Shown here: positions 1 to 64,000 of the stretch, one piece after another
Numbering within the stretch: the stretch's first letter is position 1
How the letters are laid out: each line of letters opens with the position of its first letter
Virus record (IMG/VR): IMGVR_UViG_3300044699_000032
Coordinates: 1 to 64,000 of that record
Origin: a virus
DNA: 64,000 bases
Reading direction: 5' to 3' (one strand)
Made by a program: the position numbers and the translations under genes
Notes under the pieces: model-generated
The model's input: the letters and a program-made list of their open reading frames with translations, nothing else
What the model was told of the DNA's origin: nothing
Database searches by the model: none

Positions 1-277
1 GCCCCCCAGTCTTCGCGTAAACTTTTCGCTTACCCCCCCGTCTAATTGGAAACGCTCACGTTTTCGCGGAGGTTGTGCGGTGCTTTGATGGTCGTGAGTT
101 GCATCGCGTTGCGGTATCGCGTTGCCACAATTTCGTCACGCCACCTGGGCGACGGGGCGAGTGCCGAGCGTTGTCGACGATGAAAGGCATGGCTTAAACC
201 GGAAGCGCGCGCCGATGCTTGCTCTGTGGCGGTAGCGCAACACTTCAAATCATGTGGCAATCATTTGAATATTTAAC

Positions 278-305
278 TTGCATGGCAATGGCCATGCTGT
301 ACACT
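278..305 (+). promoter_or_regulatory. Candidate sigma70-type promoter
   Basis: TTGCAT (278-283) and TACACT (300-305) are separated by 16 bases and lie about 45 bases before the first small gene. The match is moderate and was found by eye, so this is only a candidate. Confidence 0.3.
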
Positions 306-320
306 CTGCATTGTCGAAAC

Positions 321-333
321 CGGCCATTGGCCA
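321..333 (+). repeat. Start-associated repeat, copy 1
   Basis: CGGCC-ATT-GGCCA, a short inverted repeat 15 bases before the start codon at 349, followed by a GGGAG ribosome site. The same element precedes five other genes in the first 3.2 kb. Confidence 0.75.
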
Positions 334-348
334 CCACGGGAGACCACA

Positions 349-489
349 ATGCAAACGCTCGCAATCCTTCTGGTAATCGCTGGTCCGCTTGCTTGCTTCC
401 TAGGCTGCCTTGTTGCAGCGCTTGGGGAAGTGTGGAGCGAAGCACCTCGCAAGGCTAAGGACTACAGCAGCGACTACTGGAATCGCTAA
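349..489 (+). CDS. Small single-span membrane protein (46 aa)
   Basis: The ATG at 349 follows GGGAG with normal spacing and the start-associated repeat, which together make this short frame credible. Residues 4-26 are a hydrophobic helix with two cysteines; the remainder is a short charged tail ending in Asp-Tyr-Trp-Asn-Arg. It probably sits in the inner membrane with the tail in the cytoplasm. I recognise no family. It is the first of a co-oriented set of genes that share the same leader element and so are probably expressed together, perhaps early in infection. Confidence 0.6.
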   Translation: MQTLAILLVIAGPLACFLGCLVAALGEVWSEAPRKAKDYSSDYWNR

Positions 490-496
490 TCGCAAT

Positions 497-510
497 CGGC
501 CCTATGGCCA
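497..510 (+). repeat. Start-associated repeat, copy 2
   Basis: CGGCC-CTAT-GGCCA, 17 bases before the ATG at 528, with a GGGAGA ribosome site between them. Confidence 0.75.
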
Positions 511-527
511 GCACGGGAGATCACGTC

Positions 528-626
528 ATGGTTCGCACTATCGCAGAAACATTCATCACATGGTCAATCATGTCTAATGCCGTTGGCATTCTGATTAAGG
601 AGATACTTCCCCTGATCATGGGATGA
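528..626 (+). CDS. Tiny hydrophobic protein (32 aa)
   Basis: A 33-codon frame starting at an ATG preceded by a good ribosome site and the start-associated repeat. The product is largely hydrophobic with one likely membrane or amphipathic helix. Too short to classify. The main support for it being real is the leader, which is the same as that of its longer neighbours. Confidence 0.5.
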   Translation: MVRTIAETFITWSIMSNAVGILIKEILPLIMG

Positions 627-635
627 TTGCAGCGC

Positions 636-660
636 ATGCCCTAGGTCACGCCTAGGGTAT
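636..660 (+). terminator. Hairpin between small genes
   Basis: ATGCCCTAGG and CCTAGGGTAT pair (one G-T wobble) around a five-base loop, 10 bases after the previous stop. No T-run follows, so it may be an RNA-stability or processing hairpin rather than a strong intrinsic terminator. Confidence 0.4.
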
Positions 661-680
661 GAGCGGCAATCATGCCGGAT

Positions 681-694
681 CGGCCGCATGGCCA
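681..694 (+). repeat. Start-associated repeat, copy 3
   Basis: CGGCC-GCAT-GGCCA, 20 bases before the GTG start at 715, with AGGAG between them. Confidence 0.75.
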
Positions 695-714
695 CAGCCT
701 AGGAGTTCACGACA

Positions 715-1047
715 GTGAAAACCGCAATAGCAACTACTGTTATCTGTGCCCTGATATCGTCGCCTGCTGCTGCTGAACGAATGTCAGCCATGTCAGCCAT
801 GGCAATGATAAGCGCCTACACAACTAACTGTGCAGCATCGCTGCCGATCGCGGAGAACACTCTAAAATACGTGCAGATTCTACTCGATGCCGAAGGCATT
901 AGCGCCAATGGCTCAACCGCAAAGGATCAGCAATTCAGGGCACAGACTATTCTGCTGGCAACTAAATATGGCGAAACCATCAAAGGTAATCCGGTGGCCA
1001 TGTGCGCCACGTTAGAAAAGTCGCTTGCATCACAGCCTAAGCGATAA
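715..1047 (+). CDS. Predicted exported protein (110 aa)
   Basis: The GTG at 715 is chosen because AGGAG and the start-associated repeat lie directly upstream. The N-terminus is a classical Sec signal peptide: Met-Lys-Thr, a hydrophobic stretch to about residue 16, then a Pro-Ala-Ala-Ala cleavage site near residue 20. The mature part is about 90 residues, mostly helical, with two cysteines (about residues 39 and 97) that could form a disulfide in the periplasm. No family recognised. An exported protein in an early-type region may act on the host envelope, but this is inference. Confidence 0.65.
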   Translation: MKTAIATTVICALISSPAAAERMSAMSAMAMISAYTTNCAASLPIAENTLKYVQILLDAEGISANGSTAKDQQFRAQTILLATKYGETIKGNPVAMCATLEKSLASQPKR

Positions 1048-1066
1048 TAGGATAATCACGTTCAAC

Positions 1067-1080
1067 CGGCCGCATGGCCA
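1067..1080 (+). repeat. Start-associated repeat, copy 4
   Basis: CGGCC-GCAT-GGCCA, 17 bases before the ATG at 1098. It has the same core as copy 3. Confidence 0.75.
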
Positions 1081-1097
1081 CAGCAGGAGTTAAGACA

Positions 1098-1978
1098 ATG
1101 GCTAACATTCTCTCACAACGCGCGATGCTCATGACGCTAAGCCTCACGGCGTGGAGCGCGCGCAAACTCGACAAGCGGATCACGGACGAAACCAACGCGC
1201 GCCATGGCGCGGGACATGACGCGGGACGCTACAACAAGCAATTGTTGGCAAAGGAAGCGCTTGCGGAGATCGCGCGAATTGATGCTGAAATCCGTGCGCA
1301 TTACTACGCCGTGACGTCACCATGGCTTGACCGGGAAGGGACGCGAATTCTTTCGTCCGTTCACGCCGTTTCGGAATTGCAATGGTTCCAGCAAAAGCGC
1401 CATGAACGCGAGGATGCAGTATCGCGTTTCGTCGAGGGATATCCTGACTTTGTTCGGGACGCGCGCGCGCGGCTAAATGGCATGTTTCTCCGAGTCGGAC
1501 TATCCTGCCACGTCGACGGTAGCGGGCAAGTTCCGGTTTAGCGTGTCGGTCGATAATGTGCCCGATGCTGATGACTTTCGCGTGGCCATGGCTGACGGGC
1601 AGGCGGATGATATCCGGCGCGAAATCGAGGCGCGTTCGAATGCGGCGGTTGAGACCTGTAATCCGCGATTGTTATCGCGCATTGCCGAGCATGTCGGCAA
1701 AATGTCGGAGCGGCTCAAAGCGTACCGGCCGGCGGTAGGGGACAACAAGGCCGAAGGCATTTTCCGCGACTCGCTGGTCGAAAATGTCCGCGATCTTGTC
1801 GCCCTACTGCCTGCCCTAAATATCACCTAGCGATCCGGCATTGGCTCAAATTGCCGAGCGCATGAAGTCTCTCACTATCGAGGATGCGACGGCACTCCGC
1901 GATCTTCCTGCGGTACGGGAATCGGTCGCGCGCGATGCTGACGCAATCCTGGCCGATGTGACGGCCTTTCTCGCCTAG
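1098..1978 (+). CDS. DUF3150-like protein (frameshifted)
   Basis: The start at 1098 is set by the repeat-plus-AGGAG leader. The protein reads on through two apparent single-base indels, near 1480 (just after Leu-Asn-Gly-Met-Phe) and near 1828, to the TAG at 1976-1978, giving about 293 residues. The N-terminal part (Ser-Ala-Arg-Lys-Leu-Asp-Lys, then Asp-Ala-Gly-Arg-Tyr-Asn-Lys) and the Asp-Tyr-Pro segment in the middle fit what I remember of phage DUF3150 proteins, which are often found beside MoxR ATPases and VWA proteins, as here. Function unknown. A role as substrate or adaptor of the neighbouring ATPase is inference. The family assignment is from memory and moderately sure. Confidence 0.65.
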
Positions 1979-1995
1979 TGTGCTCTAAATGCAAC

Positions 1996-2022
1996 AAGCC
2001 CCGGAATATGCTGCCGGGGCTT
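1996..2022 (+). terminator. Intrinsic-terminator-like hairpin
   Basis: AAGCCCCGG and CCGGGGCTT form a perfect 9-bp stem around a nine-base loop, 17 bases after the stop of the preceding gene. The downstream T content is low, so termination may be partial. Confidence 0.55.
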
Positions 2023-2062
2023 GCTTGCGTCCTAAATACCTATAGAATGATCACGTCGAAAC

Positions 2063-2076
2063 CGGCCCTTTGGCCA
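2063..2076 (+). repeat. Start-associated repeat, copy 5
   Basis: CGGCC-CTTT-GGCCA, 17 bases before the ATG at 2094. A TATAGAAT box (2041-2048), possibly a -10 element, lies just upstream. Confidence 0.75.
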
Positions 2077-2093
2077 TAGCAGGAGATCAAGCC

Positions 2094-3174
2094 ATGTCTA
2101 ATCTCAACCTAGTCACGATGAACCCGACCGAGGCGCGCGACGCGCTTGTTAGGTTCTACAAAATCAATCAACCGGTCATGTTCTACGGTGATCCCGGTGC
2201 GGGCAAGACGTCTATGGTGCGCGATGTTTGCAACAATGCGAGCGCGCTACTTGGCCATCCGCTTGGACTGGTGACCTGGAATCTTTCCATGATGGAAGCC
2301 GTCGACTTGCGCGGCTTGCCTCATGACAACGGGAGCGAAACCGTATGGCGCAAGCCTTCTAATTTTCCGCAGGCAGAACGCGACGGCCTGAAAGGGATTC
2401 TTTTTCTGGACGAAGCGAACACCGCGCGGCAATTGTTCCCGACTCTGATGCAGCTAGTGCTCGATAGGCAGGCAGGCGAACACAAGTTGTTAGATGGGTG
2501 GCTGCCGGTAATCGCTGGCAACTACCGTTCTGCAAAAGGCGTTGCCTGCGATATGCCTGCGCCTTTCAATAATCGCGTGGCGCATATCGATTACGTCCCT
2601 TGCTGGCGTTTCTTTGCTGGTGAACTCGCCGCGAAAATCGGCTACATCCTCTTGTCGTCGCCTATGTGCGCTTTCGCCCCGATATGCTTTCGCTGATGCC
2701 GGGAAAAAAGCCGGATGCGAACCATATCCCTGCGATCCCTGCTGACGCGCGCGCCTATCCGACCTGCCGCGTCATGGGAAGCCGTTTCTAACTTGCTGAA
2801 AAGCAATCCCTCCGACAACGTGCGCCAGCGGCTTATTGCGTCTCTGATCGGACCGGAAGCGGCGGCAGACTTCGAATCGTTTTTCGTGGTCGCGCGCGAT
2901 GTGACTCCGATTGCCGACATTGTCGCGTCGCCTGATACGGCACCATTGCCGACGCAGATTGGCTTGCTTCATGCCGTGACGTCAGCACTCGCGAGCTATG
3001 CGACGCGGGACAACTTCGCAGCGCATCATTCGGTACGGAAAGCGGCTTGCCGATGCCTGGTCAAAGGGAATTCTACGTTGTCCTTGGAACGACGCGACGC
3101 GCCGCAATCCGGACCTAAAAACAACCGGTGCATATACGACTTGGATTGGCGAAAACCCGGACCTGCTAACCTGA
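2094..3174 (+). CDS. MoxR-type AAA+ ATPase (frameshifted)
   Basis: The start at 2094 follows the repeat leader and AGGAG. The N-terminal 170 residues are clear: a Walker A motif Gly-Asp-Pro-Gly-Ala-Gly-Lys-Thr near residue 36 and a Walker B Ile-Leu-Phe-Leu-Asp-Glu near residue 103, followed by a sensor region with Asn-Arg-Val. Single-base breaks near 2600 and 2765 and a third near 3050 move the remaining helical lid into other frames; it ends at the TGA at 3172-3174 for about 360 residues, normal for the MoxR/CobS group. MoxR ATPases usually act as chaperones with a VWA partner, and such a partner is the next gene. A role in phage biology is not established. Confidence 0.85.
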
Positions 3175-3179
3175 TCAAT

Positions 3180-3193
3180 CGGCCCCTTGGCCA
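3180..3193 (+). repeat. Start-associated repeat, copy 6
   Basis: CGGCC-CCTT-GGCCA, 17 bases before the ATG at 3211, only six bases after the stop of the ATPase gene. Confidence 0.75.
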
Positions 3194-3210
3194 CAACGGA
3201 GTCACGCTCA

Positions 3211-4625
3211 ATGTCTAACGTCTCTCAAATCACGGTGGCGCTCGCGAAAGCCCGGACGCAACTTCTCATGTCTGGAGTGTCCGGCGCTTTCCATGGTGCG
3301 CTTCGCAATGTCGCTTGTGCCCGTCATTCGTCCCGATATCGAAACCGCCGCAACGGACGGACGGCATTTTTTCTACAACGCAACATGGTTCGACACGTTG
3401 TCGGAGCGTGAACGCGTTGGCGTTCTCGTTCATGAGATCAGGCACCTAATCGCGCTACACCATTGCCGCCGCAACGGCCGCGAGCTTGTCGGAATTCAAT
3501 ATCGCGGCGGACTACGCGATTAATCCCGGCATCGTCGCGGATGGTTTCAAGCTTCCTGCAAGTGTTCTGATCGATCCGCAGTATGCCGGTTTGAGTGCGG
3601 AAGAGATTTTCCGCTTGCGGCAGGTGCAGCAGCAACAAGCGGCGTCATCGGAGGGCGACGCGTCCGATGATAGCGGCGAGCAATCGGACGAAAGCGGCGA
3701 GACCAGCGAGGATGAAACCGAAGGCGATCAAAGCGACACCAGCGACAAGCAAGGCGAGACCGAAAGCGAGTCGTCCGATGTCGACGGCAACGGCGATACA
3801 GAGTCGGAGAAAGGCGACGGCAAAGGCGACGGCGAACAAGGCGACGACTCCGAGGGCGAGGGCGAGGGCGACAACGCCAGCGACAACGCCGCGCCTATCT
3901 CTGATCCCGGTTCATGCGGCGGGATTATGGACGCCGCGCCAACGCAAGACGCTGCAGCGATGGCGCAAGCGGAGTCAGATATCGATCAGAGAATCCGACA
4001 AGCAATTGCCGTTGCGCGCAAGGCGAATGGTGGCGAATTGCCTGCGGACCTTGCGCGGCTTGTCGGAGAGTTGAAGGCACCTAAGCTAGACGCGCGCGAC
4101 ATGCTGCGGCGCTTTCATCGATCGCAGCATTCAAAAGTCATACGCATGGACGCGACCGAACAAGCGCTATCTGAGTCACGGCTTGACACTGCCGTCCCTA
4201 ATCTCAGATCGGCCCCGGTCACATCGTTGCGCTTGTCGACGTGTCCGGTTCACTTTGGTCGGATGCCGCACAAGCGGCTTTGACCAGTGAACTTGCAAGG
4301 CGCACTCGACAATGGTGCAGCGGACCAAATCACCATTGTCTATGCCGACGTCGACGTGACCGGATCAGCCGAATATTTTCCCGGCGATCGAATTGAAGTT
4401 CAGGCCGAAGGCGGCGGCGGTACCGATTTCGCCGCGCCGCTGCAATGGGTGGCTGACAATTGCGAGAACGTTGCAGCGATCCTTTACCTAACGGACATGC
4501 AAACATGCGACTACGGAGATGAGCCGGACGCGCCGCTGCTGTGGCTTGTTTGCGGCGATCCGCGCGAAGCGAAATACTGGGTAGAGCGCGCGCCGTTCGG
4601 TGAGGTAATCTATATCGATGAATGA
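3211..4625 (+). CDS. Metallopeptidase-like/VWA protein (frameshifted)
   Basis: Starts at 3211 behind the repeat leader. With indels near 3290, 3490, 4205 and 4300 the frame runs to 4625, about 470 residues. In order: an N-terminal domain with the zinc-binding motif His-Glu-Ile-Arg-His (about residue 80), a very acidic Ser/Asp/Glu/Gly-rich linker (about 3640-3895), a helical segment, and a VWA domain with all MIDAS parts: Asp-Val-Ser-Gly-Ser, Gly-Gly-Thr-Asp and Leu-Thr-Asp. This order is that of the putative metallopeptidase plus DUF2201 VWA-like family. It is the natural partner of the MoxR ATPase next door. Cleavage targets and the role in infection are unknown. Confidence 0.8.
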
Positions 4626-4636
4626 TCGGAGTTTAA

Positions 4637-4657
4637 GCCCGCGCCACGCGCGCGGGC
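4637..4657 (+). terminator. GC-rich hairpin after the VWA gene
   Basis: GCCCGCGC and GCGCGGGC form an 8-bp stem with a five-base loop 11 bases after the stop at 4625. No T-run; possible weak terminator. Confidence 0.45.
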
Positions 4658-4692
4658 ATATGCGGCGATCATGCCGACAACGGAAAGTCACA

Positions 4693-5215
4693 ATGGAGCA
4701 TGTCCAGATAACAAAACCGGCGCGCCGATATGTCGCCAAGGCTTTGCCGCTCGACACAGGGGGCTACCTTGCGCATTTCGCGTTTCCCGGAGTGCCGCCG
4801 CGCTATGTGCTGCAAGAACGGCCGTGCTGGTCATATTCGAATCGTCTCGCGACGCAGAGGAAGGCCGCGCGCGCTTGCCTATTCGACGCGCTCAACTCGC
4901 GTCCTTCTGATCGGTCGAAACGGGAACGCTATCGACTCATGTCGGGCGCGGAACTGGCTGACATGGTGCGCGCGGTTGGGATCACGCCCACCTTTTTCTG
5001 CTACCTCTGGGGATGCAGCACAGAACGGTTTTTTTCTTGGGTGGACGAAACGCCAGACAAATCGGGCCGCGTCCACGGTCCGCCGCATGGCGTTCGCCTG
5101 CTGCTAGAAACGTGGCTGCGCTACCCTGAAACCCTAGGACCTAGCCGAAGTCTTAACCGAGCAAAACACCAGCGAAAGGAATCCACGACGGGAAACCAGC
5201 AACGCCGCAGAATAG
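4693..5215 (+). CDS. HTH-containing protein, probable DNA-binding
   Basis: The start at 4693 follows GGAAAG and a sequence resembling the last half of the start-associated leader but without its inverted repeat. Residues about 75-140 look like an atypical XRE-type helix-turn-helix: Ser-Gly-Ala-Glu-Leu-Ala-Asp-Met-Val, then Leu-Trp-Gly-Cys-Ser and a Pro-Pro-His-Gly-Val-Arg-Leu-Leu-Leu-Glu segment. One indel near 5139 would give a natural end at the TAG at 5213-5215; without it the frame runs on to 5472 through hairpin and repeat sequence, which looks non-coding. It may regulate the rightward genes. Confidence 0.55.
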
Positions 5216-5267
5216 AACGGGCAGGCGGACCGGGAAACCGGCCGCGCGTGCGTTTCTACGGTTCGCC

Positions 5268-5286
5268 CCCGCCTAGTGAGGGCGGG
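5268..5286 (+). terminator. Hairpin CCCGCC/GGCGGG
   Basis: A 6-bp GC stem with a seven-base loop, about 50 bases beyond the corrected end of the preceding gene. Candidate end of the rightward transcript. Confidence 0.35.
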
Positions 5287-5397
5287 ACCGCGTCCGAAAC
5301 GCGCCTACGGGCTCGCGACGGGCAGCGCGCGCCTATGGTGCGAGCGTACCGCGATGGGACCATTGTGCGCCGCAGCATGAGGCGAGAATTGTGCGGT

Positions 5398-5451
5398 GCG
5401 GCACGGGGCGAAATACCCCCATCCGCGTTTATGAGCCCTACCCCGTGCCGC
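5398..5451. repeat. 11-bp inverted repeat around repeat copy 1
   Basis: GCGGCACGGGG at 5398-5408 is perfectly complementary to CCCCGTGCCGC at 5441-5451. The pair brackets the first 16-bp direct repeat and lies between convergent genes. Confidence 0.6.
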
Positions 5452-5537
5452 GTTTATGAGCCCTATTTTTGATTTTTGACCCATCCGCGTTTATGAGCCC
5501 GATTTTCCAGCCGGACCCCTGCCGCGTTTATGAGCCC
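5423..5537. repeat. Four direct 16-bp repeats (iteron-like)
   Basis: CCGCGTTTATGAGCCC occurs exactly at 5423-5438, 5448-5463, 5485-5500 and 5522-5537. Spacings between starts are 25, 37 and 37 bases. The set sits between the rightward left-arm genes and the leftward HNH gene; the last copy lies in the 3' end of the HNH gene. It could be a replication iteron set or a binding array for a regulator. Confidence 0.8.
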
Positions 5538-5914
5538 GGTTTTGGATAACCGTCCGCGCCGATCGCCGGTTTGACTCGCCGGAAAATATTTCGTCGCGTG
5601 ATCGCGATCGCTTCCGCGCTGTCGAGCCGAAGCTGGTCGACCTTGATCGCGCCCGCTTCCCACATCCGTTCGAGCGCCGCCTTCACCATCGAATGGTGCC
5701 AATGGCACGCTGGTTGCCAATTACCCGGATCGCGGAATAGCGTCTGATCGCCGCGGTGCGGAATGATATGGTCAACTACATCCGCAGCAATTTCCAAGTT
5801 AACCGCCGCGCAACCGACGCATAACCGATGAGCGTGTAAGTAATTCGTGCGAGCACGCAGCCATTTCTCGTCGTAACCTCTTGGCTGTCTCAGCCGTGTC
5901 GGCCGACCACGCAT
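5528..5914 (-). CDS. HNH endonuclease (128 aa)
   Basis: The ATG at 5914 is chosen because it has GGGAG upstream and begins after the stop of the NusG-like gene; the longer frame to 6061 would overlap that gene. The product starts with a basic stretch and carries Val-Asp-His-Ile-Ile-Pro (about residue 45), then Asn-Trp-Gln-Pro-Ala-Cys-His-Trp-His-His, the HNH nuclease core. Small phage HNH proteins commonly help the terminase during DNA packaging, or are homing nucleases. Here it is far from terL on the linear map, although circular permutation could bring them closer. Confidence 0.75.
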   Translation of the reverse strand: MRGRPTRLRQPRGYDEKWLRARTNYLHAHRLCVGCAAVNLEIAADVVDHIIPHRGDQTLFRDPGNWQPACHWHHSMVKAALERMWEAGAIKVDQLRLDSAEAIAITRRNIFRRVKPAIGADGYPKPGS

Positions 5915-5963
5915 CCGCACTCCCGCTCGCTGCAGGTTACGCAAAATGGGCACTTCTGAATTT

Positions 5964-6449
5964 TCAGACCGTGACCAGATCGCGCTCGAATAATTCCAAC
6001 TCGACGTCAGACCCCAACAGGGAAAACAGTACCCGTGCTTTGAACTTGTCAGACAGGCCAAGATAAACGCCTGCCCATTCTTCCTTGCGCCTTAGCTTTA
6101 CTTGCTGACCGGGACAGAAACTACTGTCGACGCGCACATAGCCGGTCGGACCCTCGCGCGATCGTAATTCCGCGACCACTCGGGGATCGACCGAATAGAT
6201 GAACCCGCTATGTCGAAGGAAATCTCGCACACCGATGAGATTGCGGATGAATTCCCACTGGTCGAGAACCCATGCGAAGAGGTAGCTCGGAAACAATTCC
6301 CTGGCGACCATGCCGCCGGCGCGGAGATTGACCAGATAGCGGGGGCAGTAGGTTTTCATGCCGCGCGCCTTGATTTGGGCCTCAACCGTCTTTTCGGAGC
6401 CGGTGCGACACGCAACTAGAACGATTACGGGTTCGATTGCTACCACCAC
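5964..6449 (-). CDS. NusG/RfaH-like transcription factor
   Basis: About 161 residues. The N-terminal NGN-type domain has the characteristic early segment Cys-Arg-Thr-Gly-Ser-Glu-Lys, then Cys-Pro-Arg-Tyr and a Phe-Pro-Ser-Tyr-Leu-Phe motif near residue 55. The C-terminal part carries a KOW-like element with Pro-Gly-Gln-Gln-Val and Glu-Trp-Ala-Gly-Val. Specialised NusG paralogues such as RfaH bind RNA polymerase and suppress termination. The start is GTG, and two adjacent GTGs are possible (6449 or 6446). The gene begins about 85 bases beyond a strong terminator of the upstream leftward operon, so it could be self-regulated by antitermination or promote late transcription. Confidence 0.8.
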   Translation of the reverse strand: MVVAIEPVIVLVACRTGSEKTVEAQIKARGMKTYCPRYLVNLRAGGMVARELFPSYLFAWVLDQWEFIRNLIGVRDFLRHSGFIYSVDPRVVAELRSREGPTGYVRVDSSFCPGQQVKLRRKEEWAGVYLGLSDKFKARVLFSLLGSDVELELFERDLVTV

Positions 6450-6533
6450 GAATTTTATTCCGCAATATTGTTCCGTCTATCCTTTGGGGCATCGGGATAT
6501 TTTTCGTCAAGGGGTTGGGGCAGACTGTGAACC

Positions 6534-6572
6534 AAAAAAAGTGGGGTAGACTGCTCGGGAGGAGTCTACCCC
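6534..6572 (-). terminator. Rho-independent terminator of the leftward early operon
   Basis: On the minus strand GGGGTAGACT pairs with AGTCTACCCC around a ten-base loop, followed by AC and seven Ts (A-run 6534-6540). It lies 84 bases beyond the last gene of the 12.0-6.65 kb operon. Confidence 0.85.
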
Positions 6573-6586
6573 AACCGTCGGACGGT

Positions 6587-6617
6587 CCGAGCTATGCCAC
6601 ATGCGCGCATAGCTCGG
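6587..6617. repeat. 11-bp inverted repeat beside the terminator
   Basis: CCGAGCTATGC pairs with GCATAGCTCGG around nine bases. A further 6-bp hairpin (GGTAGG/CCTACC, about 6619-6634) follows. Together with the terminator they form a cluster of three hairpins in 100 bases, perhaps a transcript end or an antitermination control region. Confidence 0.55.
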
Positions 6618-6655
6618 GGGTAGGTCACCCTACCGGCCATGCCCTCAAATCGCTT

Positions 6656-6886
6656 CTAGACGGCTCCGGCGTCGGTTTCTTTGGTGTTTAAAATCCCGAG
6701 TGCCAACCCGCGAGCCGCATCCCGAGCCCGTGTGATGTTGACCATGTCAGTCAGCGACCCGTCAGGTTTCTTAACGCGCCACATCCCAGGATATTTGGAA
6801 TCCTCCACTATCTCGACGATTGTGCGCCCTTTCAGGCGCAGTTCATTCCCTTTCCACAGCAGATCAATGTTGTTGTAGACACGCAC
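6656..6886 (-). CDS. Hypothetical phage protein (76 aa)
   Basis: Begins directly after the stop of the upstream coiled-coil gene, which supports translational coupling. A compact small protein with an early Leu-Leu-Trp-Lys-Gly segment and a basic middle that looks like a beta-rich fold; the tail is Ala/Thr-rich. I recognise no family. It is the last gene of the leftward early operon, before the terminator. Confidence 0.6.
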   Translation of the reverse strand: MRVYNNIDLLWKGNELRLKGRTIVEIVEDSKYPGMWRVKKPDGSLTDMVNITRARDAARGLALGILNTKETDAGAV

Positions 6887-6887
6887 G

Positions 6888-7412
6888 TCACGCCCCCTTC
6901 GGTCCGGCGGTCACCACGGCCGGAAATGGATCGTCGCCGGGCTCGGGCTCGACGGCGATCGCTTCGGGCTGGTCGGCGGACCGCTCGATCTCGGCGGCCA
7001 GCGTCCCGAGATTCACCTGACCACCACTCGTCTCCGTGTTGGCTGCGTCGAGGCACTTGAGAATTATCGCGCCGGCGGTGTGGAATTGTGAAACCAGATT
7101 GTTCAACTTGAACCTGTAAGCGTCCCGCTCGGTCATCAGTCGTTCCTGCTGCCGCTCGATCGCGTCCGTCAGATCGGTCGTGCGCTTTTCGAGCCGCTTG
7201 ATCTCGGCTTCCGCCATCAGCGCGCGCCGCCGCCAGTCGTCCATTTCGCGGCCGAGCCGCTCGATCTCGTCGACTTGGTCCAGATGCCGCTGCGCAACCC
7301 GCAACGCCTCTTCGGCGTAGACCGCCTCGGTATTGTTCCGGCGCGGCGGCTCGGGCGGGCGCGGCGGCGCGGGCATCGGCGTGACTTTCGGCAGCGTGCG
7401 TTTGTCGTTCAT
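6888..7412 (-). CDS. Coiled-coil protein (174 aa)
   Basis: The N-terminus is proline-rich (residues 8-25). Residues about 30-115 are a long charged helix with heptad-like spacing, almost certainly a coiled coil. The C-terminus is acidic with Glu-Pro-Glu-Pro. Function unknown; it lies among replication and recombination genes and might organise or tether one of those proteins. Confidence 0.65.
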   Translation of the reverse strand: MNDKRTLPKVTPMPAPPRPPEPPRRNNTEAVYAEEALRVAQRHLDQVDEIERLGREMDDWRRRALMAEAEIKRLEKRTTDLTDAIERQQERLMTERDAYRFKLNNLVSQFHTAGAIILKCLDAANTETSGGQVNLGTLAAEIERSADQPEAIAVEPEPGDDPFPAVVTAGPKGA

Positions 7413-7430
7413 GGTGCTTTCCTTCCTCGG

Positions 7431-8006
7431 TTAAAATTCGAATAACGATAGCTGTCGCAAGGCGATCGGCGTCGCGTTCGTTTTTTCTTTTGGGCCGTTT
7501 TCATTGCTCTTCCGCGCGCCCTCTTGCTCGTCGAGCCATTCAGCGAACAGTTTTTTCCCTTGGTTCGATTGCACGAACCGCAACCGAGCCGAAGATTTCG
7601 AGCGTGCAAGCGCGCCCAATCCTTTTCGGTGCGTGGGGCTTCCAAGTGTTTCGATTTGAATGTCGCGCTCGTTCATGAACTTGTGGCCACAGCCTTGGCA
7701 CAAGCCTTCCGGCGTCATCATGGCGCGCAGAACAGGAACCAGCGCGCGATAGTTCATGGCCGTCCAAAAGAAGTCGAAGCCGGTCGAGGCTTTCGCCGCC
7801 GCTGATCGTGCGCGTTGTTCGATGATTGCCTTCGGTCGGTCGGCGTTCTTTTTTTCGTTGCGAGCTTTTTGCTCGCAGTCACGACAGACGGGGCTGAACC
7901 ACACTTTCGTGGCAACAGTACTGTTGCCACGCTTTTTGACGTGAAACCGCGAGTGATGTTTCCACTCATGGCATTGTTTACACTGCCGCTCGCATGGTCG
8001 CGCCAT
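7431..8006 (-). CDS. HNH-type nuclease with N-terminal zinc finger (frameshifted)
   Basis: The N-terminus has two Cys pairs (Cys-Lys-Gln-Cys and Cys-Arg-Asp-Cys) forming a zinc ribbon. The second half has Cys-Gln-Gly-Cys-Gly-His-Lys-Phe. Switching frame between about 7640 and 7565 restores Ile-Gln-Ile-Glu-His, then Leu-Gly-Cys-Gly-Ser-Cys-Asn-Arg-Thr-Lys-Gly, the end of an HNH/zinc-binding core, so two compensating indels are likely. The protein ends in a Leu-Ser-Leu-Phe-Glu-Phe motif resembling a sliding-clamp binding peptide (inference). A 24-bp perfect palindrome lies in its 5' third. Confidence 0.65.
   Translation of the reverse strand: MARPCERQCKQCHEWKHHSRFHVKKRGNSTVATKVWFSPVCRDCEQKARNEKKNADRPKAIIEQRARSAAAKASTGFDFFWTAMNYRALVPVLRAMMTPEGLCQGCGHKFMNERDIQIETLGSPTHRKGLGALARSKSSARLRFVQSNQGKKLFAEWLDEQEGARKSNENGPKEKTNATPIALRQLSLFEF
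7908..7931. repeat. 24-bp perfect palindrome
   Basis: CGTGGCAACAGT followed directly by its reverse complement ACTGTTGCCACG, with no spacer. It is inside the HNH-type gene and is followed on the plus strand by CTTTTTG. Confidence 0.8.
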
Positions 8007-8024
8007 TGAAGCCCCCCTTGTGTT

Positions 8025-8597
8025 TTAGCGTCGGTCCTTGGCGGCAAGCAGCATTGCTGCCTGTCGCTGCTCTTCGGTCATGGGCGGGACGTCGGGCTTG
8101 GCGCGCGGCGGGGAGCGATACTCGGTCCCGTCGTCTCGAAGTCGGCGCGCTCTTTCGGGGCCTGCGCCCTTGCTTCCCTTACCATTAGGAAGATTCTCTA
8201 TAGGTAGCTGTAGTGTAGATGGAGGCGTTTTGCTTGTGCTAACATGGATGCAAAGTTGCTGCATTTGCTCCGCGTTTGCTGTGCATTTGCTCGGCCGCGG
8301 CCTTGCGTTTGTTAGATATTTCGGCCGCCCTGGCAAGCTCTATGAGGACGCGTTGACTGGTCCAATATTGAGTCACCTTCAAGGTGTCAAAAAATGGCTC
8401 CATTCGTGGCCGCACGCGAGGCCAATGCCGATTGCTAATCCGCGCCACCCGTTGCAGATCGGCCACAGCAACTTTCCCGTCATGCTCCCAAGCATGCGCG
8501 ATCAGAAGCACAGTACGCGCCAACCTCCTGCGCGGTTAGGTGGTGGCAATTGGCCGAAGAAGTCGCCCAAGAACATTGGCATGAACTGATATTTCAT
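8025..8597 (-). CDS. DUF1376-like replication-associated protein (frameshifted)
   Basis: Starting at the ATG at 8597 the product begins Met-Lys-Tyr-Gln-Phe-Met-Pro and passes, after indels near 8560 and 8525, into the clear central part: Ala-Trp-Glu-His-Asp-Gly, Arg-Ile-Ser-Asn-Arg-His-Trp and Ala-Ala-Glu-Ile-Ser-Asn-Lys-Arg. This is the layout of DUF1376 proteins, which stand in for replication initiators or helicase loaders in many phages. A further shift near 8300 would carry it to the stop at 8025; without it the frame ends at 8239. Confidence 0.65.
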
Positions 8598-8608
8598 GGA
8601 CGCCCCAT

Positions 8609-8842
8609 TCAATGGAGTGAGCATGACCCAACGCCCCCGCCGCTCGTGCTAGGTTTCTTGAGGGCCATGTCGGCCTCGAAAGCTGCTCTCAGGAGGGTCC
8701 GCGCGAGCGCGCACGCCTCGCCGACAGTGAGCACCGTAACCAACGCCGAGTCGTCTTCAAACCCGAACGCAAAGTGAACGTGGCCGAATTCACAGGCGGT
8801 GATTAGGATTTCCCCAATCTGGTCGTTGTGGTCATCGGTCAT
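8609..8842 (-). CDS. Hypothetical protein (77 aa)
   Basis: Its ATG overlaps the stop of the RuvC-like gene in an ATGA arrangement, and it ends 12 bases before the DUF1376-like start, so it fits tightly into the operon. The protein is acidic with a small alpha/beta look and a glycine-rich tail. No family recognised. Confidence 0.55.
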   Translation of the reverse strand: MTDDHNDQIGEILITACEFGHVHFAFGFEDDSALVTVLTVGEACALARTLLRAAFEADMALKKPSTSGGGVGSCSLH

Positions 8843-9383
8843 GGGCTCGCCTCGCTGGTGAATAGGGGGCCGGTTCGATAGGCAAGGTGCGGGCCGATCT
8901 TGGATTCAGCCCATGCGAAGATGCCCGCGGCGTCGGCGGCGTTGTCGTCCGGCGCGTCCCATTTGAGGCGGCGGCATTGTTCGAGCGCGGCAGCTTTGGC
9001 CTGCGCGCGCGGAAGTTTACCGTTGCCCGCGCCAAGGAAATGCTTGCGCCAAGTCGACGGGGTGACGGGTAGGAGTTTGATCCCGCGCGCGGTCGTCGCC
9101 CCGGTGAAGATGCCATACAAGCCGACGAGAACGCGGGTCGCGTGTTGTGGTTGGTGCTGCCGGCGATGAACGGCGGCTCCTCGATCGCGACGAAGTCGAC
9201 TGGCGTGCTGGTCGAAGACCAAGTTGATGTACGCCGGCGGCGCGGCCGAAACGATCCTCGATCCGGTCGTCTGGTCGACCGAACCATCGTTGCGTCAGCA
9301 ACTGTGGGCTCCTGCCCAACATCCCGAGCGCGAAGCCAGGTCGCGAGCGCGGGATCGATCGCCAGGATGACCGGGCGGATCAT
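8839..9383 (-). CDS. RuvC-like Holliday junction resolvase (frameshifted)
   Basis: The start at 9383 gives Val-Ile-Leu-Ala-Ile-Asp-Pro-Ala-Leu-Ala-Thr, the first RuvC strand with the catalytic aspartate. After breaks near 9340, 9210 and 9155 the frame continues with Val-Ala-Ile-Glu-Glu-Pro-Pro (second acidic site), then Gly-Leu-Tyr-Gly-Ile-Phe-Thr-Gly-Ala and a C-terminal Asp-Asp-Asn-Ala-Ala-Asp-Ala motif that supplies the last acidic pair. Length about 181 residues, as usual for phage RuvC proteins. It would resolve branched DNA before packaging. Confidence 0.75.
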
Positions 9384-9384
9384 C

Positions 9385-9575
9385 TCAAAGCAGCCGTTCC
9401 AATTCCGAGTCGGCGGTGTAATCCGCCACGATCGCCTTCCATGCAAGCGATCTCATGCGCGGCCTTAGCCATCGCTCATCCGACCTTCCGCAACCCAACG
9501 CGGATACACGCGCTTGCGCATTTTTAGTTCGCGCTCGGCGCAGGCCAGCTTGTCGGCTGCGGTGATGCTGGTCAT
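9385..9575 (-). CDS. Small conserved phage protein (about 63 aa, frameshifted)
   Basis: ATG at 9575 with GAG nearby. The first 33 residues include Lys-Leu-Ala-Cys-Ala-Glu-Arg-Glu-Leu and Val-Tyr-Pro-Arg-Trp-Val, a pattern I remember from short phage proteins found near replication genes. Two indels (near 9472 and 9430) carry it to Val-Ala-Asp-Tyr and a stop at 9385-9387, directly before the RuvC start. Helical, probably a small accessory protein; function unknown. Confidence 0.5.
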
Positions 9576-9589
9576 CTCAAAACCTATGC

Positions 9590-10087
9590 TTAGCCCTTAT
9601 CGATCGATTGATAAAATGCGGGTAGGCATTTCACATGCACGGTGACGCCGCCCTCGGGCGCTCCGACATAGGTCGCCTGTTGCGTGTAACCGCCCATCTG
9701 GCCGCACACCTTGCACAGTGCTGATGGGTTTCGCTTTGGCTCTGGCTCAGTAAACAAAACCGGGTTGGCGAACTCTTTGCATTTCCAGATCACTCGTTGC
9801 GCACGCGGGTTGTAGGAATCCTTGACCGATCGAGTGCCGTCCTTCACCAACAAACCCATTTGCTCTAACTCTGAAACGCGAGTGCGCCACGTAGCGCCGT
9901 GAGAGCCGCAGATTTTCTCAATTTCCCACTCTGTAAGTCCGTGCGGATGGTCACGGTAAATCGCGTAAACTTTACTTTGCTTCTCGGTCAGAGTTTCTGC
10001 AATCCGACCAGCCGCTGCCTTTGATGTCCAAGGATCATCCTTGCGTGACCGCGTGTGAGCACCGAAAAGATCATCATCGTCGTTCAT
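9590..10087 (-). CDS. Winged-helix protein with Cys-rich tail (165 aa)
   Basis: Start at 10087, where ATG overlaps the TGA of the upstream methyltransferase gene (ATGA). Residues about 20-100 form a winged helix: Asp-Pro-Trp-Thr-Ser-Lys-Ala-Ala, a recognition-helix region with Thr-Trp-Arg-Thr-Arg-Val-Ser-Glu-Leu-Glu, then Gly-Leu-Leu-Val-Lys. The C-terminus has Cys-Lys-Val-Cys and a later His-Val-Lys-Cys that could bind zinc. Likely DNA-binding; target unknown. Confidence 0.65.
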   Translation of the reverse strand: MNDDDDLFGAHTRSRKDDPWTSKAAAGRIAETLTEKQSKVYAIYRDHPHGLTEWEIEKICGSHGATWRTRVSELEQMGLLVKDGTRSVKDSYNPRAQRVIWKCKEFANPVLFTEPEPKRNPSALCKVCGQMGGYTQQATYVGAPEGGVTVHVKCLPAFYQSIDKG

Positions 10088-10683
10088 TCTGCTGCCTCCC
10101 GAAACTTGTCGACTTCGTTGCCCCAAGCATCCCATCCCGGTCGGCGCGCGCGCGCGAAAAGCTCGACGTAGGGTCCGGCTACAAGCCGCTCGATCCGGCC
10201 GTGCACGCTCGGCTTGCGGCTGTGCTCGCGGCGCGGCTCGATGATCGCTTGGCGCACATCGGCATTGAGGCGCTTCGGCTTGCCGCGCGTGGCCAGCAAG
10301 CACGGTTCGGTGTTGGCGCGGGTCCAATAACCGAGCCCCATGTACGGCTCGATATCATCCTGAAACATATGGACCTGTGTTGCGTCGGCCTTCGTCCAGC
10401 AGAACGCGCAGGTTTTATAGGTGAAGCCCCAGCCGCCGATGATCATCATCGTTTGCGCTATCGTTGGCCACGTCGACCACATGAACAGCACACAGTCTTT
10501 CGCGGCGAGATCGCGGACCGGCAAAGCCATGATGTCTTGCCAGCGCATTGTCGGGTAATGCTGCGATGCCGAACGGCCCTTGCCGACATCCGACCACGTT
10601 TGGAACGACGTCGCCGGATCGGCAAGGATCGCGCCGTAGTGCCCCGCCGGCAGGCCGAACGGATCGACCAGCGGGGCCGTCAT
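10084..10683 (-). CDS. MT-A70-family adenine methyltransferase-like, altered DPPW motif
   Basis: About 199 residues. The C-terminal two thirds match MT-A70 proteins: Lys-Gly-Arg-Ser-Ala-Ser-Gln-His-Tyr, Leu-Phe-Met-Trp-Ser-Thr, Gly-Trp-Gly-Phe and, near the end, Arg-Glu-His-Ser-Arg-Lys-Pro followed by Gly-Trp-Asp-Ala-Trp-Gly-Asn. The catalytic Asp-Pro-Pro-Trp motif expected near residue 22 reads Asp-Pro-Ala-Thr-Ser-Phe instead. Three base changes separate it from Asp-Pro-Pro-Trp and the frame is intact, so this is not a simple indel. It may be a diverged or inactive enzyme. Neighbours are GapR-like and GcrA genes. Confidence 0.75.
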   Translation of the reverse strand: MTAPLVDPFGLPAGHYGAILADPATSFQTWSDVGKGRSASQHYPTMRWQDIMALPVRDLAAKDCVLFMWSTWPTIAQTMMIIGGWGFTYKTCAFCWTKADATQVHMFQDDIEPYMGLGYWTRANTEPCLLATRGKPKRLNADVRQAIIEPRREHSRKPSVHGRIERLVAGPYVELFARARRPGWDAWGNEVDKFREAAE

Positions 10684-11255
10684 CAGTGCGCCGCCGCTTC
10701 GACGGTGCCCTTTGCGACGTCGCCGATCGGCCGGAAGCCGGTCGACGGGTCCGCCGCGCGCTCAAGGTTGACCTCCGATGCGTGGTCGAAGCCCGCATAC
10801 CAACGATCGGAGTCTGCGATGTTGAGATGTGCCGGTGCCTTCCGGGGCTGGCCGGCGAAGTTCGCTCGCTTGCCTTCCTCGAAATGCTCATCCCGGCGGA
10901 TGTCCTGTTCGGCGAACAGATCGGCCTGCGTTCCGAGCGCAACGCCCTTCCAACGGGCGATCCGGTAAAGCGCCTCCTGCTTGGCGGCGATTTCCGCCTC
11001 GCCTTCCGGCGTCGCAAACTGCCGGGAGTATTGGAATTCGAACTTGTGGAAGCCGTCCGCCTTGGCGTTGGCATAGACCTTTTTCAACTCGGCCTTGACC
11101 AAAGCCTCGCGTGAAAGGATGGGCGCAAGGTCGCGTTCGTGCTTGAAAAATAGCTTTTGCCGCTCGTCGTCGGTCAGTGACGTGAAGCCGGGTTTCCTGG
11201 CTTCCTTGGCCTTGGCCGTCCGTGTCTTGCGTTCGCTGTCTGCTTTCTTCGCCAT
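10683..11255 (-). CDS. GapR/DUF2312-like protein (190 aa)
   Basis: The start at 11255 is preferred over 11270 because AAGGGA lies eight bases upstream. A basic N-terminal tail (Lys/Arg/Ala) precedes helices containing Leu-Lys-Lys-Val-Tyr-Ala-Asn-Ala-Lys-Ala-Asp-Gly-Phe, close to the GapR core, in which helices bind overtwisted DNA ahead of replication forks. The protein is longer than GapR; the C-terminal 80 residues (with Trp-Tyr-Ala-Gly-Phe-Asp-His-Ala) form an extra part I do not recognise. The GapR link is by eye and moderate. Confidence 0.5.
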   Translation of the reverse strand: MAKKADSERKTRTAKAKEARKPGFTSLTDDERQKLFFKHERDLAPILSREALVKAELKKVYANAKADGFHKFEFQYSRQFATPEGEAEIAAKQEALYRIARWKGVALGTQADLFAEQDIRRDEHFEEGKRANFAGQPRKAPAHLNIADSDRWYAGFDHASEVNLERAADPSTGFRPIGDVAKGTVEAAAH

Positions 11256-11266
11256 GCGGTGTCCCT

Positions 11267-11794
11267 TCATCGCTGCCGGTAAGATGGCTGTGAGCGTGGT
11301 GCCGGGGAGCGCACATAGGCGATCCGCCGGTGCTCGCTACAGTAGCATCCCGTCGAGTCGGGGTCGCGCGGCCGTCCACAGTAAAGCGCACGGCTGACGT
11401 CGTCGTTGATGATCCAGCGGCAGGACCAATCACGTAACCCAATGATGGTCACGGGACCGGGCTCGGGTTCAGGTTCGGGTATCGGCTCGGGTATCGGCTC
11501 GGGCATTGCCATGGGTCGCGCCTTCCTCAACGGGGCGCGCGCCTCCCGCGCTACCCGCGCCGCAATTGCCCGCTGCGTCCCGCCGCCTGTGTCGGCGACG
11601 GTCCGCTTGAATTCCGCCCGCCGCAGCCGGTCGAGCTTGCCAAGGACGGCCGATCGCGAGCCGCAGCCCAACTCGTCGGCGATCTGCTGTCCCGTCATGC
11701 CGCTGGCGTGAAGCTCCTTTAGCCGCTCGATCGCGGCCTCATCCCATGTGAATTCCCAATCCGGGCGGCGGACAGGCGTCCCATCAAACGGCAT
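11267..11794 (-). CDS. gcrA: GcrA-family cell-cycle regulator
   Basis: About 175 residues. The N-terminal HTH (residues 15-55: Trp-Asp-Glu-Ala-Ala-Ile-Glu-Arg-Leu, Gly-Gln-Gln-Ile-Ala, Ser-Ala-Val-Leu-Gly-Lys) and the C-terminal Cys-Arg-Trp, Tyr-Cys-Gly-Arg-Pro and Cys-Ser-Glu-His-Arg motifs are diagnostic for GcrA. The two are joined by a Pro-Glu repeat linker. In Caulobacter GcrA binds sigma70 and activates promoters carrying CcrM-methylated GANTC. A phage copy next to an adenine methyltransferase-like gene could redirect host cell-cycle transcription or control phage promoters. Confidence 0.85.
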   Translation of the reverse strand: MPFDGTPVRRPDWEFTWDEAAIERLKELHASGMTGQQIADELGCGSRSAVLGKLDRLRRAEFKRTVADTGGGTQRAIAARVAREARAPLRKARPMAMPEPIPEPIPEPEPEPGPVTIIGLRDWSCRWIINDDVSRALYCGRPRDPDSTGCYCSEHRRIAYVRSPAPRSQPSYRQR

Positions 11795-11807
11795 GATCCC
11801 CGCCTAT

Positions 11808-12026
11808 TCACGACTCGGCACGCTCGGCATGCAGATAGGTCAGCGACTCATACGTTACGCCCGAAATTCGGCGCTCCCGTGCCGCCGCGATCAGCTTCGG
11901 CCAATACGGGACCGGGATCGATCGACGACGCTTCATCGCAGCGGCGTGCTCAGTCGTGACGCCGATCGCCCTCCCAATATTGGCGGGGCCATCGAAGGCG
12001 TCGAATAGCTCGGCGACTGTACCCAT
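11808..12026 (-). CDS. Cro/CI-like small repressor (72 aa)
   Basis: A single-domain HTH protein: Ala-Asn-Ile-Gly-Arg-Ala-Ile-Gly-Val-Thr, then Ala-Ala-Ala-Met-Lys-Arg-Arg and Ile-Pro-Val-Pro-Tyr-Trp-Pro-Lys-Leu, the layout of phage Cro proteins. It is the first gene of the leftward operon and abuts a divergent control region, so it probably governs the switch between leftward and rightward transcription. Confidence 0.65.
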   Translation of the reverse strand: MGTVAELFDAFDGPANIGRAIGVTTEHAAAMKRRRSIPVPYWPKLIAAARERRISGVTYESLTYLHAERAES

Positions 12027-12141
12027 TGTGTCCTCTACAATACGTCAACAATCTCATTTGTACAGTTTTTTTTCGTGGGCCATCTTGACGGCGAACTATA
12101 CATGGTGCATCGTGACTTTGCAATAGGAGGGATTATTGGCA
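12027..12141. promoter_or_regulatory. Divergent control region
   Basis: 115 bases between the Cro-like gene and the rightward genes. It contains related short words (CTACAAT, TTTGTACAG, CTATACAT) that could be operator half-sites, an A/T-rich run, and TTGAC boxes on both strands (plus strand about 12085; minus strand about 12045). Promoter assignment is not secure. AGGAGG at 12125-12130 serves the first rightward gene. Confidence 0.5.
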
Positions 12142-12360
12142 ATGAGCGCCGAGCTATCGAGACAATATGAAACAATCATCCTGTTGTTCCTGCGGGGCAA
12201 AATCAGCCGCGAAGAACGCAACGCCAGGATCATTGCGCTGCGCGATCATCCCTCCGCGCAAGACATGTCATTCGAGCAACGTGATGCGTTGGCCAAGCAC
12301 GCCCTTGAGCGCGTGATAGACATACTCGACGAGGTTCATTTCGAAGGAGGTTGGCAATGA
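12142..12360 (+). CDS. Hypothetical helical protein (72 aa)
   Basis: ATG at 12142 behind AGGAGG; a TTG at 12136 is an alternative start with shorter spacing. The product is a charged all-helical protein (Arg-Glu-Glu-Arg-Asn-Ala-Arg-Ile-Ile-Ala-Leu). Its stop overlaps the next ATG (ATGA), so the two are translationally coupled. No family recognised. Confidence 0.6.
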   Translation: MSAELSRQYETIILLFLRGKISREERNARIIALRDHPSAQDMSFEQRDALAKHALERVIDILDEVHFEGGWQ

Positions 12361-12521
12361 GTCAGGGTAAAAGTAGCGGTAACCAAGCCGGCATTGTTTC
12401 CGAAGCGCGCACTGGGCGGATGGCGCGAGTTGCAGTCAAGATGAAGCGGCCTGATCCTAACGGGAATCGGCGGTCGCGCCGAGCCTATGTCTCACTGCAC
12501 AAAATCAGAGTGAAGAAATAA
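12357..12521 (+). CDS. Small basic protein (54 aa)
   Basis: Overlaps the preceding stop by four bases, with GGAGG upstream inside the preceding gene. The product is rich in Arg and Lys with a Gly/Ser start, which suggests nucleic-acid binding. The family is unknown and the length prevents a firm call. Confidence 0.5.
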   Translation: MSQGKSSGNQAGIVSEARTGRMARVAVKMKRPDPNGNRRSRRAYVSLHKIRVKK

Positions 12522-12525
12522 CCCC

Positions 12526-12705
12526 ATGACTGAGGAAAAATATCTCGGCGACGGGCTCTGGGCCAGCTTCGACGGCTTCATGATCAAGTTGCGCGCGCCG
12601 CGTGAGAACGGCACTCACAAAGTTTATCTGGAGCCGCTGACATTTGAGGCGTTGCTCGAATACGCGGTGCAGGTCGGCTTGCTCGAAAAGGAAACGCCGG
12701 CATGA
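12526..12705 (+). CDS. Small acidic protein (59 aa)
   Basis: Begins five bases after the previous stop. The sequence has a short beta-like start (Leu-Gly-Asp-Gly-Leu-Trp-Ala-Ser-Phe-Asp-Gly-Phe) and a helical end, a composition typical of a small globular phage protein. It ends overlapping the next start. Confidence 0.5.
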   Translation: MTEEKYLGDGLWASFDGFMIKLRAPRENGTHKVYLEPLTFEALLEYAVQVGLLEKETPA

Positions 12706-12812
12706 TGTTCGAACGCGACCGCTCCACAGCCGCGCTTGAACTTGTCGCGCTCATGCTTGTGCTCGCGAACATCGTCGCATGGTTCGAAATCGTCGGGAGG
12801 ATGATGAGATGA
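12702..12812 (+). CDS. Single-span membrane peptide (36 aa)
   Basis: ATGA overlap with the previous gene. Residues 9-29 form one hydrophobic helix (Leu-Glu-Leu-Val-Ala-Leu-Met-Leu-Val-Leu). It ends overlapping the next gene. Small and unclassified. Confidence 0.45.
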   Translation: MMFERDRSTAALELVALMLVLANIVAWFEIVGRMMR

Positions 12813-13144
12813 TGGGGAGAAAGCCTGCTACCAAATCCGCGAAGATCAGCCTCGCTGATATCGCCCGATCGCTCAACATGTCGCCCAAGACTGCGCGTCG
12901 CAAGATGCGCGCCTACTGGCATGGACAGCGGCAAGGCGGCTGGACGTTCGACGCATCGAAGCGCAAGGAAATCGTCGCGGTGCTGGAGGGGAAAATGTCA
13001 TTCACCGTTCTTGAACTGATCGCCGTCGAGGCGGCATTGGAGTTTGTGCATAAGGTCGGCAGCTTCGACGAATGGCCGAAATTTCAATGGGACGCCTTGC
13101 GACGGGCAGAGGCGAAGATCAAGCGGTTCACGGGAGTCGCGTGA
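12809..13144 (+). CDS. HTH protein (111 aa)
   Basis: Two ATGs (12809, 12812) follow GGGAGG within the previous gene. The basic N-terminus leads into an HTH: Leu-Ala-Asp-Ile-Ala-Arg-Ser-Leu-Asn-Met-Ser-Pro-Lys-Thr-Ala-Arg-Arg. The C-terminal 45 residues starting at an internal Met-Ser-Phe look like a separate helical unit, so the gene may be a fusion of two small phage proteins. It may bind DNA near the downstream recombination genes. Confidence 0.6.
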   Translation: MMGRKPATKSAKISLADIARSLNMSPKTARRKMRAYWHGQRQGGWTFDASKRKEIVAVLEGKMSFTVLELIAVEAALEFVHKVGSFDEWPKFQWDALRRAEAKIKRFTGVA

Positions 13145-13148
13145 TGAA

Positions 13149-14039
13149 ATGCGGGAAACGCTGATGATCACCGAGCCCGGTTTTTACCCCGACATGCCGA
13201 TCGAGGAATATCATTCGGACCCGTGTCCGAAGCCGTCGCTGAATCAATCGCTGGCGAAGGTGTTGCTCGACAAGTCGCCGTTGCACGCTTGGTATCAGCA
13301 TCCAAGGCTCAATCCGAATTACGAGCGCAATACCGATAAACAGTTTGATCTCGGCACGGCCGCGCACGCGATGCTGATCGGGCGAGGCAAGGAAATCGTA
13401 CCGATACCGTTTGACAACTGGCTAACGAAGGCGGCCAAGGAAGCGCGCGAGGAAGCCGCGTTGGCCGGCAAGCAAGCTGTGCTGCAATCGCAGTATGAGC
13501 GCGCGGCTGAAATGGTCGCCACCGCCCTCTTGCAACTCGACGCGCGCGGCCTGTCCGGCTTGTTCAATTCGAAGCTCGGTGCCGGCGAACTCGTCATGGC
13601 CTGGGAAGAGTCCGGCGTATGGCTTAGGCAGATGGTCGATTGGCTCACTGCCGATGAACTGACGTTCGTCGATTACAAATCGACCAATCTGAACTCTGCC
13701 CCGCAAAATCTCGGTCGCATCATGCATAGCGCGGGCTGGCCGATCCAAGCTGCAATGGCTCGTCGTGGGCTGGACGTATTGTCACCAGACACCACGGGGC
13801 GGCGGCACTATCTGTTTATTCTTCAAGAGACAGTGCCGCCGCACGCTTTGCAAGTTTGCGAGATGTCCGAAGCCGTGCAAACGATGGGCAGGAAGATGCT
13901 CGCCGTGGCGGTTGAGATTTGGGAACGGTGCATGGCCGAAAATAACTGGCCTGCTTATCCGTTGCAAATCCAGCGTCCCGAGTTGCCCGCATGGGCAGAA
14001 AACGAATGGCTCGCAAGAGAGATCGAGCGCGAGACATGA
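13149..14039 (+). CDS. PD-(D/E)XK exonuclease (DUF3799-like)
   Basis: About 296 residues; ATGs at 13149 and 13164 are both possible starts. The N-terminus (Pro-Gly-Phe-Tyr-Pro-Asp-Met-Pro, then Pro-Ser-Leu-Asn-Gln-Ser) and Leu-Gly-Thr-Ala-Ala-His-Ala-Met-Leu are typical of RecB/RecE-like phage nucleases. The active site is visible as Arg-Gln-Met-Val-Asp-Trp followed by Thr-Phe-Val-Asp-Tyr-Lys-Ser-Thr, the D...DxK core. It probably resects double-stranded DNA ends for the annealing or ATPase proteins encoded downstream. The 3' end is followed within 14 bases by the first pentamer array. Confidence 0.8.
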   Translation: MRETLMITEPGFYPDMPIEEYHSDPCPKPSLNQSLAKVLLDKSPLHAWYQHPRLNPNYERNTDKQFDLGTAAHAMLIGRGKEIVPIPFDNWLTKAAKEAREEAALAGKQAVLQSQYERAAEMVATALLQLDARGLSGLFNSKLGAGELVMAWEESGVWLRQMVDWLTADELTFVDYKSTNLNSAPQNLGRIMHSAGWPIQAAMARRGLDVLSPDTTGRRHYLFILQETVPPHALQVCEMSEAVQTMGRKMLAVAVEIWERCMAENNWPAYPLQIQRPELPAWAENEWLAREIERET

Positions 14040-14052
14040 TCACACTTTACAT

Positions 14053-15005
14053 CGCGGCGCGTCGCGGCGCTCCGCATCGCGCCGCAGCGCATCGCGCCGC
14101 GCCTCTCCGCATCGCCTCGCGACGCAACGCCTCGCGTCTCACCGCCCCGCGCCGCTACGCTTCGCAACGCCACGCACCTCCCCGCGACGCTCCGCTGCTC
14201 GCCGCATCGCACCGCAGCGCATCGCAACGCATCGCATCGCAAGTTTTCGTTTTTGTCCTTTCTTTTTCACCGCGCCGCGTCGCCGCGCAACGCAAGCCCT
14301 CGCGGCGCAACGCCTCGCATCGCAGCGCACCGCGACGCTACGCTTCTCTACGCCACGCATCTCGCCACGTCGCTGCGCGACTCTTCGCGTCGCTTCGCAG
14401 CGCGACGCTACGCAACGCCCCGCTACTCGGCTCGACTCCCTGCAACGCTTCGCAGCGCAACGCCCCGCTGCGCCACTCTGCTCGACGCCGCGCATCGCAT
14501 CGCCGCACCCCGCAACTCGGCTCGGCGCTTCGCAGCGCCACGCACGGCAGCGCAAACGCAACGCATGTTTCATTTGTTTGTATTTTCCGGCGCATCGCTC
14601 TACGCGACGCAACGCCTCGCCCCGCCGCGCCTCGCGTCGCGACGCCCCTCTCCACCGCTCGACGCACCGCGTCGCAACGCCACGCTTCGCATCGCACCGC
14701 AGCGCAACGCCACGCGCCGCCGCGCACCGCGGCTCTCCACAGCGCTTCGCAGCGCCCCGCAGCGCTTCTCCACGCAACGCAACGCAAGTTTGGTTTGTCA
14801 ATTTTGCCCGCGCCTCGCACCGCGTCTCCCCGCCTCGCTGCGCCCCGCACCGCAACGCAACGCAACGCTCCTCACCGCATCGCAGCGCCACGCCACGCCC
14901 CGCGTCTCTCCGCAGCGCCGCGCAGCTCTGCGCTTCGCAACGCCTCTCTGCGCAGCTCAACTCAGCGCCCCGCATCGCAACGCAACTCGATTCAACCCAA
15001 CGCAA
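14053..15005 (+). repeat. CGCNN pentamer array A (four blocks)
   Basis: Almost every fifth base starts a CGC (sometimes CTC) followed by two variable bases. Blocks: 14053-14242 (38 units, no slip), 14271-14555 (57 units, no slip), 14591-14787 and 14809-15005 (about 39 units each, one 2-base slip each). T-rich linkers of 28, 35 and 21 bases separate them. Block ends resemble each other (CGCAACGCAACGCAA or similar). The array runs up to the ribosome site AGGAG of the next gene. The long open frames it produces on both strands are a by-product of the repeat pattern, not genes. Confidence 0.9.
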
Positions 15006-15018
15006 CAGGAGAACTAAA

Positions 15019-15606
15019 ATGCGACAGGTTAAGGTCTTTATCGAAAACATCCCCGGCAGTCCCTATTCGCAATCGGCACAGCACGACGCGCCCATGCTCG
15101 ATCGCGAAAGTCACGACGATTACGACCGCCGGACATGGCGCAAGAAATGCACGGTCGGCCGCGACGGCGTCGTTGCGATCCCGGCCATGGGGCTCAAGCA
15201 ATGCCTCGACACAGCCGCGTTCAAACTCGGTTTGAAAGTACCGAACCGACGCGGCGCAACGTACAAATCATTCTTTGCCAGCGGCGTGATCTGCGATAGC
15301 GATGTGCCCATCAGCAATGGGAAGCCGCTCAAGCCGGATGACGCCGAGATGGTCACGATCAGCGCAAGCAGCACGGGCGAACGCGGCGGCGGCAAACGTG
15401 TCCCGCGTCGTTTTCCGGTGTTTGATAAATGGCACGGTGTTGCGAGTTTTACGATTTTGGACGATCTAATTACCGAAGCGATTTTCGAGCACCACTGCAA
15501 AACTGCCGGTATGGTCGTTGGTATTGGTCGCTTCAGACCGGAAAAAGGCGGCACTAACGGCAGATTTAAGGTTTCGAAATTCGAGTGGGCCGATGTAAAA
15601 ATTTAA
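15019..15606 (+). CDS. RAMP-like (Cas5/Cas7-type fold?) phage protein, 195 aa
   Basis: ATG at 15019 follows AGGAGAAC. The order of elements is: an opening beta-strand with Pro-Gly-Ser-Pro-Tyr-Ser-Gln-Ser, a helix introduced by Ile-Pro-Ala-Met-Gly-Leu-Lys-Gln (compare the Pro-Gly-Ser-Ser-Leu-Lys-Gly helix start of RAMP proteins), Arg-Val-Pro-Arg-Arg-Phe-Pro-Val, and a C-terminal glycine-rich loop Gly-Ile-Gly-Arg-Phe-Arg-Pro followed by Gly-Gly-Thr-Asn-Gly-Arg-Phe. I remember this as a recurring phage family near recombination genes. The RAMP resemblance is my own inference and needs structure prediction. Flanked on both sides by CGCNN arrays. Confidence 0.55.
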   Translation: MRQVKVFIENIPGSPYSQSAQHDAPMLDRESHDDYDRRTWRKKCTVGRDGVVAIPAMGLKQCLDTAAFKLGLKVPNRRGATYKSFFASGVICDSDVPISNGKPLKPDDAEMVTISASSTGERGGGKRVPRRFPVFDKWHGVASFTILDDLITEAIFEHHCKTAGMVVGIGRFRPEKGGTNGRFKVSKFEWADVKI

Positions 15607-15612
15607 CAACGC

Positions 15613-15772
15613 CGCGCCGCATCGCTTCGCAGCGCAGCGCAACGCCGCGCAACTCGCCGCTTCGCAACGCAACGCAACGCCTCACGGCACCGCTCAACGC
15701 GGCTCTCCGCACCGCTCCGCAGCGCCCCGCAGCGCCGCGCCTCGCATCTCGTCTCCGCGCCACGCATCGCAA
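15613..15772 (+). repeat. CGCNN pentamer array B
   Basis: 32 units in perfect phase over 160 bases, filling nearly all the space between the stop at 15606 and the ribosome site of the gene at 15800. Same unit pattern as array A, with CTC variants and a final CGCAT-CGCAA. Confidence 0.9.
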
Positions 15773-15799
15773 GCCCACTTGATTTTGAAGGAATGTCAA

Positions 15800-16312
15800 A
15801 TGGCAAAAACAATGTTTGAACGATCCAAAGAAACCGAGCAGCTTATCAATTATCTGCGCTTGAACGACAAGGGCGCACTCGTAACGTACACCGATCTGTC
15901 GACGTTGATTGGCGACAAGGTCGACGCGCGCTATGCAAAACTGATCTCCGCTCGAAAACTTTTGCAGCGCGACCATAATCAGGTTTGGGTTTGCGTACAG
16001 CCGCGCGTCGGAGTGCAACGACTGACCGACCTCGAAATAGCGGAACGCTTGCCTAAGTTTTGGTTGATGGGCGCGCGTAGCAAGTTGAAGCGCGGCGGCA
16101 CCCAAGCCGAAGTCGTAGAGTTACGCCAGCTTGACGCCGATCAACAGACGCGGTTTGGCGTTGATTGCATTCAACGTGAGTTGGCTTTCGACGCCTTGTC
16201 GCGCGCGACGCGACGCAAGATGGAAAGGGTAGCGCGCGGCACATCCAACGATTTGCCCGCGTTTACGGCGATTGAATGGGCGATCTCTTTAAGCCCGAAG
16301 AATCTGAAATGA
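15800..16312 (+). CDS. Winged-helix-like protein (170 aa)
   Basis: ATG at 15800 behind GAAGGAA. The N-terminal 80 residues have a winged-helix look: Leu-Val-Thr-Tyr-Thr-Asp-Leu-Ser-Thr-Leu-Ile-Gly, then Ser-Ala-Arg-Lys-Leu-Leu and Arg-Leu-Thr-Asp-Leu-Glu-Ile. The rest is helical and basic (Arg-Arg-Lys-Met-Glu-Arg). The layout recalls small phage proteins of unknown function near recombinases. Its stop is immediately followed by array C. Confidence 0.55.
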   Translation: MAKTMFERSKETEQLINYLRLNDKGALVTYTDLSTLIGDKVDARYAKLISARKLLQRDHNQVWVCVQPRVGVQRLTDLEIAERLPKFWLMGARSKLKRGGTQAEVVELRQLDADQQTRFGVDCIQRELAFDALSRATRRKMERVARGTSNDLPAFTAIEWAISLSPKNLK

Positions 16313-16316
16313 ACAA

Positions 16317-16898
16317 CGCCGCGCTCCGCGACGCAACGCGACGCCTCGCAACGCGACGCATCGCAGCGCATCACGCCGCCACGCCACGCATCTCACCGCC
16401 TCGCGCCGCAGCGCTACTCGTCGCAGCGCCACTCTCCGCGCCGCATCGCGTCGCGTCGTCCCGCGTCTCGCCGCTTCGCATCGCGTCTCTGCGCCTCGCA
16501 GCGCCCCGCCACGCCCCGCAACGCATCTCCGCGCCCCGCACCGCGGCGCAACGCCCCGCCGCTCTCCGCAGCGCGACGCAACGCAACGTTTTGGTTTGGC
16601 AATTTCGCGACGCGCCGCATCGCCGCTCGCCGCTTCGCCTCGCGTCGCCACGCCTCTCGGCGCTTCGCAGTGCGCCGCCACGCTACGCCACGCCGCGCTG
16701 CGCACCTCAACCGCATCGCTGCGCTCCTCGCCGCTTCTCCACGCCCCGCAACGCAACGCAAGTTTTGTTTGGCGATTTCCCACCGCGCCGCATCGCCTCT
16801 CATCGCCACGCCGCGCGTCGCTACGCCCCTCTTCGCGACGCTTCGCGCCGCCACTCTTCGCTGCGCCCCGCTTCTCCACGCCCCGCAACGCAACGCAA
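16317..16898 (+). repeat. CGCNN pentamer array C (three blocks)
   Basis: Blocks 16317-16586 (54 units, no slip), 16606-16761 (31 units plus one inserted base) and 16784-16898 (23 units, no slip). The linkers 16587-16605 and 16762-16783 share a GTTTTG(G)TTTGGC(A/G)ATTT core with the last linker of array A. The array ends CGCAACGCAACGCAA just before GAGGAATGAT and the ATG at 16915. Confidence 0.9.
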
Positions 16899-16914
16899 CG
16901 TTCTGAGGAATGAT

Positions 16915-17943
16915 ATGACCGCACCTGTACGCAAGTTCGAAGACAAGCCGGCGGTTCGTGAGCAAGTTCCAATCTTGGTCGGCTGATGGGGCCGAGTGGA
17001 ATCGGGCAAGACCTATTCGGCCCTGCGGCTCGCGACCGGCATTCAGCAAGTGGTCGGCGGGGACATCTATGTCGTCGACAGCGAAGCAAGACGAAGCCTG
17101 CACTACGCCGATGATTTCAAATTCCAACACATCCAGTTTGATCCGCCGTTCGGCTCGCTCGATTATCTCGCGGCCATTCGTCATTGCGTGGCAAAGGGCG
17201 CGAAGGTTGTGATCATCGACTCGATGTCGCATGAGCACACCGGCCCTGGCGGCTATCTGCAAACGCAAGACGCCGAAGTAGAGCGCATGGCTGGCAACGA
17301 TATGGCCAAGCGTGAGCGCGTGAAAATGGCCGCTTGGATCAAGCCGGCGTACCTGCGCGGGCAGATGATCAGCGGCATCCTGCAACTCAATGTCGATTTG
17401 ATTTTCTGTTTCCGGGCGAAAGAAAAGATCAAGCCCAAGCCCGGCGGCAATCCGATTGAACTCGGATGGATGCCAATCGCTGGCGACGAACTGCTGTTTG
17501 AGATGACAACGAATTGCCTGTTGTTGCCGAAGGCGGGCGGCGTGCCGACGTGGAGATCGGACCAGATCGGCGAAAAATTAATGATGAAGCTGCCGAAGCA
17601 GTTCGAGGCGGTGTTTGAGAAAAGCAAGCCGCTGGATGAAGAGATTGGCCGCAAGCTTGCCGAGTGGGCGAAGGGCGGTGTGGCTAGGACTGCGCCGGTA
17701 TCGCCACCGGAGGAAGATTTTGACCAAGCCGAGATGGACGTCGGTGATGAAGTGGATTCCGATCTGGTCGCGGCGCACATGGAGCGGTGCGCTGCAGCGG
17801 CGGCGCGGGGATGGGAGGCGTTGCGGATTGAATGGGAGAGCACGCCGGACCCGATCGCGGACATCTTGCGGGGGCCGCATTTGCCGCGATGGAAAGCGAT
17901 AGCAAAGGCGGCGAAGCCTGCCGGGGAACAGGAGTCCGTGTGA
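16915..17943 (+). CDS. RecA-fold/AAA phage ATPase (Sak4-like, frameshifted)
   Basis: ATG at 16915 with GAGGAA upstream. The first 24 residues end at a false stop (16984-16986). An indel there leads into Met-Gly-Pro-Ser-Gly and Gly-Lys-Thr-Tyr-Ser-Ala-Leu-Arg-Leu-Ala, a Walker A motif. Walker B is Val-Val-Ile-Ile-Asp-Ser-Met-Ser-His-Glu. Later come Leu-Ile-Phe-Cys-Phe-Arg-Ala-Lys-Glu-Lys and Pro-Thr-Trp-Arg-Ser-Asp-Gln. About 342 residues with an acidic C-terminal tail. This matches phage AAA/Sak4-type single-strand annealing ATPases and pairs functionally with the exonuclease upstream. Confidence 0.75.
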
Positions 17944-18012
17944 ATGAACGCGATCGTGCTGATCAGCCTGCTGGCGTTCCTGCTAATCGCTTGCCAGATG
18001 CCGCTGCGATAG
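17944..18012 (+). CDS. Possible tiny lipoprotein (22 aa)
   Basis: Begins one base after the preceding stop. The whole peptide is a hydrophobic helix ending in Leu-Leu-Ile-Ala-Cys-Gln, a lipobox-like sequence. Very short, so the call is weak. Confidence 0.3.
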   Translation: MNAIVLISLLAFLLIACQMPLR

Positions 18013-18016
18013 GAAC

Positions 18017-18040
18017 CCCTTGGGCGCGGACGCCCAAGGG
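18017..18040 (+). terminator. Strong hairpin after the ATPase gene
   Basis: CCCTTGGGCG pairs perfectly with CGCCCAAGGG around CGGA. It follows the last rightward gene of the recombination set by four bases. No T-run, but the stem is very stable. Confidence 0.6.
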
Positions 18041-18080
18041 TAGGACTTGCGGGGCCTTACGAGCGGCCGGATTTTAGACG

Positions 18081-18109
18081 AAAAAAAAACCCCGGCGAGA
18101 AGACCGGGG
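18081..18109 (-). terminator. Rho-independent terminator, minus strand
   Basis: Reading leftward, CCGGGG/CCCCGG (minus-strand CCCCGG...CCGGGG) closes an eight-base loop and is followed by nine Ts (A-run 18081-18089). It would stop the long leftward late transcript from entering the rightward early genes. Confidence 0.75.
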
Positions 18110-18184
18110 GCTTGGGAGGCGAAGAAGTTGCGCTACGAATTACATATTGGGCGTTGGTCGCGCCCCTAAACCCTGGAGCTTCAA

Positions 18185-18560
18185 ATGAAACATTCCAAGT
18201 TGCCCGACACAATCCCGACCGTGCTGCATTACGACGGAGCCAACGGCGGCAATCATACCGGCACTGATGGCGTAAGAGACGTGTTCATGTTGGATGCCAA
18301 GCATCTGGTTGCAGGTTTCGATGGGCTTACGAATTGGGAACCCAGGCGAAGACATCATCGCCATCAGCAATTATGACGGCAAACTCAAAGACCTCTTCCT
18401 TACACAGCCATACGAAGCAGCAGCGTTGAGGATCACCGGCGATAGCCTCGACGTGCTAATCTTCGACACGACCGTGAAGGAAGTGAAATCGATGATCGTC
18501 TTCGGCGATCCGTTGCCTTCATATGAGTTGAGACGGGAGCGTCAGCGTAGCCACGGGTAG
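18185..18560 (+). CDS. Hypothetical protein (about 125 aa, frameshifted)
   Basis: ATG at 18185 behind GGAGC. The frame breaks near 18340 and continues as Gly-Glu-Asp-Ile-Ile-Ala-Ile-Ser-Asn-Tyr-Asp-Gly to 18560. Small alpha/beta protein of unknown family, convergent with the lysis genes and read opposite to them. Confidence 0.55.
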
Positions 18561-18605
18561 CCGTCGAGTAGCCGAGCAAGCCCGACACCCACACCACGAC
18601 TGCTA

Positions 18606-18761
18606 TTAGATAAGCAAGGCGACGACGGCTTGTCCGGCCTTGTAGACCAGTGGATCAATCCCGATCCCGAGCCATTTCAGCACCCACAGAATGCACGCGG
18701 CGATCAGGATGATGACCGCAATGTGCAGCAGCAGGTAAAGGAAACTGACGAGCAGGTTCAT
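18606..18761 (-). CDS. Small membrane protein (51 aa)
   Basis: Good ribosome site (AGGAGA, six bases before ATG). Residues 3-28 are a strong transmembrane helix, followed by a short amphipathic tail (Leu-Gly-Ile-Gly-Ile-Asp-Pro-Leu-Val-Tyr). Last gene of the leftward block, so part of the lysis or membrane cluster. Confidence 0.6.
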   Translation of the reverse strand: MNLLVSFLYLLLHIAVIILIAACILWVLKWLGIGIDPLVYKAGQAVVALLI

Positions 18762-18771
18762 GATCACTCTC

Positions 18772-18858
18772 CTACAGTATCAGCCACACGATCCCTACGA
18801 CCATGAGAGGCCATCCGACTAGCCAGAAACACAACGCTGCGAGTGCACCGTTTTCCAT
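18772..18858 (-). CDS. Tiny membrane peptide (28 aa)
   Basis: ATG at 18858 begins beside the stop of the upstream gene. The peptide is a single hydrophobic helix with several Trp residues (Phe-Trp-Leu-Val-Gly-Trp-Pro). Supported mainly by position in a run of membrane-peptide genes. Confidence 0.45.
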   Translation of the reverse strand: MENGALAALCFWLVGWPLMVVGIVWLIL

Positions 18859-18859
18859 C

Positions 18860-18967
18860 TTATGGTTCGACCTCCCACAGCCCCGCGCCGTAGCCGACGA
18901 GCGCAATGACGATCAGGCCAAGGATGATCGCGCCGGCGATCCAGACAGTGAGCGGGACTCGGTTCAT
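18860..18967 (-). CDS. Single-span membrane peptide (35 aa)
   Basis: The ATG at 18967 is preceded by AAGGTG. One transmembrane helix (Ile-Ala-Gly-Ala-Ile-Ile-Leu-Gly-Leu-Ile-Val-Ile) with a short tail. The longer open frame upstream overlaps the holin-like gene and is unlikely to be used. Confidence 0.5.
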   Translation of the reverse strand: MNRVPLTVWIAGAIILGLIVIALVGYGAGLWEVEP

Positions 18968-19026
18968 GGTGGCACCTTGAACAACATGTGAATCTTTGAT
19001 TGGTGACGAGGCCACGTCGTTGCCGT

Positions 19027-19271
19027 TAAGATCGCCTGCGTCTTTCCGGCACGATGCACCGTGATAGAATTTCACGGACGTTCTGCTGTGAATCAAAGAT
19101 TGATTTCAACAGCGCTTCACGCTCGGAAAAGCTGCGCGTGCCCTGCGCGTATAGAATGAACACCACGCCCGCGATGATAGGCGGACTGCACCAGCAGAAA
19201 CCGGCTGACTAGCCGAGCGCGGTACTAAGCCGCTTGCAAACTTTTGCGCTTTCCTCGACTGGTCCGGCCAT
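19027..19271 (-). CDS. Holin-like protein 2 (frameshifted paralogue)
   Basis: ATG at 19271 overlaps the corrected stop of holin-like protein 1 (TAATG) and has GGGAGCG upstream. It starts Met-Ala-Gly-Pro-Val-Glu-Glu, like its neighbour, then after an indel near 19210 shows one transmembrane segment (Ile-Ile-Ala-Gly-Val-Val-Phe-Ile-Leu-Tyr) and a helical tail with Ser-Glu-Arg-Glu-Ala-Leu-Leu. The parallel build shows tandem duplication. Probably a holin or anti-holin partner. Confidence 0.55.
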
Positions 19272-19498
19272 TATCGCTCCCTATTTTTGGCTGACAGCTT
19301 GCCATCGCCTTCTCTGTCAGCCTCTCCCAAATCGCTTGATTATCGGTGAACCGCTTGCCTTGCTCGTGCTGCAACCAAGTTGAAAAGCCGATGTAGAAAA
19401 TGTTGAACACCGACGAGCGCCAAGATCATCGGCGTCGTGGTGAGCGACTCGATCAGCGTTCGCGCTGTCGAGCCGGCTTCCTCGACCGGGCCGGGCAT
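19271..19498 (-). CDS. Holin-like protein 1 (frameshifted)
   Basis: The ATG at 19498 overlaps the endolysin stop (TGATG). It starts Met-Pro-Gly-Pro-Val-Glu-Glu-Ala-Gly, with one membrane segment (Met-Ile-Leu-Ala-Leu-Val, then Phe-Asn-Ile-Phe-Tyr-Ile-Gly-Phe) interrupted by an indel near 19410, and a soluble tail with Trp-Glu-Arg-Leu-Thr-Glu. Without a second indel near 19285 the frame would run on to 19225. Position next to the endolysin and the single membrane span suggest a holin. Confidence 0.55.
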
Positions 19499-21146
19499 CA
19501 CATCATCTCAACGTCTGTCGCGCCGCCCACGATGACCACGCGCGCACTGCCGGGCGGATCGATGGTGATGGTGATCGTCGGCACAACATCAGTCGGCGGG
19601 ATTGGCGGCTCTATCGGCGGCTCTTCGCCGACCAGCCGCTGGACCTCCAACAGCATCTCGTTGGCCTGATCCTTTAGCTCGACTTCCCGGCGATTGATCG
19701 GACCCCAATGCTGGCGAAGCGAGCGCAGCCCGAGTGCGGTCACGAAGGCATGGAACACAGGACAATACTTTGAGAGGAACTGATATCGGGCACCATCGCC
19801 GCTGCCGAAGTTGTCGAGATCGTTCGCGTCCGGTTTGACGCCCTCCTGAAACTCCATCAGGAAGCCGTTGGGGTTTTCCCAGAATTCCGCCAGCAGCGGC
19901 GCGATCGCCGAGTCGCACGAGCGGATGTTCCATGACGTCTGATACATGCCGGCTTCCGCCGTGTCGCTCTGCACATTGGAAGCCGACATGTCACGGCCCT
20001 CGCAGTATCGGCCAGATGACTCGCGAGGACCAAGCCCGAGCATGAGCGCGAACAGGTGCCGCAGCGTGTCGATACCGTCCTGCTGTTATCCATGCCGAGC
20101 GCGTCGAATTTCTCGTCGTACCAAGCCAGCACGTCCTTATCTTCATTGCCGGTGTTCTTGCGCGCCATGCGCACCGCCGCCGGATCGACATCGGCCAGCC
20201 ATTTCTGCGCGAGCGCGAAGCACAGGGCAACGCCCTGCGTATAGCCGAGCGGCATCTTGCCCCGGTTGTTCCAGTTGTAATTTGCGATCTCCGAACGCTC
20301 GACTGCGTCGCAGATATCGGCGATGAGCTTGGGCGACAGGGGTTCGACTCCATTGGTCTTGCGCGACTCCAAGTCGTCGAGTTCGTCCCAAGTGTCCGGC
20401 CCGACGATGCCGTCAGCGCCGAGCCCGGTCGCCCGCTGGAAGCCTTTGACGCCGCCCTCGGTGATCGAGCCGAAGTCACCGTCCGCCGGGATAATGCCGA
20501 GCACGGTCTGCACCTGTGCGACATCCGGTCCGGTGTCGCCCTTGCCGATCGTCGGGTGATCGCCCGGCTCTACCGGCGGGCCGGGCGGCTCGGGTTCGGG
20601 CACTGGGGCGATGGCCTTGCCGGCAAGCGACTCGGCGATCGCGCGGCAGATCGGATCGAACTTGGCTTCGTAGATGCCTTCGTCTGCCTTCGAGTCGACG
20701 AAAGCAAGGTTTCGATCAGGACCGAGACTTCGTCGCAGGCATTTAGGAACTTGAGATCGGTGCGCTTCTTTGGCCCGCGATTGATCAGGCCGGACGCCGA
20801 GCAGATCGCATCGACCACATCGTCAGCAACTTCGCTGCCCGCCGATGATACGTAAAGCACCTCGCTTCCCATCGGCTTGCTGGTCGTTTGATATGCATTG
20901 AAAGTGCACCGACACGTCGAGATCATGCGACGGCTGGCTGTTGTGGAAATTCACGATGCGATTGAGGTTGTCGCTTTGCGTCGTGCTGACGTCATCGTGG
21001 AAGACCGTCGTGGTGACGCCCGCATTGCGCAGATAGGTTGCGACCTTCTCGACGACGCGCCGGGCTTCGTCGACTTCGTCGAGGTAGCCAGACGCGCCAC
21101 GGATTTTCTTACCGTGGCCGGATGAGATCACGATGCTCTTGGTCAT
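19498..21146 (-). CDS. Three-domain endolysin (frameshifted)
   Basis: About 548 residues across breaks near 20870, 20700 and 20060. Domain order: Amidase_3-type N-acetylmuramoyl-L-alanine amidase (Val-Ile-Ser-Ser-Gly-His-Gly at the start, later Leu-Asp-Val-Ser-Val-His-Phe and a Glu near Asp-Glu-Val-Ser-Val-Leu-Ile-Glu), a proline linker, a PG-binding repeat (Gly-Phe-Gln-Arg with Asp-Gly-Ile-Val-Gly-Pro-Asp-Thr-Trp), and a C-terminal lysozyme or transglycosylase-like domain with Arg-Glu-Ser-Ser-Gly-Arg-Tyr and Gln-Thr-Ser-Trp-Asn. Two potential cell-wall cuts in one protein. The last 30 residues are Pro/Thr/Ile-rich. Confidence 0.75.
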
Positions 21147-21171
21147 TGGTGTTTACCTTTGGCGCGCCATG

Positions 21172-21870
21172 CTATGCCCACGACGCAATGATGGCAGCGT
21201 TGCCATCAGCAGTAGCACCAGTCATGGTGAAGGTTACAGTCGTGTTGACAGAGGCAACGGTGTCAACATGGACATACTCAAAATTCATAGCAGAAGTGGT
21301 GAATTGTTCTGCTTGCTCCACAAACGGTGCGCTGACCGACATTGCAATGTCAGAACCAGCGCCTGATTCGAAGGCCATTCCAACTGCAAAACCATTTGCA
21401 TTCACAAGAACGCTAGAGATAGCAACACTATTTGCGGCACCGGAATTATTGACACCGGTGAAGGTTGTGGTGCCAACCGCCATGTTGACGGTCCAATAAG
21501 CAAACTGCCATCGAAAGCCAGTGCCGCCGCTAGTAAACACGATATTTGCAGTGGTCCCGGTCGGCACGTTCACGGCAAAAATAGCAGCATCAATACCAAT
21601 GGAAGCCTGAAACCCGGTCGCAACGCGCGTGGCAGATATTCCCCCAACGGTACAGGTTATGGCACCAGAAGGAGAAGATTGCACGGCCGCCGTGATAATG
21701 ACCCATCTATCGGAAGCGGCTGTCCCTATGGCTTGCGAGGTAAAAGTGTTAGAGGCTGCTGTCGTTTCATCAAACGTCGCTGCGCGAAACGTCAGATTGC
21801 TGTGCGCTGCAGCAGCAGCCACGGTCGGATTGTTGCGCACCTGCGCGGTGCGCGCGAGCATGGTCAGCAT
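21172..21870 (-). CDS. Beta-rich virion protein (232 aa)
   Basis: An intact frame rich in Thr, Ala, Val and Ser, with regular beta-strand spacing and almost no charged helices, typical of tail or decoration proteins. No recognised motif. It lies between the tail-fibre genes and the endolysin, so a tail-tip accessory or receptor-binding role is likely. Confidence 0.6.
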   Translation of the reverse strand: MLTMLARTAQVRNNPTVAAAAAHSNLTFRAATFDETTAASNTFTSQAIGTAASDRWVIITAAVQSSPSGAITCTVGGISATRVATGFQASIGIDAAIFAVNVPTGTTANIVFTSGGTGFRWQFAYWTVNMAVGTTTFTGVNNSGAANSVAISSVLVNANGFAVGMAFESGAGSDIAMSVSAPFVEQAEQFTTSAMNFEYVHVDTVASVNTTVTFTMTGATADGNAAIIASWA

Positions 21871-21882
21871 TGAGCGGAGTCC

Positions 21883-22431
21883 CTATGCAGCCGGCCAATT
21901 GGCTTTCGGATCGTAAGCGCTGATCAAGACGGGGTCGGTCATCACTTGCAATTCGCTGACCTTGTCGTCTTCGGCCACGCGCATCGATTGCGCGTCTTGC
22001 ACGCGCTTGATCATGTTCGTGACCGTGGTCTTGTCAGGCGCGCTCCACGACGTTCGATCGGTGTATTTGTACAGCAACTGCACTAGCGCGGTGAGCGCTT
22101 GAAGTTGTTGCGATCCGGCCGCGCCAGCCTTCGGCGTCAGGCGTGTTGTCGCTTCATTGTGCACGCCGTTGATCTTGCCGGTACGCATCTGGTCAACTTC
22201 GGCAGTGGTCTTCGCGCGCAAGGTGTAGCGCCAGACGACGCGTGCGGCTTCGATAATGACCTGCGGCGGCTCAGCGCGAACCTGCGTTACCGGATCATAG
22301 GTCGCGTTCTCTTCGACCACAGGCAACCATTTCGGCTTGTTCGGCGAAATGAGCGATTGATCACCCATCGAACTGAACTCTTGATATTCAAGGATCGTGT
22401 TGCCGCTTTGCACCTTTGCATAGGTAGCCAT
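21883..22431 (-). CDS. Tail-fibre assembly-like protein (182 aa)
   Basis: Starts right at the end of the large fibre gene. Contains a Trp-rich opening segment and a central Val-Val-Trp-Arg-Tyr-Thr-Leu-Arg followed by helical repeats (Leu-Gln-Ala-Leu-Thr-Ala-Leu-Val-Gln-Leu-Leu-Tyr). Placement and pattern suggest a fibre chaperone (DUF4376-like), but the match is weak. Confidence 0.5.
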   Translation of the reverse strand: MATYAKVQSGNTILEYQEFSSMGDQSLISPNKPKWLPVVEENATYDPVTQVRAEPPQVIIEAARVVWRYTLRAKTTAEVDQMRTGKINGVHNEATTRLTPKAGAAGSQQLQALTALVQLLYKYTDRTSWSAPDKTTVTNMIKRVQDAQSMRVAEDDKVSELQVMTDPVLISAYDPKANWPAA

Positions 22432-25400
22432 TAGTCGTGTCCTGCGTCTGTCGTGATGAAGAGTGTAATTCCTTCAAGGCGCGCATCTATCGCCAAGGTG
22501 TCACTCGCGTTTTGCGTAAGACGTGTGACTCGGAAGTGAACGAAGTCGCCAGCGGCTGGTGTACCGGCAACAGTTATCGCGGCACTCTCCGCGCCGATGT
22601 AGCAGATGTTGAGTGTGCCAGCAGTCTTGGTGGACGTTTGCCCGGTGCCGTAAGCCGCATCAAAGGTGTCTCCATCTGACGCAGCAACCGCTGCCAACTC
22701 GAATACGACGCCACCGGCCGAAGTCGTAAGCTGACTGAATACTGGCTGGAACGTTACCGTGCTTTCGTTCCATGAGGCGGGCATTCGCCAGCCGAAATAT
22801 GCGACCTCGCCGGGGTTGAACGAAGCATCGAAGTCTAGCGTCTGCAGTTGGACGCTATTCGTGACTGTCACAGCATTGCCAACGGATGGCCCGTTTGTCG
22901 CTCTTGGAAACATGGCGGTGGCGGGAATATAGATCGCCTGCTTGCCGAACGGCGTCGCCGCAGACGAGAGCCGCGCATCTGGCAGCGTGCCCGTTGATAG
23001 ATTGCTTGCGTCGTTAGCACCCAATGTGCCGCGAGCGGTTGTTGCGTCGGTGTCGTCGAGCACCGTCTTCATAAATGTTGACGTTGGAATGCCGAGCGTG
23101 GTGAGCGCAGTCGTGGCATCAGCATCGTCGACCAGACTGCGGCCGAACGTCGTGATGGTACCGAGCGTCACCGTGTCGGTGCCGGTGCCGTAAAGGTAGC
23201 GATCGGCAATCATCGCCTGCCCGGCGATTGACGTCAGCAGCGCATCGAAGGCTTGCACATTGGTCCCGATCGTCAGGCCGATGGCAGACTGCAAGGCCGT
23301 TTGATCGGCCGCGAGCAACACCGAGCGCCCGCCAGCGCCGGACGGGCCGCCTTGCTGCGAGAATGTTAGTGCGGTCGTGTTGAGCGTGCCGCCGGTGTTC
23401 GCGGTGCATAACCAAGTCGTATCGGCGTTAGTGGTGCCTTCCTGCACCGCGACCCATGCGCCAGGATGCGCGTTGAACGTCGCATATTCTGTATGCCGCG
23501 TCGGCGTCACGCCGACGACATAGATGCCGTTTTCACCAGCCGATGATTGGCCAGCCACAAGCACGAGGTCGCCGGTCGCGAGGGTGACGCCGTCGAGGCT
23601 GTCGGCGTTATTGAGTGCTGTGGCGATGGTGATGTTGGTCGTCGAGCATGCCCGCACGCGCACGTCGGATCGGATGTCGAGCGCGGCCCGCGTTGCCGTA
23701 GAGATCGGCTTATTGGCATCGCTGGTGTTGTCGACGTTGCCGAGCCCGACGTCACCCTTGACGATGCCGGTAGGCGTGTTGATGACAGGACTGGTGAACG
23801 TCTTGCCGGTGAGTGTCTGCGTGCCGCCGACCGTCACCACGGACGATGCATTGCTTCCGCTGTGGTGACTTGGAGATCGCCAACGGTGACATTGATCACG
23901 CCGGATGAATGCGTGATGGTCGCGTTACCGTTGTTGTAGTTGATGACCGCGCCGCTCGCGAGGAAGATGTCGGACCACATCTTAGCGGTCGTGCCGAGCG
24001 TGACAGTGTCGGTCGTGATCGGCGAGAGCGCGCCGCTTGTTTGGTCGACCGAACTATTTCGCAGCAGCTTGCCGGTCGCGCCGTCATAAAGCGCGACGGC
24101 CATGTTGGTTGCGGACGCGGGACCAACAACGTCGCCAGCACCAGCGCCGGCATTGCCCGAGCGGGTGAAGGCGAATGCGCAAGCCTGTCCTGCCGTAAAC
24201 CCACCCGGCCCCGAGACGTATGTCAATGCAACCGTGTCATGAGCACCGAGATCGGTGACGGTGCCGGTCGTGAAGATCGCGTACTTGGATGCGTCTGTCG
24301 TTTGGACGATGAACAGCGTTCCGCGATGAGCGCTGTTTGTGGAGTCATCCCACGACAGGAGATAGGTCGAGAGATCGCTTCCGCCGACGCCCGTCTCGCT
24401 GATGAACAAGGTATTGACAGACGACATGGTCGCGCTGTTCAGCGCAAATTCGTTGGCCGCCAAACCGCTTGCGTCTGTACCGCTATCAAATAGCCATGTC
24501 GGCGCGGTCGTCGGTCCTGCCGCACCTGTTGCACCCGTGGCCCCCGGTTCAAGCGGGATCGGTGATGACTGTGGAAGGTGTCGTTGTTCGCGATCGTTCC
24601 GGCGGTCGAGATCGGCGTGATGTTGAACGTGTCGTAAGCACCGGCATCAGCGAGCGCCGACGTGACGTAGAATGAAAAGTATGCCGCGCCGCCTTGCTTA
24701 ATCACGAACACCAAAATCTTGTTGGTGCCGGTGCCGTTGTCGATCGCGTCCAGCAGCGCGCGAATGTTCAATCCGTTGTTGTCGGTTTCACTAACATGCC
24801 ACGCCGTAGCGTTTGGTACGAACGTCGCGTGGTTGAATAGGAATTTGCCGCTGCCGGGGTCACCGGAGGTAGTGCTATTGAATTGAAACTCAAACCCAGC
24901 ATCGTCGCCCGCCGCGCCGGTCGTGCCGGTCGGACCGCGCTCGCCCGCGACGCTCAAGTTCCAATTGGCGATGGTGCCCGAGCCGCTGGTCCCATCGACG
25001 TTGAGCGTAAGCGATGAGCCGCTGTACGCGGTGACGACGCCTTCCATCCAGTTCGTCGTATTGGCGGCATCGGTGGCACGGGCGCGCGTGCCGACCTGAT
25101 AGGCCAGCCCGGTCTGTGTCGTGAAGACCTTGCTGCCAGTGCCGATCGTCAGGCTGGTCGTGCTGGTCGCGGCGTAGCTCGGGCCGGATGGGCCGGTCGA
25201 GCCGGGATCGCCGTTCGGCACAAATATCACACCGACTTGCATCCCATCGGCGAGCGTGCCGCCGCTGGAAACTGAAGTGGCAGCAAACGAATCGTAGACG
25301 CCGTTGTCGGTAGCGCCCGAAGTCAAATCGATGATGGCAAAATTGGTCGGCTGTGTGATGCTGCGGATATACAAGCGGCCTTTGGTCGACGACAGTGATG

Positions 25401-26079
25401 CACCCCACGTCGCGAGCAACGGCCCGAGTGCGTTGCCGTCGAAATCAGTCTCAGAAATATAGACTGCCGTTGCCGAGCCAACCGCCGCATTGAACCGCAG
25501 TTTGCCGGTGCCTGGATCGGTCGGAGACACCGTTGTGACCGTCGACCACAGATAAGCCAACGCGCCTGACCGTCCCGGTACGCCGGTCGCCCGGATGGTC
25601 CAGTCGGCGCGCGAGCCTGAGCCCGAGAACTGGACGCAGGTGCCTTGCAACGCAGTGCCCGAATAGGACGTGACCTGCAGCACCATCCAGTGTGTGGTCG
25701 GATTGGCGTCCGACGAGATCAGCAGATAGCTGCCGGCGGGCCACGTCTTGCCGGCCTGCGTCGCAAATGATTTTGAGCCGGTCGAGATCGCCACGCTTGA
25801 CGTCGAGGTGCCGGATAGGTTGGCGACCGCAGCCGCCGCGGAGACCGCCGACGCCGACGCCGAGTTGGCATAGGTGACCATAAGGTCAGCGAACAGCGCG
25901 AACCCATCGGCGACCTGCGCGGTGTCCGCAAGGGCGGCGGGGAAGTTGGTAATATGCCCGCCGCCGGCGAGCCCTAGAGGGTTCGTGGCCGGGTTGAAGT
26001 TGTTCGAGTTGTAATCATCCAACCGATTGATCGCGTCCTCGGTCGGCTGATTGATATCTGTACCCCAATCGAATGCCAT
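22431..26079 (-). CDS. Large tail-fibre protein (about 1215 aa, frameshifted)
   Basis: The start at 26079 gives Met-Ala-Phe-Asp-Trp-Gly-Thr-Asp. Breaks near 24570 and 23845 split it into three open segments, but the character is continuous: repeated Ser-Gly-Thr-Gly and Gly-Pro-X collagen-like motifs, several similar modules of about 160 residues with Asp-Pro-Gly-(Thr/Ser)-Gly-Lys, then a C-terminal fibre region with Gly-Leu-Gly-Asn-Val-Asp-Asn-Thr-Ser-Asp-Ala-Asn-Lys-Pro, a motif widespread in phage tail fibres. Probably the receptor-binding fibre. Confidence 0.75.
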
Positions 26080-26081
26080 GG

Positions 26082-26963
26082 CTACAGCACCTGTATGAAA
26101 TCGAAGCCGATTGCGGCCCCGGTGTCGCTGTCGAGATAGGCTTGGATCAGTCGTATTTCCGGCATTTGCTGAATGCGTGCGAGGAATGCGGTCTTGCGAC
26201 CGCTTGTCGTGCTTTCGGGATCGAGATCGACGTAGACCGGCCGGTCGATATCGTGGATTTCGATGATCTGATCGATATCGCCGAGCACTTCCTCTTTCGG
26301 CAGCAGCGGCCATGTGACCGCCAGCCGCTTGCGTGACGCGCGCCGATTGAAATACTGGCTACCGCCGACCGTCTCCTGCACCGATGTCAGCGAGAGCCGG
26401 GCGAAGGTCGGATCAACGGCGACGTTGATCGACGGAATAAACGGCGTGCCGATGAACACATAGCCGACCTCGATATAGCCCTCGGCGTTGGTGGTGTCGT
26501 CGAACTCAATCTTCATATACTGCACTGACGTTGCGGTCGTAAAATTGTGCCTGATGTCGCGGCCTTGACCGTCCGGATCAAAGAACGGCTCGGCCCCAAG
26601 CCAGAAATTCACATCCAACCAATCGAACCACTCCAGAACGTTGGTCCAGTCGATGCTGTTGCCGACCGCGATCCAGTTGGTTGTGCCAAGCAAGATGGTG
26701 AAATTGATATCGCTGTACCAGGAGATGCGATATTGCGCGGCGGATGAGAGGTTGGTTGAGATGATTTGCAGGCCGCGAGCGATCAGCGGTTCCGCCATCG
26801 CTATCGTGAATTGCGTACTGACCAACTGCGTATCGACCGAACGCGCTCGTCGCGTCGGAGTCGGGTTGTACAGGTTCGCCAGCGGCAAATTCGGTTGCCA
26901 CGCGCCGCCGCCAAGCTGCGCGCTGTCGATCTTGTTGGTGTGATAGAGGGTGAAGTAGCTCAT
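26082..26963 (-). CDS. Tail protein (293 aa)
   Basis: Intact frame whose start overlaps the preceding gene by four bases. Many Trp and Tyr residues and a beta-sandwich look (Ile-Glu-Val-Gly-Tyr-Val-Phe-Ile-Gly-Thr). It ends just before the fibre start. Similar proteins are found near the tail tip of alphaproteobacterial phages. Probably a baseplate or fibre-attachment component; no catalytic motif seen. Confidence 0.6.
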   Translation of the reverse strand: MSYFTLYHTNKIDSAQLGGGAWQPNLPLANLYNPTPTRRARSVDTQLVSTQFTIAMAEPLIARGLQIISTNLSSAAQYRISWYSDINFTILLGTTNWIAVGNSIDWTNVLEWFDWLDVNFWLGAEPFFDPDGQGRDIRHNFTTATSVQYMKIEFDDTTNAEGYIEVGYVFIGTPFIPSINVAVDPTFARLSLTSVQETVGGSQYFNRRASRKRLAVTWPLLPKEEVLGDIDQIIEIHDIDRPVYVDLDPESTTSGRKTAFLARIQQMPEIRLIQAYLDSDTGAAIGFDFIQVL

Positions 26964-27667
26964 GTTCCAAACACCCGCCAGTAAACCCGGATGCCGTTTA
27001 ACGCGGTGAATTGCACTTCCGCGCCATTTTGGGCGAGCACCGCCCTTAGCCGCATCTGAGTCGTCGTGAGCAAAACCACGCTGACGATCACGTTATTGAT
27101 GTCGAAAGGCAGAACGGTTTCGGGCGGCAGATAATCAAGCTCAAGCTTTGCGATGGCATGGATGCCGAACACTTCGGCGAACGTAGTCTGAAAGGTGTGC
27201 TCAACGACGCCGTCGTAAGATTGGTCTTCGGCATCGGTAGCACTAAGCACCGCGCTCTGGCTGATCGTCTGACCCCATTCCTCGACCCTTCCATCTGGGT
27301 AACGCATGAAGCCGTTCGGCTGCAGCACCGCGTCGACGACGTTCGCCTCGGTACCGACGACGCCGGCGGTCGGTGATGCCGGGAACCACTCGCCATAGAG
27401 GTGCGAGCGATCGCGTGGTCTGACCCAGTAGTAGTAACTAGCGCCGCGGGGAACGCCGCGATGGGTAAAGATATTGCCGGACGTCTCACCAACGAACTGC
27501 GGCGCGTCCCGGTTGTTGGTGCTGTTTTTCCAAACTTCGGTCGCGTCGAAACGCAGGTAGGGCAGGCCGTTGACGTTGGGATCGAGCGGAGTATCCCATG
27601 CCAATGTGATTTGGTTCGCCTCACCGGTGGCGGTCAAACCAGAAACTGTGATGTTGGAGTCAGCCAT
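26960..27667 (-). CDS. FN3-containing tail protein (235 aa)
   Basis: The N-terminal 95 residues form a fibronectin type III domain (Ile-Thr-Leu-Ala-Trp-Asp, later Tyr-Tyr-Tyr-Trp-Val-Arg-Pro-Arg-Asp). The rest is a beta-rich gp53-like part with Arg-Tyr-Pro-Asp-Gly-Arg-Val-Glu-Glu-Trp-Gly. It overlaps the tail-tip gene by eight bases. Likely part of the tail tip or host-recognition device. Confidence 0.65.
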   Translation of the reverse strand: MADSNITVSGLTATGEANQITLAWDTPLDPNVNGLPYLRFDATEVWKNSTNNRDAPQFVGETSGNIFTHRGVPRGASYYYWVRPRDRSHLYGEWFPASPTAGVVGTEANVVDAVLQPNGFMRYPDGRVEEWGQTISQSAVLSATDAEDQSYDGVVEHTFQTTFAEVFGIHAIAKLELDYLPPETVLPFDINNVIVSVVLLTTTQMRLRAVLAQNGAEVQFTALNGIRVYWRVFGT

Positions 27668-29276
27668 AGAGCGTCAGCGTCAGTGTGGCCACGTCGTCGA
27701 AATCATCGATCCGCCCGAGCACGCGGTATATCTCGCCATTGCCGACTTCGGCCCCGAGCCCCATGCGACCGGACCTCGATCTTAGTTCGACCACTTCGCC
27801 GACGCCGGGATCGTCGGCAGTGTCTTCCGACATCGGAACGGTGATCCGCCAGATATCACGCTGACCGCTGTAAATCGTGAGCAACCGATTTGCTTCTGCC
27901 TGAGCAGCGGCTTGCGTCAATAGGCGGGTGTCCACAGTGATGGTCGGGGCGTGCGGCCACTTGATCAGAACGCTGGCGTCCTCAGCGCTGGCCTGCCGCC
28001 ATTCCTGCGCCAGATACTGCGCGCGCAGCGGATTGCTTTCGACCACTTGCCCGAACAGATCGCCGCTGGTTTGCACGACGTCCAATTGATCGTAGCGAAC
28101 AATGACCTTCCACGCCGGCACGCCTTTGCTGTCGTCACCGGATTCGATCCGCTCGGGATTGCCGCCGATGTTGTCGTCAAAATCGTAGGATGTAACCGGC
28201 GACCCAGTTGGCAGATCGAACCGGCCGCAATCGAACATGGAAGAATTATCGCTCTGTGGCAGCATCCAAGCACCGACCGAATTGAGCACGCGCATGATGG
28301 CGCTCAAGGCGCTTTCGGTATCGCTGACGACGACGCCGCATTCGGCGGAATTGAGCACATCGAGTGCGGTCACATCCGAGAGCGACAGGACAACCGTCGA
28401 TCCCGGATACATGGATTGAAACCACTGCATCATGCGGCGCGCGATCTGCCCCGCCGTTCGCGCCGCTGCGTTGGTGCCCTCGACCACATCGGCGGTGACC
28501 GCGCCGACCGCGGCCGTCCCCAACCGAAACAGGCCAAGCGAGACGCACGAGACGTAGTGCCCTGGAAGAACGCTCGCGGCGAACAGGGCCGTCAGATTGC
28601 CGACGTCGCCATCGTTCGTGAGCGCGATGCCGCCGTCGTAAACGGCGATCGACACGACCGGCCCATCGCTGACTTGCCAAACGAGATCGAAGTGATTGAC
28701 ATCGACACAGGCGACGTTGTGGACCGTGCCCCACAGCTTGCGCTTGATCTGATCTTTCAGATCGGTGTCGCCATCGACAGTGCCCTGCCCGCCGCTGGTC
28801 GTGGTGCCGAGATATTTGTTGACCAGCAGCGGCTTGTCCAAATCCTGCAGCCGATCGTGAATGATGATGTCGAATTGCTCCAGCGCATTGGTCGACACCA
28901 GATTCTCGACCGTGCCGACAAACCGCGTCATCCGCTGCGCGAAGGGTTCCGTCTGCGTCGTCAGGCTGTAGATAGTGACAAAGCGGAAGGCGTAGTCTTT
29001 CCACTCATCGATGAATTCCTCATAGCCGCCGGGCGCGCCGTTGAAGACCGATATGTTGCCGAACCCGACCTCGGACTGGCCGCCGGTGGTGCCCCCGCTG
29101 ACGCCGTCGCCGTTGCCGAACATCGATCGCTCAAGCCGACCGACCGACGCCAGCCGCGGGCGATAGAATTGATTGGCCGGCACATCGGCCGGGCCGGAAC
29201 GCACGCCGTGCGTGGCGACGTAGAGCTTGCTCGTCGAGACGCCGTCGTGCACGTCGAATTCCACGAGAAAGATCAC
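27660..29276 (-). CDS. Tail-tip/baseplate hub-like protein (about 538 aa)
   Basis: Appears fused in frame to the tape measure, but a GTG at 29276 fits as its own start. Removing one base from the A-run (six Ts at 29283-29288 on the plus strand) would end the tape measure at TGA overlapping this GTG (GTGA). The protein begins Val-Ile-Phe-Leu-Val-Glu-Phe-Asp and is beta-rich, with Arg-Asp-Ile-Trp-Arg-Ile-Thr-Val-Pro near the end. Resembles central tail proteins downstream of tape measures. Confidence 0.65.
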   Translation of the reverse strand: MIFLVEFDVHDGVSTSKLYVATHGVRSGPADVPANQFYRPRLASVGRLERSMFGNGDGVSGGTTGGQSEVGFGNISVFNGAPGGYEEFIDEWKDYAFRFVTIYSLTTQTEPFAQRMTRFVGTVENLVSTNALEQFDIIIHDRLQDLDKPLLVNKYLGTTTSGGQGTVDGDTDLKDQIKRKLWGTVHNVACVDVNHFDLVWQVSDGPVVSIAVYDGGIALTNDGDVGNLTALFAASVLPGHYVSCVSLGLFRLGTAAVGAVTADVVEGTNAAARTAGQIARRMMQWFQSMYPGSTVVLSLSDVTALDVLNSAECGVVVSDTESALSAIMRVLNSVGAWMLPQSDNSSMFDCGRFDLPTGSPVTSYDFDDNIGGNPERIESGDDSKGVPAWKVIVRYDQLDVVQTSGDLFGQVVESNPLRAQYLAQEWRQASAEDASVLIKWPHAPTITVDTRLLTQAAAQAEANRLLTIYSGQRDIWRITVPMSEDTADDPGVGEVVELRSRSGRMGLGAEVGNGEIYRVLGRIDDFDDVATLTLTLYG

Positions 29277-32200
29277 GCGGCCTTTTTTCTCGCCCCGCCG
29301 CGAGCGACTTAGTTTGTTGGCCTCTCTCAGCGGTTCGGCCGTGACGCTTGCCGCCAGCATTTGCGTGTCGATCATCACTTTCATGCAGCGCACTAGCGTC
29401 CGCTCCAGACTTCTGATCGCTGCAATATTTGCGCTGCTGTAATTGTCGTTGGTGACGCCGCCGCTATTCATGGCGTACAAAGTACCGAGCCCGGCCGTTG
29501 CCACACCGCGCCGACTCATGACGAATTCGCCGCCTTCGACATTGATGCCGACACCGCCGGACGAATGCCGGTTGCCGACGACTAGGCCGCCCTGTTCGTG
29601 ATTACTGCCCGGCGACCATGACGAGATAGAGCCAAGGAAGTTCGATATTCCGTCCAGCTTGACATTGCTCGCGACAATCGTTGCGTTGATCTGATTGGTT
29701 GAAGCCAGGATGGCGTTCGTGTTGCTAACACCTGACGCGGTCCCGGCATTGATCGCAGCCAAGTTGGCGTCAGCCGACGTCAAAGTCGCGTTGGTCGCAT
29801 TCAAGTTCAAGTTTGTGTTATTCGTGTTGGTAGCAACCGTGGGAAGGCTGTTTGCTTTGGTATCAATGGAGCTGGTATTGGTACTAACCGTTCCGACCCC
29901 TGTCTGCGTGCCCTGCGTCGCGGTCTTGATCAGTTCAAGCTGGCTGATCGATCCAGAGGTATCCAAATCCAAGCGCGTGAACATATCGCGCAGTGCGGAG
30001 TCGCTTGCCATTCCAGATAAGCCGGCTTGGAATTCATTGAAATCGAGCAAGCCATCAAGATTGGTATCTAAATTTTGAAACAACGGCGTGAGTGCCAACG
30101 CGACAGCTTGTGCGTCGCCGCTCTGCACTGCGTTTTGCAATACATCGAGTTTATTGGTGAGTGTTTCGGTTTGCGTTGTGATTGAATCCGTAATGCCATC
30201 GACAATGAATTGCTCGGCCGACACTTGCGACGGCAACGCCTGCAGTTGTCCGAGCATCTGATTGATGATCGTCTGCCCGGCGGCACTCGATCCGTAGTAA
30301 CGGCGGACCGCCTCGACCACGTCTTGCGCGTAGCTGGTGATGTTCGACAGCGCATCTCGACTGCCGCCTTGCGCCTGCGATAATTGCCCAGCGAACGCCG
30401 ATTGTGCCGCCGCCAATTGCTGCGACGGCGGCAGGTTCGATTGTGTGCTGGCTTGGAAATGCGCGATCCAGTCTTGGACACGGCGCAACGCGCCCTCTAG
30501 GAAGTTTTGCGCTTCCTCAATGAGGCGTTGCTGTTTCTCGGCGGCTTGCTGTTGCGCCTTCAATGCGTCGTCTGCCGCCTTCTTTTGCGCGTCAAGCGCA
30601 CGATCGTTGAAGTCTTTGATGATGTTGTAGCGCTGCTGCGCCTGCAGCGCTTCCAGGGCGGCGAGTGCTTGGCCGCCGAGTTTTATTTCCTCCTGGCGTT
30701 GACGCAACGCCTGCTGGTCGAAGACCGCCAGCGCGCCAGCCAGCGTGTTCTGGTCTTGCTTGAGAACAAACAACTGATCTTCATAGCTCTGGATCGTTTT
30801 TGCGATCTCTTCCGTCGATCGCTTGGCCGCCTCTGCGACTTCCTCGATCGCCTCGCTGAATTCATGCAGGCTGGTCCCCGCGAGCCCAAGCATGCTTTGC
30901 AAGGCATCGAAGGAACTACCAGCCAGTTCAGCGCCATCGACAATCTTCTGTGCCGAGCGGACAAAGAATTCATCGATCAGCGATGTCTCGATACCAAGCG
31001 CCGCCGCGTCGGCACGCATCTGCTTGACCTTTGCGGCAAGCTCGGTGGCCTGATTAATCCACTCACCGCCGGCGAGTTCGTTCACTTGTGTCGCAAGCCC
31101 GCCCAGGAAATCGCCGCGCAATTTGTCGAGCGCGACATTGAGCTTTTCGCTGACTGCAGCGGCGGCATCTTCCGCCGATACCCCGAGTTCGACCAGCGCA
31201 CCTTGCAAGGCAGCAGCCTTACTGGTGAGGTCGGCAAGCTTGGTCGCCGTCTCAGACAGCGGCGCTGGAATATCCAGCAGCGCCAGCAATGCCTTCTGCG
31301 CCGCCGCGTTTAGGTCCGTGAATGCCGCTGTCTGGTCCGACAACGTCCTGCTGGAAAATTCTTCGATCGACGCGTTTAGCGATTTGAACTGATCCATCAG
31401 CGACTTTACCGCTTGACGCGCTTCGGCAAGTGGACCGTGCGCGCCGAACCCACTGATGAGGTCCGGCAGATCGCTGGCAAATTCGCGCAGCAGCCGACCG
31501 ACGCCCGCGATCGATGTTGCTCCGACCGCCGCCTCGCCGGCAAAGTCGTGCGCCGCATTCGCGGCCTTCATCAATTGTGCGGCAGTGTTGATGATCGATT
31601 CGATAGAGGTTGTCAGCGCGCCTGTTCCCAGCCCCTTTGCTTCACGATTGAACTTCGCAAGTTCATCCGTCATTCCGGCCCAAGCTTCCTGCGCCTTCTT
31701 TAATTCTTCGGCGGCACGGCGGTTTGCCTCTTCCTGTTTTTTAGATGCTTGGTCGTCGCCGCCCTTGCCGAACATCTTGCCGATCAGGCTGGCTCCGACG
31801 CCGACAGCAATGCTGCCAAGCGGCCCGCCGAATGAACCAAGCGCGGGCGCAAGCTGGCCGATGAGGTCTGTAATACCGCCGCTGATCTGCTTGGCGAATG
31901 AAGCTGTGCCAAGCTGAATCAGTTGCTTGCCCAAACCTTCAAGCGCCTTGCCGAGCGCCTCGGTGGCACCGACGCCGTCGAGCATACCTTGGATGAACGT
32001 GTTGGCGAATGTGCTGGCGATGCCCTCAACCATCTGCAGTTGGCGCTCACGCTCGCGCATCGCCTCCCGCTCCAGCCGCGCGGCTTCCCGCGCAGCTTCG
32101 GATTGCGCTCGTCTGGCGTCGCGCTCGGCGTCTCGTTGTGCCTTCGCGGCTGCTTTCGCCGCTTCGGCTTGGTCGACGATGATTTTTTTGCTGCGTGCGA

Positions 32201-33662
32201 TCGAGTCCGCATACTTGTTGATCTGAGCGATGACCTCGGGCGTGAGCGTTTTCCCCTCGGACAGTATCTTTTGCCGCGCAGTTTCGGCGGCGGTAAACCG
32301 CGCCGCTTCGACCGCGCTCATGCCGGCGGCCTTGGCTTGGATTTCCATCGACACGGCCTGCTGCTTCATGCCGTCAAGTGTGGTGGCGATGACGTCTTTC
32401 AATCCAAGCAAGGCGGTCTGCGCGTCGGTGGCCGTTCCTGCAAGCTGCGCAAGCATCGCCGCAGCCCTTTCATAGCCGGCCGCCGCATCGAGTGCCGGCT
32501 GCATTTGTTTCAGCATCTCGGCCGCCGCTTTCGCCAATTCTGGATTAGCGGTCTGCGCCGCCGTTCCGATTTGCGACACGCGATCGGCCAGCGATTTGAC
32601 ATCGCCCGCGCCACGCGCGCTCGAATTGAACTCCTTGATCGCATCGCTCAATTCTTGGAACTTGCTGGTGCGCTCGGTGATTTGCATGGCGTCGATTCCG
32701 ACGACGCCGCCCGCCATTGGCGCTGCTGTTGTACTGAATTGATCGGCTAATGTTTTGAGTTGCTTTTCCAGATCAGCCAAATTGCGCGTGAGTTGGAATT
32801 CGGTAACGAGTTTGCTCTGATCCAGAAATTGACCGGCCGCACCAGCCGCGCCGGAATAGGCGTCTTTGACGACGCCGAGCAACCGCGCTTGCTCTTTGAG
32901 GCTTTGCTCTAATGTCGGCTGCTGATCACGAAATATTAGATAAAAGGCGGTCGCAGCCGCGCCCACGGCGGCAAGCGCCAACCCGGCAACCCCAAGCGGG
33001 CCGATCATTCCGACAATTTGCTTGCCGAAGTTGCCGAGTGATACGCCGCTGGAGGTAAATATATCGGCAATCTGCGAGCCTTGCTGAACGGCGACGGTCA
33101 TAATGCTTTGACCTGAGACCAGCGACACGCCGACGTCTTGCACTTGCCGCGACAGGTTGACCAACTCGTAGCGCGCGAGCTTAGTTTGGCTCCCGTATTT
33201 CTCGACGGCTTGGCCACCCTTCCCGAAATTGTCATTGGCAGCTTGCGCGGCTCTGCCAACGTCCGACATTCCGCGCACGAGTCTATCATTAGCCATCGTG
33301 CTTTCCGACATGCGCTTGGTCATGTCGCTCATGGCAGTGGACGTTCTGCCGTACTGTGCCGCCGCCGCCGCCATCAGTTCATTGCTACGTTCCTGCGTCG
33401 CCAACCCTTGCGCCTGCGCGCGCTCAAGGGTTTGCGTAACCTTTGCCATTTGCTCTTGCGACTTAAACGTCTGATCGAGTTGGCGCTGTAGCCGCTGATA
33501 GGCACGCTCGACGCCAAGTGTCGCCTTCTCTTGTGTGACGGCAGACGCCGCAACTGTATCTCCGGCCGCCGCAAGCCCCTGCAACTGGTTCGTCGATTCC
33601 TGCACGCCCTCGGTCTTCGACCGGATCGTCAGGGTACGGATCAGATTGGTGCTAGTCGCCAT
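29273..33662 (-). CDS. Tail tape measure protein with EF-hand pair
   Basis: About 1463 residues. The N-terminus is helical with Gln/Ala-rich coiled coils, followed by a hydrophobic segment at about residues 215-245 (Gly-Pro-Leu-Gly-Val-Ala-Gly-Leu-Ala-Leu-Ala), long charged helices with an Arg/Glu-rich part (about 480-540), and a Gly-rich C-terminus. Near residues 1195-1250 lie two perfect EF-hand loops: Asp-Thr-Asn-Leu-Asp-Gly-Leu-Leu-Asp-Phe-Asn-Glu and Asp-Leu-Asp-Thr-Ser-Gly-Ser-Ile-Ser-Gln-Leu-Glu. The length would set a tail of roughly 200 nm by the usual rule of about 0.15 nm per residue. Confidence 0.85.
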
Positions 33663-34522
33663 TCAATGCATCTTCTTTTGCTTGGTTTGCCTTTTGTTTG
33701 CCGCTGCAGCACGCGCTTTGATCACTTCCATCACGGCTCTTGTGCGATCGGGATCAGACGCCTCCGCGACCATGCCCTTGTCGTTCGTGTTTTTGCTAGG
33801 GCTGTTGGCGAGCGAGATATATTTGTTATCCATCTGCCGAATGATGGAATGGAAGACGTCGTAGTCCTCGCCCTCGATCGCGAACTCGGCGGCGTATCGC
33901 TTGATCGCCGATCGCGGGATCGGTCCCATGCCCATCCCGATTTGCCGCTCGCTGGACAACTCGTTGAACGCTTCCCAATAGAACCGGTTCTGCGTCCAGA
34001 TTTCGGGCTGCGTAAATAACCAAGCGGCCGGTTCAATGCCACGCTCGACCTTGTCTAGCTCGCCTTCAACTTTCGACCCCCATCTGTGCTGCCAGATGAG
34101 AGCCTCAATAAGTTTCCCGCGTCTTCCTCCACGTCTTCCTTGCTTTGCTCCGCGACCCAATTCGCCGCCCACGACACTGACTCGCGGAAGCGCCGATAAT
34201 CAGGATCGGTCATGAGCTTGTTAGCCGTCTCACGACTGTACGGAAGCGGATTACCGTCGTCGTCATCCAGCCCGTCCCAATCGAGTAAGGACGTGTTGAG
34301 TAGGCACTTAGTGGTGATGTCGTCAGAATCCTCCGGCTCCAATTGGCCGGACATTCTTCGCTTGCGCGGAATGGCCTGGATCAGCTTTTGCTGCAGCTTC
34401 CGCCAATCCTTGTTATTGCTGCCGCGCACCTTGAGCCGAAGACCTTCCATGTCTGGAATGTTGTCGACCCAAGCACCTTCCTCTGCGCGGCCAGAATCAA
34501 CCGCGACATCTTTGAGCTTCAT
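33663..34522 (-). CDS. Tail assembly chaperone GT (frameshift product)
   Basis: The upstream frame (34522-34055) and the downstream frame (to 33663) overlap. The slippery heptamer GGGAAAC at 34118-34112 has the canonical X-XXY-YYZ form in the upstream frame, and a -1 slip leads straight into Gly-Lys-Leu-Ile-Glu-Ala-Leu-Ile-Trp. The fused product is about 287 residues and ends Lys-Lys-Met-His. Like lambda GT, it should bind the tape measure and recruit tail tube protein. Confidence 0.85.
34055..34522 (-). CDS. Tail assembly chaperone G-like (unshifted)
   Basis: 155 residues when no slip occurs. It starts Met-Lys-Leu-Lys-Asp-Val-Ala-Val-Asp-Ser-Gly and ends in a Ser/Gly-rich tail read in the zero frame after the slippery site. 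The acidic, helical body and the place between tail tube and tape measure agree with lambda G. Confidence 0.8.
   Translation of the reverse strand: MKLKDVAVDSGRAEEGAWVDNIPDMEGLRLKVRGSNNKDWRKLQQKLIQAIPRKRRMSGQLEPEDSDDITTKCLLNTSLLDWDGLDDDDGNPLPYSRETANKLMTDPDYRRFRESVSWAANWVAEQSKEDVEEDAGNLLRLSSGSTDGGRKLKAS
34112..34118 (-). promoter_or_regulatory. Programmed -1 ribosomal frameshift site
   Basis: GGGAAAC on the minus strand, read as G-GGA-AAC in the zero frame, at the junction of the two chaperone frames. Lambda uses the related GGGAAAG at the same gene position. Confidence 0.85.
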
Positions 34523-34557
34523 GTAGCTTCCTCCTGTTGAAAAGAAACGGCGTCAGC

Positions 34558-35043
34558 TTAGGTTGAGATCGCCGCCAGCACCGTGAACAACTCGGAGTTG
34601 ACGCCGACGTTGTAGGTATTTCTGATGACGTTGTCGTTGGTGCCGATATTTTTCCGCCGCGACTGCACCAGCCCACGAAAGTATTGAACCGTGTCGTTGT
34701 ACGCAGCGGTTGGTCCGTCCGGCAGAATCACCTTGAACGCATAGTTGAAGTTGGTTTGCTCGGCCGCCTCGATTGCTGCCTGACCAACGTCGAGCGGATC
34801 GTGCGCGACGGTGATGGTCATCTGACCGGCGTCGCGAGCGCCCTTGGCATGTTGCGTGCGTGCGTCGCCCAACGCGGCGAATGTCACGTCGTTCGACTGA
34901 TCGCCAAACTCGCCGACGCTTTCGATGTTCCTGATCTCGGTCCATGTCGACATCGCTTGGAATTCAGCCAAGCTGTCGGCCTCTAGTGTGGTGACCGCTG
35001 CGCCGATGAAGACTTGCGTACCCGATGCCGTGACGAATGCCAT
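34558..35043 (-). CDS. Major tail tube protein (161 aa)
   Basis: A beta-rich protein beginning Met-Ala-Phe-Val-Thr-Ala-Ser-Gly-Thr-Gln-Val-Phe. It contains Thr-Trp-Thr-Glu-Ile-Arg-Asn-Ile-Glu-Ser-Val-Gly-Glu-Phe-Gly and later Thr-Ile-Thr-Val-Ala-His-Asp-Pro-Leu-Asp, which are hallmarks of siphovirus tail tube proteins. Located directly before the chaperone genes, as expected. Confidence 0.8.
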   Translation of the reverse strand: MAFVTASGTQVFIGAAVTTLEADSLAEFQAMSTWTEIRNIESVGEFGDQSNDVTFAALGDARTQHAKGARDAGQMTITVAHDPLDVGQAAIEAAEQTNFNYAFKVILPDGPTAAYNDTVQYFRGLVQSRRKNIGTNDNVIRNTYNVGVNSELFTVLAAIST

Positions 35044-35076
35044 CGTCGTTTCTCCTATGATCGCCGTGGTTGCTGG

Positions 35077-35499
35077 TTAAACGCTAAGAGGTTCGTACAC
35101 GGCAGACACGAACTCGTAGCGATAGGGAACGATGATGCTGTACATGACCCAATTGCCTTCCTCGATTGTGTCGTCGATGACGGGTCCGTCCGGCACGAAC
35201 GTCTCGATGCCGTCGAACTTCACCGCGCGAAACATCCATGCAAGCTCGTCGGACCATGCGAGCCCTTGCGCGGAACCGACGCCGCGCACGACATTGAGCA
35301 CGATACGGATCGCGCCTTCCTCCCAGAAGGTCCGGCCAAGCGCGGGGCGAACGCCATTCGCAACCGGGTATTGTACGACGACGAAAGACTCGACGCCGTC
35401 CGGCGGTTGTGTTTGTGCGTCGTAAGGAATGATTGGCGACACGGTCCAGTTCGCCATCAACCGCGCCTCGACTGCGTCCGCTACTGCTTTGCTAGGCAT
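35077..35499 (-). CDS. Tail terminator-like protein (140 aa)
   Basis: The ATG at 35499 is chosen because the longer frame would run deep into the upstream gene; here the overlap is only eight bases. Small alpha/beta protein with Ala-Val-Glu-Ala-Arg-Leu and Gly-Asn-Trp-Val-Met-Tyr-Ser-Ile-Ile-Val-Pro-Tyr, consistent with the lambda gpU/DUF4128 group. Should cap the tail tube at its head end. Confidence 0.7.
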   Translation of the reverse strand: MPSKAVADAVEARLMANWTVSPIIPYDAQTQPPDGVESFVVVQYPVANGVRPALGRTFWEEGAIRIVLNVVRGVGSAQGLAWSDELAWMFRAVKFDGIETFVPDGPVIDDTIEEGNWVMYSIIVPYRYEFVSAVYEPLSV

Positions 35500-36082
35500 T
35501 GGTTTTGACCACAATCGCGGGATTGCGCTCGCCGCCGGGAAGCGTGGCGAACGTGTAGCTGATGCGGGAAATGTTGCCGGCGCGAACGCGCGCCAGCGCA
35601 GCGACCGCTTGATAGACGCCTTCCGGTGCCTGCGATGACGAACCGCGCTCGACCTTGCGGGCATACGGAACGGTGTTCACAAAAATGTATTCATCGGCGA
35701 CCGGGACAAGTTGGTCGACGACCGCCACGTGTCTGCCGTCCGCAAACAGTTCGTGTGACTTCTGATAGAGCCCGCTCTTGACCGGCGAGAACTTGAACAA
35801 CTGTTCCGAAATCCAGATCAGGACATCCGAGACAAGCTCGAATTCGGCGACGATGATGCCGTTCGGCCGGACAGCTGTAAGCGGCTTGCCCTGCGCACCG
35901 TCGACGAAGATTTTGTATGGCGGCACACGACCGAGCGCAGCAGCATTGATACGCTTCGCGTCCTCGATCTCTTCCTCTGCGAATGCAGCAAGCAATTCCG
36001 ATGCTGCGTCGCCCCCAAGATCGCCGACAAGAACTTGGACGTCCCTGGAAAGCGGCTCAAGTTTGATGGTGAGAGCCATCAA
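35492..36082 (-). CDS. HK97 gp10/minor tail-like protein (196 aa)
   Basis: Contains Ile-Ser-Glu-Gln-Leu-Phe-Lys-Phe-Ser-Pro-Val-Lys-Ser-Gly-Leu and Asn-Thr-Val-Pro-Tyr-Ala-Arg-Lys-Val-Glu, typical of HK97 gp10-like neck or tail-completion proteins. Overlaps its neighbours by a few bases on both sides, supporting coupled translation. Confidence 0.7.
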   Translation of the reverse strand: MMALTIKLEPLSRDVQVLVGDLGGDAASELLAAFAEEEIEDAKRINAAALGRVPPYKIFVDGAQGKPLTAVRPNGIIVAEFELVSDVLIWISEQLFKFSPVKSGLYQKSHELFADGRHVAVVDQLVPVADEYIFVNTVPYARKVERGSSSQAPEGVYQAVAALARVRAGNISRISYTFATLPGGERNPAIVVKTNA

Positions 36083-36629
36083 TCACCTGTTCGAACGTCA
36101 GATACGGGAAGCACGTCAACGCCGAGTCCGGCGTACAGTTTATGATCGTGGTGCCACGGGCCGCGAACTTGTCGGCGACGTGCTCGATATCCTCGCGCCA
36201 AATCTTCATTTCGTTTTCGCCGGGATTGCGAAGCCCGACGCGCGTGCTGTGCGGCGGATGCCAATGCACGCCATTTCTCGGGTGCATCTCAAAGCCGACC
36301 AGCAGGATCGGGTTAGCTCCCAACTTTTCGGCCAGATAGATCGCCCGCAAACCGCTCGTCGCGCCGTTGGAGATAAAGCAGTCGATGCCGAACATCTCGG
36401 TGGCGTGAGGCGACGCTGTCACCCGCCGACCGGGGAACTGCGGCACGCCACCGTTGTCGACCCACCAAATCCCATCCATGGCGAACAGGATGTCTGCCCA
36501 TGGCACGAGCCGCCACGACTCGTTCACCGCCACAACCCGCGCCCACCCACGCGCAAGCTCTAGCGGCGTCCTGGCTGCGCTAGGACCGGCACCGACCACG
36601 ATGGCCGTCTGGTCTTTCCAGCTAACCAC
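36057..36629 (-). CDS. DUF115/MptE-like protein, copy 1 (190 aa)
   Basis: N-terminal Ala-Ile-Val-Val-Gly-Ala-Gly-Pro-Ser-Ala, a nucleotide-binding glycine loop. Next Val-Val-Ala-Val-Asn-Glu-Ser-Trp-Arg-Leu and Phe-Ala-Met-Asp-Gly, then Leu-Leu-Val-Gly-Phe-Glu-Met-His and His-Trp-His-Pro-Pro. The same motifs appear in the protein at 50619-51299, so the two are paralogues. Family members are linked to sugar modification. It lies between head-tail connector genes, an odd site for such an enzyme. Confidence 0.65.
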   Translation of the reverse strand: MVSWKDQTAIVVGAGPSAARTPLELARGWARVVAVNESWRLVPWADILFAMDGIWWVDNGGVPQFPGRRVTASPHATEMFGIDCFISNGATSGLRAIYLAEKLGANPILLVGFEMHPRNGVHWHPPHSTRVGLRNPGENEMKIWREDIEHVADKFAARGTTIINCTPDSALTCFPYLTFEQVIDGSHHQT

Positions 36630-37002
36630 GGGCCTGTATTTCGAGCGCTATCAACACGCCGCGAACGCGCCGGGTAGAATCGTCACTGGCAATGATCTGC
36701 AGTTCCTTGCCGTCGCGGGTTACGATCTTGTCCGATGTCAAGATCGGCAGGGTCAAAGTCTGCGGCGGGCTGTCGGTCGTCGGCTGCGTGATATCGTCCG
36801 CCAAGGCGATGACGCGGCGATCGCCCTGCATAATGGTGCCGACCAACTCGGTTGGCCCGTAGCCTGCGATGCGTGCCAGCACCGGCCGGTCAATCTTCGG
36901 TCGATTGGTGCCAGTGCCGGTGTAGCGCCGGATGGTGACCATTTCACCGACAAGCGCGAGTTGCGCGCGGTAGTCGGCCTTGATCTGGCTAGGCGTGCTC
37001 AT
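36622..37002 (-). CDS. Head-tail joining-like protein (126 aa)
   Basis: Start at 37002; the ORF extends further but overlaps the connector gene. Beta-rich protein with Val-Gly-Glu-Met-Val-Thr-Ile-Arg-Arg-Tyr and Gly-Lys-Glu-Leu-Gln-Ile-Ile, like short neck proteins found between connector and gp10-like genes. Specific family not secured. Confidence 0.6.
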   Translation of the reverse strand: MSTPSQIKADYRAQLALVGEMVTIRRYTGTGTNRPKIDRPVLARIAGYGPTELVGTIMQGDRRVIALADDITQPTTDSPPQTLTLPILTSDKIVTRDGKELQIIASDDSTRRVRGVLIALEIQARG

Positions 37003-37631
37003 ACCACGACATGCGACTTGTAGGGGGCGAGCAGTGTTTTCACTTCCGGCGGCATCCCGCCACCCTGCCCCACGCCACCCACCCAATAATCGTAGGTTGA
37101 TACGCCGGGGATGGCGACGCCCTTGATCATCGGATCGCGCGTCTTGGCGAAGTAGCTTTGTTTCATGAGCAAGAGGCAGGCTTGTTCAAGATCGTGCGGC
37201 AAGGTCTGCAGCAGTTCATAGCCAGCGCTGTACGTGACGATGATCCTGCCGCCGGTCCAAGCGGAGCGATAAGCGCCACGCACTCGATACAGGAGCCCGT
37301 TGCTGCTTTGAAACTCATACTGATCGGCCGGCAAGACTTGATTGGATTCCGTTATCGACACCACTTCGCTGATCGGATAGCGCGACAGGATCAGCGCGTC
37401 GTCGCATGATTGCCAGCCAAGATTGAAATGGTCGGCGACGGTTTCTAGTTGAAACACCCGACCGCATGCCGACGCGATCGCGACCGACGTTTGCGTGATC
37501 TTGGTTTGCAGCCATGCGTCTTGCTCAGTGTCGGTGATCCCCAATTCCAGCTTAACGGTTGCGAGCGTCGTCAGATCGAGCGATGCGCCCGGCATGACGA
37601 TGACGGTTTTGAACGGCGATGCTGACATCAT
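36999..37631 (-). CDS. Head-tail connector (gp6-like, about 210 aa)
   Basis: Two adjacent start codons (37631, 37628). Contains Thr-Val-Lys-Leu-Glu-Leu-Gly-Ile-Thr-Asp and Asp-Ala-Trp-Leu-Gln-Thr-Lys-Ile, the standard opening of phage gp6-like DNA-packaging connectors, then Arg-Tyr-Pro-Ile-Ser-Glu-Val and Ile-Thr-Tyr-Ser-Ala-Gly-Tyr-Glu-Leu. Should attach below the portal. Confidence 0.8.
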   Translation of the reverse strand: MMSASPFKTVIVMPGASLDLTTLATVKLELGITDTEQDAWLQTKITQTSVAIASACGRVFQLETVADHFNLGWQSCDDALILSRYPISEVVSITESNQVLPADQYEFQSSNGLLYRVRGAYRSAWTGGRIIVTYSAGYELLQTLPHDLEQACLLLMKQSYFAKTRDPMIKGVAIPGVSTYDYWVGGVGQGGGMPPEVKTLLAPYKSHVVV

Positions 37632-40381
37632 GACCTCGGTTCAGATGGCGTTCCTGGCGGCCTCGGCGTTGCAACATTAGCGGCTGATCTCGGATCAGAT
37701 GGTGTTCCCGGTGAGCGAGGTGTTGCAACGTTAGCGGCGCTTCTGTTCGATGCCTCATCGTACCACTCACGCCGGGGAACATTTCCTATTACACCCCCTC
37801 GGATATGCGGAACAAAGAACACATCGGCATCAGCATAATGATTGGCAAACAAATGCTGATCATCCAAGTTCCCAATAATGGGAATCTTAAATATGTCAGC
37901 ATCAACGAACGTATTCGGTAGCAGCACCAGCGACACAACAGGAGTGAAGAATGCGTCGCTGTCCACATAGCGCGTCGGCAACAGCGGATTGACCAACACC
38001 ACGATCGGCGCAAAGAATGCATCAGCATCGGAATACTTTGTTGGCTCCACACTGATGGTGATAGTGGGAGCAAAAAACGTATCGGTATCGACGAATAGAT
38101 TAGGTTGAACAGTTGCCGTGCCACCCTGTGCGGTGGGCGTGAAAAACGCATCTGCATCGGTATATAAGCTTGGCTGCAGCGCACGGACCGACAGCACAAC
38201 GTGTGTGAAGTATGTGTCCGTGTCTGCATAGAGCGCCGATGCAAGGTTGACCGCACCGGGTGCGACCACATGATTAAAAAAGGCGTCAGCATCAGTAACC
38301 AGTGCCGGTGCTAGATTTTTGATCCCCGCAGCATCTAGCACCTGCGTAAAGAAGGCATCCGCATCGGTGTGCGGCGTCGGCTGCAGATTTTGATCTGCTG
38401 CCAGGAACAGAGCGGCAAAATCAATAAGGCCGGTATCAACAAACTCTTCATCAACAACCAGTTCCAGAATCGGATGCGCGGCAGTCGGTTCGGGTACAAT
38501 CGCAATAACTGTGTGCGTGAAGATTAGATCTATATCGGCAAATAATATTGGCCGCAGATCGAGGATTACGTCATCAGCGGTCGTGGAAATAAAGCTTCCA
38601 AGTTCTGAGGCAAAAATAACGGGGTCATAAATTGAAAAAACTTGTTCAACCAACGCAGGCAGCACTACATCGCTCGGCACTACATGCGTCAGGAACGCAT
38701 CGGTATCAACATGCAATGCCGGCGCTAAATTAACTGCGCCGACCCCTACGGTGGGCGAATAGAACGACTCTGCGTCTGTAAATAGTGCTGGTGCAAGATC
38801 GACACTGCCAAACGACACCGTATGAGTGAAAAATGCGTCATCTGCTGCGTGGAGCGTCGGCGCAAGATTGACCGCGCTGACCCCCGCGGTAGGCGAATAG
38901 AACGACTCTGCATCGGTAAATAATGGTGGCGCAAGGTCGACACTGCCGACCCCCACGGTGTGCATGAAAAATGCGTCATCCGCTGCATAAAGCGATGGTG
39001 CAAGATTGACTGCGCCGACCGCTAAGGCGTGCGTGAAGTAGGAGTCCGCATCATCAACCAGTGTTGGCGCAAGATTGAGCGCGCCAACATTCGCAACGTG
39101 CGTGAAGAATGAATCAGTATCTTCAAATAGCGCTGGTGCTAGAGCGACACCGCCGGGCGCTATGACGTGTGTGAAGTACGTTTCGCCATCGATAAAAACA
39201 CTGTCTTGTGTCAACGATTGCGAAGGAACATCCGCCGGACGTGTGAAGCTCCCTAACTCTTCTGCAAAAATTACCGGATCATAAATTGAGAAGACTTGAT
39301 CAATGTAATCCGCGACTGCCGCGGCTGCCAGTGTATGCGTGAAGAACGCATCGCTGTCAGTGTAAGAAGTAGTTGGGCTTAAATTCTGTGTGCCTCCTGT
39401 ATACGTGATGACGATAAGGCCGGATGCGCCCGCGCCCGCCGTCTTGGTGCCTGCTGCAACGCGAGTGCCGCCAGCACCGCCACCGCCACCGCCATAGTTG
39501 CCGCCAGCCGCCACCGCTGGTGACGGGCGTGCCGCCAGTGTTAGAGTTGGCCCCGCCGCCACCGCCACCACCACCCGGTCCACCGGTCGCGCTGTCGGAA
39601 GGTCTGGGTATAGACCGCATTGACACCGCCAGCACCGCCGGACGTGGTCGCGCCGCTAACAGCGGAGAAGAAACCGCCGCCGCCGCCCTTGCCGCCAGAG
39701 ACACCCGCGCCGCCCGCTGGCGTGCCCGATGTGCCGCCCGCGCCACCTGTGCCACCGCCTGCCGTTCCATTAGCTGTGCTGGCGTTGCTTGCACTGCCGC
39801 CATTGTCACTGGCACCGCCACCGCCGCCACCGAACAATGTTGTTGTACAAGCGCCGCCGGTACCGCCAACACCGGTTGGACCACCGGCACCGCCGCCGCC
39901 ACCGCCCGAGCCGGTGACAGCAGCGACCGCGCCACCCGTTCCACCATTCTGTCCGAGCGACGCGGTGTAGGTCGGTACCGTTGGCGTGCCGACCGTGGTC
40001 GTAGTCGCGACGCCACCCACGCCGCCTGCAGTGTCTGTGCCGCCAGCGCCGCCGCCTTCGCCCGACTCCACATAGCGGCAGTTCGCGAACGAAGCTGAAC
40101 CCCAGCAAGTAGCGACGCCGGTCGTTTTGACCGTCGTGCTCGGGTTGTCGATCGACACCAAGAACGCCGTGGTGGACGCCAACGCACCCGACGTTTGCGT
40201 AAGCAACACATGCGCGCCACCGCCACCGCCCGGACCAGAACGGTACGTGGTAACACCTTGTGTTGCCAGTACCACCGCGTCCGCCGCAGCCAATGAGCCG
40301 AACGGTATGGCCCGCATCAGTCCAGCCGGCCGGACGGCTGTAGGGGGACGTACTGCCGTTGACCAGGAAGACGGTAGGCAA
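37628..40381 (-). CDS. Glycine-rich and Asp-Ala-Asp-Ala-Phe-Phe repeat protein (frameshifted)
   Basis: About 917 residues across breaks near 40320 and 39570. A TTG at 40381 behind GGAG gives Met-Pro-Thr-Val-Phe-Leu-Val-Asn-Gly-Ser. The first third is extremely glycine-rich (Gly runs with Thr and Ala). The rest is about 19 copies of a 20-25 residue unit centred on Asp-Ala-Asp-Ala-Phe-Phe-Thr-His and ending Val-Asn-Leu-Ala-Pro-Ala-Leu. A rigid repeat rod is likely, perhaps a head fibre or tail appendage. The last 40 residues contain two copies of Arg-Ser-Ala-Ala-Asn-Val-Ala-Thr-Pro. Confidence 0.65.
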
Positions 40382-40394
40382 AACTACGTCTCCA

Positions 40395-40701
40395 CTATGT
40401 CGTGAAGATTGACAGACTCCCGATGAAAGCCTGCGCTTGCGCCTAAGCAGAAACAGCGCCACGGCCGGATGCTTAAGGTCGTCCGGGTCGTTGCGCGAGC
40501 CGATCCACCATAACGCATGCAACTCGGCGCGTCGGATCACGGTCGGTATTTGGTCGAATGGCACCGGCTCATCGACTTCATAGTTTGGCACGATGAGCAG
40601 AAGTTGACCGGGCGGATGTGATGCTTCAAGCCATTGCGTGGCGCGACCACAACGTGCCAGCCGCCATAACCGTCAAGCACGGCCGCAACGCTACTCAACA
40701 T
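40395..40701 (-). CDS. Hypothetical protein (about 101 aa, frameshifted)
   Basis: The start at 40701 overlaps the end of the LamG-like gene. It opens Met-Leu-Ser-Ser-Val-Ala-Ala-Val-Leu-Asp-Gly-Tyr-Gly-Gly-Trp-His. One indel near 40640 leads to Leu-Leu-Leu-Ile-Val-Pro-Asn-Tyr and a second near 40425 to a stop at 40395-40397. Small alpha/beta protein, family unknown. Confidence 0.45.
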
Positions 40702-41434
40702 AGACGTAATGCGATCTTAGAATGATGTCCAAGGCAGGAGCAGTCGTCGACACAAAATTAATGTTAGAACTGCGGCCCGCGAATAATGACATCACAGGCG
40801 GATGGTCGACCTGCGTAGGCGCGTTGTTCAGTGTGAGCGAGCGATTGGTGGAGTTCTGTGAATAGTTCGGCTCGGGGCTGCCGTTCCCATAGAGCGGCCA
40901 ATAACTAACCAGATTTTGAGACCGAACTCTAAGCGGTGAAACGCCCTCAGATAGTGCAAGCACTTCATCATCAGTCAGGACGACATTCCATATTCCGACT
41001 TCCGCCAGCCGGCCATTCATGGGGCCGAACAAAGTCGGGTCGGCGAAGTACCCGCCGATAAGCACCTCTTGAATAGAGGACACGCCCCCTGAAGGAGTGA
41101 CGTTTGTTGCCTTTCCCCCACCGTTCAAATAAGCGGAGCGTGTTGTGACGTCAGTAAAAGTACCCGCTGCGTGATTCCATGTACCCGCCGAATATGTGGT
41201 AGTGGTTTCCGCAGTTATTTCGTTATCTGTAGCCCCGACCTTGGCAGAGGCTCCGGTCGCATTCAGGTATATACCGAGGTAGGGCGTCCCGCCGGTATCT
41301 CTCAGGAAGACCGCGTCGTATGTGACGTTTGTTGCAACCGGGTAAAACCACAGTGATATGGACACAGGATATGTGGTTACTGCGCTTACGCCAATACCGA
41401 GATATTGGTTTGATCCGTTAAATAAGCGTGCCAT
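40691..41434 (-). CDS. LamG/concanavalin-like lectin protein (247 aa)
   Basis: Opens Met-Ala-Arg-Leu-Phe-Asn-Gly-Ser-Asn-Gln-Tyr-Leu and continues with Ser-Ile-Ser-Leu-Trp-Phe-Tyr-Pro, Thr-Trp-Asn-His-Ala-Ala-Gly-Thr-Phe and Leu-Ala-Glu-Val-Gly-Ile-Trp-Asn, the standard LamG_3 pattern for a beta-sandwich that binds sugars. Likely on the virion surface for host or matrix binding. Confidence 0.8.
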   Translation of the reverse strand: MARLFNGSNQYLGIGVSAVTTYPVSISLWFYPVATNVTYDAVFLRDTGGTPYLGIYLNATGASAKVGATDNEITAETTTTYSAGTWNHAAGTFTDVTTRSAYLNGGGKATNVTPSGGVSSIQEVLIGGYFADPTLFGPMNGRLAEVGIWNVVLTDDEVLALSEGVSPLRVRSQNLVSYWPLYGNGSPEPNYSQNSTNRSLTLNNAPTQVDHPPVMSLFAGRSSNINFVSTTAPALDIILRSHYVYVE

Positions 41435-41448
41435 TGAACGGCTATGCC

Positions 41449-41961
41449 TTACACGTCTGCGTATTGAAACAGCAGGTCGAACAACACCGAGTCCGCTTCA
41501 CACGTATCATCGCTGGCGTTGTCCTGACGCTCAAACAGAAACTCAACCGTCTCTCCGGCCGCAAAGTTCGCAGCCGTGACTGAGATCGAAGGCGTCAGGC
41601 GACGATTGGCGGCACCGGGGGCAACATCGGCTTGGCGCGTCTGCTGCTCGTTCGATGTCTGGTCAAGAGATGTAGTGTCGTCACCGCCCACCGTGCGGTA
41701 GGTGATGCGCCATTGATGATTGCCGGTCGTCGCGGTCGTCGTCCACACTGGGATGATGACGGACGTGCCAACGTAGTTCTGCGGCACCGTGAACTGTCCA
41801 TAGATGCCGTGCGCCTGATTGGCGGTCGGGTTTTTGAACCTGATGACGAGATGTTTCCAAACGTCGTTGGTTGCAATCGTGTCGTAGGTTTCAAACCAAC
41901 ATCGGCCCGTCGTGTCGGGAACAGTGCTTCCCCCAAGCATACTGATTTGATACGTGGCCAT
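41449..41961 (-). CDS. Beta-sandwich virion protein (170 aa)
   Basis: Complete frame. Trp-Lys-His-Leu-Val-Ile-Arg-Phe-Lys-Asn, Gly-Gln-Phe-Thr-Val-Pro and Thr-Val-Glu-Phe-Leu-Phe-Glu-Arg-Gln indicate an all-beta structural protein such as a fibre head or decoration domain. Lies between two other surface-type genes; no specific family. Confidence 0.6.
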   Translation of the reverse strand: MATYQISMLGGSTVPDTTGRCWFETYDTIATNDVWKHLVIRFKNPTANQAHGIYGQFTVPQNYVGTSVIIPVWTTTATTGNHQWRITYRTVGGDDTTSLDQTSNEQQTRQADVAPGAANRRLTPSISVTAANFAAGETVEFLFERQDNASDDTCEADSVLFDLLFQYADV

Positions 41962-41967
41962 CTTCGC

Positions 41968-43568
41968 TCACTGCGTCAGAGGATGTGGATACGTGTATGG
42001 CGCATAATGTGTAACCCAATCATTTGTCGTACCGCAGCGGTACAAGATGCCGAGCCCGGACATTACGGTCGTCGTCACCGCCTTAGATGAACTCTGCGCG
42101 GACTCATTGCCGGCGGCATCGTATGCCGACACAGTGTAGTTGTACGAAGTCGATGGCGAGGCGGTGTCGTCGGTGTAAGAGTTGGTCGCGGACGTTCCGA
42201 TCAAAGAACTGTTGCGATAAATCTTGTAACCTGTGACCCCGACATTGTCGGTCGATGCCGTCCAAGTGAGCCTGACGTGCCCCGCGCCTGCGTCAGTAGC
42301 AAAGTAGCCGACGCCGCCCTTGCCGTCATCTTCCGGTGAACGGGTCGGGTTGGTCGGGTTGCTATGCGTGCAAGTCGTCGGGCGGTTGGCCACCGTGCCG
42401 AACCCCATCCCGACCGTGCCGTTGAACGGACTGGTCGGTGAGGATTGTGCGCTTGCGCTGACTGCATTGAAATAATCGCGATTGTCTTTGATGTATGTCG
42501 TACCAGCCTCGTTCACTCCGTCAACCTTGGCACCGTTGCTGGTATTGGTATTATTCCAAGAATAAACTGGCAGCAAATCACCGGTAGCAAAATCGCGTCC
42601 CATTTGATGAGAGCAAGGATAACCGGTTCCACATGAGTCCACATAGTTTTGCCGTAATCGAAATTGCCGAAGAGTCCATCGTCCCCACTGCCGTGAGGGT
42701 GTTGTTGAAATACATCCCCGTGCCAGACCCCTGATGATGGATCAATCGATATCCATTGGGATAAGTCGACGACGAATTGGCGATGACATGATTGTTGTAG
42801 ATTTCGAAATTCTGAAAGCCGCCGTTGTGGCCAAGCTCGTGTGCAGTCACCAACGAATTGGTGACGGTGTTGTAGCGAAACACTAGGTTCGAACCAGCGC
42901 CCCATCCATCCACCGCGCCCAATCCGGCGTTGGTCATAGTTGTGACGGTAATGGTGTTGTCCTCGAAAAACATATTTTTGCTAGTACCTTGAGGATTAGC
43001 CAAAGGACTCGGGTCTTGTGCTCCAAGGAAATACAGGGGTTCATGAGATGAGCTTCCAGTAAACGTGTTGTGGTCGATCACGCCCTGGACGTATTGAGTC
43101 GAGGTGTTTTCTCCTAAAACAATCGAATGCGCTTCGGCTCCTAAAGCGAAGGAATTATGATCCATTCGAAACTGACTGATCGTCCCGCTACAACCGCCAG
43201 CGGGGCACGTCCAGACCATAAAGTCGCTTGCCGGATTAAAGTTAAATCCCGAGATGCGATAGAGCTTCGTGCTGCTGCCAGTAGGAAAACCGAACACTGT
43301 CCCACTTGTCGAAACGTTGCACGTAGCGCCAACAGCACAAATCAATGTGATACCCTTGGTGAGGAAAACGTTAGCGTGCTGTTCCAGGTGTAGGAACCAT
43401 TAGCGAACGTGAAGGTCGCCCATCCGAAGCGGAGCTATAACTCGTATTTATTTGCGCGATGGTTGTGCCAGACGTGCAACTCCATGTCGTTCCACTGCCA
43501 GAGCACGCAGCATCCGCGACGCCACCGGACAAAGCCAAGGCAAAGAGCGATAGCAAGATTCGACGCAT
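41968..43568 (-). CDS. Secreted-type beta-helix plus FN3 protein (frameshifted)
   Basis: About 533 residues over breaks near 43390 and 42640. Start at 43568: a Sec signal peptide (Arg-Arg-Ile-Leu-Leu-Ser-Leu-Phe-Ala-Leu-Ala-Leu, cleavage after Ala-Asp-Ala near residue 20). Next comes a region with repeated Asn-rich turns (Asp-His-Asn-Ser-Phe, Asp-His-Asn-Thr-Phe, Glu-Asp-Asn-Thr-Ile, Arg-Tyr-Asn-Thr-Val) typical of right-handed parallel beta-helices such as pectate lyase-like depolymerases. The C-terminus has an FN3 domain. A signal peptide on a likely polysaccharide-active protein is unusual for a phage structural cluster. Confidence 0.65.
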
Positions 43569-43769
43569 TCATATTTCCTCTACATCCAGCCCGCCAGGAA
43601 CGCTCGGGGCCTGTGTGTCGCCCCCCGCCGCCGATTCAACCAGATGGAAAATGTCGGCAGCGAGGATGATCGGCGCAGGCTCGTCAAATGCCTCCAAAGC
43701 AAACACGATGTCGCCAACGAACGGCAACTCACCCGTTATCGGGGTGCCGATCGGCAAACATAGCCGCAT
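43569..43769 (-). CDS. Hypothetical protein (66 aa)
   Basis: The ATG at 43769 overlaps the TGA of the upstream gene (TGATG) and the stop lies against the next start. Hydrophobic and Pro-rich small protein (Gly-Thr-Pro-Ile-Thr-Gly-Glu-Leu-Pro-Phe) with an acidic middle. Unknown family. Confidence 0.5.
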   Translation of the reverse strand: MRLCLPIGTPITGELPFVGDIVFALEAFDEPAPIILAADIFHLVESAAGGDTQAPSVPGGLDVEEI

Positions 43770-44213
43770 CAGTCTTCCTCGATAACCGCCGAAATGCTCA
43801 TAGCCTGATAGGTCGGACCGCTTGGCGCTCGGATAGAGATCACCTCAGCGTTGCGTGCTTCAACATCGATCCTTTCGGCGGAATCCAACGATTTGCGCCA
43901 CCGAGAGCATTCCAACCGATAACTTCATAATTCGTTTTCCGGCGTTGGCTGCGCGGACCATGTCGTCGCAGTCGTGAAGTTCGCAGCCGGTTGATCGGTG
44001 CTATCAGCCTTGCTCGGCGTGATCGCGCCGCCCGGTGTCGTGCCAGTAGTCGACCGAGAAACGTTGACTTGTTGTGCGGCCGATGTCGTGCCTCGACCAG
44101 CAACACTGATCTCAATCACACGAATGCGGCGACTTGATCCCGATATGCAGGTGAGAACATCGTTTGCCACCTGTCGGAGTGATGTTGTCACGAGCAACAA
44201 TATAGCGTCCCAT
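43769..44213 (-). CDS. Virion-type protein (about 148 aa, frameshifted)
   Basis: The ATG at 44213 gives Met-Gly-Arg-Tyr-Ile-Val-Ala-Arg-Asp-Asn. The frame shifts near 44165 into Val-Ala-Asn-Asp-Val-Leu-Thr and near 43925 and 43860 before ending Val-Ile-Glu-Glu-Asp at 43769. Mostly beta-prone with Thr/Ser-rich stretches. Ile-Glu-Ile-Ser-Val-Ala-Gly-Arg-Gly-Thr-Thr recalls small tail proteins. Function unknown. Confidence 0.5.
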
Positions 44214-44215
44214 GG

Positions 44216-44568
44216 CTAGTTGTTCCTTCTCTTCGACGGAGAAAATTCGGGATCGATGAAACGATCCGGTCGGATGACTTGATCATATGGGAAGATGCCC
44301 TTCTTTCGCCCTTCCGCGTCGTAATGGTTTTTAAGCAATTGTTTCGAGCGGCCATAGACTTCGTCAAATGTCATTTCGGCCTGCGCCAATCAACAGCAGT
44401 TTGGCGAATAGCATTGATCAAAATATTGGAAGCGGCATTAAGAATGGCCTCAACCGGGCGGCCCGCCGCAAGTTTCCCCATCATCCGAAATAATTCGAGC
44501 GAAACGTCAGGCGCAGAACCCTGCAGCGGATCATTTGGATTCCGCAGTGGATCGGTCGGGTCAGTCAT
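44216..44568 (-). CDS. Small helical protein (about 117 aa, frameshifted)
   Basis: Starts Met-Thr-Asp-Pro-Thr-Asp-Pro-Leu-Arg-Asn-Pro and has a helix Ala-Ile-Leu-Asn-Ala-Ala-Ser-Asn-Ile-Leu. One indel near 44375 restores Glu-Met-Thr-Phe-Asp-Glu-Val-Tyr-Gly-Arg-Ser, then Ile-Phe-Pro-Tyr-Asp-Gln-Val, ending at 44216. Uncorrected, it stops at 44371. A conserved-looking phage protein of unknown role. Confidence 0.5.
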
Positions 44569-44574
44569 TTATAT

Positions 44575-45204
44575 TTACCTCATCTGCGCAATCCGATTGA
44601 ACACCGCACCATAATCAACCGCTCGCCGACCATTCATTCGGCATACGGCTTCTGGCGCAAATTGTTCGATCTGTTGCGCGATGAAACCAACCCGCGGCTG
44701 ATGATCGCCACGATAGTTGTATTGCACAATCTGCGCTGGCCCGACCTCGCCCAGTACTCTGATGTTTTCCTTGGCGTCGGCATCAGAGAGCGTGAAGATG
44801 CCGCTTGCGTTCCAAGTTATGGTGATGTTGCCGCCGTTCGGCGTGACCGGCAATCCTGTGACACTGGTGTCCAGATAGAGCACCAGCCGCCACGTTGTGT
44901 TGGCACCAGCATTCTTCACGTAAAGGACCAGAGCCTCTACGGAGTTGCCCGACACCGCCGTATAGGTCAAATCCCCACCGTCGAAGGTGCCAGCCGTGTA
45001 GGTTTTGGTCGCGCCTATTTCCTGATCAGTGCCAACGACACCAGCCAGATCATTGTAAAAATCGTGTGCTGCCGAATAGACATAAGGGGCACCGATATCA
45101 ATGAGGGCACAATAGACACCAGTTGTTCCTGTGCCGGTGAGCGCGCTGTTCGCAGAAGCCTGCATCAGCGCCTCTTTCCAAATCGGGTAGACTGCATTTG
45201 CCAT
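44575..45204 (-). CDS. Tail protein with Peptidase_S74-like C-terminus (209 aa)
   Basis: The N-terminal 140 residues are a beta-rich structural domain (Met-Ala-Asn-Ala-Val-Tyr-Pro-Ile-Trp-Lys). The C-terminal 70 have Ser-Asp-Ala-Asp-Ala-Lys-Glu-Asn-Ile, Tyr-Asn-Tyr and Val-Gly-Phe-Ile-Ala-Gln-Gln-Ile-Glu, the pattern of intramolecular chaperone (S74) domains that fold and then cleave themselves from tail spikes. It lies at the edge of the sugar-gene cluster. Confidence 0.75.
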   Translation of the reverse strand: MANAVYPIWKEALMQASANSALTGTGTTGVYCALIDIGAPYVYSAAHDFYNDLAGVVGTDQEIGATKTYTAGTFDGGDLTYTAVSGNSVEALVLYVKNAGANTTWRLVLYLDTSVTGLPVTPNGGNITITWNASGIFTLSDADAKENIRVLGEVGPAQIVQYNYRGDHQPRVGFIAQQIEQFAPEAVCRMNGRRAVDYGAVFNRIAQMR

Positions 45205-45223
45205 TGACGTAGCTCCTATCTGT

Positions 45224-45906
45224 TCAGATCAGCCAATGCTCTTGCACCCATGGCAGACGGGTGAACGCATTCGGATCGCGCCAGCCGATGAAAGAGACGA
45301 TGCGCGCGTCGGAGGGCAACGCAGTGCCGGACGGCCAGCCCGGCTTTTGGAACGCATAGATGCCGCTGCTCGATCCGACTTGCCAACCCGCCAACTTCGG
45401 TGCGCGATACCACAGCCAACCCTGATCGTCGGGGAACTCATGGCGCGGGATGTGGTCAAGCTGTTCGAGGTTGAAATCGGCCCATAGCTCGGGATGCGCG
45501 TTCTTCCGCAGCATCATGACCGAGCAATTATACGGGCAAGGATTTGAGGCATTAGCACCCTTGAGAACCACCAATGGCTCCGGTCGGTCAAACAACGGAT
45601 CGAGCGACCCCGTGAGAACAACATCCAAGTCCAGACAGACGAGACGGTCGGAGATATCGTGTTGTGCTTGCCATGAGGGATCAAACATGCGGAGCCGCGC
45701 AAAACAGCCGTTGATTGCCGTGAGCGACGAATCTTGGATGCCATGACGCTCGATCCCATTTGACAGATTGGCGATGCGATCGCTTTCCGTCAGACACAGA
45801 AACCGAAACGGTTGCTTGAGGTGCTTGCGCAACCAACGTGCAAGCGCTCGACATACGCCGGCGAATATTTCTTGCCCCATAGCCACGTACAGACGACTAG
45901 CGCCAC
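45224..45906 (-). CDS. Glycosyltransferase with DXD motif (frameshifted)
   Basis: A GTG start at 45906 gives Val-Val-Cys-Thr-Trp-Leu-Trp-Gly-Lys-Lys-Tyr-Ser-Pro-Ala-Tyr. An indel near 45840 moves to the main frame with Pro-Phe-Arg-Phe-Leu-Cys-Leu-Thr. The Leu-Asp-Leu-Asp-Val-Val metal-binding DXD motif follows, then Asn-Cys-Ser-Val-Met-Met-Leu-Arg. The build agrees with GT8-like transferases. Likely adds sugar to a virion or host component together with its neighbours. Confidence 0.7.
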
Positions 45907-46445
45907 AGAATCCCGATGCCGTTGTCGCGCTTGGTGTGGCACAGTTTGATCTCTTCGTGCCGGTAGCCTTGCTTGACCTCATTCCAGACTTTCGGCACTT
46001 CGATCTTCCACGGCTTCGGCGGCCGATCGCCGAGGTCATAAGCGATGTCGTGAAACGCGACGATGCGCGCCATCGGACCATAGTTGAGCCAATCCATACG
46101 CACGTAAGGCTCGGTATGGTTGGCGTCGATCAGGCACAGATCGTAAGGGGCGAGCGCCCGCACCGACTCGACGATCTTCGGATCAGCGCTGTCGCCGACG
46201 AACAAGTGAACCTCATGTCCGAGGTTCTGCAGCCTGCTGATACACTCTTTCAGTTCGGCGCGGCCTTCCAGATCGACCGCAACCGCGCGCGAGTGCGCTT
46301 GCATTGCAATGGTCACAGCCCACAGTGAACCACCGAACTTCGATCCGATCTCAAGATAGCTGCGCACGTCCTCACGACGCACGATGCGCAGAAACTCGAC
46401 CAGTTCAGCCGGGTCTTGTAGCGCGCCGCTCTTGGCCTTGATCAC
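45897..46445 (-). CDS. SAM-dependent methyltransferase (182 aa)
   Basis: Tyr-Leu-Glu-Ile-Gly-Ser-Lys-Phe-Gly-Gly-Ser-Leu is the SAM-binding loop. Ala-Val-Asp-Leu-Glu is the acidic end of strand 2, and Tyr-Asp-Leu-Cys-Leu-Ile-Asp-Ala-Asn-His-Thr marks the Methyltransf_24 group, which often acts on sugars. Its gene overlaps those on both sides. Confidence 0.75.
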   Translation of the reverse strand: MIKAKSGALQDPAELVEFLRIVRREDVRSYLEIGSKFGGSLWAVTIAMQAHSRAVAVDLEGRAELKECISRLQNLGHEVHLFVGDSADPKIVESVRALAPYDLCLIDANHTEPYVRMDWLNYGPMARIVAFHDIAYDLGDRPPKPWKIEVPKVWNEVKQGYRHEEIKLCHTKRDNGIGILWR

Positions 46446-47122
46446 AGCGCGGCCCGTAAATTGTCCAAGGTGTCATCTTTCCAAACCATGTGTTGGCTCG
46501 CAAGCATCCACGGGAATTTCGTCTCGGGCATTATTCCAATTTTCCACAATCCATGACGCGACGCAGTGGTGGCAAAAATTGTCGTCGGATACGCGGTCAG
46601 CGAGAGCAAGGTTGCGATGCCGCCATTGATGACAAAATTCATTTTAGCTCCGGCATACAAGGCCATTCTGTCGTGCAGATGGATCGGCCGCACATAGTAA
46701 TCATCGATGATCGTTGCGCCGATCTCTTTACCAAATTGCCGCCACGCCGGTTCGTTGCTGTTGCGGCCCGGCACGCGATGGCTACAGCGCAACGTGATCG
46801 TATATTCGCAAGTTGCCGCAGGCTTCGCCGAGTACAAGCGTTCGATTGGTCGACCCTCACGCGCCCATGAGAAGAATTCAGCCGCAGAACCCCTGACGTG
46901 CGGTTGATCGTCACCAAGCCGCATCGGCAATCCTGCAAGCGCCGGTCCCGGCACGACGATGCTATCAAAACGCTGCAACACTTCCTGCACTGGAAACTTG
47001 CTCGTCTTCGGACGTGATCTGTCAATCACGATTTCGGTCGCGCCCTTTGACTTCATCAGCACGAGCCACGGATAGAAATCAAAGCTCGCGATCTGTTCAC
47101 TCGCGGCATAGCGCGCGATCAC
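46442..47122 (-). CDS. Sugar-gene-cluster protein, unknown (226 aa)
   Basis: Intact frame, overlapping both neighbours by four bases. Contains Ile-Val-Val-Pro-Gly-Pro-Ala-Leu and a late Phe-Val-Ile-Asn-Gly-Gly-Ile-Ala-Thr-Leu-Leu-Ser-Leu, recalling the glycosyltransferase B-fold C-terminal donor site. Likely a diverged glycosyltransferase, not certain. Confidence 0.5.
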   Translation of the reverse strand: MIARYAASEQIASFDFYPWLVLMKSKGATEIVIDRSRPKTSKFPVQEVLQRFDSIVVPGPALAGLPMRLGDDQPHVRGSAAEFFSWAREGRPIERLYSAKPAATCEYTITLRCSHRVPGRNSNEPAWRQFGKEIGATIIDDYYVRPIHLHDRMALYAGAKMNFVINGGIATLLSLTAYPTTIFATTASRHGLWKIGIMPETKFPWMLASQHMVWKDDTLDNLRAAL

Positions 47123-47712
47123 AACCGTTTCCAGATTGCGGCCGGATGGCCGATCCCGCCAATCTCCGACGTGTGAATGCGCTTAAGCCCACATGCGCCC
47201 AAGTCGAAATCGAGTTGCGGGAGTTCGTCGGGATAGCCGCTCCAGCCGAAATACTCGATCGTCCGCCGACCAAGGTTCTGCATCAGTGCCGACACCTGTT
47301 CCGGCGTCATTTCCCGCTTAAGCTTGTGGAGCACTCCGATCATCAGAACGATGTCATAGCGCATATTGGCGAACGCTTGCTGTAGCACGTCTGGGCCTTT
47401 GCTCAGATCGACCGCCGCAAATTTGCTTTCACAATCGCGTACCTCTGCGAACCACTGCTGCGCGGCGGCCATGCCAGGACCAAAGACATCGCAACCGTGG
47501 ACCAGCTTCGCGCCGTTCAGTGCGAAGTCATATAAAGTATGAGCCCGGTTGCAACCCACATCGAGAACGCTACGACCACGAGCACGAAGCAACAGATCAC
47601 TGAGACCGTCCCATCGAACGTCATGCAGCCCCGCGACGACTCGCGCGATCGGATTCTTGTCATCCATAAGCCCTGCCTTTAGCGCTTCGTCCTGCCAGCG
47701 TTTAGTGGACAT
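47119..47712 (-). CDS. SAM-dependent methyltransferase (197 aa)
   Basis: Start at 47712 (Met-Ser-Thr-Lys-Arg-Trp); an ATG at 47727 is possible. Ser-Val-Leu-Asp-Val-Gly-Cys-Asn-Arg-Ala-His-Thr is the SAM-binding motif I, Gly-Cys-Asp-Val-Phe is motif II, and Tyr-Asp-Ile-Val-Leu-Met-Ile-Gly-Val-Leu-His-Lys-Leu is motif IV. Probably modifies a sugar or lipid-linked intermediate with the transferases around it. Confidence 0.75.
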   Translation of the reverse strand: MSTKRWQDEALKAGLMDDKNPIARVVAGLHDVRWDGLSDLLLRARGRSVLDVGCNRAHTLYDFALNGAKLVHGCDVFGPGMAAAQQWFAEVRDCESKFAAVDLSKGPDVLQQAFANMRYDIVLMIGVLHKLKREMTPEQVSALMQNLGRRTIEYFGWSGYPDELPQLDFDLGACGLKRIHTSEIGGIGHPAAIWKRL

Positions 47713-48466
47713 GGCCGCAGACTTCATCGACCGTGATCCTGTCGAGCGCTTTGCGGCAATGATGACACTGCGTGAGCGAGCCGCATGCTTCCTCGGTCCC
47801 GCCGGTCAGATTGACGTGCGTCGTGTAGCCGGTGACCTTTGGCGGAATGAACCCGCCGAAGATCACGACCGCGGGCACGCCCAGTGCCGCTGCGCCATGA
47901 TGCAAACCACCTTCCGGCAGCACCGCAAACTTGGCCTTGGACAGCGCGGCCAACGCAATCCGAAATGTCGGCGTGACAATCGTTCGCACGCCATGCAGCC
48001 GATCGCGCCCGTGCGAGAATTGCACGATGTCGTGCCCGGCGTGACGTAGCCGGTCGGCGACCGCCTGATATCTGTCGATGCCCCAATCCTTGTTGACGGC
48101 CACCGATTTGTGCCAGGGCACGTTCGGTTCGATCACGATGAAGTCTCGGCCGATCGTCTTGGCGAACTGCTTTTCGTAGGGCGAGAAATAAATCTCGCCG
48201 GGCTGCGGCACAAAATCATAATTCCAAATCCACCGCGTCCGTTGCTTGTTCAAGCTGTTGTATTTGCGATGGCCCTTGTAGTAGTCGACCCAGAACAGAT
48301 CAGCGGCATTCTCTTGGCCCGGTCCGGCGATGTGCGGATTGTGCCGGAAGATTTCTTCCGACCACGGCCCCCAGATGATCTTTTTGCCATCGCCGAACGC
48401 GAGCCGCTTGAAGCCGCGCAGGCCCTTTTCCATTCCAGAGCCAATGATGTCGTCTCCGAAGCCCAT
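47702..48466 (-). CDS. GT9/heptosyltransferase-like glycosyltransferase (254 aa)
   Basis: The C-terminal half holds Ala-Val-Leu-Pro-Glu-Gly-Gly-Leu-His-His-Gly-Ala-Ala-Ala-Leu-Gly-Val-Pro, the donor-site segment of GT9 transferases, preceded by Lys-Asp-Trp-Gly-Ile-Asp-Arg-Tyr-Gln. A Cys-rich end (Cys-Gly-Ser-Leu-Thr-Gln-Cys-His-His-Cys) may bind zinc or form disulfides. GT9 enzymes normally build lipopolysaccharide core; a phage copy could alter the host surface or the virion. Confidence 0.75.
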   Translation of the reverse strand: MGFGDDIIGSGMEKGLRGFKRLAFGDGKKIIWGPWSEEIFRHNPHIAGPGQENAADLFWVDYYKGHRKYNSLNKQRTRWIWNYDFVPQPGEIYFSPYEKQFAKTIGRDFIVIEPNVPWHKSVAVNKDWGIDRYQAVADRLRHAGHDIVQFSHGRDRLHGVRTIVTPTFRIALAALSKAKFAVLPEGGLHHGAAALGVPAVVIFGGFIPPKVTGYTTHVNLTGGTEEACGSLTQCHHCRKALDRITVDEVCGHVH

Positions 48467-48475
48467 GCAGTGACT

Positions 48476-48727
48476 TTAACTTACCCACGGATTGGACGGA
48501 GTACCATTCTCGGCCTTGCGGGCACGTTCTGCCAGTGCGCCCCACGTGCGCGGGTGATCTGCCGCCAGGGTTGAGATCGGTGTATCCCACGCCGATACTC
48601 CGTATTCCATGCTGTATTGAGCGCACGGACAAACATGAAATCCCCACTCGTAGGGGGCGGCAGCGTCCTTGCTATCGAGCCACAGCAGGATGTGTCCACG
48701 TGTTCCGATTTCGGGTCTGCTCAACAT
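48476..48727 (-). CDS. Hypothetical Trp-rich protein (83 aa)
   Basis: Starts at 48727 with AGGAG-type spacing. Five Trp residues and a Cys-Pro-Cys motif in 83 residues suggest a small compact or zinc-binding domain. Between two sugar transferase-like genes; no family recognised. Confidence 0.55.
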   Translation of the reverse strand: MLSRPEIGTRGHILLWLDSKDAAAPYEWGFHVCPCAQYSMEYGVSAWDTPISTLAADHPRTWGALAERARKAENGTPSNPWVS

Positions 48728-48745
48728 GGTAGTTCTCCTTCTCTC

Positions 48746-49555
48746 TCACTCGATCATCTTCCAAAGCGTGCCATCGACCAGTTCGGTCTCATTCCACTGA
48801 TGATAGGCCAGCGAGTTGAGCCATTGCTGGCGCTCAGGATAGACCGGATTTTCTAGATCGTCGAAACCGACCTTGCCGACCAGGGCTGCCGCTGACTCCT
48901 GATCGACGAACACCGGGCAACCCATAATCACGGCCTCGACCGCGGCGATGCTGCCATGTGCCACAAGGCAATGCGCGTCCTTGATCTCGTCGTAGAGCGA
49001 CATCTTGCTTTCCTTGTCGCGGATCACGATCGGCCGATCGGTCTTGGTACGGAGTAGGTTGGCGGTGCGCTTAGACCAATTGACCGGCAGTCCGCGAACG
49101 TTCCAATAGTCCGGCAACGTGTCGGCAATTATGATTTTGCCGCCGCCCCGACGCCATGGCCGAACTTCGTGAATGAGGTTGAGCGCGCGCCACCGATCAT
49201 CGGGCACATCGCGAATTCTTTCCATCTGAAACGCATTGACGTGCCAGCGATAATATCCGCCATTGGCACCACGGGGCAACCAAGTGGCGAACACGCGACG
49301 GAGATATCCGCGATCCCAATATATGAATGGCCGTTTTGCCCGTCGCCACTTGGCATAGAATGGTTCAAGTTCGGGCGAACATCCTGTGATCGGGAAGATG
49401 TTGTTCGGCAGAGCGTCCAGCAGAAACCAATCATGGCGCAGGATCATCCCGCCCGACTTGTGGATTTTCTGGCCTATCCGCTCGAACAGCGCCAGCTTGA
49501 AGTCCTTTAGACCGGGAGGAATGAACAGTGCTACTTGGGCGGGATTGATCATCAC
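48746..49555 (-). CDS. Capsule-type glycosyltransferase-like protein (269 aa)
   Basis: Starts at tandem ATGs (49555, 49552). Contains Tyr-Trp-Asp-Arg-Gly-Tyr-Leu-Arg, then late His-Gly-Ser-Ile-Ala-Ala-Val-Glu-Ala-Val-Ile-Met-Gly-Cys-Pro-Val-Phe, which is the pattern of KpsS/KpsC-type capsule transferases. Probably acts on nucleotide-sugar donors. Confidence 0.65.
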   Translation of the reverse strand: MMINPAQVALFIPPGLKDFKLALFERIGQKIHKSGGMILRHDWFLLDALPNNIFPITGCSPELEPFYAKWRRAKRPFIYWDRGYLRRVFATWLPRGANGGYYRWHVNAFQMERIRDVPDDRWRALNLIHEVRPWRRGGGKIIIADTLPDYWNVRGLPVNWSKRTANLLRTKTDRPIVIRDKESKMSLYDEIKDAHCLVAHGSIAAVEAVIMGCPVFVDQESAAALVGKVGFDDLENPVYPERQQWLNSLAYHQWNETELVDGTLWKMIE

Positions 49556-49682
49556 CTATCAAATCGTTGACGCAAAGCCGCAGAAGGTAGCCCTGCCCAC
49601 GTACACGATTGTCGTCACCGACCTCATAGGCAACTCGCATCGCAGTCAGCAGCCGTTGCATTTTGTCGAAATCGGGCGTCAT
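49553..49682 (-). CDS. Small protein (about 43 aa, frame uncertain)
   Basis: Opens Met-Thr-Pro-Asp-Phe-Asp-Lys-Met-Gln-Arg-Leu-Leu with its start overlapping the preceding gene. A single indel near 49568 would stop it in a TGATG overlap with the next gene; without it the frame runs to 49431 over the next gene. I take the short form as more likely. Confidence 0.4.
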
Positions 49683-50464
49683 CGCCCATAGTCACCGAAC
49701 GGTGTCGGATTGCGGTAGTTGTCGAGCGCATAGCCGGCGGCGATCGCCGACCGCATTTCGTTATCGAAATACGCAACCGCGTCCTTGCGATGGTGCGGAC
49801 GGATCGCTGCCTTTTTGTACCAGTGCGGTCGGCCTTCCTGCTGCAATCGTTGCATCGCATACGGGAGATGTGGCTGCGTCGGGATCGCGGTGAAGTGGAG
49901 GATTTTGATATCTGGATCGTTCACGTCGGCATATTCGCCGCCGGTATCGCGCCGCATGTCGAGGCAATTCCAATTGCCTTTGTAGCGCTTGATTGCCTTC
50001 GATCCCGTCACGCGATTGCGGACGTCGCGATAAAATCCCGGCTTGCGTTTGATATCTTCGACCAGCGGCAGGAGTTGCTTCATCTTAGCGCAATCGTACA
50101 GCGTGACGCAGATCGCTTCCGGCTTCGACACCATGGCGTATCCGCTCGGAATGTCGGTATTCCACAGCTCGGCGATGTCGGCCTTGGCGATCATGTCCAA
50201 GTCCATATAGATCGCCTTGCCCTCGAAATTGCACGCTGCAGGAATGCCCCAACGCAGCGCAGAGAACGGCGTAGCCCATCCCTTCGTACACCAACCTTTA
50301 TTGGCTTGCGGGTCGGAATACCAAAAGCTCTGTGGGTCACGCGACAACCTCAGCCATGTGATGTCGAGCGGCTCGCTGGCATGACGCTGCAGCGAATAGT
50401 GCACGACGGCCTGGAATTCCAAGTCCTCGTCGTTGGCCGAACAGCCGATAAAGATGCGGATCAT
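49679..50464 (-). CDS. GT8-like glycosyltransferase (261 aa)
   Basis: Starts Met-Ile-Arg-Ile-Phe-Ile-Gly-Cys-Ser; its ATG overlaps the stop of the small coiled-coil gene. The metal-binding motif is Ile-Tyr-Met-Asp-Leu-Asp-Met-Ile, followed by Ile-Ala-Glu-Leu-Trp. Later Asn-Trp-Asn-Cys-Leu-Asp and His-Phe-Thr-Ala-Ile-Pro-Thr-Gln-Pro (catalytic His region). Resembles stress-type or LPS GT8 enzymes. Confidence 0.75.
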   Translation of the reverse strand: MIRIFIGCSANDEDLEFQAVVHYSLQRHASEPLDITWLRLSRDPQSFWYSDPQANKGWCTKGWATPFSALRWGIPAACNFEGKAIYMDLDMIAKADIAELWNTDIPSGYAMVSKPEAICVTLYDCAKMKQLLPLVEDIKRKPGFYRDVRNRVTGSKAIKRYKGNWNCLDMRRDTGGEYADVNDPDIKILHFTAIPTQPHLPYAMQRLQQEGRPHWYKKAAIRPHHRKDAVAYFDNEMRSAIAAGYALDNYRNPTPFGDYGR

Positions 50465-50634
50465 GCAGAGGCTGGCGGCAGTTGCGCCAGACAGGCGTCG
50501 AGCTTGTCTTTGAGATTGTCGACGTGCGCTTGCAGATCAGCGTTCTCTTGTTTGAGCCGGGCAATCTCCGCGTCCTTCTCGGCGACCCCTTCCGCGACGT
50601 ACTCGCCCGGATTTTCATTCAGTTTTCTGCCCAT
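50461..50634 (-). CDS. Small coiled-coil protein (57 aa)
   Basis: The ATG at 50634 lies within the end of the upstream gene, and the stop overlaps the next start (ATGA). Residues 18-48 form a clear leucine-rich coiled coil (Ile-Ala-Arg-Leu-Lys-Gln-Glu-Asn-Ala-Asp-Leu). Maybe an oligomerisation or adaptor protein. Confidence 0.6.
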   Translation of the reverse strand: MGRKLNENPGEYVAEGVAEKDAEIARLKQENADLQAHVDNLKDKLDACLAQLPPASA

Positions 50635-51299
50635 CGCATTGCCTCCTGCACTGTCATCTTGGGATACGCCTTCAACAAACTGACCGTCGAGCAGTTGATC
50701 ACGGTGACGCCGAGGCTGCGCAGAACGGTTGCTGCGCCATCGATCGCGGCGCGCCAGCGCGGCAGATTGTCATTCGGGTGCGGGTTCGACAGCGGCGGAT
50801 AGTGCCGCGGATGCCAGTGCTCACCGAGATCGACGCGCATGTCGAAACCGATCAGCAGGAGTCTTGCAGCGCCGAACTGCACCGCGAGATTGATCCCCTG
50901 GAAACCGCCGTTGCCGCCCGAGCCGATCGTGCCCGGTGTATCAACCAGCAAGTCATTGCTACGTGACATCACCGTGACTTTGCGGATGTCCTTGAACTGG
51001 TCGCACGCCTCGCGATCCTGCGAAATTTTCAAGCCGCCGAACGCTTCCACCCCTTGCCGCATGCGCCACCATGCGGCGTCGCAGCCATAGAGCACGTCGG
51101 CCCACTTACACAACTGCCAGCTTTCATTGATTGCAATGATGCGCGCCTTGGCGCGCAGTAGGTCGATCGGGGCAGCCTTGGCGCTCGGGCCGGAAGCGAT
51201 GATGGCGCAGGCTTGTCCGCGCCAGTCGGGAAACCAGTCAGGTTTTGCCGTGCTGCCAATGCGGAATTCCGGGCTCGCCTTGGGGGCCGCGCTCGCCAT
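50619..51299 (-). CDS. DUF115/MptE-like protein, copy 2 (about 226 aa)
   Basis: The start is uncertain (51299 proposed; it overlaps the collagen-like gene). Contains Ala-Ile-Ile-Ala-Ser-Gly-Pro-Ser-Ala-Lys, Ile-Ile-Ala-Ile-Asn-Glu-Ser-Trp-Gln-Leu, Leu-Leu-Ile-Gly-Phe-Asp-Met-Arg, His-Trp-His-Pro-Arg and Val-Ile-Asn-Cys-Ser-Thr. Each has a direct counterpart in the protein at 36057-36629. The two copies bracket the sugar/adhesion cassette. Confidence 0.65.
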   Translation of the reverse strand: MASAAPKASPEFRIGSTAKPDWFPDWRGQACAIIASGPSAKAAPIDLLRAKARIIAINESWQLCKWADVLYGCDAAWWRMRQGVEAFGGLKISQDREACDQFKDIRKVTVMSRSNDLLVDTPGTIGSGGNGGFQGINLAVQFGAARLLLIGFDMRVDLGEHWHPRHYPPLSNPHPNDNLPRWRAAIDGAATVLRSLGVTVINCSTVSLLKAYPKMTVQEAMRWAEN

Positions 51300-52173
51300 T
51301 CTTGCCGTCCTTGCCGTCCCGTCCATCCCGACCTCGCCGCGATGCCAAATCCCAATCATCGCCCTCACGCGGCGTGCTTTGTGGCTTGTCCTTGCGCGCG
51401 ATCCAAGTCGATCCGCCATAGGTGACTTGATCGCCTAGCAAATACTCTTTTCCACTCTTGAAGCTGCCGCGGTGCAGCACGATAGGGAATGTCAGGGGCG
51501 ACCATTTGGTGATCTCGCCCTGCTTGAAACCGAAGTTGAAACTGCGATCATCGATCCGTTCGATGGTGAAGTCGTCGAGCGAGAACCCGTCACGGCCGTC
51601 CTTGCCAGGAGCGCCGTCCTTGCCGTCCTTGCCGTCCGCACCGTCCTTGCCGAGCACCGGCCCGAGTGTATGGACCGCCCCGTCCGTCAGTGTCACGACC
51701 AGTTGACCCTCGCGATTGATGACCGCGCCAGCGAGGCCAATGCCGTCCGCACCCCGCTCGCCTTGCGCCCCGTTAAAGCCGTCCTTGCCGGCCAACCCCG
51801 GCTCGCCGCGCTCACCCTGCGGCCCCGCTTCGCCCCGCTCGCCGACGCCTCCCGGCTGACCCGGCTCGCCCTGCGGCCCCGCCGCGCCGTCCGCGCCCCG
51901 CTCCCCGGCTGGCCCCGCCTCACCGGCCGGTCCCTGTGGCCCCGGCTCGCCCGATAGGCCGCGCTCGCCCGGCGGCCCTTGCAAGGGCTCGGCCGCCTTG
52001 AGCGCGGCAATCTCTGCCCTTAGCTCGGTGATGACTTGCTGCATCGGTTCGATCGCCTTGGCGACACATTCGGCGATGTGATCCCGCACGACGGGCGCGA
52101 ACCCTGCCGCGACCGCGCTGATAGCGGCGTGGTTCAATCCGTTGCTGCTTGTAGAAATTTGCGTAACTCCCAA
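51238..52173 (-). CDS. Collagen-like structural protein (311 aa)
   Basis: After 65 residues of helical N-terminus come long Gly-X-Y runs (Gly-Pro-Pro-Gly-Glu-Arg-Gly and Gly-Lys-Asp-Gly blocks). A small beta-domain near residues 225-285 has Gly-Asp-Gln-Val-Thr-Tyr-Gly-Gly-Ser-Thr-Trp and ends in a second collagen stretch. Phage collagen-like proteins form trimeric rods such as tail or head fibres. Directly downstream of portal. Confidence 0.75.
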   Translation of the reverse strand: MGVTQISTSSNGLNHAAISAVAAGFAPVVRDHIAECVAKAIEPMQQVITELRAEIAALKAAEPLQGPPGERGLSGEPGPQGPAGEAGPAGERGADGAAGPQGEPGQPGGVGERGEAGPQGERGEPGLAGKDGFNGAQGERGADGIGLAGAVINREGQLVVTLTDGAVHTLGPVLGKDGADGKDGKDGAPGKDGRDGFSLDDFTIERIDDRSFNFGFKQGEITKWSPLTFPIVLHRGSFKSGKEYLLGDQVTYGGSTWIARKDKPQSTPREGDDWDLASRRGRDGRDGKDGKNGERGPQGEPGIPHWQHGKT

Positions 52174-53557
52174 TTTGCCAGCACCGTGATCGCTGCCAAA
52201 TCAGCCTCATCGACCTCGATATCTTTGGTCGGGGCGGGCGGCGGCGGGGGCGGCGCTGGTGGGGCGGGGGGCTTCGCTGGTGCGAACGGATCGGCTTGCG
52301 CATCGCGCTTGGCTAAGGCTTCAAGGGAATAGTTTTGCTGCTGACTCAACGGCGCTTCGCCACCCTTGACCGGCCCGAGATTCAAGCGCGCGCGGGCTTC
52401 GTTTGGAGATTTGATGGCGGCCTTGGTCGCGGCAGCTTCCGTCTCGACTAACGTCTTGGTGTCCATCCGCAGCAAATCGTCGAGATCAAACCATGTGCCG
52501 TAAGAGTGGCCCTCGACGTCGACGAGCCCCAAGCCTTCGTCGAGCAAAAGCTCGATGCTTTCAAAATGCTTCTGCAGCGTTTGGCTGTAATATTGCTGAT
52601 TCAACGACTCGATGTTGTTGTAGCTCGGGGATCGCCAACCTGCACCATGTGCGGCGGCACGCCGAACGACGAGCAAACCATCTTGGCTGACACACCAAGC
52701 TGTTCGATCAATTGCGCGTCAACAAAATCCATTGTCATCGTTTCGAATTTCAATCCGCTACCGACAACAGCAACCTTGCCGGATTTTGCGCCGCTGAATT
52801 CCGACTCGAAGTGAGCTTTGATCCGTTGTTCGTCTTCTTTGCTGATGTCACCGGGCGCGCTCATCATGCCGCTCGGCCGCGCGCTGTTCTGAAAGAATTG
52901 CGTCGATGTGCGCTGAATGTTGATGCCATGCACCGCCGCCAGCGCGGCCGGTGCCATCGGTGATAGACCATGCAACGGATGGAATTTCAGCGTCATCATG
53001 TCGTGGATGATCTCTGACGCGGGCACGGTGACCTTTTCGACCGTCGTGCCGCTCAGGTTGTCCTTGGACAATTCGTAATAGACGGCACCATCGGGCGCGA
53101 CCAGCAACCGCACACGCGTCGGATCGAGCACGTACATGCCAACTACAACACCGCGACCATCGCGCTCTTTCAGAATGTAGGTGTTGCCAGACATCAGTTT
53201 CGAGAACATCCATGCCTCGAAAAACTGAATGCGCGTCTGATAATGATTAGGCTTGCGGATCACCGGGCTAAATGCTGGCGCGGCGACTTCCGTCCATATT
53301 CCCTTGCCATCTTGCTCGACCAATCGCAGGCGGCATTTTGCAACATCGGAAGCAATGCGATCGACGCACGCATAGACAGCATGAAAGCTCAGAATGTTTT
53401 CCGGGCGGGCTTCGATGTTGCGTTGCCACGCTCCGGTGTATGGCTCATGGACAACAGGGAACCACCAATTGCCGCGATCCACCGGCGTTGTTGGCGTGAA
53501 CGTGTAATCCTTGCGCCCGAAGAATCGCCCGAGCGCAGGCAGATTAAAACGCATCAC
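52134..53557 (-). CDS. Portal protein (HK97 type, frameshifted)
   Basis: Starts Met-Met-Arg-Phe-Asn-Leu-Pro-Ala. Typical elements: Ala-Val-Tyr-Ala-Cys-Val-Asp-Arg-Ile-Ala-Ser-Asp-Val-Ala, Asn-Thr-Tyr-Ile-Leu-Lys-Glu-Arg, His-Gly-Leu-Ser-Pro-Met and Gly-Val-Pro-Pro-His-Met-Val. A frame break near 52640 is bridged by Tyr-Asn-Asn-Ile-Glu-Ser-Leu-Asn-Gln-Gln-Tyr. About 474 residues with a Pro-rich tail. Forms the dodecameric head gate. An inverted noisy copy lies at about 62.1-63.8 kb. Confidence 0.85.
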
Positions 53558-53760
53558 TCATCCTCTGCGCGCATGTCCATGCGGTGATAGCGGGGATCAT
53601 CCTTGCGTGGACGACCGCGTCCATAACGCATCGGTGCATCCGATGCCCAACCCTTCCCGCGCCAGACGATTGCTTCCTTGTCGGTGCATTCGAACTCTTC
53701 ACCGGCTTGCATCATCCGGCCGTGAATTTGCTTTGGTACATTCAAAACAAGTCTCGGCAT
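53554..53760 (-). CDS. Small basic protein between portal and capsid (68 aa)
   Basis: The ATG at 53760 is chosen because GGAGTTCCTGTG precedes it; the longer frame overlaps the capsid gene region. It contains Lys-Gln-Ile-His-Gly-Arg-Met-Met and an Arg-rich end. May be a scaffold-related or neck peptide; no family known. It overlaps the portal start by four bases. Confidence 0.6.
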   Translation of the reverse strand: MPRLVLNVPKQIHGRMMQAGEEFECTDKEAIVWRGKGWASDAPMRYGRGRPRKDDPRYHRMDMRAEDE

Positions 53761-53857
53761 CACAGGAACTCCAAAAATGGGGAGAGTAGTGAGGGCCAGG
53801 AAGGAGGAAGGAACATCCATTCCCACCACCCTCCCCAAGTTGAGTCGCTTCCAACGC

Positions 53858-55250
53858 TTACGTGTAAGCAGCGCCAGCGATGTACTGCACCGCATTCGAG
53901 CGGCGTTTGGTCCAATTGATGAATCTCTCAGCTTTGATCGCAATCATATTATTTTGCCAGAGAGATGTCAGAACGGTCGATGCGGTCGAAGGCGAGTCCG
54001 GTGTCGACTCCATCTGCAACGATGCTTCACGGCTGGCATCGATCGTCACTTGTCCGTCGTCAGCCAACAGAATCTCGTTGGCCTTCGCCAATATGATCGG
54101 ATAGCCCTCTGACGGCGAGCCAGTCGTCGACGGCATATTTTCAGTTGCGACAACAGGAATGCCAGCGAACGTGCCGCCATTCACGTTGATGCCAGCAAAC
54201 TCCGGCTGACCGAGCGTGTTGTTCATCAGCCCGATCCGCATTGCCGTGCCTTGCGTCATGATCCACACCGCACTCGCGAGCGACATATTCGCGGTGAGGA
54301 AGGTTTGCATCAGCCGAGCTACGTCGGAACGCAGCGCCGCCGCGTTGGTGCCGCTCGGCGTGATCGGCGTCACGCCATTCGTGATCGACGCGGGCGAGAT
54401 GCCGGTTGCCGCTTTCGATGGATCGACGAACTGCGCATCCATGAACTGGATGATTGCAGCCGCCAACTCATCACGAACGATCGTTTCGGCAGACGGCGAG
54501 CTAAATCGTACAAGCTCCTCAGTTAGCGGGATAATCCCCGGCGATCTTCGCGAAGTCGAGCGTGATGCTGTCGAACGCGAGCGCACTTAGTGGCTTCGGA
54601 GCCGCCTCGCCGACCCAGTTGACGGTCGATGCACCGGTCATGCGCGGCACTCTGACCTTGAATGGCACGTTACGCAGTCCGGGGATGCGACCGATAAGAG
54701 TCAACGGGCGAAGATATTCGGCGAACGCTTCGGTGAGGTTCTGATATTGCACCAGCGGTCCCGCCCAAGTCGCGTCCGATGTCGTGCCGACAGCAACCGC
54801 CGCCTTGCATGCGCCAGCAACTTCCGGCGTTTCCGCCATCCATTGCTCATTGGCCTTGGCGATCTCTCCCGCCATGAACCAGTTGCCTTGCGCGCGCGCA
54901 TTGGCAAGCACCAGCCGCACGAATGGCCGCCACCGCTCGACTTCGCGCTGACGAACCACGATGCCAGACGTCTCACGCCCGCCGCTACGGCTTTCCGCCG
55001 CCTCTGCCGGTTCTGCGCCACGGACAGGAGCAGCACGCGTGACATTAATCCGCTCCATGTCCTGCAATCGACCGATGTGCTTGTCGAGTTGATCGACCTC
55101 GCCTTTGAACCCGGTCCATTTCTCATCCTGCTCGGCGTCGAGGGCTTCGCCCTTTTCATCCGCAGCATCCATCAGCGCCGTCATCTGCGCCGTCAAACTC
55201 GCGCGCCGCGCCTCTGCTTCGCGCAACTTTTCCTGATTGGTCCTAGGCAT
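53858..55250 (-). CDS. Major capsid protein, HK97 fold (frameshifted)
   Basis: Starts at 55250, where AAGGAG stands eight bases before ATG (Met-Pro-Arg-Thr-Asn-Gln-Glu). The first 95 residues are a helical delta domain (scaffold part). Next come Val-Gly-Glu-Ala-Ala-Pro-Lys-Pro-Leu-Ser and, after an indel near 54535, Leu-Thr-Glu-Glu-Leu-Val-Arg, and Val-Arg-Asp-Glu-Leu-Ala-Ala-Ala-Ile, hallmarks of HK97 capsids. About 464 residues. In the present sequence it is in frame with the protease, so a fusion cannot be excluded. Confidence 0.85.
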
Positions 55251-55260
55251 CACTCGCTCC

Positions 55261-55793
55261 TTAATTTTCAATGGGGGTTTCGGTGGAATCCCGGCAGCGC
55301 CAACGTCCCGCTGCTTGCCAGCCCGCAATTCCTCGTCGAGCGAACGGACCATCGAAATAGTCGCGTCTTGATTCGCGGGAATTGTTACAACGCTTAATTC
55401 CAGCCAGTCCCAATCTTTGATTCTGAGACCGCCTTCTTTCATGATCTCGTAACTGTTGACGGTGAAACCGATGCTCAGTCCCGTCGTCAGTCCAAGCTTG
55501 GTCGCCTGCCATGCTTTATCGGTACTGTTTTTTAACTCGCCGGGCTCATCGACCTTGGCGAACGTTGCTGTGATCGGAATGCCGTCCTTGGTGGGCTTCG
55601 CGGCAGTCACCCAACCAACCGGCTCGCGGCTGTTGTGCTGCCACAGCAGCGGCAGCGGCAGCTTGAACTTCGCGCCCTCCGACTCGACGATGTCGCCCAT
55701 GCGATCGGTCGAAGGTGTCGACGCAATGCCTTTGATGATGCGCTCGTCTTCCTTCACCGATTTGATGTCGAGAATCGAATAGGCGCGATCCAT
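55261..55793 (-). CDS. Prohead protease (U35/HK97 type)
   Basis: The ATG at 55793 follows AAAGGAGG. Catalytic features: Leu-Pro-Leu-Leu-Trp-Gln-His (His near residue 51) and Gly-Leu-Ser-Ile-Gly-Phe (Ser near residue 107), then Leu-Glu-Leu-Ser-Val-Val. An added or missing base in the five-C run near 55270-55275 would end it at the TAA 55263-55261, eleven bases before the capsid start; as written the frame continues into the capsid gene. It cuts the delta domain during maturation. Confidence 0.8.
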
Positions 55794-55836
55794 CACCGCT
55801 ACCTCCTTTGATGCAGACAGAATTGTGAGAGAGTGG

Positions 55837-57402
55837 TTAGCCGACGACAAAAAACTGGTAGCTCGGCTTCGCTACCGGCTCGGGGCGCGCGGTCGCGGAC
55901 CCCACAGCCATTGCCAGCGCGATCAGCGCATCGATGCGATTGGTCGCCCGGCGTTTACTGAACCAGAAGTTTCCGAACGGATCGTTTTCGGTCGCGGCCG
56001 ACATCATCGCCGAGATCAGCACCGGGTTGCGCCTGATCCTGATCCGCTTTTCGAGAATCAAGGTTTCGAGCGTCACCTTCGATCCGGGCATCCATAGGCC
56101 GGTCTTGCCTTTGCGCTTGCCGCCCTGCGGATGCTCAACGATCGGCAGCGTCAACCCGAGCGCGTCCAACTCGGGCTCGAAATGCTTGTTGAACCCATAG
56201 GTGTCGTAAGCCACGGCTTTCACCGTGTAGAGCGACGACGCTTCCGCCAGCCGCGCCGCGACGTAGTCAAACCCGATGACCTTGCCGGGTGTCGCATTCA
56301 GGTGCCCGCGCTCGATCCAGAGATCATACGGGGCCTTGTCCCGAAACGCCCGCTCGCTGACGGTCGCCGCCGGCGTCCACGCCTCGATCCACGCGTCAAA
56401 CGTCGGGCGGTTCTCGACGTCGACACCCGTCTGTACCACGTAGCCGATCGCCGTCATGTCCTGCGTCGCCGACAGGTCGAGCCCGACATGGACCTCTTCG
56501 CCCGAGTGCAGTGCGGGATCAAAGTCGGCCTGGACGCTTTCGAGCGTCTCGCGGCTCATCCATGCGTCTTGCGAGTCCGTCCACCGGCAGAAGTGGAGCC
56601 GCAGGATGTTGTTGAGCTTGCCCGGCAATTGCTTGGCCTGCTTCACGACGCCAGCCAAATATTCTTCCGTGATCGTGACATTCAGCAGCGGGTTGGCCTT
56701 CGGCCAGCATGTCGGGTCTTCCAGCGGATCGTCGTCGTCGTCGAGCGAGCACACGAAGCTGAACGTCTCGTCGTCCTCGATCTCGCCGCCCGCGACCTTG
56801 ACGGCGTGTTCGTGTTCCTCCCAGCACACCGTGTGCCGGTCGCTGCCGCTGTTCGTGATCATGATCAGCAGCGGTTGCCGCCGAAACTTGAACCCACGTT
56901 CCAACATCTCGATCATGTGGCCGTTGCGATGCTCGTGAATCTCATCGCACAGCGCGCACGACGGCCGCGGGCCGGAATGGTCTTCCTCCGACGAAATCGG
57001 CCGGAAAAAGCTCCCGCTCTTGAGATCGGCCAAATTCCAGATCGGATTGCCGCCGGACGGCGTCAGCCGCGCGCCAAGCGCACCGGATTGTTGCCACATG
57101 GCGACGGCATCGCGGAACAGGACCATGGCCTGTGACTTGATCGACGCCGCCGCGTAGACTTCGGCCCGCTGCTCGCCGTCTGCGACAAGGCAATACATAC
57201 CGATGCCTGCCGCTAAAGGGCTCTTCCCGTTGCCCTTGCCTTGCTCGATATAGGCGCGGCGGAACCGGCGTCGCCCGTCCCGCCGCTTCCACCCGAACAG
57301 CGATCCGATGACGAATGCTGTGCGACGGATGCAGTCGAAACGGATTGCTCTTTCGGGAATGACCCGCGAAGTTAGCTCTCGATCTCGCATCTCGACGCCC
57401 AA
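55837..57402 (-). CDS. terL: Terminase large subunit
   Basis: 521 residues as read. Walker A-like Gln-Gly-Lys-Gly-Asn-Gly-Lys-Ser near residue 53 and Walker B Ala-Leu-Cys-Asp-Glu near residue 150 drive packaging. The nuclease half shows Val-Gly-Leu-Asp-Leu-Ser and Ala-Tyr-Asp-Thr-Tyr-Gly-Phe. The first 25 residues are probably wrong: removing one base near 57323 gives Asn-Pro-Phe-Arg-Leu-His-Pro-Ser-Gln-Ala-Phe-Val-Ile-Gly, the usual TerL lead-in, and the true start would be beyond 57402, near the point where the sequence turns back on itself. No small terminase gene is visible. Confidence 0.9.
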   Translation of the reverse strand: MGVEMRDRELTSRVIPERAIRFDCIRRTAFVIGSLFGWKRRDGRRRFRRAYIEQGKGNGKSPLAAGIGMYCLVADGEQRAEVYAAASIKSQAMVLFRDAVAMWQQSGALGARLTPSGGNPIWNLADLKSGSFFRPISSEEDHSGPRPSCALCDEIHEHRNGHMIEMLERGFKFRRQPLLIMITNSGSDRHTVCWEEHEHAVKVAGGEIEDDETFSFVCSLDDDDDPLEDPTCWPKANPLLNVTITEEYLAGVVKQAKQLPGKLNNILRLHFCRWTDSQDAWMSRETLESVQADFDPALHSGEEVHVGLDLSATQDMTAIGYVVQTGVDVENRPTFDAWIEAWTPAATVSERAFRDKAPYDLWIERGHLNATPGKVIGFDYVAARLAEASSLYTVKAVAYDTYGFNKHFEPELDALGLTLPIVEHPQGGKRKGKTGLWMPGSKVTLETLILEKRIRIRRNPVLISAMMSAATENDPFGNFWFSKRRATNRIDALIALAMAVGSATARPEPVAKPSYQFFVVG

Positions 57403-57409
57403 AAGCCCG

Positions 57410-57640
57410 AAGAAAGACAGAACGCTCGGCGTCGCGGGAGGTTCTTCACCTGACGATCATTTACCGGGTGATCCGGGCGGATTACGCGTTGGGCGTTAGC
57501 GGTCCGGATCGGGCACTGAGGTCATCGCGCGCCCATGTGCGGGCAGGCGTCGCGGCGCGGCATCTGCTGTGATCTGAGACTGGTCCGGCTCGCGATCTTG
57601 GTGTGGGATGGGCGGCAGGTCTAGCGCGTCGCTGGCGTTT
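57410..57640. other. Turnaround zone of the inverted copy
   Basis: Somewhere in this stretch the sequence switches from the genuine upstream part of terL to a degraded reverse-complement copy of it. The exact point cannot be fixed by eye because similarity is low here. I see no adapter-like sequence and no gene. Confidence 0.6.
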
Positions 57641-59393
57641 CTTTTCCGGGCGTGTGCTGTGTCTGCCGCGCGGTTCAAATCGAAGGCAATCCGTTTCGAC
57701 TGACATCCGTCGCAGCATTCGTCATCGGATCGCCTGTTTCGGGATAGGAAAGCGGCGGAGGGCGCGACGGTTCCGCCGCGCCATATCGAGGCAAGGCAAG
57801 GGCAACGGGAAGGGACCATTTAGCGGCATGCATCGGTAACTGTGTATGCCTTTATCGTCGCAGACGGCGAGCAGCGGGCCGAATCTACGCGGCGGCGTCG
57901 ATCAAGTTCACAGCCCTGGTCCTGTTCGCGCGAACTTGCGCCGTCGACATGTGGCAACAATCGGTGCGTTGAATTATAGTGCTACATGCGCTCGCGGCTG
58001 GAGACGCCGTCCGGCGGTCTAAATACGAGTCGCTGGAATTTGGCTCCTGTATCTCATAGAGCGGGAGCTTTTTCGGCGATTTCAGTCGGAGGAAGACCAT
58101 TCCGGCCCGCGGCCGTCGTAGCGCGCTGTTCGTCGATGAGATTCACGAGCATCGCAAACGGCCCACTGTCGAGTTGTGGGAACGTGGGGTTCAAGTTTCG
58201 GCCGGCAACGTGCTGATCATGCTCACGACAGCGGCAGCGACCGGCACACGGCTCTACTGTGCCTAGGGAGGAACACGAACACGCCGTCAAGGTCGCGGGC
58301 GGCGTGATCGAGGACGACGAGACGTCAGCTTCGTGTGCTTCGCTCGACGACGACGACGACCGCTGGAAGATCCAGACATGCTGCCGATGGCCAACCCGCC
58401 TGCTGAATGTCTCTGATCACGGAAGATTTATTTGGCTGGCGTCTGTGAGAGGTCCAAGCAATTGCCGGCAAGATCAACCAAACATCTCTGCGGCGTCCAC
58501 TTCTGCCGCAGGTGGACGCGAACTGCAAGACGCATGGTTTGAAGCATCCGCGAGGGACGTCGAAGAGCGTCCAGGATCCGACTTTGATCTCGCACTGTCA
58601 ACTCGGGCGAAGGTATGGTCCATGTCGGGCTCGACTGTCAGGTCAGACGCCGGACTAATGACGGCGATCGGACTACGTGTGTACACAGACAAGGGTGTCG
58701 ATACGTCGAGACATCCGCCCGATGTTTGAACGCGTGGATCGAGGCGTGGACCAGCCAGGCGGCGGACCTCGCATAGCGAGCGGAGCGTCTTCGGACAAGG
58801 CCCCGGTATGATACGTGTTCTGGAGAATCGAAGGCGCGGGCACACGGTCACCTGAATGCGTATCTACCCGGCTAGGGTTCATCGGGTTTGCTATGCGTCG
58901 CGGCGCGGTGGCTCGGAGCGTTCGCTCGCTCTACACGGTGAAGATGAAAGACGTGAGCTTACGGACACCTATGGGTATGCAACAGAGAAGCATTTCTCGA
59001 GCACTGTAGTTTGTGACGCGCTCGGGGTAGATCGCTGCCACGATTCTCAGATGCGTGAGCATGCCGCAGGGTCTAGGCAGCGCATAATAGCAAGACGGCT
59101 CTATCGGACCTTGCGCCCGGGATCGAAGGTGACGCTCGAAACCTTGTTTTCTCGAAAGTCGGATTCAAGGATCAGGCGTCTCAGAATCACCACTCGGGGC
59201 CTGGATCTCGGCGATGATTGTCGGCCGCTCGAGCGATAAAACGATCCGTTCGGAAACTTCTGGTTCAAGTAAAACGCGGACGCGACAATCGCATCGGATG
59301 CGCTGTCTCGCTTGCTGGCAATGGCTGTGGGTCCGCGACCGCGCGCCCCGCAGTCCGTAGCGAAGCCGAGCTACCAGTTTAGTCGTCGAGCTA
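57640..59393 (+). pseudogene. Degraded inverted copy of terL
   Basis: Matches the reverse strand of terL with many short insertions and deletions; for example CAGACGGCGAGCAGCGGGCC is shared exactly. The end (about 59360-59393) matches the terL 3' end. No open frame longer than a fragment survives. Probably sequencing noise, not a gene. Confidence 0.85.
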
Positions 59394-59441
59394 ACCACCT
59401 TATCACAATTCTGTACCCCGGATCCAAAGGAGGATAGCGGT

Positions 59442-60105
59442 GATGGATCGGCCGTAATTTCGATATCTCGACATCCGAAATCGGTGAGGGTAAGGAGGCG
59501 CATCATCAGGCATTGCGTCGACACCCTTCGACCGATCGCATGGGCGACATCGTCGAGTCGGAGGGCGCGAAGTTCAGCTGCCGCTGCCGCTGCTTATTGA
59601 TGATATGGAAGACTATAACCACACAGACGCTCGAGCGCGGTGTTGGTTTTGGGTGTACCTGCGCCGCGAAGATGCCATTCCCAACCAAGGACGGCATACA
59701 CCATTCCGATCTGCAACGTTCGCCAAAGGTCGATGAGACTCGGCGGTTAATAAAAAATCACTCACCAGAGTACCGATAAAGCATGGCGGCGCCACAAGCA
59801 TGGACTGAGATACGGGTAATGAGCATTCGGTTTGTCATCCCGTCAACATAGTTAACGAGATCATTGAGAAAAAGGAAGGCGGTCTTCAGAATCGCAAAGG
59901 AGGAGGGGAACTGGCAGGAGAAATATTACCTATAAGCGTGTAACCTTACATTCCTTAACTCGTAAGACAAATTTTCATACGCTGAATCAAGAACGCGATA
60001 TACTCGTTGGCTCCGTTCGCTCGACAGAGGGAATTGGGAGCTGGCATGCTAAAGCGGGACGTTGGACTCGCTGGCCGGGATTTCTACCGAAACCCCATGT
60101 AAATA
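59442..60105 (+). pseudogene. Degraded inverted copy of the protease gene
   Basis: Begins after a near copy of the protease ribosome site (AAAGGAGGATAGCGGTGATG) and includes ACCGATCGCATGGGCGACAT, shared with the original. Broken by frequent indels. Confidence 0.8.
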
Positions 60106-61760
60106 TTAAGGAGCGAGTGTGCATACACAGGACCCAACGCAAGACGAGATATATAGTTGCGCGCTAAAGCTGCGGCGACGTGCGCACGCCGAGGGGATTT
60201 TGACGGCGCAGATGACGGCGCTGATGGATGCTGCGGATTGAAAAGGGCGAAAGCCTCGCGACGACTCGAGCAGGATGAGAAATGGAACCGGGTTCACACA
60301 AGGCGAGGTCGATCATAACTCAGACAAGCCCATCGGTCGCGATTGAGGCGACATGGAGAGCGGTTATTGTAATGTTCACGCGTGTGTTTCTGTCCAGTGG
60401 CGCAGGACTCGGCAGAGGCGGACGGACAAGCTCGTAGCGGCGGGGCGTGAGACGATCTAGGCATCGTGGTTCGTCAACGCGCGACTAGTCGAGCGGTGGC
60501 GGCCATTCGTGCGGATGGTGCTTGCCAATGCTCTGCGCGCGCAAGGCTAAATGGTCTTGGCGGAGAAGGATCGCCAAGGCCAATGAGGCAATGGATGGCG
60601 GAAACGCCCGGAAGTGTTGGCGCATGCAAGGCGGCACGGTTGTCTGTCGAGAACGACATCCGATAGTTCTCGTACGACTGGGGCGGCTGATCAGCGCTGG
60701 TTTTTTTTTTTTTTTTGTGCAATTATCTGAACCTCACGAGCGTTCGCCGAAATTATCTTCGCCCGTTGACTCTTTTCGGTACGCCAATCACCGGACTGCG
60801 TAAACGTGCCATTCAAGGTCAGAAGTGATCCCGCGCTTCCTACTCAAATTACAAAATGACCGGTTGCATCGACCGTCAACTGGGTCGGCGAGGCTGGCTC
60901 CGACAGCACTAAGTCGCGCACGCTCGCACTGTTAAGACAAAGCAATCACGCTACGCACTTCGCGAAGATCCGCCGGAATTATCTCCGCTAACTGAGGAAG
61001 CTCTGTACGATTTAGTCGCCCGTCTGCCGGAACGATACGTTCGTGATGAAAGTGTGGCGGCTGCAATCATCCGAAGTTCATGGTCATGCAGCAGTTCAGT
61101 CGATCATCTCGAAATGCGGCAAACCGCATTGTCTCGCCCGCGTCGATCACGGAAATGGCGTGACGGCCGATTCCGCACGAGAGCTAGAGGCACAACGCGC
61201 GGGCATCATCGGCGCTGCTGTTCCGACGTTAGTCGGCTGATGCAAACCTTTTACCTCACGCGATATGTCGCTCGCGAAGTGCGGTGTGGATCATGACGCA
61301 AGGAGCACATGCTCAATGCCGGAACGCGGCTGATGAACAGAACCCACGCTCGGTCAGCACGGAGTTTGCTGGCATCATAACGTGCAATGGCGGGCACGTT
61401 CGCTGGCATTACTGTTGTCGCATGCTGAAAATATGCCCGTCGACGGACTGGCTCGCATCGGTCAGAGGGCTTTATCCGATGTATTGGCGAAGGCCAACAG
61501 ACCGATTCTGTTGGGATAGACAGAACGGAACTCAAGTGACGATCGATGCAGCCGTGAGTAGAGCATTTCGTTGCAAGAGTGGATGGTCTCGACAGACCGG
61601 ACTCCCTTCGATCCGGCAATCGACCGTTACTGACAGTCTCTCTGGCAAAAATTAATTATGATTGCGATCAAGAATGACTGAAGAGAATTCATCAATTGGA
61701 CCAAACGCGCTCGAAGGCGCGGTGCAGTAACATCGCTGTGCGACTGCTCTTAGCACGTAA
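60106..61760 (+). pseudogene. Degraded inverted copy of the capsid gene
   Basis: Starts at the copy of ATTAAGGAGCGAGTG and ends at TAGCACGTAAGCGTTGGA, near the original stop region. Contains an inserted run of about 20 Ts near 60700 that has no counterpart in the original, a sign of raw-read error. Confidence 0.8.
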
Positions 61761-61879
61761 GCGTTGGATTGGAAGCGAGTCTCAAACTTGGCTGTGAGGG
61801 TCGGTGGGAATGAGTGTTTCACTTCGATCTCCTCTTCTCACTGGGATCCTTCACACTTACTCTCCCATTTTTTGGTGGG

Positions 61880-62128
61880 TCACTTGTGATTGCCGTGACA
61901 TTGTTTTTGTAATACTGTACCAAAGCAAATTCATCGGCGGATGCATGCATGCCGGTGTGAGAGTTCGATAATGCACCGACAAGAGAAGCGCAATCGTCTT
62001 GGCAAGCTCGGGAATGGGTTGGCGTCATTCGGCATGCACCGATGCGTTATGGAGCGCGGTCGTCAAGCAAAGGATGATCCCCGCTTTATCACAGCCCTAT
62101 TTGGACATGCGCGCAGAGTAATGATGTG
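61880..62128 (+). pseudogene. Degraded inverted copy of the 68-aa gene region
   Basis: Shares ACCGATGCGTTATGGA and AAGGATGATCCCCGCT with the original at 53560-53760, with scattered insertions. Confidence 0.75.
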
Positions 62129-63815
62129 ATGCGTTTTTTTATTGCTGCGCGCGCGCTACGGGCGATTCATTCGGACGCGCAAGGATTTCACGTTCCCTGC
62201 CGCACGCTCACGCCGGTGGATAGCGGCAATTGGTGAGTTCCCTGTTGTCCATGAGCCATACACGCTGGGAGGTTGGCACGCAACATCGAGCCCGCCCGGA
62301 AAACATTTCGCTAGTCGCTTTCATTGCTGTCTTGCGTGCGACGATCGCATTTGCTTCCGATGTTGCAAAAAGCCGCCAGCGATTGGTCGAGCTAGATGGC
62401 AGAGGGACTATAGGACGGAAGTCGCCGCGGCCAGCATTTAGCCGGTGATGTCCGCAAGCCTAATCATAATCAGTACGCGCATTCAGTTTTTTCGAGGCAT
62501 GGGATGTTCTTCGAAACTGATGTCTGGGGCAACACCTACATTCTGAAAAGAGGCGCGATAGTCGCGGGTGTATGTAGTTTGGCATGTTACGTGCTCGATC
62601 CGGACGCGTGTGCGGTGTTGCTGGTCGCGCCCGTGGTGCGTCTATTTACGAGAGTATTGTCAAGGGGGACAACCCTGAGACGGCACGACGGATCTCGAAA
62701 AAGGGTCACCGTGCCCAGCGTCAGAGAGCTTCCACGGACAGATGATGACGCTGAAAATTCCATCCGTTGTCGATGTCTATCGACGATAGGCACGGACGCG
62801 CTGGCGTCGGTGCATGGCATCAACAGATTCAGAGCACATTCGACGCAATTCTTTCGCAGAAACAGGCGCGCGCGGATCACGAGCGGCATGATGAGCGCGC
62901 CCAACAGGTGATTCATCAGCAAAGAGAAGACGTATACAAAACGGATCAAAGCTTCACTTCGAAATGTCGGAATTCATGCGGGCCGCAAATCCGGCAAGTT
63001 GCTGTTGTCGGAAGCGGAGTTGAAATTTGTCGAAACGATGACAAAGGATTTTGTTGACTGCGCAATTTTGATCGAACAAGCTGGTGTGGTGACAGCCAGA
63101 TGGTAGAGTGTTCGTCTGTTCGGCTGCCGCCCGCACAAGGGTGCAAGAGTTGGCGCAGATCCCCGAAGCTACAATTCATACATTCGATGTCGTTGAATCA
63201 GGCAATATTCATGAACTCAAACATCGACTAGCTAGAAGCATTTTGTAAAGCGCATCAGAGGCTTTTTGTCTCGACGATGGCTTGGGGCTCGTCGACTCGT
63301 CGCGGGCCACTCTTACCGGCACATGGTTTGAATGTTGTCTCGACTGATTTGCTGACGGTAATGTGAAGATCACCTAGAAGTTACGCTCGCCAGAATCTCG
63401 GAACAGCTGTAATAGCAGACAAGGCCTCGCTAATCAGAATCTCCAATCTAGCGAAGCTTACCGCGCAGCGCGTCTGTGAAAGATCTTCGGGCCAGTTATA
63501 GGGTGGACTCTGCGACAGCTCGCCTGTGTTTGAAATTGTGAGTGCAAAACCTATTCCCTTGATGCCTTAGCCAAAGCGCGTTATGCGAGAAAGCTGGATC
63601 CCTGTTCAGACCAGCGATAGCCTCCCCCGCCCCAATCAGCGCAGCCCCCGGTCCGCCGCTGTGTCTACGACAAAGATTGTTATGCGAAGGAGGGGGGGAC
63701 CCTTGTTGGGGAGTGGGGGTGGTCGAATATGCTGATGATCTTGGCAGGCGAGCACGGGGTGATCGGCAAATCTGGGAGGGGTGATTACGCAAAATTTATC
63801 TCAAGAAAAGCAACG
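62129..63815 (+). pseudogene. Degraded inverted copy of the portal gene
   Basis: A fragment at 62142-62441 still translates to Pro-Val-Val-His-Glu-Pro-Tyr-Thr as in the portal protein. Later words such as GCTTGGGGCTCGTCGAC also match. Not functional as read. Confidence 0.85.
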
Positions 63816-64000
63816 GATATGAACCAGACCTTATCGCGCAGGTGCGGGGCAGGGTTCGCGCCCCGTCGAGCGGGATCTCATAGCCGAATGTGTCGCCAAG
63901 GCGATCGACGATGCAGCAAGTCATCACCGACGCTGAAGGGCAAGAGCGCAGAGCATATCTGCCGCGTCTCGCTAGGAAGGTCCGAGCCCTGTTTGTGCAA
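63780..64000 (+). pseudogene. Start of a degraded inverted copy of the collagen-like gene
   Basis: Contains GAATGTGTCGCCAAGGCGAT and GATGCAGCAAGTCATCACCG, both exact matches to the reverse strand at about 52.05 kb. The window ends here, opposite about 51,985 in the original. Confidence 0.85.

Follow-up and report, generated by a model that had tools for sequence, protein, structure and literature searches.

A GGCC dyad ahead of the starts of six early phage genes as a candidate distributed DNA operator

Why do six rightward genes in the first 3.2 kb of a soil-type phage sequence each carry the same small inverted repeat just before their start codon? The window analyzed here is a stretch of 64,000 nucleotides, positions 1 to 64,000 of the virus record IMGVR_UViG_3300044699_000032, which holds 67,219 bases in total. 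An earlier note had described the element as CGGCC-N3/4-GGCCA, placed 15 to 20 nucleotides (and four times exactly 17) before the start with the ribosome site in between, and our measurements bear this out: six exact copies lie on the + strand at 321-3193, the distances from right arm to start codon are 15, 17, 20, 17, 17, and 17 nt for dyads 1 to 6, and a GGAG stands in between in all six cases. The right arm reads TGGCCA at every window dyad, and the loop has 4 nt in five of them and 3 nt in the remaining one.

All six dyads and their genes are on the + strand. Dyad 1 (321..333, CGGCC-ATT-GGCCA) lies 15 nt before gene 1 (349..489), which encodes a small hydrophobic protein of 46 aa, and dyad 2 (497..510, CGGCC-CTAT-GGCCA) is intercistronic, 7 nt past the stop codon of gene 1 and 17 nt before gene 2 (528..626; 32 aa). 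Dyad 3 (681..694, CGGCC-GCAT-GGCCA) comes after a long hairpin and 20 nt before the GTG start of gene 3 (715..1047), a protein of 110 aa with a signal-peptide-like start and no match in Pfam. The remaining three dyads are each 17 nt ahead of their genes: dyad 4 (1067..1080, CGGCC-GCAT-GGCCA) precedes the DUF3150-like gene 4 (1098..1830), dyad 5 (2063..2076, CGGCC-CTTT-GGCCA) precedes gene 5 for a MoxR-like AAA ATPase (2094..3174), and dyad 6 (3180..3193, CGGCC-CCTT-GGCCA), a few nucleotides past the MoxR stop, precedes gene 6, which combines a DUF2201 metallopeptidase with a VWA-like domain (3211..4625). The family name of gene 4 comes from a full-length relative above the Pfam cut-off (PF11348) and from the MinM2 annotation. 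In jumbo phages, a MoxR-VWA pair is a proposed chaperone system for virion assembly (PMC7824862). Each of the last three genes (1098-4625) contains frameshifts—near 1490 in gene 4, near 2690 in gene 5, and more than one in gene 6—that are probably uncorrected indels of this record; gene 4 is open in the relative L139, whose protein is 90% identical.

Could a G+C-rich genome have produced such a series by chance? GGCC is common in G+C-rich DNA and three further GGCC-N3/4-GGCC copies are found in the window, but dinucleotide shuffles yield a mean of 0.63 and a maximum of 3 exact dyads, with six or more in none of 100, all six copies stand before starts, and the dyad recurs at orthologous genes of L139. 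A chance origin, refuted by the shuffles together with this recurrence, retains a vanishingly small probability. Neither is the motif equally dense within coding regions or away from starts, a pattern that the earlier note had said would refute it: no exact copy lies within 3194-57000 on either strand, and none of the one-mismatch copies at 42379, 42387, and 47139 precedes a gene. A seventh exact dyad of the record, at 64956, falls into a region (58003-67219, of which 58003-64000 belong to the window) that is an inverted copy of 57064-49176 with 78% identity and 1532 gap positions. This tail has the look of a fold-back artefact from sequencing or assembly, and its genes and motifs should be disregarded; since it is an error-rich inverted copy we discount the match at 64956 as an artefact. 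Elsewhere in the window, a protein encoded on the - strand (50619-51419) matches the phage family phrog_4603, annotated as sialyltransferase.

The relative L139 (IMGVR_UViG_3300005356_000281; L229 is the same contig reversed) has a terminase 91% identical to that of the window phage and carries several window genes in the same order adjoining the terminase genes. This phage has four dyads: three precede the orthologs of genes 1, 2, and 4, and the fourth precedes another gene. None of the 10 sites of the two phages departs from CGGCC, GGCCA, or the T ahead of the right arm, whereas spacer length differs at 3 of 3 orthologous sites: from 3 to 4 at gene 1 (CGGCC-GCAT-GGCCA in L139), from 4 to 3 at gene 2, and from 4 to 5 at gene 4. 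Because the arms are invariant and the spacers changed in this way, selection evidently maintains the arms but does not constrain the spacer. The terminase of the window phage is also similar to terminases from phages of Rhizobium, Sinorhizobium, and Paracoccus, and this likeness hints at a host among the alphaproteobacteria.

The same comparison bears on the idea of a mobile start cassette, in which promoter, dyad, ribosome site, and start would have been copied between genes and the dyad would be a by-product. In T4-type phages, the promoter early stem-loop cassettes are a proposed case of such gene-to-gene copying as a unit, and the sites analyzed here are indeed alike beyond the dyad (TCGAAACCGGCC, GATCACGTCGAAAC, GGAGNTCA). 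In both phages, however, divergence has affected the flanks and the loop and spared the arms, so that selection on the arms is needed, and we regard copying as an improbable source of the pattern.

What, then, is being selected? Promoter-like boxes lie directly upstream of 6 of the 10 dyads in the two phages, with 7 to 15 nt from the end of the -10 box to the dyad, and each of the six scores within the top 5% when ranked against 2000 random positions. In the window (all on the + strand), the boxes before dyad 1 (278..305, TTGCAT-16-TACACT) end 15 nt short of it and are equaled by 2% of background, those before dyad 4 (1025..1053, TTGCAT-17-TAGGAT) end 13 nt ahead (1.5% of background), and those before dyad 5 (2021..2048, TTGCTT-16-TAGAAT) end 14 nt ahead (0.3%); the boxes before dyad 6 (3146..3172, TTGGCG-15-TAACCT) are weak (4.8%). 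The boxes at gene 1 (TTGCGT-16-TATGTT in L139) and both boxes at gene 4 recur in the relative with the sequence between them changed. The four sites without boxes are intercistronic: in the window those before genes 2 and 3, and in L139 those before the gene 2 ortholog and the gene at L229:3858. Just 5' of the gene 1 boxes, window positions 244-269 contain another dyad, TTCAAAT-N12-ATTTGAA, in a stretch nearly identical in L139.

With slightly better than even confidence, we would judge that the dyad serves as a short operator in the DNA, placed repeatedly before the genes of one early regulon. A DNA-binding protein, encoded by the phage or recruited, would recognize both GGCC arms and switch the gene set jointly. 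The copies at genes 1, 4, and 5 would span about +6 to +20 from the likely transcription start, where a bound protein could block promoter clearance, and the intercistronic copies at genes 2, 3, and 6 might act as elongation roadblocks in the manner of stoperators. Several features count against an operator. Among them, the variation in spacer length at 3 of 3 orthologous sites is odd for a rigid dimer site, 4 of 10 sites lack a nearby promoter, and an operator would not require so narrow a range of distances to the start codon.

Further evidence comes from a scan for AACCGGCC-N2/3-TGGCCA-N4/6-GGAG, which matched only L139 and two other contigs; a collection scan with 14 fixed bases gave chance matches only and was set aside, as were the pattern matches in L132 and L130, which are unrelated single or double copies. 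One of the two contigs, L294 (also L298 and G054; IMGVR_UViG_3300032305_002284; 59 kb), has about 14 near-identical early promoters of the form TTGAC-N17/18-TATAAT, and the dyad is found at seven of them: four copies sit between the -35 and -10 boxes and the other three 12 to 13 nt past the -10 box, the latter being the same position as in the window. Seven of the eight GGCC-N3/4-GGCC copies of this record lie at the promoters, whose share of the sequence, 30 nt downstream included, is 2.7% (binomial probability about 8e-11), and a T precedes the right arm in 6 of the 7 promoter dyads. The four copies in the promoter spacers lie outside the RNA made from that promoter and for this reason must act as DNA. 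We detect no protein homology between the window and L294, so that this phage supports our reading of the window by analogy and not by descent, and the same dyad may have different readers in the two phages. The same dyad is thus found at several promoters, both by the boxes at genes 1, 4, and 5 and in L294, as a distributed operator regulon demands. The earlier note had offered two functions, a site bound by a phage protein and a hairpin controlling translation of the whole set; we favor the former because the dyad sits between the -35 and -10 boxes of an unrelated phage, and the latter is possible but would leave the ribosome site open.

Such a hairpin is the main rival of an operator: the GGCC arms would pair in the mRNA into a 4-bp stem with a loop of 3 to 5 nt upstream of an open ribosome site, where the hairpin may protect the 5' end or bind a translation regulator. 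All 10 sites fold into the same stem (-6.1 to -7.4 kcal/mol), which excludes GGAG and AUG, loop length changes between orthologs while the arms stay, and the dyad tracks the start codon whether a promoter is present or absent. Moreover, long covarying hairpins occupy the same gaps. Two of these lie on the + strand of the window, one at 625..672 before gene 3 (GATTGC...GCAATC, -36 kcal/mol with flanks) and one at 4623..4672 after gene 6 (GATCGG...GCGATC, -30 kcal/mol with flanks). The former has three relatives in L139 whose upper stems differ yet stay complementary. Long hairpins of L229 stand at 3508, 3768, and 4190, and the set from both phages spans -29 to -36 kcal/mol. Their base (GATTGC...GCAATCATGCCG) is conserved, their upper stem covaries, and no T run is present; some directly precede a dyad, and they recall the RNase III processing sites between T7 genes. 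By contrast, the GGCC arms never vary and show no compensatory change, and the four spacer dyads of L294 are outside the transcript of their promoter. A search of the window against Rfam gave no family above gathering score. Taken together, we consider an RNA hairpin rather unlikely as the selected object, and operator and hairpin need not be one device across all phages.

The DNA operator that we prefer gains from a look at other phages with MoxR, DUF3150, and VWA genes. Homologs of gene 4 were found in 27 viral contigs (a scan of viral contigs with the MoxR protein gave no match), and many of these have a different, phage-specific dyad at the same place, such as TTAAAA-N3-TTTTAA, ATTAACC-N2-GGTTAAT, ATTTACC-N-GGTAAAT, GTTACCG-N2-CGGTAAC, GGAAAT-GGAG-ATTTCC, or GGACA-AA-CTTAG-N6-CTAAG-AA-TGTCC, among others. 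A scan for constant-gap dyad families that was blind to gene positions returned 7 of 28 DUF3150-type loci vs 1 of 200 controls (Fisher 1.5e-6, or 1.1e-5 after merging related loci), with 0 of 79 among terminase relatives and 1 of 121 among pattern-fetched contigs. The single positive control, L040 (IMGVR_UViG_3300048839_001685), was dismissed, as it has REP-like ACGGCTCGGCGAGCCGTGCCACC repeats that are partly tandem and not start-associated. In 10 of the 28 loci, the upstream regions of MoxR and DUF3150 have a dyad-bearing segment in common with a score of at least 13, while pairings of unrelated loci never exceed 10. Some phages have the module without a dyad family, since the control loci L014, L057, and L058 carry the trio genes and lack one.

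Several of these other dyads are 15 to 18 bp long, and in G048 and G044 some are immediately upstream of promoters. The Planktothrix phage Pag-Yong1, an isolate with the same gene trio, has 37 copies of GGTTCAGNCTGAACC (at most 2 mismatches), of which 21 fall into the 60 nt before an annotated start, a zone that makes up 9.2% of positions (binomial 5e-13); eight copies are at 21 to 22 nt, and 18 of the 37 have their midpoints inside coding sequence. These palindromes, the copies beside promoters in G044 and G048, and the coding copies of Pag-Yong1 argue, along with the promoter positions in the window and L294, for an operator. The pattern in G041 (IMGVR_UViG_3300046782_000297) is a different one, with 43 copies of GTGTAAASTTTACAC (at most 2 mismatches) spread over 67 kb including the structural genes. 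Signs of RNA pairing exist as well: the arms in G053 and L245 are split by conserved AA/AA internal loops, which would form no palindrome at the DNA level, and the inner stem in G031 is altered with compensation. Against pairing, some hairpins of relatives are weak as RNA (-2.2 kcal/mol in G047 and -2.8 in G046), and one start-associated hairpin is inverted in place between the related phages L245 (3898) and G053 (15164), a change that alters an RNA and not a DNA dyad.

An operator would account for the same layout with other dyad sequences in the trio phages if each regulator shifts its specificity, and the mirrored motifs before shared genes look, from their sequences, like the site of a fast-changing on/off switch. 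We put forward tentatively, as a possibility short of even, that the trio phages share an unrecognized system in which a fast-changing regulator acts on phage-specific dyads at module and early-gene starts, with the GGCC dyad as one allele. A further point against an operator is that no binding protein turned up: the record has no match to HTH_3 or to an integrase, and clustering all proteins of the dyad phages gave no regulator family common to them, the only recurrent genes being MoxR, DUF3150, VWA, and those of replication or virion type. Because window frames are broken by indels, a small regulator could have been missed. A NusG-family paralogue (PF02357) is encoded at 5964-6449 on the - strand of the window and likewise in the DUF3150-type records G031 and G039; we rejected it as the common partner, given its presence in only 3 of 30 records. 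The dyad sequence is new and its link to a gene module appears to be so, with the term DUF3150 absent from the searched literature. Phages that have one gene module in common, a sequenced isolate among them, and are otherwise dissimilar thus show the start-associated layout in differing sequences, and such a supply of natural alleles of one site makes the binding protein searchable by co-variation. The promoter spacers of one phage contain the same dyad, which also offers a direct test of DNA against RNA.

How does the dyad relate to known phage elements? The hairpin promoters of the N4 virion RNA polymerase are likewise short dyads upstream of early genes; no such polymerase was detected. The giant proteins of three relatives, considered as such polymerases, match DarB-like or unknown families, and the T7-type polymerase profile PF00940 was silent, though it was silent in every control as well. 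The earlier note had been reminded of the start-associated sequences of mycobacteriophages, a likeness that extends to architecture and ends at sequence. The ESAS/SAS elements of cluster K, described in 2011 with a role still unproven, are also inverted repeats just before starts, mostly of non-structural genes and mostly in one orientation (PMC3203893), and their consensus varies by subcluster, its role being untested (PMC3203893, Pope et al. 2011; PMC12699233). The dyad shares with ESAS its location directly upstream of non-structural gene starts, but ESAS arms are imperfect 17-bp repeats 4 to 13 bp apart that adjoin an SAS, whereas the window arms have 4 to 5 bp and a spacer of 3 to 5 bp, without an SAS (PMC3203893). 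The SAS itself is the asymmetric GGGATAGGAGCCC (PMC3203893), for which a search before starts with at most 2 mismatches gave one match, at 18006 with two mismatches, against 0.77 expected. The stoperators of cluster A mycobacteriophages such as L5 are similar in having many one-direction copies, some at promoters and others between closely spaced genes, as the dyad does, but they are 13-bp asymmetric sites with a known monomeric repressor (PMC9283540), while the window element is a dyad—though with a one-sided spacer T—for which no repressor was found. The dyad resembles both ESAS and stoperators and fits neither definition. SPBRE of the Bacillus phage SPbeta, bound by MrpR, is again a short element repeated at the promoters of a phage regulon, and about 24 years passed before its binder was known (PMC10516654). 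SPBRE has 15 bp and belongs to a temperate phage (PMC10516654), whereas the window phage has no integrase match and its dyad is intercistronic too. By analogy, stoperators and SPBRE may serve as functional models for the GGCC dyad: repeated phage sites that are read by one repressor.

Follow-up and report, generated by a model that had tools for sequence, protein, structure and literature searches.

What are several hundred five-base units, each with three nearly fixed and two variable positions, doing in the gaps between phage genes? The window, by which we mean the whole 64,000-nucleotide stretch analyzed here, belongs to a 67,219-base IMG/VR record that carries tailed-phage genes for terminase, portal, major head, and tape measure proteins. 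The original prediction singled out such units within it and knew of no described element of this form, but one had been reported: the Viral Interference Programmable Repeat (VIPR), presented in 2026 as a phage-borne, CRISPR-like ancestor and proposed to be older than CRISPR (PMC13142463). We consider it highly probable that the locus is a VIPR system of an uncultivated tailed phage, built on a C[GT]C framework. According to the main text of PMC13142463, the guide RNA (vrRNA) comprises pentamers that alternate GGY with NN, followed by a tail; it pairs through the NN bases only, such that two target bases are read and one, usually the wobble base, is skipped. RNA is read by Vipr RNPs five bases at a time, and the published vrRNAs have 9-16 repeats. 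The same text distinguishes seven VIPR types, type II being found in Escherichia phage SUSP1 and a Pseudomonas fulva prophage, and its experiments cover a few GGY systems.

The eight blocks of phased CGCNN or CTCNN pentamers in three gaps that had been predicted are real; the array stands, and its count of about 313 units is corrected to 307. Every block is on the plus strand between 14053 and 16898, and the units occupy gaps at 14053-14990, 15613-15772, and 16317-16898. The features of the locus are as follows.

13044-14039, plus strand: exonuclease VIII-like gene of a recombination module (phrog_412, E 3.9e-63; Pfam DUF3799, E 1.3e-8)
14053-14242, plus strand: array block 1, 38 C[GT]CNN units, vrRNA-like
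14243-14270, plus strand: T-rich tail or linker 3' of block 1, fitting the recurrent junction of CGCAA with CG..TTT..(A)TTTC
14271-14555, plus strand: array block 2, 57 units, a few of which depart from the consensus while staying in phase
14556-14597, plus strand: CGCAA units and T-rich tail or linker 3' of block 2
14598-14787, plus strand: array block 3, 38 units, terminus CGCTT CTCCA CGCAA CGCAA CGCAA
14788-14810, plus strand: T-rich tail GTTTGGTTTGTCAATTTTGCCCG 3' of block 3
14811-14990, plus strand: array block 4, 36 units, with a triple CGCAA handle inside, after 8 units
15019-15606, plus strand: vipr, predicted RAMP-fold protein of 195 aa (profile, AlphaFold2 and Foldseek, phrog_4652)
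15613-15772, plus strand: array block 5, 32 units, two of them off-consensus at 15683-15692, in phase
15800-16312, plus strand: accessory gene in a vap-like position, 170 aa, AlphaFold2 model with a winged helix at residues ~10-80
16317-16586, plus strand: array block 6, 54 units
16587-16605, plus strand: tail CGTTTTGGTTTGGCAATTT 3' of block 6
16606-16761, plus strand: array block 7, 31 units, one-base phase shift at ~16711
16762-16783, plus strand: tail GTTTTGTTTGGCGATTTCCCAC 3' of block 7
16784-16898, plus strand: array block 8, 23 units, terminus CGCTT CTCCA CGCCC CGCAA CGCAA CGCAA, abutting the ribosome-binding site of the ATPase gene
16914-17943, plus strand: downstream AAA/RecA-type ATPase gene (phrog_1366, E 4e-40; AAA_24), reading frame disrupted close to the Walker A motif

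Across the 307 units, the first position is C in 98.7%, the second is G in 82% or T in 16%, and the third is C in 99.7%, with CAC, TGC, and GCC or GGC as rare variants. The fourth and fifth positions carry 1.94 and 1.99 bits, close to maximal entropy, and all 16 dinucleotides are represented at NN. When the whole window was scanned for C[GT]C at period 5, ten phased runs were obtained, exclusively within 14053-16898. The longest perfect run has 38 units, compared with a maximum of 7 in 500 dinucleotide shuffles, and the suggested check of autocorrelation at lag 5 gave 0.60-0.68 in blocks 1 and 2 versus 0.26 for the window. The claim that phase is retained while two of five positions vary was borne out as well: the off-consensus units of block 5 remain in phase, and block 7 contains a one-base shift.

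The blocks share an anatomy at their 3' ends. Most terminate in two or three CGCAA units, and the longer ending CGCTT CTCCA (CGCCC) CGCAA CGCAA CGCAA is common to blocks 3, 7, and 8, the same CTC included. In the inner blocks, a T-rich stretch of ~20 bases follows (CGTTTTGGTTTGGCAATTT and variants), and the junction of CGCAA with CGATTcgTTTTGGCATTTCC recurs in relatives, in several copies per phage. The final block of each gap abuts the ribosome-binding site of vipr, the accessory gene, or the ATPase gene. Since the triple CGCAA handle lies inside block 4, after 8 units, the sequence suggests that this block holds two guides. Structure prediction gave neither a pseudoknot nor a strong fold for the short tail; of five RNA segments folded in silico, two were less folded than their shuffles (z ~+2) and three were near zero to +1. 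The locus had no match in Rfam.

The flanking genes are those named in the original prediction, i.e., exonuclease VIII, a RAMP-like protein, a predicted winged-helix protein, and an AAA/RecA-type ATPase. The upstream exonuclease VIII-like gene is probably outside the VIPR system. The accessory gene is a conserved neighbor of vipr; the model of its product has weak Foldseek matches to winged-helix proteins, and neither SUSP1 Vap1 nor the product encoded at the same position in LESphi2 is detectably homologous to that product. A scan of the neighbors against Pfam, PHROG, and PADLOC returned no cas match. Around the Walker A motif of the ATPase gene (16914-17010), one base is missing and one is extra such that the frame is lost and then restored; this is probably a sequencing error. 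Elsewhere in the window, two HNH/endonuclease VII-like genes lie close to the locus (3486-4283 and 7431-8006), a 651-aa open frame with a weak minor tail protein match contains tandem repeats of 54 and 138 bases (37631-37738 and 38720-39024), and nine-base repeats on the minus strand at 51595-51918 resemble a coding stretch for collagen-type Gly-X-Y.

On the basis of profile comparison and a predicted structure, the product of 15019-15606 is a Vipr homologue. Its family profile retrieved one significant PDB chain, 36pp_D ("SUSP1 Vipr protein", E 7.5e-9), and hhalign gave E 6.6e-17 against LESphi2 Vipr and E 2.4e-10 against SUSP1 Vipr, the SUSP1 gene being taken as ALH47069 from its location between arrays. 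The protein had no Pfam match and hit phrog_4652 in PHROG with E 1e-6. The AlphaFold2 model, made with 45 homologues (pLDDT 93, pTM 0.86), matched type III Csm3 and type VII Cas7 in Foldseek (E 2e-7 to 1e-5, TM ~0.5-0.58). The RAMP glycine-rich loop is present: in the 45 homologues, G168, G170, R173, G181, and R182 do not vary and G178 hardly does, and the loop aligns with the loops of LESphi2 and SUSP1 Vipr. In a tree, one branch with 100/100 support separates the Viprs of C[GT]C loci from those of GGY loci. Genome contigs searched with the alignment yielded no relative.

The association of the arrays with this protein was evaluated across phages. IMG/VR contigs were first collected by the array pattern alone and then searched for the Vipr family protein. 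Among contigs with diverse NN in C[GT]CNN arrays, 46 of 49 encode a Vipr homologue, with differing arrays adjoining this same RAMP gene, the point that the proposed pattern search was to check, whereas none of the 31 contigs with ordinary low-diversity CKCNN repeats does; both sets were defined by NN diversity ahead of the protein search, except that one or two of the 49 (L128, L135) came via the protein search. De novo detection of period 5 revealed GGY/NN arrays at the same location in SUSP1, LESphi2, and VSe11, and those of LESphi2 and SUSP1 adjoin vipr. Two relatives of the window Vipr accompany other frameworks, C[AG]CNN in L135 and CTC only in L059; on this comparison, the central position of the fixed trinucleotide drifts among phages. 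GGN-type arrays with a very divergent Vipr homologue occur at L237:8085-8990. At L128:5783-5982 and 7386-7540, stretches of 13 and 6 array units are duplicated in tandem, and such duplications may show a route of array growth. When applied to genome contigs, the array pattern found one microsatellite only; this pattern is insensitive, recovering 6 of the collected loci, and the result therefore does not establish absence from cellular genomes.

Two guides of close relatives could be decoded, spanning 9-10 units. The relative G002 (L002), whose Vipr is 67% identical to that of the window, has the guide AT TC TT AT CC TG AT AC AC preceding a CGCAA handle. Read antisense with a one-base skip, it decodes to the RecT motif VVMQGINEI. 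Across all IMG/VR it has three exact matches, two of which are recT in the wobble phase, and the recT sites of seven relatives match it at 17-18 of 18 bases, compared with 13 of 18 for G002's own recT, which reads TIMVGINEI. A ten-unit guide of contig G004 (L007) decodes to CLTFNIGLE*. With one mismatched base masked, an IMG/VR scan with this guide returned nine contigs, eight of them at the homologous final codons CLTVNIGLE* of one conserved gene; all eight sites are antisense with the skip at wobble, their wobble bases vary, and each matches at 19 of 20 bases, although these contigs were selected by the scan pattern and conservation among them is not independent of that selection. G004's own site, CLSCNIGME*, matches at 17 of 20. 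The two are reciprocal, the G004 guide matching G002 and the G002 guide matching G004. The G004 guide comes from an orphan array on the minus strand of L007 at 10585, distant from vipr and on the opposite strand, which terminates in a hairpin (GGGCAGACC..GGTCTGCCC).

Control searches among the collected contigs with skips of 0, 2, and 4 gave at best 16 of 20 and 15 of 18 bases; matches at skip 3 are the arrays themselves and were set aside. Shuffling the unit order of the G002 and G004 guides left no site at one mismatch or fewer in these contigs. When all guides were used against the collected contigs, a weak excess was seen at skip 1 (13 matches versus 6, 1, 13, 3, and 3 in shuffles), and a wobble-phase test with all guides gave no clear difference from shuffles. 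Codon positions 1 and 2, mostly antisense, account best for the composition of NN, an assignment that agrees with the skip rule but is confounded by base composition. Judged from the matches, two guides, both from close relatives within this clade, conform to recognition with a one-base skip at codon wobble.

Other candidates were rejected or left ambiguous. IMG/VR scans with 8-9-unit guides from blocks 4, 5, 8, and 3 yielded no convincing target for the window's guides: the matches were incoherent in gene and codon phase, and one inside L237, a phage with its own VIPR, had its skip off wobble. A perfect ten-unit match of an L128 guide to L185 is treated as possibly due to chance because its skip falls at codon position 1. 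A G030 guide matches the window accessory gene in 8 of 8 units and its own genome at 15 of 16 bases, which is ambiguous.

The first alternative is that the arrays are DNA sites, such as protein-binding iterons that are phased on the helix and serve replication or recombination. Their position in a recombination cluster, between the exonuclease VIII and AAA ATPase genes, and a strict period near half a helical turn would suit such sites, but NN of near-maximal entropy decodes, in relatives, to antisense gene targets in wobble phase, and the arrays track the RAMP gene and, in the loci examined, always point the same way with respect to it; we regard DNA sites as very unlikely. A second alternative, that the arrays form leader RNAs serving only titration or autoregulation of the RAMP protein and target no other DNA, could draw on the blocks that run right up to the ribosome-binding sites of three genes (vipr, accessory, and ATPase) and on the G030 match to the accessory gene. 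We deem it most improbable, as the two decoded guides fit the genes of relatives better than their carriers' own copies, and targeting in trans was shown for VIPR in the main text of the preprint (PMC13142463). Neutral slippage or a base-calling or assembly artifact, to which the 13-unit duplication in L128 and the indels in one neighboring gene might point, has a negligible probability and is refuted as a sole explanation by the 46 of 49 linkage to one gene beside differing arrays in independent contigs and its absence (0 of 31) from ordinary CKCNN repeats, in addition to the intact phase with varying NN and a run of 38 units where shuffles reach 7.

The five-base repeats are thus most likely guide-RNA genes of a VIPR system. 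The proposal that spacing is selected by a protein or RNA contacting every fifth base fits, because the RAMP gene next to the arrays encodes a Vipr homologue and RNPs of Vipr step five bases; the working molecule, however, is in all likelihood a guide RNA and not an element acting as DNA, and the two variable bases, which had been called nearly free, carry the information as a gapped target address. The computed support comprises Vipr homology and fold, array-Vipr linkage, the handle and tail anatomy, and the one-base-skip wobble targets of two relatives' guides.

Compared with type II VIPR, the locus shares a small, phage-borne protein whose profile and predicted RAMP fold mark it as a homologue; arrays on the same strand as vipr, in long stretches between genes, whose pentamers combine three fixed with two hypervariable bases; a 3' tail after the repeat tract; one-base-skip targets at wobble (here for two guides of relatives); and, as a putative counterpart of vap, a small, predicted DNA-binding-like accessory gene adjoining vipr. 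It differs in that C[GT]C takes the place of GGY as fixed motif, which does not exclude VIPR membership, the blocks hold 23-57 units, above the published 9-16, and have CGCAA handles inside, the T-rich tail is short and without SUSP1-type structure, the accessory protein is not homologous to Vap1, the locus is inside an exonuclease/ATPase recombination cluster, and its Vipr falls in a clade apart from the GGY clade (100/100). The predicted fold resembles Cas7/Csm3 RAMPs of Class 1 CRISPR (types III and VII), as does the notion of a backbone protein that coats a guide RNA with periodic unpaired positions, but the window locus is without a repeat-spacer array, adaptation genes, or Cas10, Cas5, or Cas6, and its period is 5 with two bases paired rather than 6 with five paired. 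Simple slippage repeats are likewise tandem with a short period, whereas here NN varies freely with the phase intact and linkage to vipr is exclusive. Against the main text of PMC13142463, we conclude that the locus is VIPR with a variant framework, not a new kind of element.

By analogy with the published systems (PMC13142463), the arrays would be transcribed together with vipr and the accessory gene, giving vrRNA guides, and the RNA would be processed into separate guides. Vipr subunits may coat the RNA in steps of five bases, keeping C[GT]C unpaired and presenting NN, and the NN pairs would read two of every three DNA target bases with the skipped base at codon wobble. DNA binding would, on the same precedent, silence genes of competing related phages, the carrier's own target copy being altered; the window's own guides would then also have targets.

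On balance, though with considerable reserve, we lean toward a separate type of VIPR, borne by uncultivated phages, that has a C[GT]C framework (in relatives also C[AG]C or CTC only) and long multi-guide arrays, whose guides are antisense to recT and the CLTVNIGLE* gene of sibling phages and whose carriers' altered sites would confer self-immunity, making a code for exclusion of siblings by phage. The results point to a gapped code that can operate on a second framework as well, in a large phage clade. The locus and its relatives supply readable natural targets with apparent self-escape mutations, and it becomes directly testable how general the code is, how long arrays are processed into guides, and where guides originate.
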